Shown here: piece after piece, positions 1-64,000 of the stretch | Layout of the letters: each line of letters opens with the position of its first letter | Numbering within the stretch: position 1 is the first letter of the stretch | Assembly (NCBI RefSeq): GCF_013912005.1 | Contig: NZ_JACESB010000012.1 | Location: 1-64,000 of the forward strand | Length of the DNA: 64,000 nt | Direction: 5' to 3' | DNA from: Brevundimonas sp. | GTDB taxonomy: Bacteria; Pseudomonadota; Alphaproteobacteria; Caulobacterales; Caulobacteraceae | The notes under the pieces: generated by a model | The model's input: only the letters and a program-made list of their open reading frames with translations | Told to the model about the DNA's origin: nothing | Databases searched by the model: none | Translations under genes and position numbers: made by a program

Positions 1-97
1 CAACACGGTTCTTGCGCCCATCCCGCCCAACGTCCGCAATGGGTCGGTTCCCGACCCATTGCGGACGTTGGGCGGGATGGGCGCAAGAACCGTGTTG
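1..97. repeat. Perfect 47-bp inverted repeat with 3-nt loop
   Basis: Bases 1-47 are the exact reverse complement of bases 51-97, with the loop TTC at 48-50. The arm begins at the first base of the window, so it may extend further left. The centre carries GGTCGGTTCCCGACCC, which recurs at 27175. There is no T-run, so it is not a typical terminator. It may be a real palindrome or a fold-back artefact at a contig end. Confidence 0.9.
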
Positions 98-112
98 TGT
101 CAGCATCGCCTG

Positions 113-964
113 ATGGCGAAACTCAGAACTTGCAGCTTTACCGCGATTGCGCTGTGCACCCTGCTGACCGGCTGTGTTCAGCCTCTTGGCTCGCGCCCTC
201 AGTCGCGTTTGACGGTTGCCGAAGCGCGATCACTACCCACCGAGCAACTGGCGACCAAAGTGCTAGGTCCCTTCCTGGGCCGACGCATCATTGAGGTGGT
301 GCGGTATGAATACAACTCGACGGAAGGGCCTCCGGAAAAAGTGGAGTTCTATTCCCAACCTGAGTCGCCGTGGCCCCGATTGAATCGGATATGCAGCATT
401 GATGTCATCACGGTCGAGTATAACTGGATGGATTTTGAGAGGGTCGATGACAACGCGCCTCTTGAGGTAAAGCGTGTCTCAGCGGAGAGCCGCTATAAGG
501 CCTTTGATGACCCGTCGGGAGAGCCGGGCACGGAGGCTTACCAGACCGCATCGGATGCTGTCTGTGCGAGCATCAAGACTGCTACTGACGCCTTCCGCGC
601 TCCTAGTGCCGGCGACGCTCAATGGTTGGCTGCGATCGAGAAGGCCTATCTGAAGAAGCCCGAGCACCTCGCTCGTCTCCCGTTTAGTTGCGACGATTTC
701 GCCGACAACACCTGTGCAAGTGCACTGGCTCAGCTAAGCCAACTGGAGCTCAAGGCAGCGACCACGGTGGAACTCACGGAGTGTGATCTGCCCGAGCAGA
801 GATGGGCATTGTCGCAATGCTACCGTCTGACCTTCCCATACGCAGGTTCAGACAACCCCGAATGGGAGCTTACCGTCTTGGCCGGAATACGGACGGGTAG
901 TTCGCCGGTGGAAATACGCTCGATCAAGCTAGCGCACGTTGAAGAGCCCACCGTGGTGCATTGA
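113..964 (+). CDS. Orphan lipoprotein, unknown function
   Basis: This 283-residue protein begins MAKLRTC and has a hydrophobic stretch ending in the lipobox LLTGC, with the lipidated cysteine at about residue 21. An in-frame ATG at 59 exists, but it lies inside the palindrome and would bury the signal peptide, so 113 is preferred. The mature part is soluble and carries six further cysteines that could form disulphides in the periplasm. I do not recognise a family. The gene is visibly richer in A and T than its neighbours, stands alone, and is bracketed by related short repeats (1-97 and about 975-1003), which suggests recent acquisition. Function unknown. Confidence 0.75.
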   Translation: MAKLRTCSFTAIALCTLLTGCVQPLGSRPQSRLTVAEARSLPTEQLATKVLGPFLGRRIIEVVRYEYNSTEGPPEKVEFYSQPESPWPRLNRICSIDVITVEYNWMDFERVDDNAPLEVKRVSAESRYKAFDDPSGEPGTEAYQTASDAVCASIKTATDAFRAPSAGDAQWLAAIEKAYLKKPEHLARLPFSCDDFADNTCASALAQLSQLELKAATTVELTECDLPEQRWALSQCYRLTFPYAGSDNPEWELTVLAGIRTGSSPVEIRSIKLAHVEEPTVVH

Positions 965-974
965 CGGCAGCGGA

Positions 975-1003
975 GTGTCCGCTCCCCACCCATTGCAGAC
1001 ATC
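975..1003. repeat. Short repeat downstream of the orphan lipoprotein gene
   Basis: This stretch contains GTCCGCTCCCCACCCAT followed by TGCAGACAT, an imperfect TGTCCGC...GCAGACA palindrome. The 17-base core at 977-993 is identical to 27786-27802, which lies just after the other AT-richer orphan gene. Confidence 0.7.
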
Positions 1004-1070
1004 CGCCTCGTCGGCGGAACGCCCGCGGCGTCCCGCCTGTTTTCCTGCGGACAGCCAGCAGGAGCCGCCG

Positions 1071-1247
1071 ATGACTGATGCCCAACGCCCGACCTCCGAC
1101 GCCCCCTCCGAACCGCTGGACGAACAGCTTGAGCGCGTCGAGGCGGACGCCGAGGCCATGGAGCGGCCCGACCGCGCCATCCCCCTGCCCGACGAGAGCG
1201 GGGAGGAGGACGAGGGCGTGGGCGAGATCACCGGGCTGGCGCCCTGA
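1071..1247 (+). CDS. Small acidic hypothetical protein (58 aa)
   Basis: This short frame starts at an ATG preceded by the purine-rich CAGGAG, a plausible ribosome site. The product is 58 residues, strongly acidic, without cysteine or any hydrophobic segment, and probably disordered. It ends a few bases before the convergent DUF819 gene. Another 58-residue acidic protein of similar composition is encoded at 41382-41558, but the two do not align convincingly. No function can be assigned. The codon pattern and ribosome site support a real gene. Confidence 0.55.
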   Translation: MTDAQRPTSDAPSEPLDEQLERVEADAEAMERPDRAIPLPDESGEEDEGVGEITGLAP

Positions 1248-1250
1248 GGC

Positions 1251-2519
1251 TTACCCCGCCCCCGCCGCGATCTGCATCATCACGAGGCCGGTGAACCACG
1301 CCGCCGCCGTGCCGACGATGTAGCCGACCACCGCCAGCAGCACCCCGACCGGAGCGAGCGAGGGGTGGAAGGCGGCGGCGGCGACGGGGGCCGAGGCGGC
1401 GCCGCCGATGTTGGCCATGGAGCCGACGCCGAGGAAGAAGCTGGGCGCGCGGATCAGGAAGGCCATGCCGAACATCAGGGCCACGTGGACCAGCATCCAG
1501 ACGCCGCCGATCAGGAAGTAGACGGGGCTGTCGAGGATGGCGGCGATGTTCATGTTGAGGCCGACGGCGGCGACCAGCAGGTAGACGAAGACCGAGCCGA
1601 CCTTGGCCGCGCCGGGGCCCTGCAGCTTGCGGGCCGGGGTGAAGGACAGGACCACGCCGACGGCGGTGGCGATGAACACCAGCCAGAAGAAGCTGGAGTC
1701 GAACGACAGGCGCTGGGCCCACGGGTAGTTCGCGCCGAACCAGGCGGCGAGCGGATCGGCGATCGCGTGCGACAGGCCGACCGCGCCGAAGGCGACGGCG
1801 ACGATGAAGATCAGGTCCTTCAGCGTGGGGATGCGGGCGTGCTCGGTCTCGTAGGCCTCGGCCTTGTCGCGGACGCGGTCGACGGCGCTGGCGTCGGCGC
1901 GGAACAGGCGGTCCATCCTGCGCTGGTTGGCGGCGATCCACAGCACGACGGCCATCCAGATGTTGGCCACGACCACGTCGACGGCGATCCAGATGGAGAA
2001 GACGTCGGGGCCGGCGCCGTAGATCTCGTACAGGGCGGTCTGGTTGGCGGAGCCGCCGATCCAGCTGCCGGCCACGGTGGCCATGCCGCGCCAGATGGCC
2101 TCGGGCCCGGCGCCCATCAGTTCGGGCGCGACCCAGCTGGTCAGCAGCAGGGCGACCGGCCCGCCGATCATCACCCCGACCGTGCCGGTGAAGAACATGA
2201 TCAGCGCCTTGGGGCCCAGGCCGACGACGGCGGGCAGGTCGGCCGAGACGGTGAGCAGCACCAGGGCCGCCGGCAGCAGGAAGCGCGAGGCGATGAAGTA
2301 GATGCGCGAGGTCTCGGGATCGACGATCCCGAAGGTGGTCAGCAGCGAGGGCAGGAAGTAGCAGAGCAGCAGGGCCGGGACGACGCTGAAGAAGCGCTTC
2401 ACCCACGGGTGCGACAGGTTCGAGGCCCAGAAGACGACCCCGAGAATGACGGCCAGCAGGCCGAGGACGACAGCGTCGTTGGTGATCAGGGCCGTCGTTT
2501 CGGCGGCTTCGGTCGGCAT
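1251..2519 (-). CDS. DUF819 family integral membrane protein
   Basis: The 422-residue protein is almost wholly hydrophobic, with about ten or more membrane segments and a short N-terminal tail. The pattern (NDAVVLGLLAVILG near the start, a long cytoplasmic loop rich in charged residues around 210-240, and repeated GG/GS-rich helices) matches DUF819, a family of uncharacterised transporters related to sodium-dependent symporters. Its substrate is unknown. It is transcribed away from the racemase gene that begins 77 bases to the right, so the two share a divergent promoter region. That arrangement hints at, but does not prove, a link to amino-acid metabolism. Confidence 0.8.
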   Translation of the reverse strand: MPTEAAETTALITNDAVVLGLLAVILGVVFWASNLSHPWVKRFFSVVPALLLCYFLPSLLTTFGIVDPETSRIYFIASRFLLPAALVLLTVSADLPAVVGLGPKALIMFFTGTVGVMIGGPVALLLTSWVAPELMGAGPEAIWRGMATVAGSWIGGSANQTALYEIYGAGPDVFSIWIAVDVVVANIWMAVVLWIAANQRRMDRLFRADASAVDRVRDKAEAYETEHARIPTLKDLIFIVAVAFGAVGLSHAIADPLAAWFGANYPWAQRLSFDSSFFWLVFIATAVGVVLSFTPARKLQGPGAAKVGSVFVYLLVAAVGLNMNIAAILDSPVYFLIGGVWMLVHVALMFGMAFLIRAPSFFLGVGSMANIGGAASAPVAAAAFHPSLAPVGVLLAVVGYIVGTAAAWFTGLVMMQIAAGAG

Positions 2520-2596
2520 GGCGTCTCCCCGGGTGTTTCGCGCATAAGGCGGGCAGGCGCCGCGGATGGCAAGGCGCCGCCGAAGGATGCGACGGC

Positions 2597-3259
2597 ATGG
2601 GCAAGATTCTGGGCGTGCTGGGCGGGATGGGGCCGGCGGCCACCGTGGCCTTCATGGAGCGGGTGCTGGCGCTGACCCCGGCCGACCGCGACGCGGACCA
2701 CATCCGCATGCTGGTCGACCTGAACCCGCACGTGCCGGACCGGCACGAGCAGCCGGAGGCGGCGGGGCGGACCCTGGCGGAGATGGCGGCGCGCCTGCGC
2801 GACATGGGCGCCGAGGTGCTGGCCATGCCCTGCAACACCGCCCACGCCCACGCCGACGGCATCCGGGCCGCCGGCCTGCCGTTCGTCGACATGATCGCCG
2901 AGACCGCCGACGCCGCGGCCGCGGCGGGGACGCGCCGGATCGGCGTGCTGGCGACGCCCGGCGGGGAGGCGCTGTACGCCCGGGCGCTGGCGGCGCGGGG
3001 ACTAGAGATGGCGGCGCCGGAGGGGGCGGACCGCGCGGCGGTGATGGCGGCGATCTTCGCGGTGAAGGCGGGCGACGTCGGCGCGGGTCCGCGCAGCGAG
3101 ATGCGGCGACTGGCGGCGGCCCTGGTCGGGGCCGGGGCCGGAGCGGTGGTCGCCGGCTGCACCGAGGTGCCGCTGCTGATCGGGCCGGCGGACGTGGCGG
3201 TTCCGCTGGTGAACTCGGCCGAGGCGCTGGCGGCGGCCTGCGTGCGGGCCTGCGCCTGA
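2597..3259 (+). CDS. Aspartate/glutamate racemase family protein
   Basis: This 220-residue cytoplasmic enzyme begins with the family signature MGKILGVLGGMGP. It carries both catalytic cysteines: Cys79 in MPCNTAH and Cys188 in VVAGCTEVPLL. These act as the two acid/base thiols of cofactor-independent racemases. Family members interconvert L- and D-aspartate, glutamate or other amino acids (the RacX/YgeA group has broad specificity), so the substrate cannot be read from the sequence. It lies 37 bases upstream of the nucleoside hydrolase gene on the same strand and may be cotranscribed with it. Confidence 0.85.
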   Translation: MGKILGVLGGMGPAATVAFMERVLALTPADRDADHIRMLVDLNPHVPDRHEQPEAAGRTLAEMAARLRDMGAEVLAMPCNTAHAHADGIRAAGLPFVDMIAETADAAAAAGTRRIGVLATPGGEALYARALAARGLEMAAPEGADRAAVMAAIFAVKAGDVGAGPRSEMRRLAAALVGAGAGAVVAGCTEVPLLIGPADVAVPLVNSAEALAAACVRACA

Positions 3260-3296
3260 GCTTGCCGCCGGGCGCGGCGCACGCCAGTGAGGGCGG

Positions 3297-4241
3297 ATGC
3301 ACAGACGGGCCCTGATCATCGACTGCGACCCCGGCGTCGACGACGCTGTGGCGCTGATGCTGGCCTTCGGCTCGCCGGAGGTGGAGCTGCTGGCGGTCAC
3401 CGTCGTGGGCGGCAATGTGCCGGTGGAGAAGACGGCGCGGAACGCCCGCATGCTGCGCCGCATCGCCGGGCGCGAGGACGTGCCGGTGCACATGGGCGCG
3501 GCGCGGCCGCTGCGGCGCGAGCCGGCGGGGGCGGGTGAGTTTCACGGTCCCGAGGGGCTGGGCGACCTCGCGCCGTTCGAGGCCGGGGCGCCGTGCGCCG
3601 ACGGGCATGCGGCGGACGCCATCGTCGAGCGGGTGATGGCCCGGCCGGAGCGGTCGGTGGCGCTGGCGGTGCTGGGCCCGATGACCAACCTGGCGCTGGC
3701 CCTGCGGCGGGAGCCGCGGCTGGCGCGTCGGCTGGGGCCGGTGGCGGCCATGGGCGGGGCGCGGTCGGAAGGGGGCAACATCACCGCCTCGGCCGAATTC
3801 AACGTCTGGGCCGATCCGGACGCCGCCGCCGAGGTGCTGGCCAGCGGCTGCGAGGTGGCGATGTTCGGACTGGACGCGACCCACCAGGTGCGGGCGACGG
3901 ACGAGCGCATCGGACGGCTGGCGGCGGCCGGGACGCCGATGGCGGAGACGGCGGCGGCGATGCTGCGCTTCTCGCAGCGGGTGGAGCGGGAGATCGTCGG
4001 CGGGGAGGCGCCGCCGGTCCACGATCCCTGCCCCGTGGCCTGGCTGATCCGTCCGGCGCTGTTCGGGCTGGAGCCCTGCCGCATCGCGGTGGAGACGGAG
4101 AGCGGGCTGACGCGCGGGCACACGGCGGTGGAGTTCCGCCCGGCCGTGGCCGGGGCGCTGCCGCACCTCTGGGCCGCCCGCGCCGACGCGCAGGGGGTGT
4201 TCGACCTGATCGCCGCCGCCGTGCAGCCGCGGACAATCTGA
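3297..4241 (+). CDS. Nucleoside hydrolase (IunH family)
   Basis: The 314-residue enzyme has the calcium-binding DxDxxxDD motif of inosine-uridine preferring nucleoside hydrolases at Asp9, Asp11, Asp15 and Asp16 (DCDPGVDD). It also has FNVWADPDAA and HDPCPVAWL further on, as expected for the ribose- and metal-binding loops. It cleaves the N-glycosidic bond of ribonucleosides to give a free base and ribose. GTGAGGG just before the ATG is a reasonable ribosome site. A ribokinase gene 1.4 kb downstream (5674) could phosphorylate the ribose released. Which nucleosides are preferred cannot be judged. Confidence 0.9.
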   Translation: MHRRALIIDCDPGVDDAVALMLAFGSPEVELLAVTVVGGNVPVEKTARNARMLRRIAGREDVPVHMGAARPLRREPAGAGEFHGPEGLGDLAPFEAGAPCADGHAADAIVERVMARPERSVALAVLGPMTNLALALRREPRLARRLGPVAAMGGARSEGGNITASAEFNVWADPDAAAEVLASGCEVAMFGLDATHQVRATDERIGRLAAAGTPMAETAAAMLRFSQRVEREIVGGEAPPVHDPCPVAWLIRPALFGLEPCRIAVETESGLTRGHTAVEFRPAVAGALPHLWAARADAQGVFDLIAAAVQPRTI

Positions 4242-4363
4242 CGCACCGTCGCGCGGCCCGGGTTTGCGCCAGCGCAAGGCCGGACGGGCGCGAAAGGCGT
4301 CTTCAGCTCCCGACGCTTCGAACGGGCGCATGTCGCGTCCGGACCGCGTCGTGGAAGACGACC

Positions 4364-5029
4364 ATGAAACGGATGATGATGCTGGCGGCCGCGGGGGCGA
4401 TGGCGCTGGTGAGCGGCGCCGCCAGCGGCGCCATGGCCCAGGACGCCGGCGGCTGGCAGGTCGCGCGCAAGGGCGACCTGATCGTGACGGGGCGGGTCAC
4501 CTCGGTGTCGAGCGACGCCGACGATTCGATCATGACCGCCGCCGGCGCGGACACCGGGCTGAACGTCGACGTCGGCGCCGACGTGATGCCGACCCTCGGC
4601 TTCACCTACTTCCTGACCGACAACATCTCGGTGGAGGCGATCCTCGGCGCCACCCAGCACGAGATCAAGGCCAAGGGCGGCGCGACCGACGTCGCGGTGC
4701 ACGAGACCTGGGTGCTGCCGCCGGTGGTGACCCTGCAGTACCGGCCGATGCCTGAGGCGCGGGTCAGCCCGTACTTCGGCGCCGGCGTGAACTACATGAT
4801 GTTCTTCGAAGGCGAGGACAAGAACGGCTTCGAGGTCGAGCTGGACGACGGCTTCGGCTACGCCCTGCAGGCCGGGGCGGACGTGGCCCTGACCGGGCCG
4901 TGGACGCTGAACGTCGATGTGAAGCGGGTCTGGTTCGACACTGACGCCACGATCAACGGCGGCGCCCTGGAGGCCGATGTCGGCCTCGATCCGTGGGTCG
5001 TCTCCGTGGGCGTCGGACGCAAATTCTGA
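4364..5029 (+). CDS. OmpW-family outer-membrane beta-barrel protein
   Basis: The 221-residue product starts with a clear signal peptide ending AMA-Q at about residue 25. The mature part alternates polar and hydrophobic residues as in an eight-stranded barrel: VMPTLGFTYFLTDNISVE, then YFGAGVNYMMFF, then a terminal strand ending VGVGRKF with the C-terminal phenylalanine typical of outer-membrane proteins. This is the OmpW pattern, a small porin-like barrel thought to pass small hydrophobic molecules. The start at 4364 is chosen because it begins the signal peptide; the frame is open much further upstream by chance. A 122-base gap separates it from the nucleoside hydrolase. Confidence 0.88.
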   Translation: MKRMMMLAAAGAMALVSGAASGAMAQDAGGWQVARKGDLIVTGRVTSVSSDADDSIMTAAGADTGLNVDVGADVMPTLGFTYFLTDNISVEAILGATQHEIKAKGGATDVAVHETWVLPPVVTLQYRPMPEARVSPYFGAGVNYMMFFEGEDKNGFEVELDDGFGYALQAGADVALTGPWTLNVDVKRVWFDTDATINGGALEADVGLDPWVVSVGVGRKF

Positions 5030-5132
5030 CGCGTCCGACCGGGGGCGGTGGCGGCGCGGTCGCGGCGGGGGTTATGCTCCCGGCCGGCCGCGCCGTCCCT
5101 TCGGGCGGCCGTCGCTGACCCGGGAGGACCGC

Positions 5133-5660
5133 ATGACCGCGCAGACCGAGACGCCCCCGATCCACAGCGGCGCGGTCGCCGCGGTCGCCGAGCTGCTCGG
5201 CGCCGCCCGCCTGATGGCGCTGGGCGTGAACCGACCCGACGGCTGGCCCCAGGTCACCACGGTCGGCTACGTCAACGACGGGCTGAACCTGTATTTCGTC
5301 ATCGCCCGCGACAGCCAGAAATTCGCCAACCTGCAGGTCGATCCGCGGGTCTCGGTCGCCATCCGGCCGGAGGGGGCGCAGGGCGACACCGTCGGCGTCT
5401 CCATCGCCGGCCGCGCCGAGGAGGTCGTCGACCCCGCCGACATCGACCGCGTCAACCGCATGGTCTTCGAACGCTATCCGGAGGGCCGCGCCTTCTGCCC
5501 CGGCGGCGCCGCGGTGGCGGTGATGCGCATCCGGCCCGAGATCGTCGCCCCGGTGGCGGTGATCGACGGCCGCAGCCGGGCCCAGACCTATCACATCGGC
5601 GACGGCGGAACGCCGGAGCCGGACCCGGGCGCGGGCCGCGGCGTCTCGGCCCTGTTCTGA
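5133..5660 (+). CDS. Pyridoxamine 5'-phosphate oxidase-like FMN-binding split-barrel protein
   Basis: The 175-residue protein follows a strong ribosome site, GGGAGGA. It shows the split-barrel pattern of the pyridoxamine-phosphate-oxidase-like superfamily: RLMALGVNRPDGWPQVTTVGY, then LYFVIARDSQKFANLQVDPRVSV, then the GRAEEV strand. Members bind FMN or related cofactors and act as oxidases, reductases or haem-utilisation proteins, so the exact reaction is open. It is not PdxH itself, which is longer and has a conserved C-terminal segment absent here. The ribokinase gene starts 13 bases downstream, suggesting cotranscription. Confidence 0.75.
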   Translation: MTAQTETPPIHSGAVAAVAELLGAARLMALGVNRPDGWPQVTTVGYVNDGLNLYFVIARDSQKFANLQVDPRVSVAIRPEGAQGDTVGVSIAGRAEEVVDPADIDRVNRMVFERYPEGRAFCPGGAAVAVMRIRPEIVAPVAVIDGRSRAQTYHIGDGGTPEPDPGAGRGVSALF

Positions 5661-5673
5661 GCGGATCGCCGGC

Positions 5674-6522
5674 TTGCAGCTCACCGTCCTCGGCTCGATC
5701 AACCTCGACTTCGTCGCCGCCGCCCCGTCCCTTCCCCGGCCGGGGGAGACGGTGACGGGGGCGACGCTCGCCCGCCACCCGGGCGGCAAGGGCGCCAACC
5801 AGGCGCTGGCGGCCCGGCGGCTGGGCGCGGAGGTCGCGCTGCTCGGCCGGGTCGGCCGCGATCCGATGGCCGCGGAAGCGCTGGCCCTGCTGCGCGCCGG
5901 CGGCGTCGACCTGACGGGCGTGGCCGTCGACGACACGGCGCCCACCGGGGTGGCGCTGATCGCCGTCGACCCTTCGGGCGAGAACCAGATCGTGGTGGCC
6001 GCCGGCGCCAATCACGGCGTCTCGCCGCAGGCCCTGCCGGCGCGCTTCGAGGCGCCCCTGATCCTGCAGCTGGAGCTGCCGGTCGGGACGGTGGAGGCGG
6101 CGGTCGCGCGCGCCGCGGACTTCGTCTGCGTCAACCTCGCCCCGGCCGCCCCGGTGTCGGACGGGCTGCTCGGCCGGGCGGACCTGCTGGTGGTCAACGA
6201 GGGCGAGGCGGCCTTCTACGGCGAGGCCCTGCACCGGGGCGCCGGCCGGGTGGTCGTGACCCTCGGCGCCCGGGGAGCGGTGATGTTCGAGGGCGGCCGC
6301 GAGATCGCCCGCGCGGCCCCGCCCGCGGTCCGGGCGGTCGACGCGACCGGCGCCGGCGACGCCTTTGTCGGGGCTCTCTGCGTCGCCCTGCTGGAGGGAC
6401 AGGCGCCGGAGGCGGCCCTGCGCTTCGCCTGCGCCGCCGGGGCCCTGGCCGCCACCCGCCCCGGGGCCCAGCCGTCGGCCCCGACGCGGGCCGAGGTCGA
6501 GGCGATCATTACCGCGACGTAA
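5674..6522 (+). CDS. rbsK: Ribokinase-like PfkB family sugar kinase
   Basis: The 282-residue enzyme has both PfkB signatures: GGKGANQALAARR at residues 37-49 and DATGAGDAFVGAL starting at residue 223, with the catalytic base Asp229. The N-terminus LGSINLDFV matches ribokinase, which converts ribose and ATP to ribose 5-phosphate. The chosen start is a TTG, because no ATG lies before the first conserved strand; a TTG start is acceptable in this group. Together with the nucleoside hydrolase upstream it could feed ribose from nucleosides into the pentose phosphate pool. Other sugars are possible substrates. Confidence 0.82.
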   Translation: MQLTVLGSINLDFVAAAPSLPRPGETVTGATLARHPGGKGANQALAARRLGAEVALLGRVGRDPMAAEALALLRAGGVDLTGVAVDDTAPTGVALIAVDPSGENQIVVAAGANHGVSPQALPARFEAPLILQLELPVGTVEAAVARAADFVCVNLAPAAPVSDGLLGRADLLVVNEGEAAFYGEALHRGAGRVVVTLGARGAVMFEGGREIARAAPPAVRAVDATGAGDAFVGALCVALLEGQAPEAALRFACAAGALAATRPGAQPSAPTRAEVEAIITAT

Positions 6523-6590
6523 CTTGGGAGGCGGGAAAGCGGCTGGCAGGGTCCGGGCCGTCATTGTGCCCGTCGCCGAGGATCGCCGCC

Positions 6591-9434
6591 ATGTCCCGCA
6601 CCGCCGCCCTGTTCGGAGCCTCGCTCCTCGTCCTCGCGCCGCTCGCCGCCGCGCCCGCCGCGGCGCAGCAGGCGGCGTCGCTCGCCGTGCCGCCGCTGGA
6701 GTTCACCCACCGCGAGCTCGGCAACGGCCTCGACGTCTACGCCATGCCGGACCCGACCGCCGGCACGGTGACCGTGACCCTGTGGTACGACGTCGGCGGC
6801 AAGGACGATCCGGAGGGCCGCTCAGGCTTCGCCCACCTGTTCGAGCACATCCTCAGCCGCAAGACCGTCAACCTGCCCTACGGCCAGATCTCGACCATGG
6901 TCGAGAACGCCGGCGGGACGCGCAACGCCTCCACCGGCCAGGACTTCACCAACTACTACGAGACGGTGCCGCCCCAGTATCTGGAGCAGATGCTGTGGAC
7001 CCACGCCGAGCGCATGGCGCGGCCCGTGGTCGACCAGGAGGTCTTCGACACCGAGCGGTCGATCGTGCAGGAAGAGCTGCGCCAGCGGGTCTACGCCCCC
7101 CCTTACGGCCGGCTGCAGCGCTTCGTGATCGGCGACAACAGCTTCGACGAGAGCATCTACCGGCGCAGCGTGATCGGCTCGCTGGAGGAGCTCAACTCGG
7201 CCCGCATCGAGGACGCGCGCGCCTTCCACGAGGCCTACTACCGCCCGGCCAATGCGACGCTGATCGTCTCGGGCAATTTCGATCCGGCGCAGCTGGACCG
7301 CTGGGTCGACCAGTATTTCGCCGGCATCCGCAATCCCGACCGGCCGACGCCGGTGTTCGAACGGCCGGTCGAAACGCCCCGGACGCAGCCGCGGCTGGTG
7401 GAGGCGTACGCGCCGAACGTGCCGTTGCCGGCGGTGGCGGCGATCTTCCCCGGCGTGGCGGCCGGCCACCCCGACGCGCCGGCGCTGGACGTGCTGCAGG
7501 CGATCATGTCGCGCGGCGAGAGCTCGCGGCTGTACCAGGCGCTGGTCTACGAGACCCAGCTGGCCGCCAACGCCGGCTTCGGGCTGGACGACATGGAGGA
7601 GGACGGGGTCGTCACCCTCACCGCCACCGTCGCCCAGGGCAAGGCCATTCCCGACGTGGAGGCGGCGCTGAACGCGCAGCTGGAGCGAATCCGCAACGAG
7701 CCGGTGACGGCGGCGGAGCTGCAGGAGGCGAAGACCGAGATCGTGGCCTCGGCCCTGCGCCAGCGCGAGACCGCCTCGGGCCGCGCCTTCATCCTCGGCC
7801 AGTCGATCGTCTCCCAGAACGATCCGCGCGCCGCGGACGAGCGGCTGGCCGCGGTCCAGCAGGTCACCGCCGCCGACGTCCAGCGGGTCGCGCGGACCTA
7901 CCTCGACGAGCAGGCCCGGGTCTCCATCCGCTATCAGGACGAGAGCGCCCGGCCGGCGGGCGTTCCGGAGGACAGCTGGCGCAACCCGGCCCCGGTCCCG
8001 ACCTTCGTCAGCGTGCCGCCGGCGGTGCTGCCGCCGAACGAACTGCTGCCCGAGGGGCGGCGGGCGGCGCCGCCCGCCCTTGGCGCGGCGCGCGAGGCCG
8101 TGATCCCCGCCGTCGCCGAGCGCACCCTGCCCAACGGGCTGCGGGTGATCGTCGCCAAGTCGACCGACCTGCCGATCATGAACGCCCAGCTGGTGCTGGG
8201 CGGCGGCGCCGCGGCGGATCCGGCCGACCGGCCGGGGCTGGCGGGCCTGACGGCGGGGCTGGCCACCCAGGGCGCCGGGGGCCGTTCGGCGCCGGAGATC
8301 GCCCGCACCCTCGAGGCGCTGGGGGCCAACATCGGCGGCGGGGCCGGCGCCGACGCCACCCAGATGTTCGTCTCGGCGCCGATCGCCTCGGCGGAGGCGG
8401 TCGGGGCGGTGCTGGCCGACGTGGTGCAGCGGCCGGACTTCGCCGAGGCGGAGGTGGCGCGCAGCCGCACCCAGGCGGTGAACGCCCTGCGGGTGAACTA
8501 TCGCCAGCCCGGACCTCTGGCCTCGGCGGTGCTGAACCGGCTGCTCTACGGGGCCTCGCCCTATGGCGCGCCGAGCTCCGGCACGCCCGCGTCGGTGGCG
8601 GCGATCACCCGCGACGAGATCGTCGCCTTCCACGACCGCTGGTGGCGGCCCGACAACGCCACGGTGATCGTCACCGGCGGCATGGAGCCGGAAGCGGCCT
8701 TCGCCTGGGCCGAGCAGGTGCTCGGCGGCTGGGAACGGCCGGCCGCGCCGAAGCCCACGGTGGGGAACCGGGCCGGGGCGCCGGCCGGGCCGCGCGTGGT
8801 GGTGGTCGACCTGCCCGGGGCGGGGCAGGCGGCGGTGACGGCGGCGGTGCGCGCCCCCCGCCGCGCCGACGCCGGCTACTATCCGCTGGCGGTGGCCAAT
8901 GCGGTGCTGGGGTCGGGGCAGAACGGCCGGCTGTTCCAGGAGGTGCGCGCCAAACGCGGTCTCAGCTACGGGGCCTATTCGTCGCTCGGCGCCCGCGCCG
9001 AGGGCGGGGCCCTGGTCGCCTCGACCCAGACCAAGAACGAGAGCGCCGCCGAGGTGGTCGGCCTGGTGCTGGCGGAGTTCGACCGGCTGGCGCGCGAGCC
9101 GGTCGCCGACCAGGCGGTGACCGACCGCGAGGCCTTCATCACCGGCGGCTTCCAGCGCTCGCTGGAGACGACCGGCGGCCTCGGCGGCCTGCTGGCGGAC
9201 GCCGTGGTCAACGGCCTGCCGCTGTCGGAGATCGGCGCCTATCCGCAGAAGATCGCCGCCACCACGCCGGACAGCCTGCGCGAGGCGGCGCGCGTGGTGA
9301 GTGCGGAAGAGGCGGTGGTGGTGGTGGTCGGCCAGGCCGACATGTTCATCGACGCCCTGAGGGCCGCGCACCCGGACGTGGCGGTGATCCCGGCGGCGGA
9401 GCTGGACCTGGACAGCCCGACGCTGGGGATGTGA
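6591..9434 (+). CDS. Two-domain M16 family zinc metallopeptidase
   Basis: The 947-residue protein begins with a signal peptide ending around AAAAQQ (residue 26), so it acts in the periplasm. The first M16 domain carries the inverted zinc motif HLFEH (His82, Glu85, His86) and the downstream glutamates near residue 161 that complete the zinc site. The second M16 unit, from about residue 500 (ERTLPNGLRVIVAKS), lacks HxxEH and is the usual inactive partner that closes the chamber. Enzymes of this kind degrade short peptides. The ATG at 6591 is chosen over an in-frame GTG at 6564 because it begins the signal peptide. It stands alone and ends before a strong hairpin. Confidence 0.9.
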   Translation: MSRTAALFGASLLVLAPLAAAPAAAQQAASLAVPPLEFTHRELGNGLDVYAMPDPTAGTVTVTLWYDVGGKDDPEGRSGFAHLFEHILSRKTVNLPYGQISTMVENAGGTRNASTGQDFTNYYETVPPQYLEQMLWTHAERMARPVVDQEVFDTERSIVQEELRQRVYAPPYGRLQRFVIGDNSFDESIYRRSVIGSLEELNSARIEDARAFHEAYYRPANATLIVSGNFDPAQLDRWVDQYFAGIRNPDRPTPVFERPVETPRTQPRLVEAYAPNVPLPAVAAIFPGVAAGHPDAPALDVLQAIMSRGESSRLYQALVYETQLAANAGFGLDDMEEDGVVTLTATVAQGKAIPDVEAALNAQLERIRNEPVTAAELQEAKTEIVASALRQRETASGRAFILGQSIVSQNDPRAADERLAAVQQVTAADVQRVARTYLDEQARVSIRYQDESARPAGVPEDSWRNPAPVPTFVSVPPAVLPPNELLPEGRRAAPPALGAAREAVIPAVAERTLPNGLRVIVAKSTDLPIMNAQLVLGGGAAADPADRPGLAGLTAGLATQGAGGRSAPEIARTLEALGANIGGGAGADATQMFVSAPIASAEAVGAVLADVVQRPDFAEAEVARSRTQAVNALRVNYRQPGPLASAVLNRLLYGASPYGAPSSGTPASVAAITRDEIVAFHDRWWRPDNATVIVTGGMEPEAAFAWAEQVLGGWERPAAPKPTVGNRAGAPAGPRVVVVDLPGAGQAAVTAAVRAPRRADAGYYPLAVANAVLGSGQNGRLFQEVRAKRGLSYGAYSSLGARAEGGALVASTQTKNESAAEVVGLVLAEFDRLAREPVADQAVTDREAFITGGFQRSLETTGGLGGLLADAVVNGLPLSEIGAYPQKIAATTPDSLREAARVVSAEEAVVVVVGQADMFIDALRAAHPDVAVIPAAELDLDSPTLGM

Positions 9435-9441
9435 GGCGGCC

Positions 9442-9466
9442 CCCCCCACGCCGTTGGCGTGGGGGG
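9442..9466. terminator. Hairpin between convergent genes
   Basis: An 11-bp perfect stem (CCCCCCACGCC with GGCGTGGGGGG) and a 3-base loop lie between the stop of the M16 peptidase and the convergent aldolase gene. There is no clear T-run on either side, so termination strength is uncertain. Confidence 0.6.
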
Positions 9467-9473
9467 AAACCCG

Positions 9474-10145
9474 TCAGGCCGCCCGGAACGTCGCGATCGC
9501 CTCGACGGTCTTGCGGACCTGCGCCTCGATCGCGGTCCAGTCGCCGGCCTTCACAGCCGCGTCGGTGACCAGCTTCGAGCCCATGCCGGCGGCGACGATG
9601 CCGGCGCCGAACCATTTCGAGATGCTGGCCTCGTCGGGGTCGACGCCGCCGGTGGGCATGATCTTGGTCCAGGGCATGGGGCCGAGCACGGCCTTGACGA
9701 AGTCGGGGCCGCCGACGCTGGCGCCGGGGAACAGCTTGACGATCTCGCAGCCCAGCTCGTGGGCCTTGCCGATCTCGGCCACGGAGCCGCAGCCCGGGAA
9801 GTAGGCGACCATGCGCCGGTTGCAGACGCGGGCGACCTCCTCGATCAGGCCAGCGCTGACGACGAAGCGGGCGCCGCGGTTGAGGTAGAGGGCGGCGGTG
9901 CCGGCGTCGACCACCGAACCGATGCCGAGGATGATGTCCGGATCGGTCTTCTGCAGCTCGCGGGCGAGGTCGCCGAACAGGTCGACGGCGAAATCGCCCC
10001 GGTTGGTGAACTCGATCGCCCGGGCCCCGCCGCGGGCGCAGGCGCGGATCACGTTCAGGCAGACCTCGGGATCCGGATGATAGAAGACGGGCACCGCGCC
10101 CTGGCTCTCGAGGGCGGTGAGGACGGCGAGGCGGTCGTGGCGCAT
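9474..10145 (-). CDS. eda: KDPG/KHG aldolase (Entner-Doudoroff aldolase)
   Basis: The 223-residue enzyme fits the trimeric class I aldolase family that splits 2-keto-3-deoxy-6-phosphogluconate into pyruvate and glyceraldehyde 3-phosphate. The Schiff-base lysine is Lys137 in EIVKLFPG and the acid/base glutamate is Glu45 in AIEFTNRG, followed by the conserved PTGGV. The start at MRHDRLAV is preferred to an ATG 23 codons upstream, which adds a proline-rich unconserved tail. It is about 7 kb from the zwf-pgl-edd-glk operon, whose dehydratase makes its substrate. A role with 4-hydroxy-2-oxoglutarate or a related keto acid cannot be excluded. Confidence 0.85.
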   Translation of the reverse strand: MRHDRLAVLTALESQGAVPVFYHPDPEVCLNVIRACARGGARAIEFTNRGDFAVDLFGDLARELQKTDPDIILGIGSVVDAGTAALYLNRGARFVVSAGLIEEVARVCNRRMVAYFPGCGSVAEIGKAHELGCEIVKLFPGASVGGPDFVKAVLGPMPWTKIMPTGGVDPDEASISKWFGAGIVAAGMGSKLVTDAAVKAGDWTAIEAQVRKTVEAIATFRAA

Positions 10146-10306
10146 GGGCAGGCTCCGGGGCGGCGGTCCTGACTCGGCCGCCGGAGCCGGGGCGTCAAGG
10201 ACCGGGGGCTTCAATCCGTGTGAACGGGCCCGGAACCGAAGCGTCGCCGTGGGTCTTTTCTTCCGGTTACGCCCGCCGCGCGGGCGCCAAACCCGGGAGA
10301 TGACCG

Positions 10307-10570
10307 ATGAACACCCTGACGCGACTGGCGCTGGTCGCCGCCCTCGCCGCCGCTCCGCTGGCCGCCTGCACCGAGCCCGAAGCCGACCGCGCGGGCGAGC
10401 AGGCGGAGAACGCCGCCGCCAACGCGACCGACGCCGCGGGCGACGCGGCCGGCAGCGCGGTGGACGCCACCCAGGACGCCGCCGACGCCACCGGCGACGC
10501 CCTGCAGGAAGGCGCCCATGAGACCGGCGAGACGGTCGACAACGCCACCGACGGCGACGCGGTCCGGTAA
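10307..10570 (+). CDS. Small alanine-rich lipoprotein
   Basis: The 87-residue product has a signal peptide ending in the lipobox LAAC, with Cys21 as the lipidation site. The rest is a low-complexity run rich in Ala, Asp, Glu and Thr, with repeated NATDAAGDAAG-like segments that could form an amphipathic helix or stay disordered. Small envelope lipoproteins of this kind are common in Caulobacterales, but no function is known to me. It is followed by a strong terminator. A similar small lipoprotein is encoded at 16150-16419. Confidence 0.75.
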   Translation: MNTLTRLALVAALAAAPLAACTEPEADRAGEQAENAAANATDAAGDAAGSAVDATQDAADATGDALQEGAHETGETVDNATDGDAVR

Positions 10571-10592
10571 CTCCCGGAAAGCCTCGATGCGA

Positions 10593-10619
10593 GGGCCGGC
10601 CCGCGGGGCCGGCCCTTTT
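10593..10619 (+). terminator. Rho-independent terminator
   Basis: GGGCCGGCCC at 10593-10602 pairs with the identical self-complementary run at 10606-10615 across a 3-base loop and is followed by TTTT. It ends the small lipoprotein gene and separates it from the convergent hydrolase gene. Confidence 0.85.
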
Positions 10620-10623
10620 CGCG

Positions 10624-11427
10624 TCAGGCGCGGGCCAGTTCGACGATCCGCCGCACCAGGGCGCTGTCCGGGTCGAACAGCGGGTCGAGGACGGTGAAGT
10701 GGTTGAGGCCGGGCAGGGCCTCGAAGCGGGTTTCGACGCCGCGGGCGCCCCAGAGGTCGGCCATCATCCGAGACTGGCGCAGGAATTCGGAACTCTCGCC
10801 GGCGCCGACGAGGCAGTCCAGCGTCGTGCCGCCCGGGGTGGAGCCGTCCGGGACCGGCCAGTGGACCGGCGACAGGGCGGCGGCCTCCATTTCGTCCAGG
10901 CGAAGGGCGTCGTTGAGCGAGGTGGGGATCAGGGGGGCGAGGTCGAAGACGCCGCTGATCGCCGCCGCGGCGGAGGCGCGGCCCTCGCTGAGCATGCAGG
11001 CGGCCATGTGCCCGCCGGCGGAGTGGCCGAAGACGACGGGGCGCCGGCCGGTGCGGGCGCGGACGGCGTCCACGGCGGCGCGGACCTGGGACAGGATGCG
11101 GCCGAGGCGGACGGCGGGGGCGAGGTCGTAGGACGGGATGGCGAGGCCGACCCCGTGCGCGAGCAGGGCGGGGGCGAGGCCGGAGAACCAGTCCTTGTCG
11201 AGCGCCTGCCAGTAGCCGCCGTGCAGGAAGACGGCGACGGGAGCGTCGTCTCCGGCGGAGAACAGGTCGATGACCTCGCGCGGGCCGGAGCCGTAGGCGA
11301 GGGTCTCGGGCGGACGGCCGGCGCGGGCGGCGTCGGCGGCCTCGCGCCAGCGCTGCATCACCGCCGGATGGTCGGGGACGCGGGCCCGGTTGTTGTATTC
11401 GGCCTCGAGGTCGATCTCGCCTGTCAC
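10624..11427 (-). CDS. Alpha/beta hydrolase, arylformamidase (kynurenine formamidase)-like
   Basis: The 267-residue protein has the oxyanion motif HGGYW at residues 69-73 and the nucleophile elbow GHSAGG with Ser136, plus a late GLNHF containing the probable catalytic histidine. The N-terminal EYNNRARVPDHP and the HGGYW motif resemble eukaryotic-type arylformamidases, which hydrolyse N-formylkynurenine. A general carboxylesterase role is equally possible, and no other kynurenine gene lies nearby. The start is a GTG at 11427, about 47 bases from the divergent AsnC-domain gene, so the two probably share a promoter region. Confidence 0.72.
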   Translation of the reverse strand: MTGEIDLEAEYNNRARVPDHPAVMQRWREAADAARAGRPPETLAYGSGPREVIDLFSAGDDAPVAVFLHGGYWQALDKDWFSGLAPALLAHGVGLAIPSYDLAPAVRLGRILSQVRAAVDAVRARTGRRPVVFGHSAGGHMAACMLSEGRASAAAAISGVFDLAPLIPTSLNDALRLDEMEAAALSPVHWPVPDGSTPGGTTLDCLVGAGESSEFLRQSRMMADLWGARGVETRFEALPGLNHFTVLDPLFDPDSALVRRIVELARA

Positions 11428-11474
11428 GTCGCCATCCGCTAGACCACCTCCGAACCCGGAGGACCGCCCCAGCC

Positions 11475-11735
11475 ATGATGACCGCCATCTTCGTCTTCAT
11501 CAAATGCGAGCTGGGGCACGCCAACGACGTGGCGGCGGACATGGTGGACAACGTCGAGCACGTCTCGGAGGTCTATTCGACCTCGGGGCAGTACGACCTG
11601 CTGGCCAAGTTCCAGCTGCCGAAGGAGATGGACATCGGCACCTTCGTGACCCGTCAGGTGCAGACCCGGCCGCACGTCCGCGACACCTTCACGGTGATCA
11701 CCTTCTCGCCGTTCCTGCCGAAGGGGGGAGCCTGA
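11475..11735 (+). CDS. Stand-alone Lrp/AsnC ligand-binding (RAM) domain protein
   Basis: The 86-residue protein is only the effector-binding ACT-like domain of Lrp/AsnC regulators, with the strands AIFVFIKCELG, SGQYDLLAKF and TFTVITFSPF. It lacks any helix-turn-helix. Lone domains of this type form dimers or larger rings that bind amino acids and may modulate full-length Lrp proteins. The length is complete for such proteins, so this is not a truncated regulator. It is divergent from the arylformamidase-like hydrolase. The role is inferred only from the domain. Confidence 0.85.
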   Translation: MMTAIFVFIKCELGHANDVAADMVDNVEHVSEVYSTSGQYDLLAKFQLPKEMDIGTFVTRQVQTRPHVRDTFTVITFSPFLPKGGA

Positions 11736-11741
11736 GGCTCA

Positions 11742-11905
11742 CCCCTCCATCGCCCTTCGAGGCGATGGAGGGGACCGACCGCGCAGCGGTCAGGGGAGGG
11801 CAGCGCCGGCGGCTGGTCTTGTGGCTCCCGCTTCCGCCTGCGCCGCCCCCTCCACCATGCTGCGCATGGTCCCCCTCCCCATCTGCGATGGGGAGGTGAT
11901 CCGGT
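11742..11905. repeat. Cluster of intergenic hairpins
   Basis: This non-coding stretch contains several perfect or near-perfect palindromes: CCCCTCCATCGCC at 11742-11754 with its complement at 11761-11773, GACCGC/GCGGTC just after, CCATG/CATGG near 11855, and CCTCCCCATC/GATGGGGAGG around 11875-11896. It resembles the palindromic intergenic repeats common in Caulobacterales genomes. I see no coding potential. It may also end the AsnC-domain transcript. Confidence 0.6.
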
Positions 11906-11923
11906 CACGGTCCTGCCTGTCAC

Positions 11924-11940
11924 CCTGACGCTACGTCAGG
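11924..11940. promoter_or_regulatory. Possible operator palindrome before acyl-CoA dehydrogenase operon
   Basis: CCTGACG at 11924-11930 and CGTCAGG at 11934-11940 form a perfect inverted repeat around CTA, about 40 bases before the first dehydrogenase gene. Size and position suit a TetR- or GntR-type repressor of fatty-acid genes. The regulator is not in the window. Confidence 0.4.
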
Positions 11941-11978
11941 GCTGAATCACTGCTAACGTCCGCGCGACGGAGGCTGCG

Positions 11979-13163
11979 ATGAGCGATCTTGAGACCTTCC
12001 GCGCGGAGACGCGGGACTGGCTGGAGGCGAACTGCCCGGCCGAGGTGCGCGGGCCGATGCGGTCCGAGGCGGAGATGATCTGGGGCGGGCGCAAGGCCGA
12101 CTTCGCCACCGAGGGGCACCGGCTGTGGCTGGAGCGGATGGGGGCGAAGGGCTGGACCGCGCCGGAATGGCCGAAGGAATACGGCGGCGGCGGGCTGAGC
12201 CGTGAGGAGGCCAAGGTGCTGGCCTCGGAGCTGCGCCGCATCAAGGCGCAGCCGGCGCTGAACAGCTTCGGCGTCTGGATGCTGGGCCCGGCCCTGCTGC
12301 AGTTCGGGACCGAGGAGCAGAAGCGGAAATTCCTGCCACCGATCGTGCGCGGCGAGATCCGCTGGTGCCAGGGCTATTCCGAGCCGGGCGCGGGATCGGA
12401 CCTGGCTGGCCTGCAGACGCGGGCCGAGGACCGCGGCGACCACTGGATCGTCAACGGCCAGAAGGTGTGGACCAGCTACGCCGACAAGGCGGACTGGATA
12501 TTCTGCCTGGTGCGGACCGACCCCGAGGCGCCCAAGCATCTGGGCATCTCCTTCGTGCTGTTCGACATGGAGACCCCGGGGGTGTCGACCCGGCCGATCA
12601 CCCTGATTTCGGGCAAGAGCCCGTTCTGCGAGACCTTCTTCGACAATGTCCGGGTGGAGAAGGAGAACCTGGTCGGGACGCTGAACCGCGGCTGGGACGT
12701 GGCCAAGGCCCTGCTGGCGCACGAGCGGACCATGATCGGGGCCATGGGCGAGCACATGGGCGGCCGTCCGGTCGGGCAGCTGGCGGCGGACGCCCTGGGG
12801 ATGGACGCCGACGGGCGGCTGGACGAGCCGATGCTGCGGGCGCGCATCGCCGAGCTGGAGGTGGACGCGACGGCGTTCCGTCTGGCGCTGGAGCGCACCG
12901 GCGACCTGCACAAGGCGGGGCAGGCGCATCCGGCGCTCGCCTCGATGCTGAAATACTACGGCTCGGAGCTGAACAAGCGGCGGCACGAGCTGCTGATGGC
13001 GGCCGGCGGGATCGACGCCCTGGAGTGGGAGGGCGAGCGCTCGCGCGACGGGGCCATGGCGCGCGACTGGCTGCGCACCAAGGCCAACTCGATCGAGGGC
13101 GGGACCTCCGAGATCCAGCTCAACATCATCGCCAAGCACCTGCTGCGCCTGCCGGGAGCCTGA
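11979..13163 (+). CDS. Acyl-CoA dehydrogenase
   Basis: The 394-residue flavoprotein has the N-terminal helical domain, the flavin-binding signature CQGYSEPGAGSDLAGL with INGQKVWTSYA-like continuation, and the C-terminal helical domain ending with NSIEGGTSEIQLNIIAKH. It oxidises an acyl-CoA to the 2-enoyl-CoA with FAD and passes electrons to an electron-transfer flavoprotein. A second dehydrogenase gene starts 3 bases after its stop. Such pairs form heteromeric enzymes acting on steroid side chains or branched and unusual acyl-CoAs, so the true substrate may not be a plain fatty acyl-CoA. A palindrome upstream may be an operator. Confidence 0.88.
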   Translation: MSDLETFRAETRDWLEANCPAEVRGPMRSEAEMIWGGRKADFATEGHRLWLERMGAKGWTAPEWPKEYGGGGLSREEAKVLASELRRIKAQPALNSFGVWMLGPALLQFGTEEQKRKFLPPIVRGEIRWCQGYSEPGAGSDLAGLQTRAEDRGDHWIVNGQKVWTSYADKADWIFCLVRTDPEAPKHLGISFVLFDMETPGVSTRPITLISGKSPFCETFFDNVRVEKENLVGTLNRGWDVAKALLAHERTMIGAMGEHMGGRPVGQLAADALGMDADGRLDEPMLRARIAELEVDATAFRLALERTGDLHKAGQAHPALASMLKYYGSELNKRRHELLMAAGGIDALEWEGERSRDGAMARDWLRTKANSIEGGTSEIQLNIIAKHLLRLPGA

Positions 13164-13166
13164 TCC

Positions 13167-14285
13167 ATGCCCCTGATCCTGACCGAAGAGCAGACGATGC
13201 TGAAGGAGGCCGCGGACGGCTTCCTCGCCGAACACGCGCCGATCGCGCACCTGCGCAAGCTGCGCGACAGCCGCGACCCCGACGGCGTGTCGCGGGAGCT
13301 GTGGCGGGCGTTCGGCGAGATGGGCTTCGCGGGCGTGGTCATCCCCGAGGAACATGGCGGCTCGGGCCTCGGCGCGGTCGAGGCGGGCGTGGTGGCCGAG
13401 GCGCTGGGGCGGACGCTGACGCCGTCGCCCTTCATGGGCTCGTCGGTGCTGGCGGCGACGGTGCTGAAGGGCGGCTCGGAGGCGCAGCAGGCGGCCTGGC
13501 TGCCCCGCATCGCGGCGGGCGAGGCCATCGTCTCGCTGGCCGTCGACGAGGGGGCCAAGCACGGGCCGGCGAAGATCGCCGCCACGGCCGAACGGTCCGG
13601 CAACGGCTTCCGCCTGAACGGGGCCAAGGCCATGGTGCTGGACGGCCATGTCGCCGACGCCCTGATCGTCGCGGCGCGGACCGGGGGCGGGCTGACCCTG
13701 TTCCTCGTCGATCCGGAGACGGCGGGGGTCGAGGTCGAACGCACGGTGATGGTCGACGCGCACAATGCGGCGCGGGTCGTCCTGAAGGACGTCGAGGTCG
13801 ACGCCGATGCGGTGGTGGGGACGGTCGACGGCGGCGAGGCGCTGCTGGAGGGCGCGCTGAACCTCGGCCGGGCCTGCGCGGCGGCGTCCCTGACCGGGGC
13901 CGGGGACGAGGCCTTCCGGATCACCCTTGAGTACCTGCGCACGCGCCAGCAGTTCGGGAAGTTCATCGGCGAGTTCCAGGCCCTGCAGCACCGGGCGGCG
14001 CACCTGTTCACCGAGCTGGAGATCGCCAAGGCGGCGGCGCTGGGCGCCCTGCAGGCGCTCGACGCCGGCCGGGAGGACGCCGCCCTGGCCGTGTCCGTCG
14101 CCAAGGCCAAGGCCGGCCGCGTCGCCGAGCTGGCCGTGCAGGAGGCGGTGCAGATGCACGGCGGCGTCGGCATGACCGACGAGTTCGACGTCGGCCTGTT
14201 CATGAAGCGGGTGCGGGTGCTGAACGAACTGTTGGGCGACGCCGGCTTCCATCAGGAGCGGCTGGCGCGAAGCCAGGGGTTCTGA
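13167..14285 (+). CDS. Acyl-CoA dehydrogenase family protein (second subunit)
   Basis: The 372-residue protein shares the acyl-CoA dehydrogenase fold (MPLILTEEQTMLKEAADGFL at the start, EHGGSGLGAVEAGVVAEALG, then TRQQFGKFIGEFQALQHR and QMHGGVGMTDEFDV). The flavin-loop segment VSLAVDEGAKHGPAK departs from the standard YALTE-type sequence. Divergent members like this usually form the second subunit of an alpha2beta2 enzyme with the gene in front. It starts 3 bases after the first dehydrogenase, so translation is probably coupled. Substrate unknown. Confidence 0.85.
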   Translation: MPLILTEEQTMLKEAADGFLAEHAPIAHLRKLRDSRDPDGVSRELWRAFGEMGFAGVVIPEEHGGSGLGAVEAGVVAEALGRTLTPSPFMGSSVLAATVLKGGSEAQQAAWLPRIAAGEAIVSLAVDEGAKHGPAKIAATAERSGNGFRLNGAKAMVLDGHVADALIVAARTGGGLTLFLVDPETAGVEVERTVMVDAHNAARVVLKDVEVDADAVVGTVDGGEALLEGALNLGRACAAASLTGAGDEAFRITLEYLRTRQQFGKFIGEFQALQHRAAHLFTELEIAKAAALGALQALDAGREDAALAVSVAKAKAGRVAELAVQEAVQMHGGVGMTDEFDVGLFMKRVRVLNELLGDAGFHQERLARSQGF

Positions 14286-14335
14286 ACCGCTACGGTGTTT
14301 TCCGGGGGTGGCGGGGCCTCCCCCCGGGGGCTAAA

Positions 14336-14351
14336 TCTCCCGAACGGGAGA
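14336..14351 (+). promoter_or_regulatory. Hairpin overlapping the hmgA ribosome-binding site
   Basis: TCTCCC at 14336-14341 pairs with GGGAGA at 14346-14351 around GAAC. The right arm is the probable Shine-Dalgarno sequence of the homogentisate dioxygenase gene, whose ATG is at 14359. The hairpin could limit ribosome access, but it is short. Confidence 0.4.
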
Positions 14352-14358
14352 AACGCAC

Positions 14359-15654
14359 ATGACGACGCGAACCAACGCGCCTGCCTGGATGCCGGGGTTC
14401 GGCAACCATTTCTCGACCGAGGCGGTGGAGGGCGCCCTGCCGGAGGGGCGGAACTCGCCGCAGCGGCACAGGCTCGGCCTCTACGCGGAGCAGCTGTCGG
14501 GGACGGCCTTCACCGCGCCGCGCAGCGAGAACCGGCGCAGCTGGCTGTACCGGCTGCGGCCCTCGGCCCAGCACCCCGCCTACCGGCCCTTCGCCCAGGG
14601 CAAGGTGCGGTCGGGGCCGTTCCACGAAGCGCCGCCCAGCCCGAACCGCATGCGGTGGGACCCGCTGCCGATGCCGGCCGAGCCGACCGACTGGGTCGAG
14701 GGGCTGGTCACCTACGGCGGCGCCGGAGATCCCGAAGCCGGTCTCGGAATCGGCATTCACCTGTACGCGGCCAACCGGTCGATGGTCGACCGGGTGTTCT
14801 ACTGCGCCGACGGCGAGCTGCTGATCGTCCCGCAGGCGGGACAACAGGTGTTCGTCACGGAGATGGGGCGGCTGGACGCCCGGCCCGGCGAGATCGTGGT
14901 CATCCCGCGCGGGGTGCGCTTCCGGGTCGAGTGCGAGGGCGAGATCCGCGGCTATGTCTGCGAGAACTACGGCGCCCCGTTCCGCCTGCCCGACCTGGGG
15001 CCGATCGGCGCCAACGGCCTGGCCAATCCCCGCGACTTCGAGACCCCCGTCGCCTGGTACGAGGACGTCGACCGGCCGACGGAGTGCGTGCAGAAGTTCG
15101 GCGGCCGGCTGTGGAGCACCACCTTCGCCCACAGCCCGCTGGACGTGGTCGGCTGGCACGGCAACTACGCCCCCTGCCGGTACGACACGGCGAAGTTCAA
15201 CACGATCGGCACGGTCAGCTACGACCACCCGGACCCTTCGATCTTCACCGTGCTGACCAGTCCCTCCGACACGCCGGGAACCGCGAACTGCGATTTCGTG
15301 ATCTTCCCGCCGCGCTGGATGGTGGCCGAGGACACCTTCCGGCCGCCGTGGTTCCACCGCAACGTGATGAGCGAGTTCATGGGGCTGGTGTTCGGCGAGT
15401 ACGACGCCAAGGAGGGCGGCTTCGCCCCGGGCGGCGCCAGCCTGCACAACTGCATGAGCGGCCACGGCCCGGACCAGGCCAGCTACGACAAGGCGGTGAA
15501 GGCCGACCTCAAGCCGGTGAAGATCGAGAACACCCTGGCCTTCATGTTCGAGACGCGGATGCCCATCCGCACCACGGAATGGGCGCAAACCTCGCCGACG
15601 ATGCAGCTGGACTACGACGACGTGTGGGGCGGGTTCGAGAAGGGACAGGTCTGA
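14359..15654 (+). CDS. hmgA: Homogentisate 1,2-dioxygenase
   Basis: The 431-residue enzyme opens with the diagnostic [11 protein letters not shown] and [19 protein letters not shown]. Its iron ligands are visible: His333 and Glu339 in HRNVMSEF, and His369 in GHGPDQ. They sit exactly two residues below the human numbers 335, 341 and 371. It opens the ring of homogentisate to maleylacetoacetate in tyrosine and phenylalanine breakdown. Usually fumarylacetoacetase and the isomerase genes are nearby, but here neither is adjacent. Instead it follows an acyl-CoA dehydrogenase pair and its stop overlaps the next lipoprotein gene. Confidence 0.97.
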
Positions 15655-16070
15655 TGAAGCGTCTGGTGATCGCCTTGGCGGCCCTGCTTGCCGCCGCCTG
15701 CCAGCCGATGCCGGGAACGCCCGGCGCCCCCGGGCAGGAGGCGCCGGCGGTCGACGAGATCGACACCACCGACGTTCCGCCGGCCGTGCGCGTGCCGGAG
15801 CGGACGGAGGCCTCGGACTGCGAGGCGCGCGGCGGGCGGATGACGCCGCAGGGCCGCATGCAGACGCTGCAGTGCGTGGTGAGCTACGCCGACGCCGGCA
15901 AACGCTGCACCGACGGCGACGACTGCCAGGGCGACTGCCGGGTGGAGGACGCCCCCTTCCCGGCGGCCGGCGCTTCGGCCGTGGGCCGGTGCCAGGCCGA
16001 CAGCGGCCGCTTCGGCTGCTACGCCACGGTCGAGAACGGACGGGCGCAAGCCGCGCTCTGCGTCGACTGA
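15654..16070 (+). CDS. Cysteine-rich lipoprotein, unknown function
   Basis: The 138-residue protein has a short signal peptide ending LAAAC, giving a lipidated Cys16. The mature part begins with a Pro-rich linker and then holds about eight further cysteines, probably disulphide-bonded in the periplasm (SDCEARGG, TLQCVV, KRCTDGDDCQGDCR, GRCQADSGRFGCY). I do not recognise a characterised family. Its ATG overlaps the TGA of hmgA (TGATG), so the two are translationally coupled, although no functional link to homogentisate breakdown is evident. A strong terminator follows. Confidence 0.75.
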   Translation: MKRLVIALAALLAAACQPMPGTPGAPGQEAPAVDEIDTTDVPPAVRVPERTEASDCEARGGRMTPQGRMQTLQCVVSYADAGKRCTDGDDCQGDCRVEDAPFPAAGASAVGRCQADSGRFGCYATVENGRAQAALCVD

Positions 16071-16098
16071 CCGCCACGCGCAGGGACGTCCAGAAGAA

Positions 16099-16129
16099 AA
16101 GGCCCCCGTCGCGTCGCGACGGGGGCCTT
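16099..16129. terminator. Bidirectional rho-independent terminator
   Basis: AAGGCCCCCGTCGCG and its exact complement CGCGACGGGGGCCTT pair around a single T, with a purine run (AAGAAAA) before and TCTTCTT after. It lies between two convergent genes and serves both. Confidence 0.9.
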
Positions 16130-16149
16130 CTTCTTGCGCTGGCGCGAGA

Positions 16150-16419
16150 TTACTGCGCCGGCTGACCCGGGTTGGTCTCGCTCGGCGAGGTGTTCGGGGT
16201 GTTCTCGGTGGTCATGCCGCCGTCGGCGTTGCCCGCCTGCTGCTCGATCATGTCGGCCTTCTCGTTCAGCATGGTCTCTTCCGCCTCGTTCGGCGTGGCG
16301 GCGGCCTGGGACTCCAGGGCGTCGGCCTGCTGCTCGGCCTTCTCGTCCGCCGGGCTGTTGCAGGCGGCGAGGCCGGCGACGGCGAACAGGGCGGCGGCGG
16401 CGATGGTGAACTTACGCAT
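16150..16419 (-). CDS. Small lipoprotein
   Basis: The 89-residue product has a signal peptide ending in GLAAC with Cys20 as lipid site. The following helix-prone region is rich in Glu, Ala and Gln (DEKAEQQADALESQ and similar), and the tail is rich in Thr, Asn and Pro. It probably forms a short coiled helix anchored to a membrane. It resembles the small lipoprotein at 10307 in size and composition but not in detailed sequence. It faces the cysteine-rich lipoprotein gene across a bidirectional terminator. No function is known. Confidence 0.75.
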   Translation of the reverse strand: MRKFTIAAAALFAVAGLAACNSPADEKAEQQADALESQAAATPNEAEETMLNEKADMIEQQAGNADGGMTTENTPNTSPSETNPGQPAQ

Positions 16420-16518
16420 TGGGAACAGTCCCTCCGATGGTTTGGGACTGCTGAAACGCCACGCTTCCGGAAAGGTTCACGCGGGCGTGATCGAAATGTC
16501 AGGCCGCCGACATGGCGG

Positions 16519-17496
16519 TCAGCCGGCGTTGGCGAAGGCCACCCGCGCCGCCCCGAGCAGGGCGGCGTGCTTGTGCAGGATCACGCGGGTGGGAATGGCC
16601 TTCATGTAGTCGGTGAAGCGGCCCTTGCGCTCGAACCGTTCGCGGAAGGGACTGGCCTGCAGAAAGGGCAGGATGCGGGGCGCGATGCCGCCGGCGATGT
16701 AGACGCCGCCCCGGGCGCCGGTGGTCAGGGCGATGTCGCCGGCCACCGCGCCGAGGATGGCGCAGAAGCGGGCGAGGGTGGCGCCGCAGGGGCTGCGCGG
16801 ATCCGCCAGCGCCTCGGCCGTGATCTGGGCCGGGTCGTCGATGTGGGTCTCGCGACCGTCGATCTCGGCCAGGGCGCGGTGCATGTTGAGCAGGCCCGGG
16901 CCGCAGATCAGCCGTTCGATCGAGACGCGGTCGTAGCGGCGGCGCAGGATGCGCAGGATCTCGTCCTCGACCGGATCGCCGGGCGCGAAGCAGGCGTGGC
17001 CGCCTTCCGACGGCATGGCCATCTCGCCGCCGCGGCCGTCGCGGATGAGGGCCGAGACGCCGAAGCCGGTGCCCGGCCCGAGCACGGCGATGGCGCTGTC
17101 GGGGTCGCCCGCCTCGGGACCGCCGAGCGAGGCGAGCTGGTCGGCCGGCACGACGGGCGCGCCCCAGGCCAGGGCCTCGAAGTCGTTGATCAGGCGGGCG
17201 GGACGCAGACCGAGGGTCTCGAGCTGGGCTTCCGAGAGGCGCCAGTGCGAATTGGTCAGGTCGATCTCGCCGTCCGTCACCGGTCCCGCCACGGCGATGA
17301 CGCCGGCGGTGGGTCGGGCCTCGCAGCCGTCGATGAAGGCCTGCACCGCGCCGAGGAAGGTCGGATGGTCCGCGCCCTTGAAGCTCTCGTGGTGCTCGAG
17401 CACCGGCTTGCCGTTGATCATGTGGGCGATGGCGAAGCGGGCGTTGGTGCCGCCCACGTCGCCGACCAGAAGCGTCTTGTCCCAGGCCACGGTCAC
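16519..17496 (-). CDS. glk: Glucokinase
   Basis: The 325-residue enzyme begins with the ATP phosphate-binding loop [13 protein letters not shown] (residues 11-23) and has the substrate motif [15 protein letters not shown] and the catalytic base Asp105 in [10 protein letters not shown], as in the Escherichia coli type glucokinase. It phosphorylates glucose to glucose 6-phosphate in the cytoplasm. It is the last gene of a leftward operon zwf-pgl-edd-glk and starts (GTG) 16 bases after edd. It supplies the substrate for the first enzyme of that operon. Glucose released by the maltose/starch locus at the right end of the window would enter here. Confidence 0.95.
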
Positions 17497-17512
17497 TGCT
17501 TTCCCCCCTGCA

Positions 17513-19405
17513 TCAGGCGTCCACCGCCCGGTCGACGATGTTCGGATCCGGCGGCCCGTCGGCGTGGCCGTTCGGCGCCGGCGGTCCGGCGAAGCAGACC
17601 GAGGCGCCTTCCTCGGCCGTGCCCGCCGCCTGGCGGAAGGACGCGAACAGCTCGCGCCCGAAGCCCCAGGCCGAGCCGCTGGCGTGGGCCTCGGTGCGCT
17701 GCGCCGCCGGGCGGGCGCGCAGGTCGCCGACGCCGACCGTGGTCAGGACGCCGGCCTCGGCGTCGAGCCGGATGACGTCGCCGTCGCGCACATGGGCCAG
17801 CGGTCCGCCGGCGAGCGCCTCAGGGCTGACGTGGATGGCGGCCGGCGTCTTGCCCGAGGCGCCGGACATGCGGCCGTCGGTGACGAAGGCGACCTTGAAG
17901 CCGCGGTCCTGCAGCACGCCCAGCGCCGGCGACAGGCTGTGCAGCTCGGGCATGCCGTTGGCCTTCGGGCCCTGGAAGCGCAGCACCACGACGACGTCGC
18001 GGTCCAGCCGGCCGTCCCTGAAGGCCTGCAGCGCTTCTTCCTGGGTCTCGAACACGGCGGCGGGGGCCTCGATGATGCGGTGCTCCGGTTTGACGGCCGA
18101 GACCTTGATCACCGCCCGCCCGAGGTCGCCCTGCACCAGGCGCAGGCCGCCGTCCTTCTGGAACGGGTCCGAGGCGGGACGGAGGATGTCGGTGTCGAGG
18201 CTTTCCGCCACCCCGTCGCGCCAGACCAGCTCGCCGTCGATCAGCGAGGGCTCCTGGAAATAGTGGTGGATGCCGCGGCCCATGATGGTCTCGACGTCGG
18301 CGTGGATGTGGCCGTTCTCCGCCAGCTCGCGGGCGACGAAGGCGACGCCGCCGGCGGCCTGGAAGGCGTTCACGTCGGCCGAGCCGTTGGGATAGACGCG
18401 GGCCAGCAGCGGCGTGACCGAGCTGAGCTGGTCCATGTCGGTCCAGTCGATGAGGATGCCGCCGGCGCGCGCCATGGCCACCAGGTGGATGGCGTGGTTG
18501 GTCGAGCCGCCGGTGGCCAGCAGGGCCACGATCATGTTGACCACCGACTTCTCGTCGATGACGTCGGCCATGCGGCCGCGGCCCTCGCGGGCCAGGATCA
18601 CCGCCTGCTTCGCGGCGGCGGCGGTGAGGGCGTCGCGCAGCCCGGTCTCGGGATGGACGAATGCCGTGGACGGCATGTGCAGACCGGCCAGCTCCATCAT
18701 CATCTGGTTGGAGTTGGCCGTGCCGTAGAAGGTGCAGGTGCCGGGCGAGTGGTAGGAGCCGACCTCGCTCTGCAGCAGGGTGTGGCGGTCGACCTTACCC
18801 TGGGCGTAGAGGGCGCGGACCCGGGCCTTCTCGGCGTTGGGGATGCCCGAGGGCATGGGCCCGGCCGGGGCGAAGACCACCGGCAGGTGGCCGAAGGCCA
18901 GCGACCCCATGAACAGGCCGGGCACGATCTTGTCGCAGACGCCGAGGCAGATGGCGGCGTCGAAGGCGTCGTGGCTCAGGGCCACGCCGGTCGACATGGC
19001 GATGACGTCGCGGCTGAACAGCGACAGCTCCATTCCGGGGCGGCCCTGGGTGACGCCGTCGCACATGGCCGGGGTCGCGCCGGCGACCTGGGCGGTCGCG
19101 CCCATCTCGCGCGCCGCCTCGCGGATGATCGGCGGGAAGCGCTCGAACGGGACGTGGGCCGACAGCATGTCGTTGTAGGCGGTGACGATGCCGACGTTGG
19201 GCTGGGTCCCGGACATGACGGTCAGCTTGTCGACCACCGGCTGACCGGCGAAGGCGTGGGCCCAGTTGGCGCAGCTGAGCTTGGCCCGGCCGGGCCTGTC
19301 GGAACCGGCGGCGTCCATGCGGCGCAGGTAGTCGGCGCGGGTCGCGCGGCTGCGCTCGACGATCCGGGCGGTGACCTCGGCGACGACGGGATTGAGCGGC
19401 TTCAT
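17513..19405 (-). CDS. edd: 6-phosphogluconate dehydratase
   Basis: The 630-residue enzyme belongs to the IlvD/Edd iron-sulphur dehydratases. It shows [39 protein letters not shown], the cluster-binding region around [11 protein letters not shown] and [18 protein letters not shown], and the late [17 protein letters not shown]. It dehydrates 6-phosphogluconate to 2-keto-3-deoxy-6-phosphogluconate, the key Entner-Doudoroff step. The ATG at 19405 is preferred to one 6 codons upstream because it overlaps the stop of pgl as ATGA, giving translational coupling. The aldolase for its product is encoded at 9474-10145. Confidence 0.96.
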
Positions 19406-20115
19406 CGGGCGGTCTCCGTCCACAGGACCTCGATGTCTCCGCCGCGCGCGGCGACCAGGGCGGCGATCGGCGAGACCGAGGGATCGCCGCCGACCTCGCG
19501 CTCGAAGACCTCCCGCTTGGTCGCGCCGGTGAGGGCCAGGATCACGCGCCGGGCCTGGGCCAGCCAGGGCAGGTTCAAGCTGAGACGGTCCTCGCGCGGC
19601 GCCGAGGTCGAGCGGCTCCGGTGCACGGCGAGGACGAGGGGCGGGTTGGCGGGCGCGAGCAACTGCTTCAGCGCGGGATTGTCGGGGAACATGGAGCAGA
19701 TATGGCCATCCTCCCCCATGCCGAGAAGGACTGCGTCCAGAGGCCGCCCGACGGCGCGCAGGGCGTGGGCGGCGAGCAGGCCGGCGCGGTCGACGGTGAC
19801 CTGTTCGCTGTACAGCGGCACGAAGCGGGCGGCGGCGGCGGGCCCCGTCAGCAGGGTCTGCTTCAGCAGGCGGGCGTTGGACTTGTCCGAGGTCTCCGGG
19901 ACGTAGCGCTCGTCGACGAGGGTGACCGCGACGCGCGACCAGTCGAGGGGGCGCGGGGCGAGGGTGCGGTAGATCGGCTCCGGCGTGGAGCCGCCGGCGC
20001 CGGCGAGGAAGGCGGCGCCGTCCGCCGCGAGGGCGGCCGACAGGGCGTCGGCGAGGCGGTCGGCGCAGGCCACGGCCCAGGCGCCGGCGTCGGAGAAGGC
20101 GCGGACCTCAGCCAT
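19402..20115 (-). CDS. pgl: 6-phosphogluconolactonase
   Basis: The 237-residue protein has the SOL/DevB-type lactonase signatures [28 protein letters not shown] with [11 protein letters not shown], and [16 protein letters not shown]. It hydrolyses 6-phosphogluconolactone, the product of zwf, to 6-phosphogluconate. The ATG at 20115 lies just inside the end of zwf, an 8-base overlap, and its own stop overlaps edd, so all three are translationally coupled. An ATG 25 codons upstream exists, but the extra residues are Pro/Ala-rich and unlike the family. Confidence 0.93.
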
Positions 20116-21568
20116 GACCGGTGTTCCATTCGCGGCCGCTGCGGGCCAGCAGGGCGGTGGCGGCTTCGGGCCCCCAGGTTCCGGCTGCATACTCCTGCGG
20201 TCTCACCCGGCGCCGGGCCCAGGCCTCCGACACCTCGTCGACCCACTTCCACGCCTGCTCGGCCTCGTCGCGGCGCACAAACAGGGTCGAGTCCCCGGAC
20301 AGGGCGTCCAGCAGCAGGCGCTCGTAGGCGATGCGGCGGCGCGGCGGCCGGTCGTCCCGGTCGTTCTGCCCCCAGGAGAGCGACATGCGGATCGGCTGCA
20401 GCTGCATGCGCTGCTCGAGGCCGGGCCGCTTGTTCATCACCGACAGGGAGATGTCCTCCTCGGGCTGCAGCTCGATGACCATGCGGTTCGCCGCCAGGGT
20501 TCCGCGGTCCCCGTGATCGAAGATCGAGTGGGGCACCGGCTTGAACTGGATGACGATCTCGGTCCGCTTCTCCGGCAGGCGCTTGCCGGTGCGCATGAAG
20601 AAGGGCACGCCGGCCCAGCGCCAGTTGTCGATGTCGGCGCGGATGGCGACGAAGGTCTCGGTGTCCGAATCCTGCCCGCGCTCCTCGTCGTAGCCCTTCA
20701 CCGCCTCGCCATCGACGGCTCCGGCCACATACTGGCCGCGCACGGTGACGCGTTCGGCGTCGTCCGGGGTGATCGGGCGGAGGGAGCGGAGGACCTTCAC
20801 CTTCTCGTTGCGCACCGAGTCCGGGTCGAGGTCGGCCGGCGGCTCCATGGCCACCAGGCAGAGCAGCTGCAGCATGTGGTTCTGCAGCATGTCGCGCAGC
20901 GCGCCGTACTCGTCGTAGTACGGCCAGCGGTCGCCGACGCCGACGGTCTCGCCCACGGTGATCTGCACGTGGTCGATCGACAGGTTGTTCCACAGCGGCT
21001 CGAACACGGTGTTGCCGAAGCGGAGGGCGATCAGGTTCTGGACCGTCTCCTTGCCGAGGTAGTGGTCGATGCGGAAGACCTGGTTTTCGCTGAAGGCGTG
21101 GGCCACGGCGTCGTCGATCTGGCGGAAGGTCTCGAGATCGCGGCCGACCGGCTTCTCCAGCACCACCCGGTCGTCCGGTCCTGCCAGGCCCGCCGTCTTC
21201 AGGGCGGTGACGATGCGGCCGTAGAGCGAGGGGGAAACGGCGAGGAAGGAGGTGGTGGGCCCGTCGCCGACCCGCTCCCGGAGCGGCTTCAGGCTCTCCG
21301 GGTCGGTGGCGTCGACGGCGAGGTAGTCGAGGCGGCCGGCCAGCCGCTCCCAGGCCGCGTCGGACCAGGCCTCGTCGGCGCGGGCCTTGCCCTCTACCGC
21401 GGCGCGCACCTTGTCGAGGTATTCGTCGCGGCTCTCCTCCGAGCGCGCGGCGCCGATGATCTTCAGCGCGTCGGGCAGCAGGCCGTCGTGCTCGAGGAAG
21501 TAGAGCGAGGGCAGCAGCATCCGCATGGCGAGGTCGCCGCCGCCGCCGAACAGCACAAGGGCCGCCAT
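20108..21568 (-). CDS. zwf: Glucose-6-phosphate 1-dehydrogenase
   Basis: The 486-residue enzyme has the dinucleotide loop GGGGDLAMRMLLPSL (residues 8-22), VVLEKPVGRDLETF, and the active-site signature RIDHYLGKE at residues 166-174. It also has FMRTGKRLPEKRTEI-type sequence in the C-terminal domain. It oxidises glucose 6-phosphate to the lactone with NADP or NAD, feeding the Entner-Doudoroff pathway. The loop reads GGGGDLA where most relatives have GASGDLA, a mild variation. It is the first gene of the zwf-pgl-edd-glk operon. The promoter must lie in the 183 bases before it, which hold two hairpins. Confidence 0.97.
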   Translation of the reverse strand: MAALVLFGGGGDLAMRMLLPSLYFLEHDGLLPDALKIIGAARSEESRDEYLDKVRAAVEGKARADEAWSDAAWERLAGRLDYLAVDATDPESLKPLRERVGDGPTTSFLAVSPSLYGRIVTALKTAGLAGPDDRVVLEKPVGRDLETFRQIDDAVAHAFSENQVFRIDHYLGKETVQNLIALRFGNTVFEPLWNNLSIDHVQITVGETVGVGDRWPYYDEYGALRDMLQNHMLQLLCLVAMEPPADLDPDSVRNEKVKVLRSLRPITPDDAERVTVRGQYVAGAVDGEAVKGYDEERGQDSDTETFVAIRADIDNWRWAGVPFFMRTGKRLPEKRTEIVIQFKPVPHSIFDHGDRGTLAANRMVIELQPEEDISLSVMNKRPGLEQRMQLQPIRMSLSWGQNDRDDRPPRRRIAYERLLLDALSGDSTLFVRRDEAEQAWKWVDEVSEAWARRRVRPQEYAAGTWGPEAATALLARSGREWNTGHG

Positions 21569-21624
21569 CCCCGCTCCTTCGCTCGTTGAACCCGTCTCCG
21601 AGAAGGGTCTTTGGCCGCTTCCGG

Positions 21625-21693
21625 AGGCGGAGCCAACCGATACGGCTCCGCCTGAAACACCATGTGACGGCCGGGCCGGAGCCGGGCCGTCAC
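21625..21693. promoter_or_regulatory. Two hairpins upstream of zwf
   Basis: AGGCGGAGCC at 21625-21634 pairs with GGCTCCGCCT at 21644-21653. GTGACGGCC at 21664-21672 pairs with GGCCGTCAC at 21685-21693. They lie between a leftward secreted-protein gene and zwf, so one may be a terminator and the other a leader element. No pyrimidine run makes this certain. Confidence 0.45.
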
Positions 21694-21751
21694 ACGGAAG
21701 AATCCGCGGCGCCGCCGGGGGGTTCCCGCCGATCGCCCGAAGGTCGAAGGC

Positions 21752-22633
21752 TCAGGGGACTTCGGTGATCAGCAGGTCGGCGGAAGCGGTGCCCCCGCCG
21801 TAGGTTCCGACCCAGACGTCGTAGACGCCGGAGGACGGCTTGTCGAAGCGGACCTCGGCGTTGTTGCCGTTCCAGCCGTCGTCGTCGCAGTACCACTGGC
21901 CGTCCGGGCCGTTGATGACGAGGGTGGTGTCGGAGGACGCCTCGGTGCGGAACACCAGCGGCAGCGAGCCGCTGCTGTAGGTGACCTCGTAGTCGGGGGC
22001 GACGGCGATCGACCCCGCGCAGCCGGCGGAGACGTCGGAGGCGGAAATGGTCCCGCCGGCGGTCAGGCTGATGCGGCGCGGATCGGGCGTGAAGCCGCTG
22101 CTCAGCGAGATCTCGCCGAAGGTGGCGCGCAGGCTGGCGTCCGGCGCGTCGCCGTCGCCCGAGCTCGAGCCGTCGTCCTCCGAGAGCTCGGAGATGTGCA
22201 GGGTGGCCGAGGCCGTGCCGCCGCCGAAGGTGCCGACCCAGATGTCGTAGGTCCCCGAGCGGGGGCTGTTGAAAGTGACCTGCGGGTTGAGGTTCCCGTT
22301 GGAGTCGTCGTCGCAGTACCACTGGCCGTCCGGACCGTTGACCACCAGGGTCGTGTCGCTGTCAGCCTGGGCGTAGATGTAGAGCGGCAGCGAGCCGGCG
22401 GTGTAGGTGACCTCGTAGTCCGGGGCGTTGGCGACCGAACCGGAGCACGGCGAGCCGATGCGCGACGCGTCGATCGAGCCGCCCGCCGTGATGCGGACCG
22501 AATGCGGATCGGGCGTGAAGCCCGAGCTGAGCCGCACCTCGCCGTAGGTGGCGCGGGCCGACGCGTCCTGGGCGGCGACCCCCGAGGCGGACGCCAGCAA
22601 GGCCGCCAGCGCAGCCGCAATCACTTTCTTCAT
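21752..22633 (-). CDS. Secreted protein with two PPC-like beta repeats
   Basis: The 293-residue protein has a signal peptide ending GVAAQ at about residue 22. It then holds two tandem copies of a roughly 130-residue module at about residues 24-152 and 160-293. Each copy contains, in order, LSSGFTPDP, TAGG, a C-x-GS segment, APDYEVTY, SLPL, DTTLV(V/I)NGPDGQWYCDDD and YD(I/V)WVGT(F/Y)GGGTASA. This resembles the bacterial pre-peptidase C-terminal beta-sandwich fold, but no protease is attached. The acidic CDDD run suggests metal or calcium binding. The linker between modules is Ser/Gly/Asp-rich. The role is probably extracytoplasmic binding; nothing more can be said. Confidence 0.75.
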   Translation of the reverse strand: MKKVIAAALAALLASASGVAAQDASARATYGEVRLSSGFTPDPHSVRITAGGSIDASRIGSPCSGSVANAPDYEVTYTAGSLPLYIYAQADSDTTLVVNGPDGQWYCDDDSNGNLNPQVTFNSPRSGTYDIWVGTFGGGTASATLHISELSEDDGSSSGDGDAPDASLRATFGEISLSSGFTPDPRRISLTAGGTISASDVSAGCAGSIAVAPDYEVTYSSGSLPLVFRTEASSDTTLVINGPDGQWYCDDDGWNGNNAEVRFDKPSSGVYDVWVGTYGGGTASADLLITEVP

Positions 22634-22758
22634 GAACCCCGATCCCCCGGATTGAATGTGGGTGGAAAAATGGCACGCGGCGGGAGCGTCAGCAACGGCG
22701 TTCGCCAACCGCGCATCTTTGCTTGGCGGATCGGCCCGCCGCGTCCTACTTCCCGAAC

Positions 22759-23967
22759 ATGACGAAGGTTCTGATCATCGGCGCCGGGCATGCCGGCGGT
22801 ACGGCGGCCGCCCTGCTGCGGCAGTACGGGCATGCGGGTCCGATCATCCTGGCGGGCGAGGAGCCGACGCCGCCCTACCAGCGGCCGCCGCTGTCGAAGG
22901 CGTGGCTGAAGGGCGAGGCCGGGCTCGAGGACGTGCTGTTGCGGCCGGAAAGCTTCTACGCCGAGCAGGACATCGCGCTGCGCACCGGCGTAACGGCGAC
23001 GGCCATCGATCCGGCGGCGCGGACGGTGCGGTTCGCCGACGGGACCGCCGAAACCTACGAGGTGCTGATCCTGGCCACGGGATCGACGGCGCGGAAGCTC
23101 GCCCTGCAGGGCGCCGACCGGCCGGAGCTGCTGGAGCTGCGCACCCTCGCCGACGCGCAGCGGCTGAAGGCGGCCCTAGGGCCGGGCCGGCGGCTGGCGG
23201 TGGTCGGCGGCGGCTACGTCGGCCTGGAGGCCGCGGCCTCGGCGCGCGCCCTGGGCGCGGACGCTGTCGTCATCGAGCGCATGGACCGGGTGCTGGCCCG
23301 GGTCGCGTCGCCGGCGTTGTCCGACTTCTTCACCCGCTATCACCGCCAGCAGGGAGTAGAGGTCCTGACCTCGGCGGAGGTGACCGGGTTCGAGGCGGCC
23401 GGGGTGCGGCTGGCCGACGGGCGGCTGATCGAGGCGGACGCGGTGCTGGTCGGCGTCGGGGCGCTGGCTTGCGACCAGCTGGCGCGGAGCGCCGGGCTGG
23501 CGTGCGAGAACGGGGTGGTGGTCGACGAGACGGCGCGAACCTCCGATCCCCACATCCACGCCATCGGCGACATGACCTTCAGGCCCGTCCCGGCGATGGG
23601 CGGCGGCCGCCACCGGCTGGAGAGCGTGCCCAACGCCCTCGAACAGGCGAAACAGGCCGCGGCGGCGATCACCGGGCGCGCCCCGCCCGCGCCCGAGGTC
23701 CCGTGGTTCTGGTCCGACCAGTACGACCTGAAGCTTCAGATCGCCGGCCTGCCGGACGGCGCGGACCGGACGCTGGTGCGCGGCGAGGTCGGCCCGGGCG
23801 GCTTCGCCGTGTTCCATCTGGCCGGCGACCGGATCGTCTGCGTCGAGGCGGTCAATGCGGCGGCGGAGTTCATGGGCGGGCGGCAGATGATCGGCCGCCG
23901 GACCCCGGTGGACGAGCGGCGACTGGCCGATCCGGGCGTGCCGATGAAGGCGGTGGCCGCCGGCTGA
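22759..23967 (+). CDS. FAD-dependent ferredoxin reductase-like oxidoreductase
   Basis: The 402-residue protein has two dinucleotide-binding motifs: IIGAGHAGG near residue 7 for FAD and VVGGGYVGLEAAA near 150 for NAD(P)H. It also has the TSDPHIHAIGDM flavin motif and the C-terminal domain with PWFWSDQYDLKLQIAGL. This is the layout of rubredoxin/ferredoxin reductases that serve oxygenases and cytochromes P450. The start is placed at MTKVLIIG because earlier in-frame residues do not fit. It lies 107 bases upstream of the TonB siderophore receptor on the same strand, so an iron-linked role is possible, but no ferredoxin or P450 gene is adjacent. Confidence 0.88.
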   Translation: MTKVLIIGAGHAGGTAAALLRQYGHAGPIILAGEEPTPPYQRPPLSKAWLKGEAGLEDVLLRPESFYAEQDIALRTGVTATAIDPAARTVRFADGTAETYEVLILATGSTARKLALQGADRPELLELRTLADAQRLKAALGPGRRLAVVGGGYVGLEAAASARALGADAVVIERMDRVLARVASPALSDFFTRYHRQQGVEVLTSAEVTGFEAAGVRLADGRLIEADAVLVGVGALACDQLARSAGLACENGVVVDETARTSDPHIHAIGDMTFRPVPAMGGGRHRLESVPNALEQAKQAAAAITGRAPPAPEVPWFWSDQYDLKLQIAGLPDGADRTLVRGEVGPGGFAVFHLAGDRIVCVEAVNAAAEFMGGRQMIGRRTPVDERRLADPGVPMKAVAAG

Positions 23968-23988
23968 CCGGGGTTGGCTGGCAGAATT

Positions 23989-24007
23989 ATTGCGAATGCG
24001 TCGCAAT
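23989..24007. promoter_or_regulatory. Putative Fur box upstream of the siderophore receptor
   Basis: ATTGCGA at 23989-23995 and TCGCAAT at 24001-24007 form a perfect 7-bp inverted repeat around ATGCG. The shape fits alphaproteobacterial Fur-like sites and it lies 68 bases before the receptor start. Confidence 0.65.
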
Positions 24008-24036
24008 TAGGTTGCGTCTGCGGCCGAAGGTGATAA

Positions 24037-24051
24037 TGCGACCGGGTCGCA
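24037..24051. promoter_or_regulatory. Second operator-like palindrome before the siderophore receptor
   Basis: TGCGACC at 24037-24043 pairs with GGTCGCA at 24045-24051 around one base, 23 bases before the start codon. It shares the TGCGA...TCGCA core with the box at 23989, so the same regulator may bind both. Confidence 0.5.
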
Positions 24052-24074
24052 ACTAACCTTTGCCGGATTCCCCG

Positions 24075-26333
24075 ATGACCGACCGCGCCGACGCGCTCCG
24101 CGCCCTCCTTTTCGCCTCGACCGCCGCCGGGATGCTGATGGCGGGGCCGACGCTGGCCGCGGAGCCCGGGCCGGGCGATGATCCGCAGGACGCGACCACC
24201 CTCGGCACGGTGACGGTGACGGGCCAGCCGGTCGCCCGCGAGCCGCAGTCCCCGGAGTTCGTGGCACCGCTGGTCGACACGCCGCGGTCGGTGACCATCA
24301 TTCCGCAGCAGATCATCGAGCAGACCGCGGCGACCTCGCTGCAGGACATCCTGCGGACGTCGCCGGGGATCACCTTCGGGGCCGGGGAAGGCGGTCAGCC
24401 GCTGGCGGACCGGCCGTTCATCCGCGGGCAGTCGTCGGGCAACAACGTCTTCGTCGACGGCATCCGCGACACCGGCGGCCAGCAGCGGGAGGTCTTCAAC
24501 CTCGAGCAGGTCGAGGTGATCAAGGGACCGGACGCCGTCTACTCCGGCCGCGGCTCCGGCGGGGGGAGCATCAACCTGTCGTCGAAGACGCCGCGCCTGA
24601 CGGATTTCTCGCGGGTCGGGCTGGGCGTCGGCACGGACGGCTATCTGCGCGGCGTGCTGGACCAGAACTGGCGCGTGGGCGAGACGGGCGGCCTGCGGCT
24701 GAACCTGATGGCGGCCGGGGGAGACGTGCCCGGACGCGACTCGGTCGATTACGACAGGTGGGGCCTCGGACTCTCCGGCGCGATCGGTCTCGGGACCGCG
24801 ACCACCGCGACCCTGAGCTATTACCACCTGACCTCGGACCAGATGCCGGACTACGGCATTCCGCTCTTCACCAAGATCGGCGTGCGAACGACCGACAGCG
24901 GCGTCCTGGATGTGCCCTATGACAGCTTCTACGGACTGACCGCCCGCGACTACCTGACCAACGAGGTCGACAGCCTGACGCTGGAGGTCGAGCACCGGCT
25001 CACGGACGCGCTGTCGATCCGCAACGTCACCCGCTACGCAGAGACCCTGAACGACTACGTCGTCACCAACCCCGGCGACGGCGGCCGCTTCGACACGAAC
25101 CCGCCGGGCGCGGCTCTTGTCGGCGGGGAGTGGTGGATGAAGCGCGGGACCAAGTCGCGCTGGAACCCCACCTCGACCTTCGCCAACGTCGTCGACCTGT
25201 TCGGGCGCGTGAACGCGGGCGGACTCAGCCACAGCTTTGACGTCGGCGCCGAGTACAGCCGCGAGATCAACCGCAACGCCTCGTATGCGGTCGTCACCAC
25301 CGGGGGAAGCGCCTGCCCGGCGCCGCTGACCGGGCTGGACTGCACCCGCGTCTATGCGCCGAACCCGTCGGACCCGTGGCAGGGGACGATCACCCGCGGC
25401 GCCGAGACCCACTCCAACACCAACACCCTGGGCCTCTACGCCTTCGACTCGATCGCCTTCGGAGAGCGCTGGGTCCTGAACCTCGGCGTGCGTCACGACA
25501 GCTACGAGGTCGACGGCACCTCCCTCCCGCGGGGCGCCACCGTCCCGACGGTCGAGGCGGCGTCGTGGGACTTCGTCAACTACCAGGCCGGACTGGTCTA
25601 CAAGCCGACCGGGAACACCAGCGTGTACGCCTCCTGGGCCACCTCCTCGACGCCGCCGACGGTGGCCGGGGGCGACCAGAACGGCACGGGCGGGTCGGGC
25701 TCCGGCAACCTCTCGGGGGAGCTGCTGGATCCGGAGGAGACCGAGAGCGTCGAGATCGGCGCCAAGGCCGCCCTGTTCGGCGACCGCCTCTCCCTCAGCG
25801 GCGCCCTGTTCCGCACCACGCGGCGGAACGCGCAGATCCTCGTCTCGGCAGGGGTCTACGAGCAGGCCGGAGAGGCCGAGGTGCGCGGGCTGGAGCTCGG
25901 CGTCTCGGGCAACATCACCCGCGAATGGCAGGTGTTCGGCGGCTACACGTACATGGACTCCGAACTGGTTTCCGGCGCCTACAACAACGTCAACGTCGGC
26001 GACCCGCTGGCCAACACGCCGGAGCACAGCTTCAGCCTGTTCAGCACCTGGCGCGCGACGCCCCGGCTCGCGCTGGGCGGCGGCGTCTACTACGTGTCGG
26101 ACAGCTTCGGCGGCAACCAGGGCGGGGCCGGCGGCGGTTCGAACCGGATCTACGCCCCGGCGTACACCCGCGTGGACCTGTTCGCCTCCTACGATCTGAC
26201 CGACAGCGCCACATTGCAGCTGAACGTCCAGAACGCCGGCGACGAGGAATACATCCTGCGGACCAACGGGGTGCACCACGCCGACGTCGCCCCTGCGCGG
26301 CAGGCCATCCTGACCCTCAACCTGCGCTACTAG
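24075..26333 (+). CDS. TonB-dependent siderophore receptor (Fiu/FhuE-like)
   Basis: The 752-residue outer-membrane protein has a signal peptide ending TLAAE, the TonB box region TLGTVTVTG, and a plug domain with TPRSVTIIPQQIIEQ, LQDILRTSPGI, FIRGQ and QVEVIKGPDAVYSGRG-type sequence. This is the TonB-siderophore subfamily pattern. The barrel ends with LTLNLRY. It imports ferric siderophores, likely catecholate- or hydroxamate-type, using energy from TonB. The ATG at 24075 is chosen over a TTG at 24060. Two palindromes upstream suggest iron control by Fur, and the next gene is the iron-starvation dioxygenase PiuC, as in the fiu-ybiX arrangement of enterobacteria. Confidence 0.93.
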   Translation: MTDRADALRALLFASTAAGMLMAGPTLAAEPGPGDDPQDATTLGTVTVTGQPVAREPQSPEFVAPLVDTPRSVTIIPQQIIEQTAATSLQDILRTSPGITFGAGEGGQPLADRPFIRGQSSGNNVFVDGIRDTGGQQREVFNLEQVEVIKGPDAVYSGRGSGGGSINLSSKTPRLTDFSRVGLGVGTDGYLRGVLDQNWRVGETGGLRLNLMAAGGDVPGRDSVDYDRWGLGLSGAIGLGTATTATLSYYHLTSDQMPDYGIPLFTKIGVRTTDSGVLDVPYDSFYGLTARDYLTNEVDSLTLEVEHRLTDALSIRNVTRYAETLNDYVVTNPGDGGRFDTNPPGAALVGGEWWMKRGTKSRWNPTSTFANVVDLFGRVNAGGLSHSFDVGAEYSREINRNASYAVVTTGGSACPAPLTGLDCTRVYAPNPSDPWQGTITRGAETHSNTNTLGLYAFDSIAFGERWVLNLGVRHDSYEVDGTSLPRGATVPTVEAASWDFVNYQAGLVYKPTGNTSVYASWATSSTPPTVAGGDQNGTGGSGSGNLSGELLDPEETESVEIGAKAALFGDRLSLSGALFRTTRRNAQILVSAGVYEQAGEAEVRGLELGVSGNITREWQVFGGYTYMDSELVSGAYNNVNVGDPLANTPEHSFSLFSTWRATPRLALGGGVYYVSDSFGGNQGGAGGGSNRIYAPAYTRVDLFASYDLTDSATLQLNVQNAGDEEYILRTNGVHHADVAPARQAILTLNLRY

Positions 26334-26363
26334 GTCGTTCCGCCCGAAGACCGGCGGCGCAGA

Positions 26364-26400
26364 GCCCGGGATCCGGTTTCCTGATGGCCGGATCCCGGGC
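26364..26400. terminator. Hairpin after the siderophore receptor
   Basis: GCCCGGGATCCGG at 26364-26376 pairs perfectly with CCGGATCCCGGGC at 26388-26400 around an 11-base loop. There is no T-run; it may attenuate transcription into the following piuC gene or protect the receptor message. Confidence 0.6.
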
Positions 26401-26423
26401 GCCATCGTTTCAAGGAGGCGGCC

Positions 26424-27101
26424 ATGCTGCTGCACATTCCCGGCGTGTTCACCAAGGACGAGGTCGCGGCCCTGCGCGCCCGGCTGGACGCCGGCGACTG
26501 GGTCGACGGCAACGTCACCTCGGGCCACCAGTCGGCCACCGCCAAGGTCAACCGCCAGCTGCCGGAGGACTCGCCGGAGGCGAAGGAGGTCGGCGCCCTG
26601 GTGACGCAGGCGCTGAACGCCAATCCGATGTTCGTCTCGGCGGCCCTCCCGCACACCATCTTCCCGCCGCTGTTCAACCGCTACGAGGGCGGCGAGCACT
26701 TCGGCGTGCACGTCGACAACGCCATCCGGCAGCGGGGGGCGGTGCGCATCCGCAGCGACCTGTCATGCACCCTGTTCCTGTCGGAGCCCGAGGACTACGA
26801 CGGCGGCGAGCTGGTGGTGGAGGAGATGTACGGCCCCCAGACGGTCAAGCTGCCGGCCGGCGACCTGGTGCTGTATCCGTCCAAGAGCCTGCACCGGGTG
26901 ACGCCGGTGACGCGCGGGGCGCGGGTGGCCAGCTTCTTCTGGCTGCAGAGCCTGGTGCGCGACGACGCCGACCGCGAGACCCTGTTCCGCCTCGACGTGG
27001 CGATCCAGCGGGTCAGCCGCGAGAAGGGGCCGAAGGACGCGGCCGTGCTGGAGCTGACCGCCGTCTACCATAACCTGCTGAGGCGCTGGTCGGAGGTGTG
27101 A
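26424..27101 (+). CDS. piuC: PKHD-type Fe(II)/2-oxoglutarate dioxygenase, PiuC/YbiX family
   Basis: The 225-residue protein carries the double-stranded beta-helix iron site: His96 and Asp98 in HFGVHVDNA, and His157 in KSLHRVTPV, followed by Arg167 which would bind 2-oxoglutarate. It matches YbiX/PiuC, found next to siderophore receptors and induced by iron limitation. Its substrate in the cell is not firmly established. It starts after AAGGAGG, 90 bases downstream of the TonB receptor, and a hairpin lies between them. Length and motifs are complete. Confidence 0.93.
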
Positions 27102-27174
27102 GGCGGGGGGAGGCGTCGGGTGAGCCCTTTCTCGGCGCCGCCTGCTGAAGGTCGTCATGCGGGCGGAGCGCAGA

Positions 27175-27202
27175 GGTCGGTTCCCGACCCGTTGCGGACA
27201 TT
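27175..27202. repeat. Short repeat upstream of the SUKH gene
   Basis: GGTCGGTTCCCGACCC followed by GTTGCGGACATT matches bases 42-69 at 26 of 28 positions. Its first part can fold as GGTCGG/CCGACC. It lies 110 bases before the AT-richer SMI1/KNR4 gene. Confidence 0.75.
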
Positions 27203-27311
27203 CCTTCTGCGTCTAGGATCAGCCTATGCACGTGTTCCTTTCGCTCGGTTCAGCTATCCTTCTGGGCGCGACCCCCCATCGCCTGTTCAAATCTCAACAT
27301 GCGAGGTCGCT

Positions 27312-27785
27312 ATGGCGGCGGAGACCAGTGCAGCGACTTGGCTCGATGCCTTCAACAAGCGTTGGGGTCACGAACAATACCCACCCCTCGAAGTGCAACC
27401 TGCCGACCTGGAGCAGGCAGAGAAGGATTTGAGCTATACCTTTCCGGCGACCTACCGTGGCGCGGTCTTGGCAGTCGGCCTTCCGGAACCCACAGCCGAT
27501 CTGTGGGACGCCATCGATGAACACTCGGACTTGCCGCACTTGGGAGACTTCCTGACGCCGACCGAGATCATTGAGAGCATTCAAGACTGGACGCCCTCGG
27601 GCTATCCTGCCGACCTCGTGCCGTTTGCGTCAGACAGCGGGGGCAACCTGCTTTCGTTCCGGAGGAGCGATGTCAGTGACACCGTATATCTCTGGGATCA
27701 CGACTTCGGCACGGTTCAGCAGATCGCTCCGTCTTTTGCGGACCTTCTAAAGGCGTATTGCAGCCCTCGGGGTGAGACTACCTAG
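27312..27785 (+). CDS. SMI1/KNR4 (SUKH) family protein
   Basis: The 157-residue protein shows the SUKH pattern: an N-terminal helix with LEQAEKDLSYTFPATYRGAVLAVG, then LGDFLTPTEIIESI, then DLVPFASDSGGNLLSF and a VYLWDHDFG strand. In bacteria this fold is best known as the immunity protein of polymorphic or contact-dependent toxins. No toxin gene is next to it, so it is an orphan. The ATG at 27312 follows GAGGTCGC and begins the conserved region; the frame is open further left, but that part is not SUKH-like. The gene is visibly AT-richer than its surroundings and lies between repeats at 27175 and 27786. Confidence 0.8.
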   Translation: MAAETSAATWLDAFNKRWGHEQYPPLEVQPADLEQAEKDLSYTFPATYRGAVLAVGLPEPTADLWDAIDEHSDLPHLGDFLTPTEIIESIQDWTPSGYPADLVPFASDSGGNLLSFRRSDVSDTVYLWDHDFGTVQQIAPSFADLLKAYCSPRGETT

Positions 27786-27802
27786 GTCCGCTCCCCACCC
27801 AT
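27786..27802. repeat. Short repeat downstream of the SUKH gene
   Basis: GTCCGCTCCCCACCCAT starts directly after the stop codon and is identical over 17 bases to 977-993, the stretch following the orphan lipoprotein gene near the window start. Confidence 0.75.
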
Positions 27803-27864
27803 AGCCGCCCATTGGACCGTCCGCATCGCGGCGACTCCCGCCTCGCGCAGCAGAGCATCCGGGG

Positions 27865-29235
27865 TCAGTAAACGTCGCGACGGTAGCGCCCGGTCTCCAG
27901 CAGCTCCAGGACCCGTTCCGCACCGAGCACAGCCTCCAGCGCGGCGTGCACCCCGGTCGACATGCCCTCGAGGCTGCCGCAGACCAGCACGCTGGCGCCC
28001 CGGTCGACCCAGGCCCGCAGCTCGCCGGCGTGTTCCGCGATCAGCGCCTGGACGTAGCGGCCGTCGCCGGGTTCGCGCGAGAACACGCGGTCCAGACGGG
28101 TCAGCCGCCCGGAGGCGAGGGCGGCCTGAAGTTCGGCGTCCAGCCAGGCGTCATGCGCGCGGCTGCGCTCGCCCCACAGCAGCCAGGCGCCGCCGGGACC
28201 GCCCTCGGGCCGGGCGCGCAGGTGGCCGCGCAGGCCGGCGAGGCCCGTGCCGGCGCCGATCAGCACCAGCGGGACCTCGGGGGAGGGGCCGTGGAAGCTG
28301 CGGTTCGCGCGCAGCCGCATGTCGACCTCGTCGCCGGGCTGCAACTCGCCGGTCAGCCAGCCGGAGGCGAGGCCGGGGGAGCCGTCGTCGCGCACCACCC
28401 GGCGGACGATCAGCTCGACGCGGCCGTCGGCGGGAAGGGAGGCGACGGAGTATTCGCGGCTGGCCCGGGCGGCGCCGTCCGCCGGCGGCAGGCCGATCTC
28501 GGCGATGTCGCCCGCCTGCCAGTCGGGGGCGTGGCCGACGGGTTCGAAGGCGAGCAGCCAGGCCTCGCCGCCGGGGCTGCCCGGGTTCAGCCGGCTGCGC
28601 TCGACCAGCCGCCAGCGGTCGAAGGCGGGCGGGGCCCAGTCGGCGGCGACGGGCGCCCCGGCGACGGCGGCCAGCTGGCGCCGCCAGTGGCGGATGGCGC
28701 CGGCGTCGCCGTCGTCCACCTCGACCCGGTCGAACAGGGGCTCGGCGCCGGAGCGGCGCAGCCAGGCGTCCAGCGCCCGGCCGAAGCCGCAGAACTGCGC
28801 ATAGGCGCGGTCGCCCAGCGCCAGCACGCCATAGCGCAGGCCGGCGAGGTCGGCGGGCCCCGCCATGTGCCGGCGCACGAAGCGGGACAGGCTGTCCGGC
28901 GCGTCGCCCTCGCCGGTGGTGGCGGCGACGATCAGCACCCGGCCGGCGGCCCTGAGGTCGGCGGGCTCGAGCTCGCCAAGCGGCGCGACGCGGACGGGGG
29001 TTCCGGCGCCGGACAGGGCGTCGGCGGTCATCCACGCCAGCTGTTCGGCGAGCCCGGTCTGGCTGGCGAAGGCGACCAGCACGCCCTCGCCTCCGGCGCC
29101 GGCCGACAGGGCCCCGGCGCGGGCGGCGGCGGCGCGGCGGGCGCGGGCCCGGACAAGGGCGACGGCGGCGATCGACAGCAGCCACAGGGCGACCGCCGCG
29201 GCGGCCCAGAGCCAGCGCACGGGATCGGTGGTCAC
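27865..29235 (-). CDS. Membrane-anchored flavodoxin/NADPH oxidoreductase (sulfite reductase flavoprotein-like)
   Basis: The 456-residue protein starts with one membrane helix (about residues 8-29). A flavodoxin domain for FMN follows (VLVAFASQTGLAEQLA, IVAATTGEGDAPDSL, LALGDRAYAQFCGFG), then a FAD-binding domain (SREYSVASLP) and an NADPH-binding domain (LIGAGTGLAGLRGHLR) ending RYRRDVY. This is the diflavin reductase layout of CysJ and P450 reductase, but anchored to the inner membrane. It is the last gene of an iron-controlled operon and its GTG start overlaps the stop of apbE. I infer that it passes electrons from NADPH to the PepSY protein or to iron. It is unlikely to serve sulfite reductase, as no haem subunit is nearby. 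Confidence 0.85.
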   Translation of the reverse strand: MTTDPVRWLWAAAAVALWLLSIAAVALVRARARRAAAARAGALSAGAGGEGVLVAFASQTGLAEQLAWMTADALSGAGTPVRVAPLGELEPADLRAAGRVLIVAATTGEGDAPDSLSRFVRRHMAGPADLAGLRYGVLALGDRAYAQFCGFGRALDAWLRRSGAEPLFDRVEVDDGDAGAIRHWRRQLAAVAGAPVAADWAPPAFDRWRLVERSRLNPGSPGGEAWLLAFEPVGHAPDWQAGDIAEIGLPPADGAARASREYSVASLPADGRVELIVRRVVRDDGSPGLASGWLTGELQPGDEVDMRLRANRSFHGPSPEVPLVLIGAGTGLAGLRGHLRARPEGGPGGAWLLWGERSRAHDAWLDAELQAALASGRLTRLDRVFSREPGDGRYVQALIAEHAGELRAWVDRGASVLVCGSLEGMSTGVHAALEAVLGAERVLELLETGRYRRDVY

Positions 29236-30173
29236 GCGGCCTCGTCGAGCATCGCCTCGAAGGCGGGGGTGACGGTTTCAGCGAGCCCGGCCTCGCTCCG
29301 GACGACGAAGGCGGCGGCGAGCCCGGTCGCCGCGGCGAAGGCGGGCCCCTCGGCCGGTCCCATGACCGCCAGGGCGGTGGCCATGGCGTCGGCCTGCATC
29401 GCCGTCTCCGCCAGCACCGTCACCGAGGCGACGCCGTTGTCCAGCGGCCAGCCGGTGCGGCCGTCGAGGGTGTGGGCGTAGCGGCGGCCCTCGTGGTCGA
29501 AGCCGCGGATCCAGTCGCCGGAGGTGGCGGCGGCGAGGTCGAACAGGGCCACGAGGGTGCGCGGGGCGGGCGCGCCGGGGGCCTGCTGCAGCTCGACCCA
29601 CCACGGCTGGCCGTCGGGCTTGACCCCGCGGCCGCGCAGCTCCCCGCCGATCTCCACCAGGTGGTGGTCCGCGCCCAGCCCGGCGACGCGGTCCGAGACG
29701 AGATCCACCGCATGCCCCTTGGCGATCCCGGACAGGTCGAGCTTCATGCCGCCGACCTGCTGCACGGCGCGGGCGTTGCGGTTCAGCCGCAGGCCCTTCC
29801 AGCCGGACCGGCCAAGGGCTTCGGCGATCTCGGCCTCGTCGGGGAGGTCGCCGGCCGGTCGCGGGCCCGGCGGGCCGAAGCCCCACAGGTCGACGAGGGC
29901 GCCCAGCGTCGGATCGACCGCCCCGTCGGTGTCGTCGGCGAGATCGAGGGCGGCGTTGAGCAGGGTCCAGAATGGCTCCGACACGGCGTAGAAGCCGGGG
30001 GGTGCGCCGTTGAACCGGGCCAGCTCCGAGCGCGGATCCCAGTGGCTGAAATGCTGGACGACGCGGGCGAGCTCCGCCTCCACCGCCGCCCGGGCCGTCG
30101 CCGGCTCCAGCCCCGGCGGCGGGACCAGCCGGACCGACCAGGTGGTGCCCATGGTCTCGCCGGCGAGGTCCAT
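29232..30173 (-). CDS. apbE: FAD:protein FMN transferase
   Basis: The 313-residue protein has the ApbE signatures: ETMGTTWSVRL at the start, HFSHWDPRSELARFN, MKLDLSGIAKGHAVD, VEIGGELRGRG and the metal-site region AHTLDGRTGWPLDNG with a late TAMQADAMATAL. ApbE attaches FMN to a Ser/Thr in target proteins, usually in the periplasm. No signal peptide is visible from the ATG at 30173 or from an in-frame GTG at 30227, which is unusual. It lies between a DUF4198 gene and the membrane flavoprotein gene of the same operon. A target motif of the (S/T)GA(S/T) kind was not found in its neighbours. Confidence 0.88.
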   Translation of the reverse strand: MDLAGETMGTTWSVRLVPPPGLEPATARAAVEAELARVVQHFSHWDPRSELARFNGAPPGFYAVSEPFWTLLNAALDLADDTDGAVDPTLGALVDLWGFGPPGPRPAGDLPDEAEIAEALGRSGWKGLRLNRNARAVQQVGGMKLDLSGIAKGHAVDLVSDRVAGLGADHHLVEIGGELRGRGVKPDGQPWWVELQQAPGAPAPRTLVALFDLAAATSGDWIRGFDHEGRRYAHTLDGRTGWPLDNGVASVTVLAETAMQADAMATALAVMGPAEGPAFAAATGLAAAFVVRSEAGLAETVTPAFEAMLDEAA

Positions 30174-30247
30174 GACGTCCCCGCCGGGCGGCCGCGTCGG
30201 CGTCCGCCCGTGGTTGGGGATCAGCACCCGGTTGTCGCCGGATCCGG

Positions 30248-31048
30248 TCAGGGCAGAACTTCCATGACGCCGTTGTACTGGGCGCTGGCGGCGGGCTGGC
30301 CGTCGGCGGCGGGCGTGCGGACGGCGGCGTTGATCCAGTACAGTCCGGCCTCGGGCCAGGTGACGGTGAAGGCGCCGTCGGCGGCGGTCGTGACGGTCAT
30401 CTCCTCCGGATTGTCGCGGTAGCGCGTCCCGCCGCGGGCGATGGTCACGTCGAGGCCGGCGGCGGGCTGGCCGTCGCGGAGCAGGCGGAAGGTCGCGGGC
30501 TCGCCGGCGACGAGATCGTTCGGATGGGTGACCGGCGCCAGTTCGATGCCCTTGCCCGTCGGGGCGAGGGCGGCGGTGTCCGGCGCACCGAGGGTGACGA
30601 AGGTCTCCACCCGGCTGTCGGAGCGGGTGACCGCGACGTTGGTCGCCCCGGCCGGCACGTTGGCGGCGATGTCGGCCTCGGCCCCGCGCCAGCGGCGGGT
30701 GGTCCCGTCCACGGTGTAGGCCACGACCACCCCGCCCATGACGTTGGCGACCCGGTAGGTGCCCGGCTTCGTCAGGTGCAGGTCGAAGGAGGAGCGGTAG
30801 CGGGCGCGGTGCAGGTTCTCGGGCTGGACCGTCGCGCCGTCGGGACCGGTGATGACGAGGCCGTCGAGGTTCATCGCCGCATGGTCGGCGATGAACACGC
30901 CGTTCGACATGCCGGCGTCGAACCCGACCCAGGCCTCGTCGCCCGACAGGACGGTGGAGGTCGGGGCCAGCCAGGCGCGGTGGGCCTGGGCCGACATGGG
31001 GACGGCGAGGGCGGCGAGCGCGGCGAGGAGGGCGAGGGACTTCTTCAT
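30248..31048 (-). CDS. DUF4198 periplasmic protein
   Basis: The 266-residue protein has a signal peptide ending AQAH at about residue 22 and continues HRAWLAPTSTVLSG, the DUF4198 signature of a predicted nickel/cobalt- or metal-related periplasmic protein. Two beta-rich domains follow, the second like a CNA-B or transthyretin-like module (GQPAAGLDVTIARGGTRYR, TVTTAADGAFTVTWPEAGLYWINAAV). The family often sits beside TonB receptors and PepSY proteins in metal-uptake loci, as here. It is 12 bases downstream of the DUF2271 gene. The exact role is unknown. Confidence 0.88.
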   Translation of the reverse strand: MKKSLALLAALAALAVPMSAQAHRAWLAPTSTVLSGDEAWVGFDAGMSNGVFIADHAAMNLDGLVITGPDGATVQPENLHRARYRSSFDLHLTKPGTYRVANVMGGVVVAYTVDGTTRRWRGAEADIAANVPAGATNVAVTRSDSRVETFVTLGAPDTAALAPTGKGIELAPVTHPNDLVAGEPATFRLLRDGQPAAGLDVTIARGGTRYRDNPEEMTVTTAADGAFTVTWPEAGLYWINAAVRTPAADGQPAASAQYNGVMEVLP

Positions 31049-31060
31049 GGCGGGCTTCCT

Positions 31061-31567
31061 CTAGCGGGTGACGGTGACGGCGACGGCGCCGAGTTCGGTG
31101 GAGCCGGAGGCGCGGCCGGCGTTCGGCGCGCCCCAGCGGAAGGGCACGCGCACCACCTCGCGTCCGCCCAGTTCGCGGGCGGCCTCGACCACCAGCACAT
31201 AGTCGCCGGCCGGCAGGTTCGACAGGCGGGCGCCCGGCACGCGGATCGCGTGGGTTCCGGGGGCCTTGGTGGCGCTGGAGATCCCGTCGGCGGGCAGGGT
31301 CATCGACCGGCCGCCGCGCCGCCACCAGGTGCGCATGTCCTTCAGCCAGTCCTTGCCCTCGGCGACGTTCGAGACCTCGTACCAGACCGCGAGGGTGCGC
31401 ACCGCCGTGTTGTCGGGCCGCTCGATCCACACCGCGACGTAGGGGCGGTGATAGGCGGCGACGTTCAGGCGCGGGAGGGTCACCGACACGTTGAGGTCGG
31501 CGGCCAGGGCCGGGCCGGCGACCGAGCCGGCGGCGAGGGAGGCGAGGGCGAGAGGCAGCTTGCGCAT
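31061..31567 (-). CDS. DUF2271 periplasmic protein
   Basis: The 168-residue product has a signal peptide ending ALAAD at about residue 23 and a small beta domain with RPYVAVWIERPDNTAVRTLAVWY, DMRTWWRRG, and LPAGDYVLVVEAARELGGRE, typical of DUF2271. Proteins of this family are encoded beside PepSY membrane proteins and are thought to act in flavin or metal-linked electron transfer in the periplasm. It begins 7 bases after the PepSY gene, so the two are almost certainly cotranscribed. Biochemical function is not established. Confidence 0.88.
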   Translation of the reverse strand: MRKLPLALASLAAGSVAGPALAADLNVSVTLPRLNVAAYHRPYVAVWIERPDNTAVRTLAVWYEVSNVAEGKDWLKDMRTWWRRGGRSMTLPADGISSATKAPGTHAIRVPGARLSNLPAGDYVLVVEAARELGGREVVRVPFRWGAPNAGRASGSTELGAVAVTVTR

Positions 31568-31574
31568 CGGGAGC

Positions 31575-32228
31575 TCAGTGGATGAACAGGAGGGCGATGA
31601 GAACGGGGACGAGCACGCCCAGCCCGAGCAGGGGCCAGGTGGAGGGGCGCTGGCGGGCGTGCATCCAGGCGAGGGCGAAGCCGGTCACCGCGAAGACCAC
31701 GCAGGCGACGGCGAAGACGTCGATGAACCAGTACCAGACGGGGCCGGTGTTGCGGCCCTTGTGCAGGTCGTTGACCCAGGCCACCCAGCCGCGCGTGGTG
31801 CGCTCGCGCAGCGCCTCGCCGGTGGCGCGGTCGATGGTCAGCCAGCCGTCCCCGCCGGGCTCCGGCAGGGCGACGTAGACCTCTTCGGCTGTGGTTTCCG
31901 TCGGCCGGCCGGCGATCTGGACCTGCAGGGCCTGCGCGGCCCAGCGGGCGACGGCGTCGGGGACGGGCGCGGTGGTGTCGGCGGGAAGGCTCGAGAGCCG
32001 CTCGAGAAGCGGGGCCGGGAGCTGCGCCGTCGTCTCGACCGTCGCCGGCTCGGCGGGAATCTGGGCCGCGTGGTTGAGGGTGACGCCCGTGATCGCGAAC
32101 AGCAGCAGGCCGGCGAGGCTGACGGCCGCCGAGATCCAGTGCCACTGGTGCAGCTGCTTGAGCCAGAACGACCGGCGGGCGTTCAGGGCGGTCTTCGGCC
32201 TGGCGGGGGCTGCGGGAGCGTCGGTCAC
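31575..32228 (-). CDS. PepSY-associated membrane protein
   Basis: The 217-residue protein has an N-terminal membrane segment after KQLHQWHWISAAVSL, a periplasmic region with a PepSY-like part (EEVYVALPEPGGDGWLTIDR), and then two more membrane helices near residues 165-188 and 195-215. The LHQWHW and NDLHKGR histidines could bind haem, as in related ferric-reductase-like proteins. It starts the part of the operon controlled by a Fur-like box 20 bases upstream. I infer that it moves electrons across the inner membrane to periplasmic iron or to a flavinylated partner, together with the diflavin protein downstream. Confidence 0.85.
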   Translation of the reverse strand: MTDAPAAPARPKTALNARRSFWLKQLHQWHWISAAVSLAGLLLFAITGVTLNHAAQIPAEPATVETTAQLPAPLLERLSSLPADTTAPVPDAVARWAAQALQVQIAGRPTETTAEEVYVALPEPGGDGWLTIDRATGEALRERTTRGWVAWVNDLHKGRNTGPVWYWFIDVFAVACVVFAVTGFALAWMHARQRPSTWPLLGLGVLVPVLIALLFIH

Positions 32229-32247
32229 GCCCGGCTTGTGCCGAACC

Positions 32248-32262
32248 TGCGAACGATTTGCA
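32248..32262. promoter_or_regulatory. Putative Fur box before the PepSY gene
   Basis: TGCGAACGATTTGCA is a near-perfect palindrome (TGCGAA against TTTGCA around CGA) of the alphaproteobacterial Fur type. It lies 19 bases before the PepSY start and downstream of the TonB receptor stop, so it would control the PepSY-DUF2271-DUF4198-apbE-flavoprotein genes. Confidence 0.6.
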
Positions 32263-32280
32263 ATAAGGAGATGCGCAGGC

Positions 32281-34293
32281 TCAGCGCGACAGTCTGACGC
32301 CGAGCCTCAGGGTCCGCGGGGGACCGTAGCCGGCGACGCCGGTTCCGCTCTCCGCCACCTCGACCTCCGCGTCGAACAGGTTGTCCGCGGCCAGCCAGAG
32401 ATCGACCCCCGGGCGGAGGGTCCAGTCGGCCCGCACGGCGGCGGTGACCGCGCCCTCCAGGACCCGGCTGTTCAGATCGTCCTCGTAGCGGTCGCTCTCC
32501 CACCGCAGGTCGGCGGCGAGGGCCAGCCGGTCGGTCGCGCGCCAGTCGAGGCCGGCCGTGGCGCTCCATCGCGGGGCTTGGGCGGGACGGAGCCCGGTCA
32601 GCTGCGGCGCGTCGGACCCGCCGTCGACCTCGGCCTCGGTGAAGGCGGCGGCGGCGCGAACGGACAGCGCGTCTGTCACCGCTAAGCGGCCATCGACCTC
32701 CACGCCGACCGCCTCGATGGTCCCTGCGTTCCGCCGTTGCCGCAGCACGCCGCCGGCGGGCACGAAGCCGGCGCGGGGGAAGGTTCCGGGCCCCTCGGCC
32801 AGGGTGACGTTGACGATGGCGTCCTCGATCCGGTTCCAGAAGACGCCGGCGGACAGCGACGCGCGCTCGCCGGCCCAGCTCCAGCCGGTCTCCACGCCGC
32901 GCAGCCGCTCGGGCTCAAGCCCGGCGTTGGCCTCGGTGATGTCGTTGCCCACCCGGAACGGCCGGTGCAGCTCGTTCAGCGTAGCCGGGCGGAAGCCGGA
33001 GTAGGCGGCGGCGCGGACGGCGTGGCCGGTCCCGAGATCCCGTCGCGCACCGAGGCGCGCGCTCACCACCTCCCCGGCGCGGTCAGGGTCCGCCTCGTCC
33101 AGGGTGGGCGCGCCGGTGGCCAGGTCGAACTCGCGCCGCACGCCGTCGCTGTTGCTCCAGCGGTCGGCCCGGAGGCCGCCGGCCACCAGCCACGGGCCGT
33201 GCGTCCAGGATCCGTCCGCGTAGAGGCCCGCCACCGCCGTCTCACCGCCGGCGACGCGGCCGCGCGTGAAGCCTGCGCCGAGATTGCGGAAGCGTTCGCG
33301 GGTCTCGCCCTCGGCCAGCCGCACGTCGGCGCCGAGCTCCCATTCGACCCGCGCGACCCCGCTGACGATCACCCGGCGCAGGGCGGCGCTGGCCCCCCAG
33401 CCGACGGCGGGCGTCTCGAACTGATGGTTGGCCGGCGTGGCCGACGAGCGGTCGTCGGCGAGGGCGACGAAGACGTTGGTGAGGTCGCTTCCGCGTCGCC
33501 AGAGCTGCAGGCGCCAGCCGGGGCGGTCCGCGCCGGGCGCGGCCGCGGCGGTGGCCGAGAGCACATCGCCGCGCGCCGTGGAGCGCGAGCCCTCCACGCC
33601 GGAGCCGCGGTCCTCGTCGAAGGCGCCCGCCCGCAGGGACACCACGGCCTCGCCGGCGGGAATGTCGGCGCGCAGCGAGGCGCTGCGCGTCTCCAGGTCC
33701 AGCGGCGTGTCGGCGGCGCCGGCCTGCGGGCCGCGCACGGGGACGTAGCCGTCGCTGGTCTCGTACAGGGCCGACCCGACCAGCCGGGCCCGTCCGAGCG
33801 TCGTCGCGCCGGCGGCGGAGAGGCGGGCGCCGCCGCGTTCGGCGAGCGAACCGTCCACCGCCCGGCCGGAGTCGCGCTCGCGCAGCTGGATCACCCCGGT
33901 CAGGGCCCCCGCGCCGTACGGGCCGGCGCCGGCGCCGCGGACGATGTCGAGGCCGGAGAGGCTCTCCGTCGGGACCTGGGACCAGATCACCCAGCCGCCG
34001 AAGGGATCGTTCAGCGGCACGCCGTCGAGGGTGACGAGCGTCCGGCCGGCGCCCGAGGGCGCGATGGCGCGCAGCGAGATGCCCTGGGTCGTGGGATTGG
34101 CGGCGAGGCTGGAGGTGCGGCGGAACAGCGACACGGCCGGGACCGCGGCCAGGGCCTCGTCCAGCCGTTGCTGGTCGCGCAGGTCGCGGTCATCCAGCCG
34201 GATGACCGAGAAGGCGGCCTCGGAGGCGGCGGGCGGGAGCCGGGCGCCGGTGACGACGATCTCGGGGAGTTCGGGGGGCGGGACCTGGAGCAT
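32281..34293 (-). CDS. TonB-dependent receptor lacking a signal peptide
   Basis: The 670-residue protein has a good TonB box (LPEIVVTG) and plug (LDEALAAVPAVSLFRR, AVSLF then LVTLDGVPLNDPFGGW, LDIVRGAGAGPYGAGAL), then a barrel ending in LRLGVRLSR. It resembles vitamin B12- or metal-type receptors. The first ATG leaves only about eight residues before the TonB box, and a TAG stop lies three codons upstream, so no signal peptide is possible in this frame. Only 39 bases separate it from the kinase gene in front, which leaves little room for a promoter. It may be 5'-truncated and non-functional, or the sequence may contain an error there. The barrel itself is intact. Confidence 0.8.
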   Translation of the reverse strand: MLQVPPPELPEIVVTGARLPPAASEAAFSVIRLDDRDLRDQQRLDEALAAVPAVSLFRRTSSLAANPTTQGISLRAIAPSGAGRTLVTLDGVPLNDPFGGWVIWSQVPTESLSGLDIVRGAGAGPYGAGALTGVIQLRERDSGRAVDGSLAERGGARLSAAGATTLGRARLVGSALYETSDGYVPVRGPQAGAADTPLDLETRSASLRADIPAGEAVVSLRAGAFDEDRGSGVEGSRSTARGDVLSATAAAAPGADRPGWRLQLWRRGSDLTNVFVALADDRSSATPANHQFETPAVGWGASAALRRVIVSGVARVEWELGADVRLAEGETRERFRNLGAGFTRGRVAGGETAVAGLYADGSWTHGPWLVAGGLRADRWSNSDGVRREFDLATGAPTLDEADPDRAGEVVSARLGARRDLGTGHAVRAAAYSGFRPATLNELHRPFRVGNDITEANAGLEPERLRGVETGWSWAGERASLSAGVFWNRIEDAIVNVTLAEGPGTFPRAGFVPAGGVLRQRRNAGTIEAVGVEVDGRLAVTDALSVRAAAAFTEAEVDGGSDAPQLTGLRPAQAPRWSATAGLDWRATDRLALAADLRWESDRYEDDLNSRVLEGAVTAAVRADWTLRPGVDLWLAADNLFDAEVEVAESGTGVAGYGPPRTLRLGVRLSR

Positions 34294-34307
34294 GAGGCGC
34301 TACAATG

Positions 34308-34326
34308 ACCCGGGACCGCTCCGGGT
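34308..34326. terminator. Short hairpin between kinase and receptor genes
   Basis: ACCCGG at 34308-34313 pairs with CCGGGT at 34321-34326 around seven bases. No T-run follows on the minus strand, so it is at best a weak terminator for the kinase gene. Confidence 0.35.
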
Positions 34327-34332
34327 TGCCAG

Positions 34333-35946
34333 TCAGGCGGCTTCCGCGGCGGCGGCCGCAGGATCCGCCGCCGAGAGCACGCGGCGGATGGCGTCCAGCA
34401 GGGCGTCGGGCTGGATCGGCTTCTGGGCCACGCCGTCCATGCCCGCCGCGCGGTACTCGACCTCGTCGCGCGGGTCGGCGTTGGCGGTCAGGGCGAGGAT
34501 CGGCACGGCGGCGGCCGGGCCCGGCAGGGCGCGGATCGCCCGGGTCGCCTCGACGCCGTCCATCACCGGCATCTTGACGTCCATCAGCACCAGGTCGAAG
34601 CGCCCCTCGCGCATTCGCTCAAGGGCGTCGCGGCCGTCCACCGCCGTCTCGTGCGAGCAGCCGAACAGCTCCAGCACCTTGCCCGCCACGAAGCGGTTGG
34701 TGGCGTTGTCGTCGACCACCAGCACGTGCAGGGTCTCGTGCGGCGTCGGGGCGGCGCGCGCCGGCTCGGCCGCCAGCAGGTCGGGCCCCGCCCGGTTCAG
34801 TTTCAGATCGAAGGCGAAGCGGGCCCCGCCCAGGGCGCTGCGGTCGACCGCGATGGCGCCGCCCATCCGCTGGACGATCTGCCGGCAGATGGCGAGGCCG
34901 AGACCCGCCCCGGCCCCGTCACGGCCGGCGTGCCCGGTGTTGAACGGCTCGAAGATGCGATCCGCGGTCGCCGCGTCGACGCCGGGGCCGGAGTCCTCCA
35001 CCGTCCCCGAGAGGGCGATCTGCTCCCCGTCCGGGCGGGCGGTCAGCCGGACGGCGATGGTTCCCGCGGGCGTGAACTTGATGGCGTTGCCGATCAGGTT
35101 GTTGAGCAACTGCTTGAGGCGGGTCTCGTCGGCGATGACCCCGGCCACGCCGGGCGCGTCGCAGGAGACGGCCAGGGTCAGGTTCTTCTCCAAGGCCCGC
35201 GGCCGCCACAGGGCCAGCAGGTCGTCGGCCAGCGCCTGCAGCCGGAGCGGCGCCTCCTCGAAGCTCATCAGCCCCGCCTCGGCGCGGCTCATGTCCAGCG
35301 CGTCGGTCAGCAGCCGCAGGAGGCTCTGGCCGGAGTCGAGGATGGTGCGGACATAGGGGCGGAGGGACTCCTGCTCGAGCTCGCGCTCCATCAGCGCCGC
35401 CACGCCGAGCACCCCGTTCAGCGGCGTGCGGATCTCGTGGCTCATCACCGCGAGGAACTCGGACTTGGCGCGGCTGGAGGCGCGGGCCTCCTGCTCGGCG
35501 AGCGCGAGGTCGCGGGCCAGCGCCGCCATGTCCTCGGCGCGGCGGCGGTGAACGGCGGTCCCGGCGCGCAGCAGGTGGATGCCGGCGCCGACGCCGGCGT
35601 AGCGGCCGCCCGAGACGACGACGAAGCCGTTCAGCAGGGCGCCGAGGCCGGCGGCGTCGACGCTCTCGAACAGGGTGGCCGCGTCGGCGTCGGCGTCGAG
35701 CACGCGCGGATTCGCGTCCATGAAGCTGGAGGCCGGACGGCGAGCGTAGAGGGCGCGGCCGAACTCGGCCGCCATGCGCAGGGTGAAGGCGTTGCGTTCG
35801 ACGAGACCGAGCGGGCGGCCCGCCTCGTCGACCACGGCGATCGCCAGGGTGTCGGGTTCGTCGCGGAAACGCTCGACGATGTGGGCGCCGGGCGTATCCG
35901 GCGACACCGGCGCCGGCGTGCTGGCGAAATCCCCGACCCTGGCCAT
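34333..35946 (-). CDS. Hybrid sensor histidine kinase with N-terminal CBS-like domain
   Basis: The 537-residue soluble protein has an N-terminal CBS-like pair (about residues 20-130; LAIAVVDEAGRPLGLVERNAF). A short coiled segment leads to the HisKA domain with phospho-acceptor His170 in MSHEIRTPLNG. The ATPase domain has NNLIGNAIKF, EDSGPGVD and GAGLGLAI. The C-terminal receiver (from about residue 405, VLVVDDN) has phospho-acceptor Asp456 in LMDVKMPVMDG. It lacks membrane helices, so it senses an intracellular signal, perhaps a nucleotide bound by the CBS part. It probably passes phosphate to a histidine phosphotransferase encoded elsewhere. Its target is unknown. Confidence 0.88.
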   Translation of the reverse strand: MARVGDFASTPAPVSPDTPGAHIVERFRDEPDTLAIAVVDEAGRPLGLVERNAFTLRMAAEFGRALYARRPASSFMDANPRVLDADADAATLFESVDAAGLGALLNGFVVVSGGRYAGVGAGIHLLRAGTAVHRRRAEDMAALARDLALAEQEARASSRAKSEFLAVMSHEIRTPLNGVLGVAALMERELEQESLRPYVRTILDSGQSLLRLLTDALDMSRAEAGLMSFEEAPLRLQALADDLLALWRPRALEKNLTLAVSCDAPGVAGVIADETRLKQLLNNLIGNAIKFTPAGTIAVRLTARPDGEQIALSGTVEDSGPGVDAATADRIFEPFNTGHAGRDGAGAGLGLAICRQIVQRMGGAIAVDRSALGGARFAFDLKLNRAGPDLLAAEPARAAPTPHETLHVLVVDDNATNRFVAGKVLELFGCSHETAVDGRDALERMREGRFDLVLMDVKMPVMDGVEATRAIRALPGPAAAVPILALTANADPRDEVEYRAAGMDGVAQKPIQPDALLDAIRRVLSAADPAAAAAEAA

Positions 35947-36059
35947 GCGATCCTGCTCCCGGAAAGGCGCACAGGGCGTAGCGGGAGGGCGCTTAACGGC
36001 AGCTTTGCCGTTCGTGAAGCTTTCGCGATTTTCTGTTGTAGATCAGTCCGTGCCCGGAG

Positions 36060-37463
36060 TTACAGGCGGCCCAGAAGGTCGGCGGCGAAGGTCGACAGGG
36101 TGTCGTCGCGGGCGCCCATCACCACGATGCGGTCGCCGGGGCGGGCGAGCTCGACCAGGCGGTCGCCGCAGGTCTCGCGGGTCGGCAGGGCCTCGGCCTG
36201 GCGGCCGGCGGCGCGAACCCCTTCGGCGATGTCGCCGGAGCTGACCGAACGGTCGGTGGTGCCGCCGTAGTAGACCGGCTCGGGCATCAGCAGCACGTCG
36301 TCCGGCCGCAGCAGGCCGGCGAAGCCGTCGATGAACTCGCGCTTCATCAGCTTGAGCGGGCCGAAACCGTGCGGCTGGAACAGCACCAGCAGACGGCCGT
36401 CGAAGGCGTGCAGGGTCTTGAGGGTGGCGGCGATCTTGTCCGGGTTGTGGGCGAAGTCGTCGATGACGGTGACGCCGTTGCGGGTCCCGACCGTCTCCAT
36501 GCGGCGGCGGACGCCGGCGAAGGTCTCCAGCGCGCTGACGGCCTGGTCGAGCGGCACATCCAGCGCGCGCACGGCGGCGAGGGCGGCGAGGGCGTTGGCG
36601 ACGTTGTGGGCGCCGGGGACGGCGAGCGTCAGGGCGCGGCGGGCGCCCGAGCGCCGCTCGGCCAGCTCGAACCGGATTCCGGTCGCCAGGGGCTCGAGGT
36701 CGTGGGCGGCGAAGTCGGCCGAGTCGTCGCCGAGCGCGAAGGTCAGCACGCTGTCGCCGCGGCCGGCCTCGACCATCTGCTGGGCCAGGGCGGCGGTCTC
36801 GGGATTGTCGAGGTTGAGCACGGCGGCGCGGGCGCGGCCGGTGAAGCCGCCGAACAGGTCGCGCAGCTCCTCCATCGACTTGTGGTCCAGCGAGATGTTG
36901 GAGACCACCGCCACGGTCGGGTCGTAGCGGGCGATGGAGCCGTCCGACTCGTCGACCTCGGAGACGAACAGGTCGGACCCGCCGACGAGGGCGCTGGCGA
37001 ACGGGTGATCGGCGTCGGCGAAATTCTTCATCACCGCCCCGTTCATCACGGTGGGCGCGCGGCCGGCGCTGTGCAGCATCCAGGCGATCATGCCGGTGAT
37101 GGTCGACTTGCCCGAGGTGCCGGCGACGCCGACCGAGGTCGCGGCCGCGTTGAACAGCTGGCTGAGCAATTCGGGGCGGGTGACGATGCGCGCCCCGACC
37201 GCCCGGGCTGCGCCGATGTCGGGCACCGTGTCCTCGACCGCGCCGGTGGCGACGACGATCTGGTCGGCACGGGTGACGCCCGACCCGTCCTGCGGGTGCA
37301 GGGCCACGCCGTGCGCCTCCAGCCAGGCGAACTTCTCCGGCGTGCGGCCCTGGTCGCGCGAGCGGTCGGAGCCGGCGATGCGGTTCCCCTGCGCCTGCAC
37401 GATCATCGCCAGCGGCAGCATGCCCGAGCCGCCGACGCCGCAGAAGAAGTAGTCGTTCGCCAT
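36060..37463 (-). CDS. mpl: Mur ligase family protein, probably Mpl (murein peptide ligase)
   Basis: The 467-residue enzyme has the nucleotide fold [14 protein letters not shown] at the N-terminus, the ATP loop GTSGKST at residues 115-121, the central [13 protein letters not shown] and the C-terminal domain with [14 protein letters not shown] and [13 protein letters not shown]. This fits the MurC/Mpl branch. MurC is normally encoded inside the division and cell-wall cluster, whereas this gene is divergent from an LD-carboxypeptidase gene. Mpl joins recovered tripeptide L-Ala-gamma-D-Glu-meso-DAP to UDP-MurNAc, and LD-carboxypeptidase makes that tripeptide, so Mpl is the better call. The assignment over MurC rests on context. 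Confidence 0.75.
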
Positions 37464-37561
37464 GAGCCGCTGAGTAGAGGCCGGAAGGCGCGAGGGGAAG
37501 GGATTGGTTCGGGAGGGGGAGGCGCTCTAAGAAGGGACGCACAGTTCCCCGGGGGCGCGTC

Positions 37562-38383
37562 TTGAAGATCGGCATCGTCAACGCCAGTTCGCGCTTCAGC
37601 CGGGAGCGCGGCGAAGCCGTCGAGGCGTGGTTCGCCGCCAACGTGCCGGACGGCTCGGTGAAGGTCGTCTTTCACCCGGCCAGCTTCAGCAAGCACGGCC
37701 ACTTCGGCGGGGACGACGCCACCCGGGCCCGCGCCTTCGTCGAGTTCGCCAACGACCCGCGGCTGGACGCGATCTGGTTCGCCCGCGGCGGCTACGGCTC
37801 CTGCCGCATCGCCGAGGCGGTGCTGCCGCAGCTGACCGCGGCGGCGCGCAAGAAGCGCTATCTCGGCTATTCCGACGCCGGCAGCCTGCTGGCGGGGCTG
37901 TACCGGGCCGGCTTTCCGCACGTCGCGCACGGGCCGATGGCGTCGGACGCGGTGCGCCACGACGAGACGGCGTGGCGGGCGCTGAACTGGCTGACCTCCG
38001 GCGACCGCGGCGCGTGGGAGCCGTCGCTGCACCTCGACCCGCGGCCGGCCGTGGCCTTCAACCTGACCATCCTCGACCAGCTGATGGGCACCTATCTGGA
38101 GCCCGACCTCGCCGGGCATGTGGTGATGCTCGAGGAGGTGTCGGAGGCGCTCTACCGGGTCGACCGGATGATGTTCCACCTGACCGCCCAGCCCGGCATG
38201 AAGCGGGTCGCGGGCATCCGCCTGGGGCGGGTGTCGGACATCACGCCGAACGACCCCGACTTCGGCCTGACCCCGGAGCAGATCGTTCGCTACTGGTGCC
38301 AGCGCGCGGGCATTCCCTTCCTCGGCGCGGCCGACATCGGTCATGACGCCGCCAACAAGGTGGTGCCGTTCGGGCCGCGCTGA
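37562..38383 (+). CDS. ldcA: Muramoyltetrapeptide LD-carboxypeptidase (S66 family)
   Basis: The 273-residue enzyme has the S66 serine-peptidase triad: Ser104 in LGYSDAGS, Glu192 in MLEEVSEALYR and His261 in IGHDAANKVVPFG. It has no signal peptide, as expected for the cytoplasmic recycling enzyme that removes the terminal D-alanine from recovered murein tetrapeptides. The start is a TTG at 37562, directly before the first conserved strand MKIGIVNAS. The divergent neighbour 98 bases away is the Mpl-like ligase that would use its product. An alternative is the related microcin-immunity branch (MccF), which is less likely here. Confidence 0.9.
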   Translation: MKIGIVNASSRFSRERGEAVEAWFAANVPDGSVKVVFHPASFSKHGHFGGDDATRARAFVEFANDPRLDAIWFARGGYGSCRIAEAVLPQLTAAARKKRYLGYSDAGSLLAGLYRAGFPHVAHGPMASDAVRHDETAWRALNWLTSGDRGAWEPSLHLDPRPAVAFNLTILDQLMGTYLEPDLAGHVVMLEEVSEALYRVDRMMFHLTAQPGMKRVAGIRLGRVSDITPNDPDFGLTPEQIVRYWCQRAGIPFLGAADIGHDAANKVVPFGPR

Positions 38384-38438
38384 TCCGCCCCGCGCGGGCG
38401 ACTGGCGCCGACCGCGCCTCGCCGCCATCTTGGGCCGG

Positions 38439-39389
38439 ATGAACCGCCGCAGCCTCCTGATCCGCGCCGCAAGCCTGGCCGCCGTCGCCGGCGGGGCCTG
38501 GTGGGTGCGCGAACACATGCTCTGGCCGGCGCCGGAGCTGGCTTTCGGCCCGGACGGGGCGACGGCGTGGATGCGCTACGGCCGGCGCTCGGCCGCGCCG
38601 ACGGTCGAGGTCGGGATCGCCGGGCGTCGCGAGCTGGCCCTGATCGACAGCGGGGCCCAGTACTCGGTGATCGACCGGAGCCTGTTCGACGCCCTGCCGC
38701 CGGCCCGGCGCTCGCTGTTCGACATGCCGCTGGTCGCCTATGGCGTCGGCGGCGGGGCCCAGATGGGCCGCGGCACGACGCTGGAGCTGGGCCTCCCGGG
38801 ACTGGCCGTGCGGGGGCTGCGGGCCGCCATCCTCGATCTCGGGCCGCTCGCCTCCGAGGACGGGCTGCGCACGCGGCTGATCATCGGCCAGGACGTGCTG
38901 GGCGAGGCGGTGCTGGCGCTCGACCCGCCGCGGCGACACGTGCGCCTGATCGACCGCGCCGCCTTCGTCGCGCCGCCGGACCTGGCCCCCACGCCGGTGC
39001 GGCGGGTCGGCACGGCCATGCACGCCGAGGTTTCGGTCGAGGGAACGGTGCTGGAGGCGGTGGTCGACACCGGCGCCTCGGCCCTGCTGGGCCTGAGCCG
39101 CGAGGCCGCCACGGGGGCGGGGCTGCTGGATGGACGACGCACGCGCTCGGGCGTCAGCCTGGTGCTGGGCGGCGCCCTGCAGTCGCTGGCGGTCGAGGCC
39201 CGCACCGTGACCTTCGCCGACCACCTGTACCGCGAGGTGGAGGTGGGGGTGTTCGAACAGCCGCCCCTGCCGAACTTCCCCGGCGGTCTGGTCGGCATGG
39301 GGGCCTTCGCCGAGCGGCGGGCGGCGCTGGATCTCGGCCGGGGCTCGCTCCTGGTGTCGCGTCCGCTGGACCTGACCGTCGGCCGCTGA
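38439..39389 (+). CDS. Double retropepsin-like aspartyl protease
   Basis: The 316-residue protein has an N-terminus NRRSLLIRAASLAAVAGG that looks like a twin-arginine or signal-anchor segment. It then contains two retropepsin-type modules in one chain, with catalytic-type motifs LIDSGAQYS (Asp70) and VVDTGASALL (Asp210). Two DxG motifs in one polypeptide could form a built-in pseudo-dimer, as in pepsin. It is probably exported. It ends exactly next to the stop of the convergent metallopeptidase gene. Substrate unknown; similar proteins in Caulobacterales are annotated simply as aspartyl protease family. Confidence 0.8.
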   Translation: MNRRSLLIRAASLAAVAGGAWWVREHMLWPAPELAFGPDGATAWMRYGRRSAAPTVEVGIAGRRELALIDSGAQYSVIDRSLFDALPPARRSLFDMPLVAYGVGGGAQMGRGTTLELGLPGLAVRGLRAAILDLGPLASEDGLRTRLIIGQDVLGEAVLALDPPRRHVRLIDRAAFVAPPDLAPTPVRRVGTAMHAEVSVEGTVLEAVVDTGASALLGLSREAATGAGLLDGRRTRSGVSLVLGGALQSLAVEARTVTFADHLYREVEVGVFEQPPLPNFPGGLVGMGAFAERRAALDLGRGSLLVSRPLDLTVGR

Positions 39390-40244
39390 TCAGAGGGCGG
39401 CGAAGGTGTCGCAGGCGGCGGGATCGCCGGTCTCGTAGCCGCGCCGCAGCCACTGCTGGCGCTGGGCCGAGGAGCCGTGGGTGAAGCCCTCCGGGACCAC
39501 CCGGCCGCCCTGGCGGCGTTGCAGCGTGTCGTCGCCGATGGCCGAGGCGGTGCGCAGGCCTTCCTCGAGATCGCCGGCGGTCAGCGCGACCTGGCCGTTG
39601 GAGACGGCGGCGGCGTTGGCGGCCCAGACGCCGGCGTAGCAGTCCGCCTGCAGCTCCAGCGCCACCGACCAGCGGTTGGCCTCCGCCTCGCTCCCGGCCG
39701 CCTGCTGCGCCCGCTGCACCTGCTGCGAGGCGCCGGTCAGGGTCTGGACGTGGTGGCCGTACTCGTGGGCGATCACATAGGCGCGGGCGAAGTCGGCGCC
39801 TGAGGCCCCCAGCTGGGTCTCCATCTGCCGCCAGAAGGACAGGTCGAGGTACACGCGCTGGTCGGTCGGGCAGTAGAACGGCCCCATGGCCGCCTGACCG
39901 AAGCCGCAGCCGGTGGACGTGCCCTGCTCGTAGAGAACCACCGTCGGCGGCCGGTAGCCCTGCAGCTGACGCGCCCAGACGTCGTCGACATTGGCGCCGA
40001 TCACGTCGACGAACTGGCCGGCCTCGTCCTCGGGCGTGCCGCGCGCGCCCTGCTGCTCCGCCCCGACCCCGCCCAGCTGGCTGGTGATCTGCCGGGTGGT
40101 GGAGGGGTCGATGCCGAAGACGAAGTAGGCGATGGCGGCGACCACCAGGGCGCCCACGCCGCCGCCCGCCAGGCCGACGCCGCCCATGCCGCGCCGATCC
40201 TCGATGTTGCCGCCGCGCCGTCCGCCCTGCCACCGCATCCGCAT
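39390..40244 (-). CDS. ypfJ: Neutral zinc metallopeptidase, YpfJ family
   Basis: The 284-residue protein has an RGG-rich start, one membrane segment at about residues 26-46 and a periplasmic domain with the zinc motif HEYGHH (His160, Glu161, His164). The later ELQADCYAG supplies the third ligand. Family signatures FGIDP, CGFGQAAMGPFYCP and VYLDLSFW are present. It is predicted to be a membrane-anchored peptidase of the envelope; no substrate is established. It ends against the stop of the double retropepsin gene, convergently. Confidence 0.92.
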   Translation of the reverse strand: MRMRWQGGRRGGNIEDRRGMGGVGLAGGGVGALVVAAIAYFVFGIDPSTTRQITSQLGGVGAEQQGARGTPEDEAGQFVDVIGANVDDVWARQLQGYRPPTVVLYEQGTSTGCGFGQAAMGPFYCPTDQRVYLDLSFWRQMETQLGASGADFARAYVIAHEYGHHVQTLTGASQQVQRAQQAAGSEAEANRWSVALELQADCYAGVWAANAAAVSNGQVALTAGDLEEGLRTASAIGDDTLQRRQGGRVVPEGFTHGSSAQRQQWLRRGYETGDPAACDTFAAL

Positions 40245-40300
40245 CTCCCTCGGTCGAAGCTACGCCGGAACGCCGTCGGCAGAGAAGGGATGCGCGCGGA

Positions 40301-40666
40301 TCAGTCGGGAACGCGGTCCAGCCAGGCGTCGATCTCGCCGAAGTCCTCGGCCGCGGCGCGACGGCGGGCCGCGGCCGCCTCGCGGGCGGCGCGGGCCTCC
40401 TCCGGGCTGCGCAGGGCGGGCGGCGTGGCGGGAATGTAGGGCTCCGGCTGACGCCGCGCCTCGATCTGCATACGCGTGAAACGGCTTTCCAGCGCCTGCT
40501 GCCGGGCCTGCAGCTCGCGCTGGTCGGCGCGGCTGCGCAGCCGGTCGATCTCCATCCGGTGCTGGTCGGCCTGCCAGCGGTGGCGATCCCAGGCGTCGGC
40601 GGGCGGCGTCTGCGCGACGGCCGGCGCCGCGGCGGCGAGAAGGACGAGGGCGAGCAGGCGGGTCAT
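40301..40666 (-). CDS. Periplasmic helical protein, unknown
   Basis: The 121-residue product begins MTRLLALVLLAAAAPAVAQ, a signal peptide cleaved around residue 19. The mature part is a long charged helix rich in Arg, Gln, Glu and Ala (about residues 30-75, probably coiled coil), with a Pro-rich hinge and a second charged helix ending FGEIDAWLDRVPD. No family is recognised. A longer in-frame extension upstream is unlikely, because the signal peptide fixes the start at 40666. The gene is divergent from the DJ-1/PfpI gene 107 bases to the right. Confidence 0.7.
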   Translation of the reverse strand: MTRLLALVLLAAAAPAVAQTPPADAWDRHRWQADQHRMEIDRLRSRADQRELQARQQALESRFTRMQIEARRQPEPYIPATPPALRSPEEARAAREAAAARRRAAAEDFGEIDAWLDRVPD

Positions 40667-40772
40667 GCCTCCAAGATGGGCCTGCGGCGAATGTTCTCCA
40701 AGCGGAGCCGCAACCCCCTGCGCCGCCGCGCGGTTCTGGTCGCATCCCCGAATGCACAAAAAGGAGCCGCCC

Positions 40773-41366
40773 ATGAGCCGCCTCACCGGAAAGACCGTCG
40801 CCGTCCTCGCCACTGACGGAGTCGAGCAGATCGAACTGCTGGAGCCCGTGAAGGCCCTCAGGGAGGCCGGCGCGAAGGTCGAGGTGGTGTCGCCGAACTC
40901 GGGCGAGATCCAGGGCTTCGAGCACCTGACCCCGTCGCAGAAGATCCCGGTCGACCGGGCGCTCGACGGCGCCGACGCCTCCGCCTACGACGCCCTGCTG
41001 CTGCCCGGCGGCGTCGCCAATCCGGACCAGCTGCGCGGCAGCGAAAAGGCGGTGGCCTTCGTCCGCGCCTTCTTCGACGCGGGCAAGCCGGTGGCGGCGA
41101 TCTGCCATGCGCCGTGGCTGCTGGTGGAGGCGGGCGTCGCCGAAGGCCGCACCCTGACCGGCTACGAGACCATCCGCACCGACCTGCGCAACGCCGGCGC
41201 CAACGTCGTCAACGAGGCGGTGGTGGTGGACGACGGCCTGGTGACCAGCCGCTGCCCGGACGACATCCCGGCCTTCAACGAGAAGATGATCGAGGAGTTC
41301 GCCGAAGGGCGGCACCGCGGACAGGCGCAGGCGGCGGCGGAGACTCCGCAGCCGACCGCCCACTGA
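40773..41366 (+). CDS. DJ-1/PfpI family protein (YhbO-like)
   Basis: The 197-residue protein has the nucleophile elbow AAICHAPW with Cys111 and His112 and the N-terminal GVEQIELLEPVKALREAG containing the conserved glutamate. This is the PfpI/YhbO branch of the glutamine-amidotransferase-like fold, proposed to act in glyoxalase or deglycase-type repair and stress resistance. The start follows AAAGGAG. A short acidic gene begins 16 bases after its stop and may be cotranscribed; similar pairs of PfpI and small hydrophilic proteins appear in stress regulons. The exact reaction remains debated. Confidence 0.9.
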   Translation: MSRLTGKTVAVLATDGVEQIELLEPVKALREAGAKVEVVSPNSGEIQGFEHLTPSQKIPVDRALDGADASAYDALLLPGGVANPDQLRGSEKAVAFVRAFFDAGKPVAAICHAPWLLVEAGVAEGRTLTGYETIRTDLRNAGANVVNEAVVVDDGLVTSRCPDDIPAFNEKMIEEFAEGRHRGQAQAAAETPQPTAH

Positions 41367-41381
41367 AACGAGGAGGACACG

Positions 41382-41558
41382 ATGCACGAGGAACAGCAGG
41401 TGCGCGAGGGCGAGCCCGGCTTCGGCCGCGAGGAGGATCTGGAGGCGGCGCGCCACGGCGGCCGGCCGGCGGAGGCCGACATGGACGCCGATCCGAAGGC
41501 GGCCGCGGACGATCCGCTGACGGTCTCGCCGGATCCCGATGCGGAAGAAGGCCGCTAG
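41382..41558 (+). CDS. Small acidic hypothetical protein (58 aa)
   Basis: This short frame has an excellent ribosome site, AGGAGG, eight bases before its ATG. It encodes 58 residues starting MHEEQQVREGEP, rich in Glu, Asp, Ala and Pro, without cysteine or hydrophobic segments, and probably disordered. It lies 16 bases after the PfpI-family gene, so it is likely in the same transcript. Its TAG stop overlaps the stop of the convergent methyltransferase gene. No function is known; the association with a stress-type protein is the only clue. Confidence 0.65.
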   Translation: MHEEQQVREGEPGFGREEDLEAARHGGRPAEADMDADPKAAADDPLTVSPDPDAEEGR

Positions 41559-42202
41559 AGCGCCCAGACCGCGGACCGCTTGACCTCCTGGTCCTCCAGT
41601 TCGCGGGTGGTCGGCACCCGGTACTCGGCCAGGAAGGTCAGGCCTTCGCGCGGAAAATAGGTGCGCCCGGGATCGCCGATCAGCACCCGGGCGCCGGCCG
41701 CCTTCGCCTGCGCCAGCCACGACAGCACCCGGTCCGTCATCGGCTTCTCGTAGCAGACGTCGCCGGCGCAGATGAGGTCGACGTCCGGCGGCGGCGGGGC
41801 GTCCAGAAGATCGGCCTCCGTAAAGTCGAGCCGCACCCCGTTGGCGGCGGCGTTGGCCTGGACGGCGGCGCCGCAGAAGGGGTCGATGTCGGCGCACAGC
41901 ACAGACGCCGCGCCGGCCCTCGCCGCGGCGACGCCGATGAGGCCGGAGCCGGTCGCGAAGTCGAGCACCCGCCGGCCCGCGACCTCGTGCGGATGATCGA
42001 GCAGATAGCGCGCCAGCGCCTGCCCGCCGGCCCAGGCGAAGGCCCAGAACGGCGGCGGCAGGCCCAGCTCGCCCAGCTCCTCCTCGGTCAGCCGCCAGAT
42101 CGGCGTCACCTCGTCGGCCAGATGCAGCGAGATCTCCGGCGCGTGCGGCACGGGCTGCAGCCGGGTGTTGGCGACGATGAAGGCCGCGGGGTCGGCGATC
42201 AC
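41555..42202 (-). CDS. Class I SAM-dependent methyltransferase (ETFB lysine methyltransferase-like)
   Basis: The 215-residue protein has the SAM motif VLDFATGSGLIGVAAARAG near residue 80, then CADIDPF and a motif IV-like DLICAGDVCYE. The N-terminal EISLHLADEVTPIWRLTEEELGELGLPPPFWAFAW matches the group that includes mammalian ETF-beta lysine methyltransferase and ribosomal L11 methyltransferase relatives. Substrate is probably a protein lysine. The start is a GTG overlapping the TGA of the desaturase gene (GTGA), which suggests translational coupling, although no functional link is evident. Confidence 0.8.
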   Translation of the reverse strand: MIADPAAFIVANTRLQPVPHAPEISLHLADEVTPIWRLTEEELGELGLPPPFWAFAWAGGQALARYLLDHPHEVAGRRVLDFATGSGLIGVAAARAGAASVLCADIDPFCGAAVQANAAANGVRLDFTEADLLDAPPPPDVDLICAGDVCYEKPMTDRVLSWLAQAKAAGARVLIGDPGRTYFPREGLTFLAEYRVPTTRELEDQEVKRSAVWAL

Positions 42203-43134
42203 GAGCGGCCGGAGGCGGTCTTCAGCACCTCCAGGTAGCCGTCCGCCACCTCCATGCGCGCGCCCTGCGGCGTCGTCCGCACCGCGCGGTGCAGGGCGGG
42301 CAGCTTCCAGCACGGCACGTGCATGAACAGGTGGTGCTCGGCGTGGAAGTTGACCCAGTAGGGGGCGATGAAGGCGCGCTCCCACCAGTTGGCCCGGGTG
42401 GTGCGCGCGGCGCGGAAGGGGTCGGTCGCCGAGCCGTCGACGCAGGCGTGCTCGGCGATGTTCCTCAACCGGGTGACCATCGGGAACCAGGTCGCCATCG
42501 GCAGCAGCCACAGGACGAAGTACGCCCACCAGACCCCGAGCAGGCCCAGCCCGGCGAGCAGGGCGAGGTTGACCAGCAGGAAGGGCGCGACGGAGCGGCC
42601 GGTGACGACGGCGCCTTCCGCCACGTCCTCGTCCCGCTTCGAGGCGAAGGCCCGGAAGAGGAACAGCACCCGCTGCTTGAAGAAGGTCTGGCCGGTCAGA
42701 TCGCGGATGATCTTGCGGCGCAGGGAGGCGCGGGTGACCGGGAAGGGGGCGGACAGCACCAGGTCCGGGTCCTCCGGCTGCTGGGCGAACTTGTGGTGGC
42801 TGAGATGGTAGGGCCGGTACAGCCTCAGCGAGGCGCCGATCGGCACGGCGCACAGCCAGTGGCCGAGGAAGTCGTTGAGTCTCGCGTTCGGCGACAGGCC
42901 GCCGTGCGCCGCCTCGTGCATCAGGATGGCGAGGCCCAGCTGGCGCGTGCCGATGACGGCGACGCAGACCGGGATCAGCCACGGCCAGGCGACGCCGACG
43001 GCGACGGCCAGGCCGATGACCGCCCAGCAGTGGGCGACAAGCAGGGGGCCGACCCACGCCGACCGGGTCTGGAACGGCGCCCAGGCCTCGGGCGGGAACA
43101 GGTCGGCGGGACGGGCGCGGGGCGCGGCGGGCAT
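42199..43134 (-). CDS. Membrane fatty acid desaturase
   Basis: The 311-residue protein has the three histidine boxes of di-iron desaturases: HEAAHGG at about residue 73, HLSHHKF at about 110 and HAEHHLF near residue 260. Four or more membrane helices separate them. It would introduce a double bond into an acyl chain, or act on a related lipid such as a carotenoid or sphingolipid. The ATG at 43134 is preferred; two in-frame ATGs (43182, 43221) lie further upstream, the second inside an operator-like palindrome. The divergent membrane protein/XRE gene pair begins 134 bases away. Confidence 0.88.
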   Translation of the reverse strand: MPAAPRARPADLFPPEAWAPFQTRSAWVGPLLVAHCWAVIGLAVAVGVAWPWLIPVCVAVIGTRQLGLAILMHEAAHGGLSPNARLNDFLGHWLCAVPIGASLRLYRPYHLSHHKFAQQPEDPDLVLSAPFPVTRASLRRKIIRDLTGQTFFKQRVLFLFRAFASKRDEDVAEGAVVTGRSVAPFLLVNLALLAGLGLLGVWWAYFVLWLLPMATWFPMVTRLRNIAEHACVDGSATDPFRAARTTRANWWERAFIAPYWVNFHAEHHLFMHVPCWKLPALHRAVRTTPQGARMEVADGYLEVLKTASGRS

Positions 43135-43202
43135 GGCCGAAGGATACGCCCGCCGGCCGGCCTCGCAAGCGAGACCTGCCATGTCAGGCGTTCCTTGCAA
43201 AA

Positions 43203-43220
43203 TGTCATGTTGACATGACA
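43203..43220. promoter_or_regulatory. Operator palindrome 1 of the membrane protein/XRE module
   Basis: TGTCATGT at 43203-43210 and ACATGACA at 43213-43220 form a perfect 8-bp inverted repeat around TG. It lies 48 bases before the start of the membrane-protein gene and within the divergent promoter region of the desaturase. Confidence 0.7.
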
Positions 43221-43229
43221 CGAAGCGGA

Positions 43230-43247
43230 TGTAAGGTACGCCTTACA
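43230..43247. promoter_or_regulatory. Operator palindrome 2 of the membrane protein/XRE module
   Basis: TGTAAGG at 43230-43236 and CCTTACA at 43241-43247 form a perfect 7-bp inverted repeat around TACG, directly before the ribosome site CAGGAGG of the membrane-protein gene. Confidence 0.7.
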
Positions 43248-43267
43248 ACACGTCAGGAGGACTTGTC

Positions 43268-43672
43268 ATGCACGCCATCGGGAAGAACGGCACGCCGGCC
43301 GGCCGCCGGTACGTCGTCCGCACCTTCGCCTTCATGGCTCCGTACGCCGCCATCAACGTCGCCGCCATCTTCGGGGCCTTCGACGAGATCTACGGAAAGC
43401 CCGCCGCCTGGGGTCTGGCGCTGGCGGTTTCGGCCCCGGTGATCGGGCAGATCTGGGCGACCCTGTCGCTGATGAACGAGTCCGACGAGTTCATCCGCGC
43501 GCTGGTCGCCCGCCAGTTCATCCTCGCCGCCGGCCTCGCCATGGCCATCGCCAGCGTCTGGGGCTTCGGCGAGAGCTACGCCGGCGCCTACCACCTGCCG
43601 GTCTGGCTGATCTATCCGCTGTTCTGGGCCTGCTTCGGCGTGGTCGCTCCGTTCGTGCGGAGCAGCCGATGA
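43268..43672 (+). CDS. Small four-helix membrane protein paired with an XRE regulator
   Basis: The 134-residue protein has about four membrane helices (near residues 20-40, 47-67, 83-101 and 110-128) and a short basic N-terminus. I recognise no enzymatic motif. It starts after CAGGAGG. Its TGA overlaps the ATG of the following XRE-type regulator (ATGA), an arrangement seen in widespread two-gene modules of a DUF-type membrane protein and a YozG-like regulator. Two perfect palindromes in its promoter suggest tight control, probably by that regulator. Function unknown. Confidence 0.8.
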   Translation: MHAIGKNGTPAGRRYVVRTFAFMAPYAAINVAAIFGAFDEIYGKPAAWGLALAVSAPVIGQIWATLSLMNESDEFIRALVARQFILAAGLAMAIASVWGFGESYAGAYHLPVWLIYPLFWACFGVVAPFVRSSR

Positions 43673-43866
43673 AAAACCGCCTCAAGCTGCTGCGCGTCGA
43701 GCGCGGCTGGACCCAGGAACAGCTGGGGCAGGCGCTGGGCGTCTCCCGCCAGGCGGTGAACGCCCTCGAGACCGAGAAGCACGACCCGTCGCTGGACCTC
43801 GCCTACCGCATCGCCGTGCTGTTCGCCCGGCCGGTGGAAGACATCTTCGAGAATCCCCACGCCTGA
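43669..43866 (+). CDS. XRE family helix-turn-helix regulator (YozG-like)
   Basis: The 65-residue protein is a single Cro/CI-type DNA-binding domain: KNRLKLLRVERGWTQEQLGQ, then ALGVSRQAVNALETEKHDPS, then LAYRIAVLFARPVEDIF. This is the compact YozG/immR-like type. It is translationally coupled to the membrane protein in front. Such small repressors usually bind as dimers to palindromes, and two perfect ones lie in the promoter of this pair, so autoregulation is likely but unproven. Confidence 0.92.
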   Translation: MKNRLKLLRVERGWTQEQLGQALGVSRQAVNALETEKHDPSLDLAYRIAVLFARPVEDIFENPHA

Positions 43867-43896
43867 CCGGCGCGGACGCAACCCAAGGACATCGCC

Positions 43897-44841
43897 ATGC
43901 TGCACCTCCGCCACTTCGTCGGGCGTTCGACCCTGCGCGCCCTGCTGTTCGCCTCGGCCGCCGCGCTGGCGGCCGGCGGCGCCCTCCTCGCCACCGACGC
44001 CCTGGCGGCCCCGGCCGCAGCCCAGGCGCCGGCCCCCTTCGCCTCCGACCGGCTGTCGGTCGAGGTGGTCGGCTCGGGGCCCGACGTCATCCTGATCCCG
44101 GGCTTTGCCTCGTCGCGGGAGGTCTGGCGGGCCGAGGCGGACCGGCTCAAGGGGACGCACCGCGTGCATCAGGTGCAACTGGCGGGCTTCGCCGGCGAGC
44201 CGTGGACCCACGGCGACGGGCCGTTTCTCGAGCCGATGCTGGCCGAGCTGGCGCGTTATGTCCGGGAGCAGGGACTGGAGCGGCCGGCGGTGATCGGCCA
44301 TTCGATGGGCGGGCTGACCGGCCTGATGCTGGCGCAGCGTCATCCGGAGCTGGTCGGGCGGGTGATGAGCGTCGACAGCCTGCCCTTCTTCAGCGTGCTC
44401 TACGGACCGACCGCCACGGTCGAGAGCGCGCGGCCGTTCGCCGACCGGACGGCGGCCGCGATCCGCGGCATGGACCCGGCCGCCTTCCGGGCCGGGCAGG
44501 TCCAGACCGCCGCGACCATGGCCCGGGATCCGGCCGTCCGCGAGGCCATGGTCGAGTGGTCCGTGGCTTCGGACCGTCAGGCCATGGCGGCGGCGATCAG
44601 CGAGGTGATGACCACCGACGTCCGGCCCGCACTCGCCGCCATGACCACGCCGGTGTGGGCGGTCTACGCCGCCGACGCCGACGGCGGCGCGCCCGCGGCC
44701 ATGGCCGACGCCCTGTGGGGCCGCGAGTACGCCGGCCTGCCGGGGGTCCGGCTGGAGCGGGTCGACGGCAGCCGGCACTTCATCATGGCGGACCAGCCGG
44801 CGCGGCTCGCCGCCCTCGTCGATCAGTTCCTCGCCGACTGA
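43897..44841 (+). CDS. Secreted alpha/beta hydrolase
   Basis: The 314-residue protein has an N-terminal hydrophobic leader (about residues 12-43, ending AAPAAAQA) that should export it. The hydrolase core has LIPGFASS as oxyanion region, GHSMGGL with nucleophile Ser136, and a late VDGSRHFIMADQP with the catalytic histidine. Substrate cannot be inferred; esterase or lipase-like activity is plausible. It begins 30 bases after the XRE regulator gene and may be cotranscribed. Its last 19 bases overlap the end of the convergent lipoprotein gene. Confidence 0.85.
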   Translation: MLHLRHFVGRSTLRALLFASAAALAAGGALLATDALAAPAAAQAPAPFASDRLSVEVVGSGPDVILIPGFASSREVWRAEADRLKGTHRVHQVQLAGFAGEPWTHGDGPFLEPMLAELARYVREQGLERPAVIGHSMGGLTGLMLAQRHPELVGRVMSVDSLPFFSVLYGPTATVESARPFADRTAAAIRGMDPAAFRAGQVQTAATMARDPAVREAMVEWSVASDRQAMAAAISEVMTTDVRPALAAMTTPVWAVYAADADGGAPAAMADALWGREYAGLPGVRLERVDGSRHFIMADQPARLAALVDQFLAD

Positions 44842-45674
44842 TCCATGCCCGGGGTCACGTCCCCGACCTTGGTCGGCTGACCCCCGAACTCGTCGGCGTA
44901 GGCGGGGGCGAGCAGCGAGCGGAACACCGTGGCCGGGATCGCCAGTTCATAGGCGCCCTCGGCGTAGGGGCCGACCTGGTAGGGGCCGATCAGGAAGGTC
45001 AGGCCGGCCGCCTTGCCGGGGGCCGAGCCGGGCGTCAGCACGAAGGGGGTGGCGGAAGCGTGCGGGCAGGCCCAGTCGTCGCCGTTCAGGGTCAGGGAGG
45101 CGCTGTCGGGCACGCGGGCGCGCTTGGCCGCGTTGACCGCCGAGCACAGGGCCTGGTCGAGCACCGACAGGTCGGCGCCCTTCCGGAACAGGTCGGAGAA
45201 GCCGATCTCCCGCTTCAGCGCCTTGTCCCACAGCAGGCCGGTGGTCAGGGTGTTGGGGTGGGCCCCGCCGGACCAGTCGTAGTCGACCCGCTTGAGGCTG
45301 AGCAGCTTCCCGGTCTGGCCGGCGACCGCATACTCGATGGTCTTGGCGTAGGGCGGCATGGATTCGTCGAAGCCGGCCTCGGTGCGTTCGCCCTGGGCGC
45401 CCTCGACGAACTGGCGCAGCTTGCGCACCTCCTCGCTGTAGAGGCGGGCGTGCAGGTCCGTCTGCGGCTTCAGCCCCTCGGGCAGGGCGAGGCTGACCTC
45501 GGCCCACGGCGTCTTCGTCTCGAACTTCAGCGGCGCCGCGGCGTCGGCGGGGGTGACCACGGCGGCCGCGCCGGGGGCGGGGGCTCCGGGTTCGGCCGCG
45601 CGCTCGCGGTTGCAGGCGGCGAGGACGCCGCACAGCGCGGCGGCGGTCAGCAGCAGGCGGACGGGAGCGGACAT
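44823..45674 (-). CDS. DUF3298/DUF4163-type lipoprotein
   Basis: The 283-residue protein has a lipobox LAAC with Cys21. After a Pro/Ala-rich linker come a DUF4163-like region (KTPWAEVSLALPEGL, LYSEEVRKLRQFV) and a DUF3298-like domain with YDWSGGAHPNTLTTGLLWDKALKREIGFSDLF, the typical signature, ending IPATVFRSLLAPAY. These domains occur in envelope proteins (RsiV-like and others) of unclear role, some binding peptidoglycan fragments or lysozyme. It is 11 bases downstream of ubiA on the same strand and may share its transcript. Confidence 0.82.
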   Translation of the reverse strand: MSAPVRLLLTAAALCGVLAACNRERAAEPGAPAPGAAAVVTPADAAAPLKFETKTPWAEVSLALPEGLKPQTDLHARLYSEEVRKLRQFVEGAQGERTEAGFDESMPPYAKTIEYAVAGQTGKLLSLKRVDYDWSGGAHPNTLTTGLLWDKALKREIGFSDLFRKGADLSVLDQALCSAVNAAKRARVPDSASLTLNGDDWACPHASATPFVLTPGSAPGKAAGLTFLIGPYQVGPYAEGAYELAIPATVFRSLLAPAYADEFGGQPTKVGDVTPGMDQSARN

Positions 45675-45685
45675 GCGGATCTCCT

Positions 45686-46720
45686 TCACAGCGGCAGCGT
45701 AGCCGCGCCGAGAATGATGGCGAGAAACAGGACGAGGCCGGCGTCGCGGTTGGATTTGAAAAGCTGCAGGGCCAGGGCCGGGTCGTCGGGCCGCAGCCGC
45801 CGGGTCTGGCGCAGCAGGTGCAGGGCGTAGACCCCCAGGACCAGCCAGAACAGGGCGCCGAGCCCGGCCGCCGCGCCGGCCGCGCCGGCGAGAATGGCGG
45901 CGAGCAGGTAGAACAGGCTGACGCCCGGCCGGACGTTCTCGCCCAGCCGGCGGGCCGAGGACTTCACCCCGACCATGGCGTCGTCCTCGATGTCCTGCAG
46001 GGCGTAGATGGTGTCGTAGCCGAGGGTCCAGAACACGCCGCCGAGGTAGAGGAGGAGGGCGGGAAGCCAGGCCTGCCACGCCATGGCCAGCGCGTGGCCG
46101 CCCGCGGGCGGCGCCTGCCACCAGAAGGGACGCAGCTCGTCGCGCAGCTCCGGCGGCAGGATGACGGCGGCGGCCAGCGGCAGGGCGGCGGCGAAGCCCA
46201 TCAGGGCGCCCCAGTTGAAGGTCAGCCCCAGCCAGGCCTGCGGCCACCAGGTGATCCGCTTCATGAAGGGGTAGGCGGCGACGAGGGCGAGGGAGGCGAC
46301 CCCGAGCAGCAGGGTGGTGGTGTTCAGGGTCAGCAGGATCAGCAGGCTGACCAGCGAGCAGCCGACCACGAAGGCCCAGGCCTGTTTCACCGAGATTCGG
46401 CCGGAGGGGATCGGCCGCATCGCGGTGCGCGCCACCCGGGCGTCGAAATCCCGGTCGACGATGTCGTTGAAGGCGCAGCCGGCGGCCCGCATCAGTCCGG
46501 CCCCGAGGGCGAAGCCGAGGAACAGCCAGGCGTCGTAGAGGTCCGGCGTCTTGCGGTACTGGGCCAGCGCCAGGGCGATGCCCTGCCAGCCCGGCAGCAG
46601 CAGCAGCCAGATTCCGATCGGGCGGTCGAACCGCCCCAGCTTCAGCCACGGCTTCAGCCCCTCCGGCGCATGCCGGTCGACCCAGTTGGCGCCGGCGTCG
46701 GGCAGGGGGGCGGAGGTCAT
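45686..46720 (-). CDS. ubiA: 4-hydroxybenzoate octaprenyltransferase
   Basis: The 344-residue inner-membrane protein has about nine helices and both Asp-rich motifs of UbiA prenyltransferases: NDIVDRDFD in the first half and the YDTIYALQDIEDD region in the second. RFDRPIGIWLLLLPGWQG and RTAMRPIPSG complete the pattern. It joins the polyprenyl tail to 4-hydroxybenzoate in ubiquinone synthesis. It is about 20-50 residues longer than E. coli UbiA. The LigD gene lies 52 bases upstream on the same strand, with no evident functional tie. Confidence 0.94.
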   Translation of the reverse strand: MTSAPLPDAGANWVDRHAPEGLKPWLKLGRFDRPIGIWLLLLPGWQGIALALAQYRKTPDLYDAWLFLGFALGAGLMRAAGCAFNDIVDRDFDARVARTAMRPIPSGRISVKQAWAFVVGCSLVSLLILLTLNTTTLLLGVASLALVAAYPFMKRITWWPQAWLGLTFNWGALMGFAAALPLAAAVILPPELRDELRPFWWQAPPAGGHALAMAWQAWLPALLLYLGGVFWTLGYDTIYALQDIEDDAMVGVKSSARRLGENVRPGVSLFYLLAAILAGAAGAAAGLGALFWLVLGVYALHLLRQTRRLRPDDPALALQLFKSNRDAGLVLFLAIILGAATLPL

Positions 46721-46772
46721 GCGGCGGTTGTAGCGGGCCCCCGCCCGTGTTCCAACCGTCCCGCCGGCCGGG

Positions 46773-49370
46773 TCAGAGCCCCAGCTTTTTCAGCACCGGC
46801 CGCAGGTCGGCCTCCGCGGCGCGGAAATCCTTCCACGGGTCCGGCTTCTTCAGCAGGGCGGCGGCGTCGTGCAGGGTGTAGGCCTTCGGGTCGAGGCCCT
46901 TCTTCACCTGCCCCCACGACAGGGGGAAGGCGAGTCCGGCGCCCGGCCGCGCCCGCGGCGACCACGGCGCCACCGCGGTGGCCATGCGCCCGTTGCGCAG
47001 GTAGTCGAGGAAGATCTTCCCGCCCCGCGCCTTCTTGGCGAGGGTGGTGGTGAAGCGGTCGGGCTGCGCCCGGCGCATGATCTCCGACACCTCCTTCGCA
47101 AAGGCCTTGCACTGGTCCCACTCGACCCGCGCCTTCGCGTCGGCGCGGATGGGCACGACCACGTGCAGCCCCTTGCCGCCGGTGGTCTTGACGAAGGGGG
47201 TCAGCCCCAGCCCCTCCAGCTCCTTGCGCACCCTCTTCGCGGCGTCGATGACGTCGTCGAAGTCGAGGCCCTCGTCGGGGTCGAGGTCGAAGGTGACCTG
47301 CTCCGGCGTCTCGGGATCGTCGGGCTTGCAGCCCCACGGGTGCAGCTCCAGCCCGCCCGACTGGCCGATGGCCACCAGGCCGCCCGCGTCCGACACGCCG
47401 ACGTAGGGCTTGCGCTCCTTCACGTCGATCAGCTTCAGCCGCGGATTGGAGCCGGGCATGGCGTGACGCTGGAAGAATTTCTCGCCGGTGATGCCTTCGG
47501 GGGCGCGGATGATCGACACCGGCCGGTCGGCCACGTGCGGCAGGAGGCGCTCCGCCGCCATCTCGTAGTAACGCACCAGCTCCGCCTTGGTGATCGCCGG
47601 CTTCCCGTCCGCCGCGGGCCACAGCACCTTGTCGGGGTTGGAGATGGTCACGCCCGAGACGACCAGCTTGCCCTTGCGCGGCCGCTCTCCCGGCACGGCC
47701 AGGCCGGGCAGGTCGGCCGGCGCGCCCGGCTCCTTCGACGCCTTCGACGGCGCCTGCGGCCGGTCCGTCACCTCGGTCGCGGGCTTGTCGTCGCGCAGCC
47801 CCTTGAACGCCGCCTGCCGGATCGAGCCGGTGTCCGTGTAGCCGCCGTGCTCGATCTCGGCGACCAGGGTCGGCGTGGTCCAGTGGGTGCTCAGGCCGGC
47901 GGTCCGGGTCTTCTTCGGCGCCCCCTTGCCGACGAAGGGGCTGCGGTCGGTCTCGGCCGCCTTGAGGGCGGGCAGCAGGGTCTTCAGCAGGGTCTGGTTG
48001 TAGCCGGTGCCGACGCGGCCGAGGTGGCGCAGGCCGTCCTTGTCGCGGACCCCGACGATCAGCGAGCGGAAGCGGCTCCCCTCGGCGGTCCAGCCGCCGA
48101 TGATCACCTCGTCGCGCCCGCGGCACTTGGACTTCAGCCAGGTGGTGGAGCGACCCTCCGTGTACGGAGCGTCCAGCTTCTTGGAGATTACGCCCTCGAG
48201 ATCCATCCGGCAGGCGCTCTCGAGGATGGCCTGGCCGGTGGTGGCGAAGTGGTCGACGTAGCGGATCCGGCCGCGGGCGGCCCTCGGGATGCGGTCGATG
48301 TACGCCTGCAGGCGGGCCTTGCGGTGGGACAGCGGCAGCTTGCGCAGGTCCTCGGGGCCTTCGAAGAGCAGGTCGAAGGCGAAGTAGACCAGCTCGCCGG
48401 TGCGCCGCTCCGAGATCGCCGCCTGCAGGGCGGAGAAGTCCGGCATGTGGTACTCGGCCAGGGCGCACAGCTCGCCGTCGACCACCGCGTCCGGCCATTG
48501 CGCCGCGTCGGCGGCCAGCTCCGGAAATTTGTCGGACCAATCCAGCCCCTTGCGGGTGCGGATCGTGGCCCGCCCGCCCCCGGTCCCCACCTGCAGCCGG
48601 TAGCCGTCGAACTTGATCTCGTGCGCCCAGCCGGTCCCCTGCGGCGGGTAGTCGGCGACCTTGCACAGCTGGATCGGCACGAAGGCGTGCGGCTTGCTCG
48701 CCTGCTCCGTCACCGCCGGGCGCGCCTTCGGCTTCGGCGGGGCCTTGCGCGTGGTCGTCTTCGGCGACCCCCAGGTCTTCTTCCCTTCGGCGATCTCGGC
48801 CAGCGAACGGCCGGTGGTCACCGAGGCGTCGATCTCCATGTTGGCGTCGCCCTCGCCGGGCACGGCGAATTCGTCCTTCTCCTTGATCAGCAGCCAGTTG
48901 TTGCGCTTCGACGGCTTGCCGCGATCGCCCTTCAGCCGGATCAGCGCCCACTTGCCCGACAGCCGCTCGCCGTGGAGCACCATCTTGACGTTGCCGCGGG
49001 CGAAGGCGGCGTCGAGGTCGTCCTCCTGCGGCTCCCATTCGCCGACATCCCACATCTGCACCGTGCCGGCGCCGTAGTTGCCGGCCGGGATGGTCCCCTC
49101 GAACGAGCCGTAGTCGAGCGGATGGTCCTCGACCTCCACCGCCAGCCGCTTCACGGCCGGGTCGCGCGACGGCGCCTTGGTCACCGCCCAGGACTTGAGC
49201 ACCCCGTCCAGCTCGATGCGGAAGTCGTAGTGCAGCCGCGTCGCCGCGTGACGCTGGATCAGGTAGCGCAGGCCCGACTTGCGGGCGCGGCCCTTCTTCC
49301 CCGCGGGCTCGGGCGTGGCGGCGAAATTCCGCTTCTTCTTGTAGGTGTCGAGTTCGCCCTTGGCCGCCAT
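46773..49370 (-). CDS. ligD: Non-homologous end-joining DNA ligase D
   Basis: The 865-residue protein has three domains. The first is a 3'-phosphoesterase (about residues 30-165; the metal-site residues His41, His47, Asp49 and His83 are present). The second is an ATP-dependent ligase (from about 230, with the adenylated Lys253 in EIKFDGYRL). The third is an archaeo-eukaryotic-type polymerase/primase at the C-terminus (from about 570, with DLDPDEGLDFDDV metal aspartates). This is the PE-LIG-POL order of Pseudomonas LigD. It repairs double-strand breaks with Ku. No ku gene lies in this window, although it is often adjacent. The ATG at 49370 is preferred to one six codons upstream. Confidence 0.95.
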   Translation of the reverse strand: MAAKGELDTYKKKRNFAATPEPAGKKGRARKSGLRYLIQRHAATRLHYDFRIELDGVLKSWAVTKAPSRDPAVKRLAVEVEDHPLDYGSFEGTIPAGNYGAGTVQMWDVGEWEPQEDDLDAAFARGNVKMVLHGERLSGKWALIRLKGDRGKPSKRNNWLLIKEKDEFAVPGEGDANMEIDASVTTGRSLAEIAEGKKTWGSPKTTTRKAPPKPKARPAVTEQASKPHAFVPIQLCKVADYPPQGTGWAHEIKFDGYRLQVGTGGGRATIRTRKGLDWSDKFPELAADAAQWPDAVVDGELCALAEYHMPDFSALQAAISERRTGELVYFAFDLLFEGPEDLRKLPLSHRKARLQAYIDRIPRAARGRIRYVDHFATTGQAILESACRMDLEGVISKKLDAPYTEGRSTTWLKSKCRGRDEVIIGGWTAEGSRFRSLIVGVRDKDGLRHLGRVGTGYNQTLLKTLLPALKAAETDRSPFVGKGAPKKTRTAGLSTHWTTPTLVAEIEHGGYTDTGSIRQAAFKGLRDDKPATEVTDRPQAPSKASKEPGAPADLPGLAVPGERPRKGKLVVSGVTISNPDKVLWPAADGKPAITKAELVRYYEMAAERLLPHVADRPVSIIRAPEGITGEKFFQRHAMPGSNPRLKLIDVKERKPYVGVSDAGGLVAIGQSGGLELHPWGCKPDDPETPEQVTFDLDPDEGLDFDDVIDAAKRVRKELEGLGLTPFVKTTGGKGLHVVVPIRADAKARVEWDQCKAFAKEVSEIMRRAQPDRFTTTLAKKARGGKIFLDYLRNGRMATAVAPWSPRARPGAGLAFPLSWGQVKKGLDPKAYTLHDAAALLKKPDPWKDFRAAEADLRPVLKKLGL

Positions 49371-49403
49371 GTCTGCTCGAACGCCCAAGCTGCGCCGTCG
49401 TTG

Positions 49404-50714
49404 CTAGGGATGCAGGGTCTCGCCGTGCTGGGTGTAGTCGAGCCCCTCGATCTCCTCCTCCTTCGTCACCCGCAGGCCGGTGGTGAAGCGGCAGATCATC
49501 AGGATCACGAAGGTGCCGATCCCCGACCAGGCGGCGACGGCGGCCAGGCCGATCAGCTGGTTCAGGACGTTGGCGTTCGCCGCGGCCGGATTGATGGCCG
49601 CGCTGGCGAAGACGCCGGTCAGGACCGCGCCGACCATGCCGCCGACGCCGTGCACGCCGAAGGCGTCGAGGCTGTCGTCGTACTTCAGGGCCCGCTTCAG
49701 CCACACGGCGCCGGCGTAGCAGGCGGGGCCGCAGATGAGGCCGATCAGGAAGGCGCCCTTCGGGTCCACCAGTCCCGCGGCGGGGGTGACGCCGACGAGG
49801 CCGGCGACGAGGCCGGACAGCATGCCCAGCAGGGTCGGGCGACGGTGGTCGATCCACTCGACCGCGGTCCAGCCGATCACGCCGGCCGCGGCGGCGAGCA
49901 GGGTGTTGAAGGCGGCGACGGCGGCGATGGCGTCGGCGGCCCAGGCCGAGCCGGCGTTGAAGCCCAGCCAGCCCACCAGCAGCAGGCCGGCGCCGATGGC
50001 GGTCAGGCCGAGGTTGTGCGGGGCCATGTTGTCCCGTCCGAAGCCGTGGCGGGGCCCGATCACGAGGGCGGCGACGAGGCCGGCCACCCCGGCGTTGACG
50101 TGCACCACCGCCCCGCCGGCGAAGTCGAGCACGCCCAGCGAACCCATCCAGCCGCCGCCCCAGACCTGGTGGCAGATCGGCGCGTAGACGAGCAGGTGCC
50201 AGAGGGCGAAGAACAGCAGGGAGGCGGAGAATTTGATCCGCTCGGCGAAGGCGCCGGCGATCAGGGCCGGGGTGATGATCGCGAAGGTCAGCTGGTAGGC
50301 GATCCAGAGGAACTCGGGCAGGCCGGGCGCCAGCCCGTGGGCGGTGGCCGGGGTCACCCCGTTCAGAAACAGGGCGTCGAGGCCGCCGACGAGGCCGTTG
50401 ATCGCCGCGGGCCCGGTTCCGAACGACAGGCTGTAGCCGGCGACGAACCACAGCACGGTGACGAGCGCCAGGGCGGCGGTCGAATGGGCGATGGCCCCGA
50501 TCAGGTTCTTGCGCCGCACCATGCCGCCGTAGAACAGGGCCAGCCCCGGCAGGGTCATCAGCAGGACAAGGGCGGTCGAGGTCAGGATCCAGGCGGTCGC
50601 GGCCGGGTCGGCGGCGAGCGCGGCCTGGTGCGCGAGGCGCGGCGGCGCGGCGGCGAGGGCAGGGGTGGCGCAGAGACCGGCGAGGGTCGCAAGAAGGAGG
50701 GCAGACCTGCGCAT
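49404..50714 (-). CDS. amtB: Ammonium transporter
   Basis: The 436-residue protein has a cleavable signal peptide (to about residue 22) and eleven membrane helices. The conserved pore histidines are visible in AVVHVNAGVAGL and DAFGVHGVGGMVG. LALFYGGMVRRKN is the family signature. The cytoplasmic tail ends EEEIEGLDYTQHGETLHP. It brings ammonium or ammonia into the cell and is usually blocked by the PII protein GlnK, whose gene often adjoins amtB but does not here. A palindrome about 70 bases upstream may take part in control. Confidence 0.95.
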   Translation of the reverse strand: MRRSALLLATLAGLCATPALAAAPPRLAHQAALAADPAATAWILTSTALVLLMTLPGLALFYGGMVRRKNLIGAIAHSTAALALVTVLWFVAGYSLSFGTGPAAINGLVGGLDALFLNGVTPATAHGLAPGLPEFLWIAYQLTFAIITPALIAGAFAERIKFSASLLFFALWHLLVYAPICHQVWGGGWMGSLGVLDFAGGAVVHVNAGVAGLVAALVIGPRHGFGRDNMAPHNLGLTAIGAGLLLVGWLGFNAGSAWAADAIAAVAAFNTLLAAAAGVIGWTAVEWIDHRRPTLLGMLSGLVAGLVGVTPAAGLVDPKGAFLIGLICGPACYAGAVWLKRALKYDDSLDAFGVHGVGGMVGAVLTGVFASAAINPAAANANVLNQLIGLAAVAAWSGIGTFVILMICRFTTGLRVTKEEEIEGLDYTQHGETLHP

Positions 50715-50782
50715 GGATGCTCCGCTTTCGGATGACTCGGTCCGAAGCCCCGCGCCCGTCCCGCGGAACCGGATAGGAGCCT

Positions 50783-50802
50783 ATTGCGCTGCGACACGCA
50801 AT
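50783..50802. promoter_or_regulatory. Palindrome upstream of amtB
   Basis: ATTGCG at 50783-50788 and CGCAAT at 50797-50802 form an inverted repeat around eight bases. It is in the right place for a nitrogen or other regulator of amtB. I could not identify a convincing sigma-54 promoter by eye. Confidence 0.35.
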
Positions 50803-50933
50803 AAATTTCCTTGTGCGCCGCACCATGGAGCGGCTGTTCCTCGGCGCGGGCGCGCTGTCCGCCGCGGGCGCATGATTCCGTCCCTGTCGCCGACACGGGT
50901 CGAAAGGCCTCGCCACCCGATCGCCGGCGGCTC

Positions 50934-51458
50934 CTAGTCGAGCGGCCGGCGCATCTCCGCGACCACATCCGCTGGCGGTCGGCTGCTGATCGTCCCCGCG
51001 TTCGCCAGCCACTCGTCCAGTCTCGCGTTGATGGCGCGACAGGGAGCGATGTCGACGACCTGGGCGATGCAGGCGGTCTGCAGCACGAGCACCTCCGCGC
51101 CGGTGCAGGCGGCGCCCTCGCGCCAGCCGGTCTCGCTCAGGCATCCGCGGCCGTAGCGCCAGAAGTCGGCCGACCCTCCGGTGCGGCCGTAGCGCCAGAA
51201 ATAGGCGGAGCCCTCGGTGCGGCCGTAACGCCAGAAGTAGGCCGACCCAATCTGGTCGCCGAAGATCAGGTAATAGAAGGAGCCGGCGCCGCGCCCGTAG
51301 GCCAGCTCGTGGCCGGACGGATAGCGATCGCCATACTCGAAGTAGTGGCGGGAAGTCGGGCCGCGTCCGTACGTCCACTCCTGCTCGCCCCAGGCATGGC
51401 CGGGCCGGTCTTGCGGGGCTGTGGCCAGAACGGCGGCGGCGAGGGCGGCGGCGACCAT
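50934..51458 (-). CDS. Secreted protein of eight 12-residue aromatic repeats, paralogue A
   Basis: The 174-residue protein starts with a short leader (about residues 1-15). Residues 23-118 are eight consecutive 12-residue units in exact register, for example GSAYFWRYGRTE at 71-82 and GSAYFWRYGRTG at 83-94. The consensus is G-S-x-[YH]-[FY]-W-x-Y-G-R-x-x. Position 8 is Tyr or Phe in seven units. The C-terminal part has four cysteines (106, 118, 130, 140) and CRAINARLDEWL. It is not MORN, which has a different length and spacing. I recognise no family. A paralogue lies immediately upstream (51466-51996). Confidence 0.7.
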   Translation of the reverse strand: MVAAALAAAVLATAPQDRPGHAWGEQEWTYGRGPTSRHYFEYGDRYPSGHELAYGRGAGSFYYLIFGDQIGSAYFWRYGRTEGSAYFWRYGRTGGSADFWRYGRGCLSETGWREGAACTGAEVLVLQTACIAQVVDIAPCRAINARLDEWLANAGTISSRPPADVVAEMRRPLD

Positions 51459-51465
51459 CGCCGGC

Positions 51466-51996
51466 TCACCCGTTCGGTTCGCGCATGCGCGCGACGACGT
51501 CCGCGGGATGGCCGGGGCCGTAGAAATCCGAGCGGGACAGCCACTCGTCGAGCCGAGCGTTGACGGCCCGGCAGGGCGCGACGTCGATCTTCCGGGCGAT
51601 GCACAGCACCTGGAAGACCACGGTCTCCCCCGAGCTGCAGGCGGTGGTGTTCGCCCAACCATACCGGCTCAGGCAGCCGCGACCGTTCTCCCAGTAGTAC
51701 CGGCTCCCCGGCTCGCGGCCATTGTCCCAGTAGTAGCGGCTGCCCGGGCGGACCCCGTTCTCCCAGAAGTGCGACGACCCCGCCGAAGTGGCGTTGAAGA
51801 GGTGGTGTATCGAGCCAACCTGCGTGCTGTTGAGCAGATGGTGAGCCGACGGGAACCCGGTCCGGTTCTCGAAATAGTGGCGGGACAGGAAGCCCGTGCC
51901 GTTGACCCACTCGTGCTCGCCCCATCGCGCGGCCTGGCCGGAGGTCGGGGCGGCCGTCTGGGCGGCCAGGGCGAGGGCGAGGGCGGCGGCGAACAT
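51466..51996 (-). CDS. Secreted protein of eight 12-residue repeats, paralogue B
   Basis: The 176-residue protein has a leader (MFAAALALALAAQTAA) and eight units of 12 residues at 25-120, for example GSSHFWENGVRP (73-84) and GSRYYWDNGREP (85-96). The arrangement is the same as in paralogue A, with four equivalent cysteines (108, 120, 132, 142) and the tail CRAVNARLDEWL. Position 8 of every unit is Asn in all eight repeats, where paralogue A has mainly Tyr. The stop is 7 bases before paralogue A begins, so they are probably cotranscribed. No family is recognised. Probable role: an exported binding or structural protein. Confidence 0.72.
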   Translation of the reverse strand: MFAAALALALAAQTAAPTSGQAARWGEHEWVNGTGFLSRHYFENRTGFPSAHHLLNSTQVGSIHHLFNATSAGSSHFWENGVRPGSRYYWDNGREPGSRYYWENGRGCLSRYGWANTTACSSGETVVFQVLCIARKIDVAPCRAVNARLDEWLSRSDFYGPGHPADVVARMREPNG

Positions 51997-52102
51997 CGAG
52001 ACTCCGTCGTGGCGCTGACGCCCCGAGGCTGGAGCGGCGCCGACGCAAGGTCAACGTCGCGGTCCTGTCGGGACCTGACGGCCCGCTGGGGGCCAGTTGC
52101 GC

Positions 52103-53122
52103 TCAGACGCCGTAGAAGCCCCGATACCACTCCACGAAGCGGTGGACGCCGACGTCGATGGGCGTCTTCGGGTCGTAGCCGAGCGCCGCGCGCGTCTCGG
52201 TCACGTCGGCCTCGGTGCGGGTCATTTCGCCGTCCTGGGTCGGCAGGACGTTGAGGATGGCCTTCCTGTCCAGCGCCTGTTCCAGCACCTCGATGTAGCG
52301 CGACAGCTTTTCGCGCCGGCCGGCGCCGAGATTGAGCAATCGCCACGGGGCGACGCCGCTGGTCGCCTGGCCGGGGGCCTCGGCGCGCCAGGCGGGGTCG
52401 GCGGCCGGGACGTCGTCGAGGGCGGCCACCACGCCGTCGACGATGTCGTCGACATAGGTGAAGTCCCGCTCCATGGCGCCCGCGCCGTAGACGTCGATCG
52501 GCCGGCCTTCGAGGATGGCGCGCGTGAACTTGAAAAGGGCCATGTCCGGCCGGCCCCACGGGCCGTAGACGGTGAAGAAGCGCAGGCCGGTCGAGGGGAT
52601 GCCGAAGATGTAGGCGTAGGAATGCGCCATCGCCTCGTTGGCGATCTTGGTGGCGGCGTAGACGTTCAGCGGGTGGGCGACCCCCTGCTGCACCGAAAAC
52701 GGCAGGGCGGCTGAGGCGCCATAGACGGAACTGGTCGAGGCGAACACCAGATGCTCGGCCTGCACCGCGCGGGCGCCCTCGAGCACGGTCAGGAAGCCGA
52801 CCACGTTGGAGTCGACGTAGGTCTCGGGGTTCTCGACGCTGTAGCGGATGCCGGCCTGGGCCCCGAGGTGGACGATGCGGCGGGGCGCATGTTCGGCGAA
52901 CAGGGCCCGCATGCCCTCGCGGTCGGCGAGATCCAGGGTGTGGTGGACATAGCCGGGCAGGGCTTGCAGCCGCTCCAGCCGCGCCTGCTTCAGGGCGGGC
53001 TCGTAGTAGGCGTTGAGGTTGTCCACCCCGACCACGGTCTCGCCCCGCTCGAGCAGCCGCCGGGCGGTGTGATAGCCGATGAAGCCGGCCGAGCCGGTGA
53101 CGAGGACGGGACCCTGGGTCAT
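52103..53122 (-). CDS. UDP-glucuronate 4-epimerase-like NAD-dependent epimerase
   Basis: The 339-residue short-chain dehydrogenase/epimerase begins with the NAD loop TGSAGFIGYH and has the STSSVYG and NVYAATK catalytic motifs. LNAYYEPALKQARL and VHLGAQAGIRYSVENP are typical of UDP-glucuronate 4-epimerases, and so is TGLRFFTVYGPWGRPDMAL. It interconverts UDP-glucuronate and UDP-galacturonate, used for lipopolysaccharide or capsule. No other polysaccharide gene is next to it, so the exact pathway is unclear. It lies between the repeat-protein pair and the glucoamylase gene on the same strand. Confidence 0.9.
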   Translation of the reverse strand: MTQGPVLVTGSAGFIGYHTARRLLERGETVVGVDNLNAYYEPALKQARLERLQALPGYVHHTLDLADREGMRALFAEHAPRRIVHLGAQAGIRYSVENPETYVDSNVVGFLTVLEGARAVQAEHLVFASTSSVYGASAALPFSVQQGVAHPLNVYAATKIANEAMAHSYAYIFGIPSTGLRFFTVYGPWGRPDMALFKFTRAILEGRPIDVYGAGAMERDFTYVDDIVDGVVAALDDVPAADPAWRAEAPGQATSGVAPWRLLNLGAGRREKLSRYIEVLEQALDRKAILNVLPTQDGEMTRTEADVTETRAALGYDPKTPIDVGVHRFVEWYRGFYGV

Positions 53123-53160
53123 CCGTCCTCGTTAGCTCCGGCCGCGCCGCCGCGCCAGCG

Positions 53161-55548
53161 TCAGCGGGCGTAGCGTTCCTCGACCGGCGCGTAGCGGTCC
53201 CACACCGCGCGGTCGGCGAGCGAGCGCAGCAGCTTGACGTATTCGGCGTGGGTCCAGGCCAGCGGGGTGGCGGAATTGGTGCCTTCGCCGGGCTCGTAGC
53301 CGTGGGCCGTCGGGTGGCCGACGCCGTCCCACGCCTGTTCGGGCAGCAGGAGGCCGCCGTTGGCGAAGGACTCCATGCCCCGCACGTACGTCTGGCGGAC
53401 ACCGTTCAGCTGGGCCTCGGTCCAGCCGGCGTCGGCGGACGGATTGTGCAGGGCGGCCGCCAGTTCGTAATGGCCGCGCTCGCCGGTGAAGAAGGGCCAC
53501 AGCCGGCCGCGCTGGCCGGGGTGCATCTCGCCGCCGACGCCGTAGTTTTCGCCCGTGTCGGTCTGTTCGCCGTAGCCGTCGTTGCCGTAGCGGCGGAAGG
53601 CGGGGACGCCGTTGACGTCGTAGCGGACGCGGAAGCGGTCCTCGCGGGTCTGGTCGTCGTACTCGGGCAGGGAGGCGAGGATGGAGGGGGCGTCGGGGGC
53701 GCGGACGCCGTAGCGGACCAGTTCGAGGAAGCCGCCGTCGACGATCTTGTCTTCCGCATGGGCGGGCTGGCCGTTGTTCTCGCCGATCGGGGCCTTGTCG
53801 TTCGGGTTGTCGTTGCGGGTGATGCGGATGAAGTAGCGGCCGTCGCCCCATTCGCCGTTGGTGGTGAACATCCGCGCCTCGACCCTGGACTCATAATCGT
53901 CGGCGGCGGCCTGGTAGCGGTCGGCCGAGGCCGCGTCGCCCGCGGCGCGGGCGATGTCGGCGGCGGTGACCAGGCCGGCGATGACGGCGGCGGTGGTCGA
54001 GGGGGAATGGCCCTCCTGCTCCTCCCAGCGCTCCTGCTGGGTCCAGGGCGGGGTGACCGTGCGGTCGTTCCACAGCAGGCCGACCGTGCCGCCGTCGACG
54101 AGGAAGTCGGCGGCCGGCTTGATCATGCCGGCGTACATGCGCGCCATCTCGGCGTCGGAGACCAGGCCGGCCTTCCACAGCTTCCAGCCCAGCATGATCG
54201 GCATGGCGGTCTGGTCCAGCTGGACCCCGACCCATTCGATCTCGCCGTCGACGTGGGTCTTCTGCAGGAACCAGCCCGTGGCGCCGGTGTTGCCGGGGGT
54301 CCCGGCGTCGACCTGCACCTGGGGCAGGTAGCGGAAGGCGGCGAGCGGCGTCTCAGTGTCGCCGAGCGCCAGCAGGGCCATGGCCACCTGGTAGAAGTCT
54401 CGCGGCCAGACGGCCTTGTAGCCGGTCGAGGGGTTGGTGGCGTCGACGGTGTCGCCCCACGGATTGGACAGGGAGGCGATCAGGGCGCCGGCGTGGGTGC
54501 GGTCCTCCTGCACCTTGAGCATCAGGGCCGAGACGTACGTCAGCCGGCCGCCGTCGGTGGACTGTTGGGCGAGGCGGGGCAGCTGGTCGAGGGAGGCGAT
54601 GTAGTCTTCCCAGCCCACGCGGTCGCCCTCGCCGTTAAAGCGGCGGAGGACCTCGTCGAGGTCGTCCGTGTGGCTGGCCATGGCGGCGTCGGTCGCGGCC
54701 TCGCGGCTCGACCCGAAGCCAATGACGAAATCGCGGGACAGGTTCTCGCCCGCGCGAAGGGTCGGCAGGGCGCCCGTCAGCATGAGGTTGCCGCCCTGCT
54801 CGCCGGTGGAACGGTAGAGTTGATCGAGGTCGCCGTCGGCGAGATCGGTCAGACCATCGGAGGCCCCGACGAACCCGACGCTGGCGGCCTCGAACGGCTC
54901 GTTCGGAATGAGCGCCAGATGCACGTCCGCCTCGGAGGCGAAGAGCCCCTGCAGGCCCGCGTGGTCCGCGCCCGCGATCGCCTCGCCCCGGTCGCCGACG
55001 CCGGTGTTGGCCATGTGCGGCTCGAGCAGCAGGTAAGGCGTGATGTCTCCACGCAGCGCGCGGATCGTCGTGCGGACCACCAGCGCCTGCCGGTCGGGAT
55101 CCGTGAAGATGCGCTTCTCGATCTCGTAGCGACCGGCCTTGTCGGTGGTGGTCACCCGGTAGGCGGGGGAGAGGGGGCGGCCTTGCGCGTCCACGTGCAG
55201 GTATTCGGTGCGGTGGGTGGTGTCGGCGCCCTCGACCGACAGGCCGTCTTCCGTGACGACGGCGAAGCGCAGTTGCTTGATCTGGGCCTCGTGGATGAGG
55301 CCGTACATGGTCTCGGTCAGGACGCCGTCGGCGATGGAGAACCAGACGCGGCTGACGTCGCCGGTCGGGCCGCCGTCGCGGTACTCGCCTTCGACATAGG
55401 CCTCGTAGGACGCGCCAGCGCCGGTCTTGGCGGCGTTCACCCAGGTGGGCGTCTCGCCGGGCGCGCCGGGGGCGACCTGGGCGAGGGCGGGCGCGGCGGC
55501 CATGAGGGCGAGGGCGGCGACGCCGGAGAGCAGGAGGGGAAGACGCAT
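53161..55548 (-). CDS. Glucoamylase (GH15 glucan 1,4-alpha-glucosidase)
   Basis: The 795-residue protein has a signal peptide ending ALAQ at about residue 24. An N-terminal beta-sandwich domain (about 30-290) precedes the (alpha/alpha)6 barrel of GH15, with WPRDFYQVAMALLALGD, WVGVQLDQTAMPIMLGW, the general-acid region ERWEEQEGHSPST and the base region LLLPEQAWDGVG. It cuts glucose from the non-reducing ends of maltodextrins in the periplasm. The ATG at 55548 is chosen because it begins the signal peptide. The MFS sugar transporter gene lies 8 bases upstream, so both are in the maltose/starch operon. Confidence 0.93.
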   Translation of the reverse strand: MRLPLLLSGVAALALMAAAPALAQVAPGAPGETPTWVNAAKTGAGASYEAYVEGEYRDGGPTGDVSRVWFSIADGVLTETMYGLIHEAQIKQLRFAVVTEDGLSVEGADTTHRTEYLHVDAQGRPLSPAYRVTTTDKAGRYEIEKRIFTDPDRQALVVRTTIRALRGDITPYLLLEPHMANTGVGDRGEAIAGADHAGLQGLFASEADVHLALIPNEPFEAASVGFVGASDGLTDLADGDLDQLYRSTGEQGGNLMLTGALPTLRAGENLSRDFVIGFGSSREAATDAAMASHTDDLDEVLRRFNGEGDRVGWEDYIASLDQLPRLAQQSTDGGRLTYVSALMLKVQEDRTHAGALIASLSNPWGDTVDATNPSTGYKAVWPRDFYQVAMALLALGDTETPLAAFRYLPQVQVDAGTPGNTGATGWFLQKTHVDGEIEWVGVQLDQTAMPIMLGWKLWKAGLVSDAEMARMYAGMIKPAADFLVDGGTVGLLWNDRTVTPPWTQQERWEEQEGHSPSTTAAVIAGLVTAADIARAAGDAASADRYQAAADDYESRVEARMFTTNGEWGDGRYFIRITRNDNPNDKAPIGENNGQPAHAEDKIVDGGFLELVRYGVRAPDAPSILASLPEYDDQTREDRFRVRYDVNGVPAFRRYGNDGYGEQTDTGENYGVGGEMHPGQRGRLWPFFTGERGHYELAAALHNPSADAGWTEAQLNGVRQTYVRGMESFANGGLLLPEQAWDGVGHPTAHGYEPGEGTNSATPLAWTHAEYVKLLRSLADRAVWDRYAPVEERYAR

Positions 55549-55556
55549 GGCGATAC

Positions 55557-57098
55557 TCACGAACGGACGGCGGAGGGGGCGACGGGGACCAGCAGGCTGG
55601 CCCCGGCGGCGATCAGGAAGCTGACGGCGCCGAGGGCGAGGGCCCAGATCGGCCGGCCGCCGAAGACGGCGTTCAGCACGGCGCCCAGGATGGTGGCGGC
55701 GACCAGCTGGGGCACGACGATGAAGATGTTGAAGACGCCCATGTAGAGCCCCATTTTCCGGCCCGGCACGGCGTTCGACAGGATGGCGTAGGGCATCGAC
55801 ACGATGCTGGCCCAGGCGAAGCCGACGCCGATCATCGGCAGCCACAGCCACTGCGGATCGCGGATCAGGAAGACGCCGAGGAAGCCGGCGGCGCCGAGGG
55901 TCAGGTTCAGGGCGTGGGCGCCGCGCAGGCCGGTGCGGTGGGCGATGACCGGGATCAGGAAGGCGGCCATGGCGGCGACGCCGTTGTAGATCCCCATCAG
56001 CACCCCGACCCAGTTGGCGCCCTCGCCGTAGCCGGCCGAGGTCGGGTCGGGCGAGGCGTAGTGGACGGCGGTGACTGCCGGGGTCATGTAGATCCACATG
56101 GCGAACAGGGCGAACCAGCTGAAGAACTGGACCACGGCCAGGCCCTGCATGGTCTTCGGCATGGCGAAGATGTCGCCCATGATGTCGGTCAGGGGATTGG
56201 AGCGGCCGGCGGCGGCGAGGGCGCCGACCAGCATCTGCATCAGCCCGAAGGCGAGGACGAAGCCGGCGAGGACGTAGAGTTCCTTCTGCAGGTCGAAGGC
56301 GCCCACCGCCGCCACGCCGAGGGAGCCGGCGAAGGCCCACAGCAGGCCGCCCGTGTACCAGGCGTTGCGGGAGCGGGCGGCGGCCGGAGCGGGGCCGGCG
56401 TCGCGGGACGTCTCGAAGGCGTCGATCTGTTCGGGGCTGTATTCGCGGGTGGTGAAGACGGTCCACAGCACGGCGGCCAGCAGGGCCGCGGCGCCGACGT
56501 AGAAGGAGAGACGCACCGCCATCGGCACCACCCCCTCGGGGGCGGTGGCGGCGACGTCGAACCACTCGGTCAGGATCCAGGGCAGGCAGGAGGCGAACAC
56601 CGCCCCGGCGCCGATGAAGAAGCTCTGCATCGCATAGCCCGTGGTGCGCTGCTCCTCGGGCAGGTTGTCGCCGACGAAGGCCCGGAACGGCTCCATTGTG
56701 ATGTTGATCGAGGCGTCCATGATCCAGAGCATGGAGGCCGCCATCCAGAGCCACGGGCTGTGCGGCATGACGACCAGGGCGAGGGTCGTCAGGATGGCCC
56801 CGGCGAGGAACCAGGGCCGGCGGCGGCCCAGCCGGGTCCAGGTGCGGTCGCTGAAATAGCCGACGACCGGCTGGACCAGCAGGCCGGTCAGGGGGGCGGC
56901 GATCCACAGGATGGCGAGGCTGTCGACCTCGGCTCCCAGGGTCTGGAAGATGCGGCTGGTGTTGGCGTTCTGCAGGCCGAAGCCGATCTGGATGCCGAAG
57001 AAGCCGACGCACATGTTCCAGATCGACCAGCCGCTGAGGCGGGGTCGGACGGCGGCGGCGGCGCCGGGGGCGAGGCCTTCAGGAGTCGTGGTGGTCAT
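55557..57098 (-). CDS. MFS sugar transporter, maltose/sucrose type (SLC45-like)
   Basis: The 513-residue inner-membrane protein has twelve membrane helices and the pattern of glycoside/proton symporters: GFGLQNANTSRIFQTLGA in helix 1, LTGLLVQPVVGYFSDRTWTRLGRRRPW between helices 2 and 3, and MEPFRAFVGDNLP. In Caulobacter, a homologous MFS protein in an equivalent locus imports maltose. It lies between the GH97 gene and the glucoamylase gene on the same strand. Substrate by context is maltose or short maltodextrins. No sequence feature narrows it further. Confidence 0.9.
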   Translation of the reverse strand: MTTTTPEGLAPGAAAAVRPRLSGWSIWNMCVGFFGIQIGFGLQNANTSRIFQTLGAEVDSLAILWIAAPLTGLLVQPVVGYFSDRTWTRLGRRRPWFLAGAILTTLALVVMPHSPWLWMAASMLWIMDASINITMEPFRAFVGDNLPEEQRTTGYAMQSFFIGAGAVFASCLPWILTEWFDVAATAPEGVVPMAVRLSFYVGAAALLAAVLWTVFTTREYSPEQIDAFETSRDAGPAPAAARSRNAWYTGGLLWAFAGSLGVAAVGAFDLQKELYVLAGFVLAFGLMQMLVGALAAAGRSNPLTDIMGDIFAMPKTMQGLAVVQFFSWFALFAMWIYMTPAVTAVHYASPDPTSAGYGEGANWVGVLMGIYNGVAAMAAFLIPVIAHRTGLRGAHALNLTLGAAGFLGVFLIRDPQWLWLPMIGVGFAWASIVSMPYAILSNAVPGRKMGLYMGVFNIFIVVPQLVAATILGAVLNAVFGGRPIWALALGAVSFLIAAGASLLVPVAPSAVRS

Positions 57099-57127
57099 GA
57101 AGGCCTGCCTCCCCGCAGGTCGGTGGT

Positions 57128-59206
57128 TCAGCGCCGGCCGCGGCCGAGGGGCACGAAGCGGATGGCCTGGCCGCCGCCGGGGGCGAGGCGCAGGGTCAGG
57201 ACGTCGGCCGAGGTCACCTCGCGGGTCGAGATGTCGATGGCCGTGCGGTTGTCGGTGAAGTTGGCCCCGGGGCCGTCGGCGTAGATCTCGGCGCGGTAGC
57301 GGCGGCCGGGGTCGAGGAAGCCGAGGGCGGCGGTGAGGACGCGCGGCTGCTCGTCGGTGATCGCGCCGAGGAACCATTCGTCGGAGTTGCGGTCCTTGCG
57401 GGCGATGGTGACGAAGTCGCCGACCTCGCCGTTCAGCACCCGGGTCTCCTCCCAGTCGACGGCGACGTCCTTGATGAACTGGAACGGGGCCGGGTTTGCC
57501 TCGTAGTTCTCCAGCAGGTCCGCGGCCATCTGGATCGGGCTGTAGATGACGACATACAGCGCCAGCTGCTTGGCCCAGGTGGTGGCCACGCCCTCCGGCA
57601 CCCGGGTCTCCATGCCGAAGATGCCCGGCGTGTAGTCCATCGGCCCGGCCAGCAGGCGGGTGAAGACCAGGTTGGGCTCGTGCTCCGGCGGATTGGCCGG
57701 CTGGCCCCAGGCGGCGTACTCCATGCCGCGCGCGCCCTCGCGGCTGATGATGTTCGGATACGTCCGGCGCAGGCCGGTGTCCTTGATCGGCTCGTGGGCG
57801 TTGACCGCGACCTCGTACCGGGCGGCCGTCTCGACGACCTTCAGGTGGTGGCGGGCCATGTGCTGGCCCTCGTGCCAGGCCAGCGCCGAGCCGCCGTCGC
57901 CGGTCGCCACGCGCGCCCCGCCGGCGTCGGCGACATAGCCGGTCTTCACCGAATGCCAGCCGTGCCGCTGCATCAGGGCGAAGGCGTCCTCGAGCTGCTG
58001 TTCGTAATGGAAGGCGTTGCCGCCGGTCTCGTGGTGGCCGACGATCTCGACCCCCTTCTCGCGGGCGTAGGCGGCGACGCGTTCGATGTCGAAGTCCGGA
58101 TAGGGCTGGGTGAAGCTGTAGTCCCAGCCGGAGCCGAACCATTCGCCGTCCCAGCCGACGTTCCAGCCCTCGACCAGCACCCCGCCGAAGCCGTGCTCGG
58201 CCGCGAAGTCGATGTGGCGCATCGTGTATTCGGTGGTCGCGCCGTGCTTCGGCCCCGAGTTCCAGCTGCGGGTGTCGAGGTGCATGTCCCACCAGATGCC
58301 GACGTATTTCATCGGCCTGAACCAGCTGACGTCGCCCAGCTTGTTGGGCTCGTTGAGGTTCAGGATCAGGCTGGACTCGACGAGGCCGCCGGCCTGGTCG
58401 GCGATCTGCAGGGTGCGCCAGGGGGTGTGGAAGGGGGCTTCGCGGACCACCGCGGCGCTGGTCAGGCCCGGGGTCAGCATGGCGCGGAATTTGCCGCCCT
58501 CGACCCGGCGCAGGTTCATGCCCGAATAGTCGACCAGGGCCGCCTCGTGGATCGACAGATGGGTCCCGTCTTCCAGCCGCATGGTCAGGGGCGTCTGGCT
58601 GACGCCGACCGAGGCGATCGGGGTCCGGTTGTAGAGATATTCGGCGCGGTTGTACTCGAAGGCCGGCAGCCACCAGGCCGTCCCGGCCGCGTCGGCGAGA
58701 TTGAACTCGGTCAGTTCGGCGCCGATGTTGACCGTCTTGAGCTCGGGCTGTTCGGGGAATTCGTAGCGGAAGCCGAGGCCGTCGTCATAGAGGCGGAAGA
58801 CCACGTCCATGCGCCGCATCAGGCCCCAGCGCTCCTGCAGCTGGACGCGCAGCTCGTTGTAGCGGTTGCGGATGAAGCGGCGCTCGCCCCACGGCTGCTC
58901 CCAGGTGTCGTCGTGGCTGGTGACGGTCTGCCCAAGGATGCCGAAGGCGCGCTCCAGCTTGCGGGCGTCGGTGAGCAGGAAGCCCAGCCGCGACTGGGCG
59001 ATGACCTGTCGTCCGAGACGGTGGACCGAGTACGAGACGAAGCCGTCGTTGTCGGCCTCCAGCTCGACGGAGATCACGCTCTCGGGCGAGGCGGCGCGGG
59101 CGACCCCGGGCTGCGCGCCGCCGGCCGGGGCGTCCTGGGCCGAGGCGGCGACCGGAACGGCGGCGACCGCGGCGCTGGTGGTGATCAGGGAACGGCGGTT
59201 GATCAT
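57128..59206 (-). CDS. susB: GH97 alpha-glucosidase (SusB-type)
   Basis: The 692-residue protein begins NRRSLITTSAAVAAVPVAAS, a twin-arginine-like signal. The GH97 catalytic barrel shows VEGWNVGWDGEW, VGHHETGGN, NAHEPIKDTGLRRTYPN and REGARGMEYAAW. The glutamates in HHE, HEP and the EGARGMEY segment correspond to those of the inverting SusB enzyme rather than the aspartate nucleophile of the retaining GH97 branch. It hydrolyses maltose and maltodextrins in the periplasm. It is divergent from the LacI gene, and overlapping TTTGC palindromes lie between them. It is the first gene of a leftward operon with the MFS importer and glucoamylase. Confidence 0.92.
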   Translation of the reverse strand: MINRRSLITTSAAVAAVPVAASAQDAPAGGAQPGVARAASPESVISVELEADNDGFVSYSVHRLGRQVIAQSRLGFLLTDARKLERAFGILGQTVTSHDDTWEQPWGERRFIRNRYNELRVQLQERWGLMRRMDVVFRLYDDGLGFRYEFPEQPELKTVNIGAELTEFNLADAAGTAWWLPAFEYNRAEYLYNRTPIASVGVSQTPLTMRLEDGTHLSIHEAALVDYSGMNLRRVEGGKFRAMLTPGLTSAAVVREAPFHTPWRTLQIADQAGGLVESSLILNLNEPNKLGDVSWFRPMKYVGIWWDMHLDTRSWNSGPKHGATTEYTMRHIDFAAEHGFGGVLVEGWNVGWDGEWFGSGWDYSFTQPYPDFDIERVAAYAREKGVEIVGHHETGGNAFHYEQQLEDAFALMQRHGWHSVKTGYVADAGGARVATGDGGSALAWHEGQHMARHHLKVVETAARYEVAVNAHEPIKDTGLRRTYPNIISREGARGMEYAAWGQPANPPEHEPNLVFTRLLAGPMDYTPGIFGMETRVPEGVATTWAKQLALYVVIYSPIQMAADLLENYEANPAPFQFIKDVAVDWEETRVLNGEVGDFVTIARKDRNSDEWFLGAITDEQPRVLTAALGFLDPGRRYRAEIYADGPGANFTDNRTAIDISTREVTSADVLTLRLAPGGGQAIRFVPLGRGRR

Positions 59207-59269
59207 CGGGGGAGGCTCCGGATAACGGGACTTGCCAAGCGCGGCCGCAGCGGCGCAGAACAAGCAAGG

Positions 59270-59286
59270 TTTGCAGCAAAATTTGC
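59270..59286. promoter_or_regulatory. Overlapping LacI-type operators between GH97 and LacI genes
   Basis: TTTGCAGCAAA at 59270-59280 and GCAAAATTTGC at 59276-59286 are both perfect odd-length palindromes and overlap. They lie between the divergent GH97 and LacI-family genes, so the LacI-family protein may control both directions. Confidence 0.65.
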
Positions 59287-59313
59287 AGCCGTGCCATTCG
59301 CGAGAAACGAAAC

Positions 59314-60324
59314 GTGAGCCGCCGCAACACCCGCCTGGAGGATCTGGCCCGGCTGGCGGGCGTATCGATCTCGACGGCGTCGCGCGCGCTCAACGACAGC
59401 CCGGCGGTCAACGCGCGGACCAAGCAGCTGATCTGGAAGCTGGCGCGCGAGCACGACTATCCCTTCCGCCGCTACATGCCCTCGGGCCCGGTCGGCGCCG
59501 AGGGCGTGATCGCGCTCGTCACCCCGCGCCCGCAGGGCCGGGAGGGGCGGCTGAGCGATCCCTTCTTCCTCGAACTGCTGGCCGGCGTCGGCGAGGCGGC
59601 GCGGGAGCGCGGCTGCGACGTGATCATGAGCCACTTCTCGCCGACCAGCTACGACGACCTGGTGGCGGCGATGAACACCCGCGCGGACGGGGTGATCTTC
59701 CTCGGCCAGAGCTTCCTGCACCAGAGCCTCAACCGGCTGGCCGAGACCGACGGGCGCTTTGTGGTCTGGGGCGCCCAGATGCCGGACCAGCTCTACTGCT
59801 CGGTCGGATCCGACAACCTCGCCGGCGGCCGACGCGCCACCCGCCATCTCGCCCGGCTGGGCCGGCGTCGCATCGTCTTCCTCGGCGACCTCGATCCGCC
59901 CGAGGCCATGCAGCGCCACCGGGGCTACCTCGAGGCGCTGGAGCAGACCGGCCTGGGCGTCGATCCCGACCTGATCATCGAGGCGCATTTCGAGGTGGAG
60001 TCCGCCGAGGCCTCGGTGGACGGGCTGATCCGCCGCGGCGTGCCGTTCGACGGCGTCGTCTGCGCCTCGGACCAGATCGCGCTCGGGGCCGTCCGGGCCC
60101 TGCTGCACGCGGGCCTGCGGGTGCCGGAGGACGTGTCGGTGATCGGCTTCGACAACGTCCCGTTCAGCCGCTACGCGCGCCCGGCCCTGACCACCATCGC
60201 CCAGGACACGATGAAGGCGGGGCGGCTGCTGGTCTCCAAGCTGATCGACAACCCCGGCGACTCGGTCGGCCGGTCGGAACGGATCCCGACCGACCTGATC
60301 GTGCGCGAGAGCTGCGGCGGCTAG
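59314..60324 (+). CDS. malI: LacI family transcriptional regulator of maltose/starch genes
   Basis: The 336-residue protein has the N-terminal LacI helix-turn-helix LEDLARLAGVSISTASRALN with the hinge region after NARTKQLIW, then a periplasmic-binding-like sensor domain with VGSDNLAGGRRATRHL, RRRIVFLGD and SVIGFDNVPFSRYARPALTT. The start is a GTG at 59314. It sits among maltose and starch hydrolase genes on the opposite strand, so it likely represses them until maltose or a derivative binds. TTTGC palindromes lie directly before it. The name malI is a proposal from context, as in Caulobacter. Confidence 0.88.
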   Translation: MSRRNTRLEDLARLAGVSISTASRALNDSPAVNARTKQLIWKLAREHDYPFRRYMPSGPVGAEGVIALVTPRPQGREGRLSDPFFLELLAGVGEAARERGCDVIMSHFSPTSYDDLVAAMNTRADGVIFLGQSFLHQSLNRLAETDGRFVVWGAQMPDQLYCSVGSDNLAGGRRATRHLARLGRRRIVFLGDLDPPEAMQRHRGYLEALEQTGLGVDPDLIIEAHFEVESAEASVDGLIRRGVPFDGVVCASDQIALGAVRALLHAGLRVPEDVSVIGFDNVPFSRYARPALTTIAQDTMKAGRLLVSKLIDNPGDSVGRSERIPTDLIVRESCGG

Positions 60325-60326
60325 AG

Positions 60327-61952
60327 TCATCCCTCGGCCAGCACCAGTCCCGCCGCCGGCGGCAGGGCGGCTCCGGAACCGGAGGGCAGGTTGACGCTCT
60401 CGACCAGCCGCCAGCCCCGCGGCGGCGCCCACGCCACCGCCTCGCGGCCAAGGTTGAAGGCGCAGAGCAGGCGCTCGCCGCCGAGGATGCGTTCGAAGCA
60501 GACCATCCCTTCCGGGGCCTCAAGCAGGCGCATCTCCCCGCGCGCGAGGGCCGGATGGGCCTTGCGCAGGGCGATCAGGCGGCGGGTGGCGTGGAGCATG
60601 GAGGCGGGGTCCGCCTCCTGCCGGTCGACCGCGAGGTCGACGTGGCGCGGATCCACGGGCAGCCAGGGCCGGCCGGTGGAGAAGCCGGCCTCCGGCGCGT
60701 CGGCCTTCCACGGCATCGGCGTGCGGGCGCCGTCGCGGCCCAGCGTCTGGGGCCAGTTGGCGATGGCCTCGGGATCCTGCAGCCGCTCGAACGGCACCTC
60801 CGCCTGCGGCAGGCCCAGCTCCTCGCCATAGTAGACGAAGACGTTGCCGCGCAGGCACATCAGCAGCAGCATGGCCATCTCGGCGAAGGCGCGGGGATCG
60901 CGCTCGCGGGCCCAGCGCGAGATCGCCCGCGGCGCGTCGTGGTTGGAGAAGGTCCACGAGGGCCAGCCCTGGCCCTCGCGGCCGTGCCAGGCCTCGGCCC
61001 CCTGGCGGACCAGCTGGCACTCCAGCGTCGGGGCGTAGAGGTAGAGAAAGCCGTAGGCGCTGTTCAGCCGGTCGTCCCCGGCGGTGAAGGCCTGCATCTC
61101 CCGCTCCGCGTGGTCGCCCCCGACCTCGGCCACCGAGAAGCGGCCGCCATAGCTGTCGGTCAGGGCGCGGATGCGCTTCAGGAAATCGACGATGGCCGGA
61201 TGCGACTGGTTGTGGACCTTGTCCTGGAAGTCGAACGGCCGGGTCCGCTTGCCGCCCGGCGGCAGCGGCGGGTTGTCCCGCAATTGCGGGTCATGCATGG
61301 CGAAGTTGATGGCGTCGAAGCGGAAGCCGTCGACCCCGCGCTCCAGCCAGAAGCGCGCCACGTCCAGCAGGGCGTCCTGCACCGCCGGATTGTGCACGTT
61401 CAGCTGCGGCTGCTCGGGCAGGAAGTTGTGCATGTAGTACTGGCCGCGGCGGGCGTCCCAGGTCCAGGCGGGACCGCCGAACACCGACTGCCAGTTGGTC
61501 GGCGGCGAGCCGTCGGCCCGGGCGTCGGCCCAGACGTACCAGTCGGCCCTGTCGCCGGTGCGGGACTGGCGGCTGTCGCGGAACCAGGGGTGCTGGTCCG
61601 AGGTGTGGGCGAAGACGAGATCGATGATGATGCGCAGCCCCAGCCGGTGCGCCTTCAGCACCAGGGCGTCGAAGTCGGCCAGCGTGCCGAAGATCGGGTC
61701 GACGTCGCAGTAGTCGGCGACGTCGTAGCCGAAATCCTTCATCGGGGAGGTGAAGAAGGGGCTGAGCCAGACGGCGTCCACCCCGAGGGAGGCGATGTGG
61801 TCGAGGTGCTCGGTCACGCCCTTCAGGTCGCCGACGCCGTCGCCGTTGGTGTCGGCGAAGCTGCGCGGATAGACCTGATAGACGACGGCCCCGCGCCACC
61901 ATTCGGCGGCGTCGGCTTCGGCGGCGGGGGAGGCGAGAATCTGGGCGGTCAC
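60327..61952 (-). CDS. GH13 alpha-glucosidase (oligo-1,6-glucosidase type)
   Basis: The 541-residue enzyme has no signal peptide, so it acts in the cytoplasm. The GH13 motifs are VYQVYPRSFADTNGDGVGDL, the nucleophile Asp213 in GFRFDAINF, the acid/base Glu276 in VAEVGGD, and Asp339 in FSNHDAPR, with a C-terminal beta-domain. It hydrolyses maltose or isomaltose-type linkages to glucose. Its start overlaps the stop of the alpha-amylase gene by 4 bases, so both are translationally coupled. The released glucose would enter the Entner-Doudoroff route via glucokinase. Confidence 0.93.
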   Translation of the reverse strand: MTAQILASPAAEADAAEWWRGAVVYQVYPRSFADTNGDGVGDLKGVTEHLDHIASLGVDAVWLSPFFTSPMKDFGYDVADYCDVDPIFGTLADFDALVLKAHRLGLRIIIDLVFAHTSDQHPWFRDSRQSRTGDRADWYVWADARADGSPPTNWQSVFGGPAWTWDARRGQYYMHNFLPEQPQLNVHNPAVQDALLDVARFWLERGVDGFRFDAINFAMHDPQLRDNPPLPPGGKRTRPFDFQDKVHNQSHPAIVDFLKRIRALTDSYGGRFSVAEVGGDHAEREMQAFTAGDDRLNSAYGFLYLYAPTLECQLVRQGAEAWHGREGQGWPSWTFSNHDAPRAISRWARERDPRAFAEMAMLLLMCLRGNVFVYYGEELGLPQAEVPFERLQDPEAIANWPQTLGRDGARTPMPWKADAPEAGFSTGRPWLPVDPRHVDLAVDRQEADPASMLHATRRLIALRKAHPALARGEMRLLEAPEGMVCFERILGGERLLCAFNLGREAVAWAPPRGWRLVESVNLPSGSGAALPPAAGLVLAEG

Positions 61953-63760
61953 TCGGAGCCTTCTGAAACGCAGACGACATAGCCCAGGGCGGGCACGGAG
62001 ACGGAGACCGCCCCCGGGGCGGCGGCGCGGGAGGGACAGTGCCCCAGCGCGGCGCGCCAGGCGAGGGAGTCGACCTCCACCGGCACGTTGACGTCGCGCG
62101 GGGCGGTCGAGGTGTTGAAGACGACGAGGGTTTCGCCGGCCGCGTCGAGGCGCGAGAGGGCGAGGACGCCCGGCTCCTGGTCGGCGACGCGCACCCGCAC
62201 CTCGCCGCGGCGCAGGCGGGGATCGGCGGCGCGGACCCGGGCCATCTCCGCGATGCGCCGGTACATGTCGGCGTTGGTATCAAAGGGGCCGGCGGCGGAG
62301 CCGATGCGGCGGTCGTCGGCGTAGGCGGCGACACGGGTCTCGAACATGTCCTGGCGGGCGCGGCGGTCGTCGCCGTCGCCGGTGAAACCCTGCTCGTCGC
62401 CATAGTAGATCACCGGCACGCCGCGGCCCAGCAGGACCAGGGCGTGGGCCAGGGTCGCGCGGTCCAGCAGTTCGGCGTCGGAGACGTCGGGCATGGCGTT
62501 CAGGATCAGGTGGCCGATGCGGCCCATGTCGTGGTTGCCGGTGAAGGTCGGCAGCCGGCGCGCCGTCTCCACCCCGCCGGCGTAGATGGCGTCCTCCATC
62601 AGCAGGTAGCCCATGGCGTCGGGGTGCTGGACGCCCGTGACCATGTTCTGGACGACGCGCTGATAGGCGAAGTCGAGCACCGTCGGCAGGCCGTCGACGA
62701 CCGTGTGCATGGCCGCCGCGCCCGACTGGAAGTCGTAGGTCTCGCCGAAGATGTGGAAGTTCGGAATGCCGCGGGCCCGGGCGCGCTCGAGGATGGCCGG
62801 GACGAAGGCCTGCCAGAACTCCGGATTGACGTGGCGGGCGGTGTCGATGCGGAAGCCGTCGATCCCGTAGTCGTCGATCCAGGCGCCGTAGACGTCGATG
62901 AAGCCCTCGATCACGCGCGGGTGCTCGGTGAACAGGTCGTCGAGCCCGGCGAAGTCGCCGTCCATGCGGGCCTCGCCGTACCAGGCGCTGTTGCCGCGAT
63001 TGTGGTAGAGGCCGACGTCGTTCAGCCAGGCCGGGACCTTGACCGTCTCCTCGCCGGCGGGGACGTACGGCGTGTACGCGTAGTCGGGGCGCGTCAGGGT
63101 CGAGAAGTCGCTCCCGGGCTCGCCGGTGAAGCCGGGGTTGATCGGCTGGCCGTCCAGGCCCCCGCGGCGCTGGTACGGATAGTCGCCCTTCCAGCGGTAG
63201 CCGCAGTCGTTCTCCGGGCATTCCCGATAGCGGATGACGTCGGCCGTGTGGTTGATGACGATGTCCAGATAGACCTTCATCCCGCGGGCATGGGCCGCCT
63301 CCACCAGGGCGCGGAAGTCGTCATTGGTCCCGAAATGCGGATCGATCCGGGTGAAGTCGGTGATCCAGTAGCCGTGGTAGGCGGCGCTCTCGTGGCCCGG
63401 CGGCCCCTGCACCGCCTTGTTGACGAAGGGCGGGGCGATCCACAGGGCGGTGACGCCGAGGCCCTGCAGATAGTCGAGCCGCCCCGTCAGGCCGGCGAGG
63501 TCGCCGCCGTGGTAGAAGCCGGGGTCGGCCGGATCATGGCCCGTCACGAGCCGGTCGCCCGCGAGCCCGCCGCGATCGTTCGAAGGGTCGCCGTTGGCGA
63601 AACGGTCGGGCAGCAGGAAGTAGATGACCTCGTCCTCGGGCAGCCGGTCGCGCAGACCGGAGCCGGGCGACTGGGCCCCCGCCGGCGCCGCGAACGCCGC
63701 CGCCGCGGCGGCGATCATGAGCGCGCGTGAGACGCGCGACGGCCGGAACCGTGCGGGCAT
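61949..63760 (-). CDS. Secreted alpha-amylase (GH13)
   Basis: The 603-residue protein has a signal peptide ending APAGAQ near residue 29. The GH13 motifs are present: DIVINHTAD, the nucleophile region DGFRIDTARHV, the acid/base HIFGETYD and the third carboxylate in FTGNHDMG. A C-terminal all-beta domain follows. It cleaves starch or maltodextrins outside the cytoplasm to feed the GH97 and GH15 enzymes and the MFS importer. It leads an operon with the GH13 glucosidase. The start codon is the first base of the signal peptide. Its upstream region holds TTGCA/TGCAA operators. Confidence 0.93.
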   Translation of the reverse strand: MPARFRPSRVSRALMIAAAAAAFAAPAGAQSPGSGLRDRLPEDEVIYFLLPDRFANGDPSNDRGGLAGDRLVTGHDPADPGFYHGGDLAGLTGRLDYLQGLGVTALWIAPPFVNKAVQGPPGHESAAYHGYWITDFTRIDPHFGTNDDFRALVEAAHARGMKVYLDIVINHTADVIRYRECPENDCGYRWKGDYPYQRRGGLDGQPINPGFTGEPGSDFSTLTRPDYAYTPYVPAGEETVKVPAWLNDVGLYHNRGNSAWYGEARMDGDFAGLDDLFTEHPRVIEGFIDVYGAWIDDYGIDGFRIDTARHVNPEFWQAFVPAILERARARGIPNFHIFGETYDFQSGAAAMHTVVDGLPTVLDFAYQRVVQNMVTGVQHPDAMGYLLMEDAIYAGGVETARRLPTFTGNHDMGRIGHLILNAMPDVSDAELLDRATLAHALVLLGRGVPVIYYGDEQGFTGDGDDRRARQDMFETRVAAYADDRRIGSAAGPFDTNADMYRRIAEMARVRAADPRLRRGEVRVRVADQEPGVLALSRLDAAGETLVVFNTSTAPRDVNVPVEVDSLAWRAALGHCPSRAAAPGAVSVSVPALGYVVCVSEGSE

Positions 63761-63808
63761 GGGGTGTCCTCCAGGCGTCCCCGGACGTCGTGGCCCGATG
63801 GATCAGTT

Positions 63809-63822
63809 TGCAAGATTTTGCA
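63809..63822. promoter_or_regulatory. LacI-type operator upstream of the alpha-amylase gene
   Basis: TGCAA and TTGCA form a 5-bp inverted repeat around GATT about 50 bases before the amylase start. The words TTTGCA and TGCAA resemble those of the operators near 59270. Confidence 0.5.
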
Positions 63823-63962
63823 GCGCGGGCGGTTTCTGTCAATCCGGCGAGGCGACCCGCCAGAAATGCGGCCGGAACACTGGTCTCCCCCGGATTCGCA
63901 ACCCTGAAGCGCGCCGTGTGCGTCACATTTCCGCCACGGTGCGGGGTCGGCGCGGCGGAGTC

Positions 63963-63978
63963 GCTTGCATGGGTGCAA
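63963..63978. promoter_or_regulatory. Second operator-like palindrome upstream of the amylase operon
   Basis: CTTGCA at 63963-63968 pairs with TGCAAG at 63973-63978 around TGGG, and GTTTGCATAACTTTGC follows. It may serve a divergent gene to the right of the window, possibly a maltodextrin TonB receptor, which cannot be seen. Confidence 0.45.
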
Positions 63979-64000
63979 GAAGTTTGCATAACTTTGCGAT

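Follow-up and report, generated by a model that had tools for sequence, protein, structure and literature searches.

Tandem Brevundimonas genes encoding putative exported repeat proteins with a 12-residue, possibly alpha-solenoid, unit

A tandem gene pair with eight repeat units per protein

The window analysed here is the whole 64,000-nucleotide stretch of a Brevundimonas sp. contig (NZ_JACESB010000012.1, positions 1 to 64,000 of the forward strand). Its minus strand carries two adjacent genes, A and B, whose products are 48% identical and are organised as a leader, a repeat block and a C-terminal tail. The features of the pair are given below.

52002..52005, minus strand: GGAG, ribosome-binding-like site 5' of B, assigned from the sequence
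51466-51996, minus strand: gene B, Asn-type, upstream gene of the pair, 176 aa
51925..51996, minus strand: hydrophobic leader of B, presumed Sec signal peptide, residues 1-24, assigned from the sequence; pLDDT below 50 over residues 1-21
51637..51924, minus strand: repeat block of B, residues 25-120, eight 12-residue units, assigned from register and AlphaFold2 (one predicted 6-residue helix each)
51469..51636, minus strand: C-terminal tail of B, residues 121-176, three predicted helices
50934-51458, minus strand: gene A, Tyr-type, 174 aa; its start lies 7 bases past the stop of gene B
51393..51458, minus strand: hydrophobic leader of A, presumed Sec signal peptide, residues 1-22, assigned from the sequence; pLDDT below 50 over residues 1-18
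51105..51392, minus strand: repeat block of A, residues 23-118, eight 12-residue units, assigned from register and AlphaFold2 (one predicted 6-residue helix each)
50937..51104, minus strand: C-terminal tail of A, residues 119-174, three predicted helices; starts as a ninth register unit ending in Cys

The original prediction had placed tandem genes at these coordinates, each with eight 12-residue units in unbroken register, and this was borne out by the self-identity of the repeat region at a lag of 12 residues, which was 0.45 in A and 0.48 in B as compared to a maximum of 0.25 and 0.21, respectively, over lags 6-30 in 2000 shuffles of each. The units had been called exact, which is true of their register but not of their sequence, as units within one protein differ at many sites. 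The register was also retained in close homologues, all 11 full-length copies of the family having eight units. When the 72 units of nine representatives were pooled, position 2 was Ser in 63 and Gly in the remaining nine, all of them unit 1, and position 9 was Gly in 62. Conservation over positions 2-9 showed a periodicity peaking at 90-100 degrees per residue, and 0 of 5000 permutations was as high in the alpha band. The corresponding P for positions 1-9 was 0.011, and the linker positions showed no helical periodicity of conservation (P 0.91). The aromatic fraction of the family proteins was 0.12-0.17, which would be in keeping with ligand binding.

The tail had been described as containing four cysteines. 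Four are indeed present, at mature residues 84, 96, 108 and 118, and are invariant in 11/11 full-length copies, but two of them occupy position 12 in units 7 and 8. The third (mature residue 108) matches, in register, the position 12 that a ninth unit would have, and thus the register extends into the tail.

For the A and B genes of three genomes (G000, G010 and G215), third-position GC was 0.86-0.91, and it ranged from 0.80 to 0.92 across the 11 full-length copies. GGAG was present just upstream of the start in seven of the eight first or only family genes, the exception being that of G150, and was absent before all four second genes of pairs. The dN/dS of the repeats was 0.07-0.28 in the six gene pairs compared, in which the repeats are under purifying selection. 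The third-position GC, the GGAG before the starts and the low dN/dS of the repeats therefore make the genes look real. The tail evolved faster in several comparisons. Its dN/dS was 1.92 and 0.85, against 0.07 and 0.09 for the repeats, in two B pairs (including the B genes of L024 and L025); the counts are small, the value of 1.92 representing ten base changes. The tail was also faster than the repeats in the G179/G203 pair (tail dN/dS 0.56), but did not outpace them in all A pairs.

The leaders are hydrophobic and Ala-rich, and a basic residue near the start is missing in most of them. Judged from the look of the leader alone, A and B are putative exported proteins, probably so. The mature proteins are poor in Lys, with 0-2 Lys vs 12-18 Arg in the 11 copies; this shortage is only partly unusual because the proteins of the neighbouring amtB and epimerase genes are also Lys-poor (1.4% and 1.8%, respectively; 8.3% for ligD).

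Distribution and gene neighbourhood of the family

Profile searches found credible relatives only in Brevundimonas, in 8 of the 131 genomes of the genus. A two-unit profile, built from 17 of the 44 possible two-unit pieces, returned the same eight carriers among the 131 genomes and 6/110 among the more complete ones. A profile search of Caulobacterales had been suggested, with an unnamed family occurring mostly in pairs as the supporting outcome. The family did not range over the order but turned up in just part of one genus, and intact pairs were in the minority: two intact copies were present in three of the eight carriers (G000, G010 and G215), an intact and a truncated copy in one (G150), and a single copy in the other four (G006, G040, G179 and G203), G006 and G040 being less than 80% complete. 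In the second family gene of G150 (L018:2035-2478), the leader is joined in frame to unit 7, units 1-6 are missing and the first Cys is replaced by Ser. This second gene has the appearance of a Tyr-type copy that is decaying or has been minimised.

At the level of the taxonomic family, 9 of 390 genomes had a match, which came down to the eight carriers once G214 was set aside. The G214 match (E 0.003), as well as one in G154 (E 0.012), contained an internal stop and was taken as chance. Among 398 genomes of the order, 22 had a match at E up to 0.1; four of these were carriers and the other 18 gave partial matches (E 0.0015-0.09), 11 with internal stop codons. Seven partial fragments, one of them from the family-level search, were inspected as translations. 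The two-unit profile, run on 180 genomes of the order, gave nine matches in 8 further genomes, covering 11-20 positions at E 0.002-0.05, which were likewise taken as chance. Two partial matches only (E 0.007 and 0.009) were obtained from 385 genomes of the class, and nothing beyond the carriers from 398 genomes of the phylum. A scan of public contigs yielded six loci, all belonging to known carriers; viral contigs contained no relatives, nor did phages and plasmids when queried with A only.

Two features of the window flank the gene pair.

46773-49388: LigD, with phosphoesterase, ligase and primase-polymerase domains
53164-63760: starch utilisation cluster, comprising a GH15 gene with glucodextranase N domain, a transporter-like protein, GH97, a LacI-type regulator and two GH13 genes

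GH15 and epimerase genes adjoin the family in four of the eight carriers (G000, G010, G006 and G215), and the gene order in G040, G150, G179 and G203 is greA, family, ligD. The fuller starch cluster with an NAD-dependent epimerase lies beside the pair in G000, as seen in the window, and in G215; the contigs end in G010 and G006. The cluster was not found in the stretches examined on the two sides of the family gene, which covered roughly 18 and 20 kb in G150, 19 and 14 kb in G179 and 9 kb each in G203; the contig of G040 is too short to show it either way. The link to glycans is therefore weak, and a glycan ligand for A and B is a guess. The ligD gene lies directly downstream of the family gene(s) in four carriers. 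Nine of 12 chosen non-carriers had a ligD match; neither a family gene nor greA was seen in the 1.5 kb or so around it, and in one of the non-carriers (G032) amtB adjoins ligD. The neighbourhood does not settle the function of the family.

History of the family and the residue at position 8

In the protein tree, which was midpoint-rooted, the A genes, the gene of G006 and the truncated G150 copy formed a Tyr-type clade with support of 100/100, the truncated copy being placed within it with weaker support (84/86) and on a long branch. Since G150 also has an Asn-type gene upstream, the A/B duplication is probably older than the G150 lineage. A ligD tree was built from six carriers (G010 and G215 were left out) and nine chosen non-carriers, among which the G183 row had a very long branch. 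The carriers lay on one side of a branch with a modest support of 69/46, recovered in 67% of bootstraps, and 0 of 500 shuffles was as low. This tree is consistent with a single origin of the family.

Position 8 had been described as Tyr or Phe in seven of the eight units of A and Asn in all eight of B. This is what the proteins contain: units 1-8 of A read Y,Y,Y,F,Y,Y,Y,E, and all eight units of B have N. At units 1, 2, 3, 5, 6 and 7, Tyr was found in 3-4 of the 4 Tyr-type members vs Asn in 6-7 of the 7 others. The joint difference between the clades at position 8 is real. The further claim, that the repeats of each protein have changed together, stands as regards this joint Asn/Tyr difference, but the change may partly reflect gene conversion among units 5-7. 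The direction would be from Asn to Tyr if the midpoint root is accepted.

There is a nearly even chance that position 8 changed together by gene conversion between units and not by selection of the side-chain ladder as a set. Under a strict rule, five of the 11 clade-specific residues fell at position 8 (P 0.007 for any position reaching five), and this excess fell to a count of 2 (P 0.74) when units 5-7 were excluded. The Ser codons of position 2, which are either AGC/AGT or TCN, also change together with those of adjacent units: in the A proteins of G000 and G010, unit 7 carries TCG, resembling units 5-6, and unit 6 of the B clade carries AGC/AGT, resembling unit 7. The identity of individual units is partial, with 5 or 6 of the 8 units best matching the same place in five protein pairs. 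However, Tyr is present in the Tyr-type clade at units 1 and 3 as well and, less strictly, at unit 2, and unit 1 of A resembles the first units of B and of G179 more than it does any other unit of A, the identity results for units 2 and 3 being mixed. The G040 protein, which reads H,Y,H,F,N,N,N,D, also argues against conversion, as its H and Y units are one base from Asn. A more far-reaching history, of which we are doubtful, is that a new protein fold, the 12-residue one-helix alpha-solenoid, arose recently in one Brevundimonas subclade by amplification of a 36-base unit, followed by duplication and by exchange of the whole Asn ladder for Tyr.

Predicted fold, proposed role and comparison with known repeat proteins

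AlphaFold2 gave the same secondary structure for A and B, with one six-residue helix (positions 3-8) in each unit followed by a helical tail. The mean pLDDT was 87.1 for A and 84.0 for B, and the pTM 0.81 and 0.79, respectively; per ten-residue block over the repeats, pLDDT was 88-97 in A and 86-97 in B except for its first block (74). The fold comes from one predictor, run on ten-row alignments of related sequences, and only the secondary structure of the best model was used. The predicted helices are regular, eight per protein at a spacing of 12 residues in both models. Thus, of the regular stacked fold that had been anticipated, the regular spacing of one predicted helix per unit was obtained for both proteins, and the helices may stack. 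The Ser and Gly that flank each predicted helix would be suited as helix caps.

We consider it unlikely that AlphaFold2 produced these helices as an artefact of the repeats, the real structure being a beta-solenoid or in part disordered. Just ten sequences were aligned for a single predictor, and the available portion of PMC11795689 documents confident but unrealistic AlphaFold2 beta-solenoids for random perfect repeats, as well as one random 13-residue repeat that was an alpha-solenoid by AlphaFold2 and a beta-solenoid by AlphaFold3. The weakness described in that portion is, however, mainly towards beta-solenoids of perfect repeats, whereas the repeats of A and B are imperfect and were predicted as helical in both. 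In addition, the helix-cap residues and the alpha periodicity are visible in the conservation of the sequences.

Our preferred reading of the family, which is confined to one genus in the searches made, is an exported alpha-solenoid whose unit is unusually short and which is probably a binding scaffold. For A and B themselves, we put the chance that they are exported, disulphide-stabilised alpha-solenoids with a 12-residue unit at about even, and are less sure of the binding-scaffold role. The register, the limits of the family within the searched data and the consistent helical prediction are well supported; export, disulphides and binding we infer. Each unit would combine a six-residue helix at positions 3-8 with a linker of six residues, and the tail would have three longer helices. 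The stacked helices would make up a rod that the tail closes, each helix being capped at its start by Ser2 and ended by Gly9, with position 6 (Trp, Leu or Phe) forming the core, and the Cys of the last rungs may staple the rod to the tail via disulphides. With less confidence, the rungs may display repeated strips made up of positions 4 and 8 (aromatic or His; Asn or Tyr) and of the variable positions 3, 7, 10 and 11. Such strips could serve to bind an extended ligand outside the cytoplasm, possibly a glycan, and the ligand could differ between Asn-type and Tyr-type copies. The fixed number of like helical units, the conserved core position and the variable polar positions would be compatible with a binding scaffold.

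A different role for the repeats, as a structural lattice and not a ligand surface, would follow if A and B bound each other as a heterodimer or formed a surface or periplasmic polymer. In G000, G010 and G215 the genes keep one order with 7 bases between them, and the spacing is 6 bases in G150, where the second copy is truncated, which would suit such an assembly. We nevertheless consider it improbable, as half of the eight carriers have only one family gene; two of those single-copy genomes are less than 80% complete, yet both gene neighbours are on the same contig.

If the alpha-solenoid model is right, the unit is shorter than the alpha-solenoid units described in the available text of PMC11514114, and it combines a simple helix-capping pattern with a fixed copy number. 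The confinement of the family to part of one genus makes it suited to studying the beginnings of a repeat fold. The unit could also serve as a template for designed binding scaffolds, and the Asn-type/Tyr-type pair offers a natural comparison of the role of a repeated side-chain strip.

Neither A nor B had a significant match in Pfam, NCBIfam, PHROGs, PADLOC or PDB sequences. In Pfam at E up to 10, A matched only Imm31 (E 7.1) and B nothing, and the single weak match for 10 members was Anophelin (E 0.13), HMMER filters dropping most matches above about 0.1 in both searches. The best E in PHROGs was 0.27, for B only. The best match among PDB sequences, a carotene oxygenase (E 0.013), was taken as chance. 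Foldseek at E 0.001 gave no PDB match for A or B and none in the viral library for A, a result that excludes no family. The view that no known repeat class fits was upheld, as there was no significant match to a described repeat family, including the MORN, WG, pentapeptide, LRV, Sel1 and TPR models of Pfam. Among the literature matches listed, we found neither a description of the family nor a 12-residue one-helix unit.

MORN, WG and pentapeptide proteins consist of short tandem repeats with aromatic or glycine residues, but of other periods and with beta folds; short repeats are what they share with A and B, whereas periods and fold differ. The LRV repeat has a 24-residue unit of alternating alpha and 3-10 helices, or about one helix per 12 residues, as predicted for A and B. 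It is leucine-rich and has two helix types, in contrast to the like aromatic 12-residue units, the Cys and the leader of A and B, which had no Pfam LRV match.

A solenoid is also known from the same genus. According to the available portion of PMC13123833, the recently solved Knotted Solenoid (9RDS, 9QIX and 9SOJ) is a small protein of unknown function, with 43% of its members from Brevundimonas, a dimer with coils of three beta-strands, a trefoil knot, a conserved Phe-x-x-Cys opening coils 2-4, a Gly-Pro where the knot core begins, and no disulphides seen. That the present family has this fold is very improbable indeed, for in spite of the shared genus bias and solenoid architecture, the coils described in that portion are beta-strands where both A and B models have predicted helices, and F-x-x-C is absent from A and B. 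A Gly-Pro pair is present in each of A and B, but is not placeable without a shared fold. With the beta fold, knot, dimer and F-x-x-C described there setting the Knotted Solenoid apart, no relation was found.

The alpha-solenoids of TPR, Sel1, PPR and ARM proteins are alike in having tandem helix-loop units that form an elongated scaffold, and many of them bind proteins, peptides or RNA. The available text of PMC11514114 gives units of 31-36 residues for PPR, 36-44 for Sel1 and 42, with three helices, for ARM, and of 5-40 residues for class III solenoids in general. As compared to these 31-44-residue PPR, Sel1 and ARM units, A and B have 12 residues with one predicted six-residue helix. Pending experiment, A and B may represent a new alpha-solenoid repeat family.
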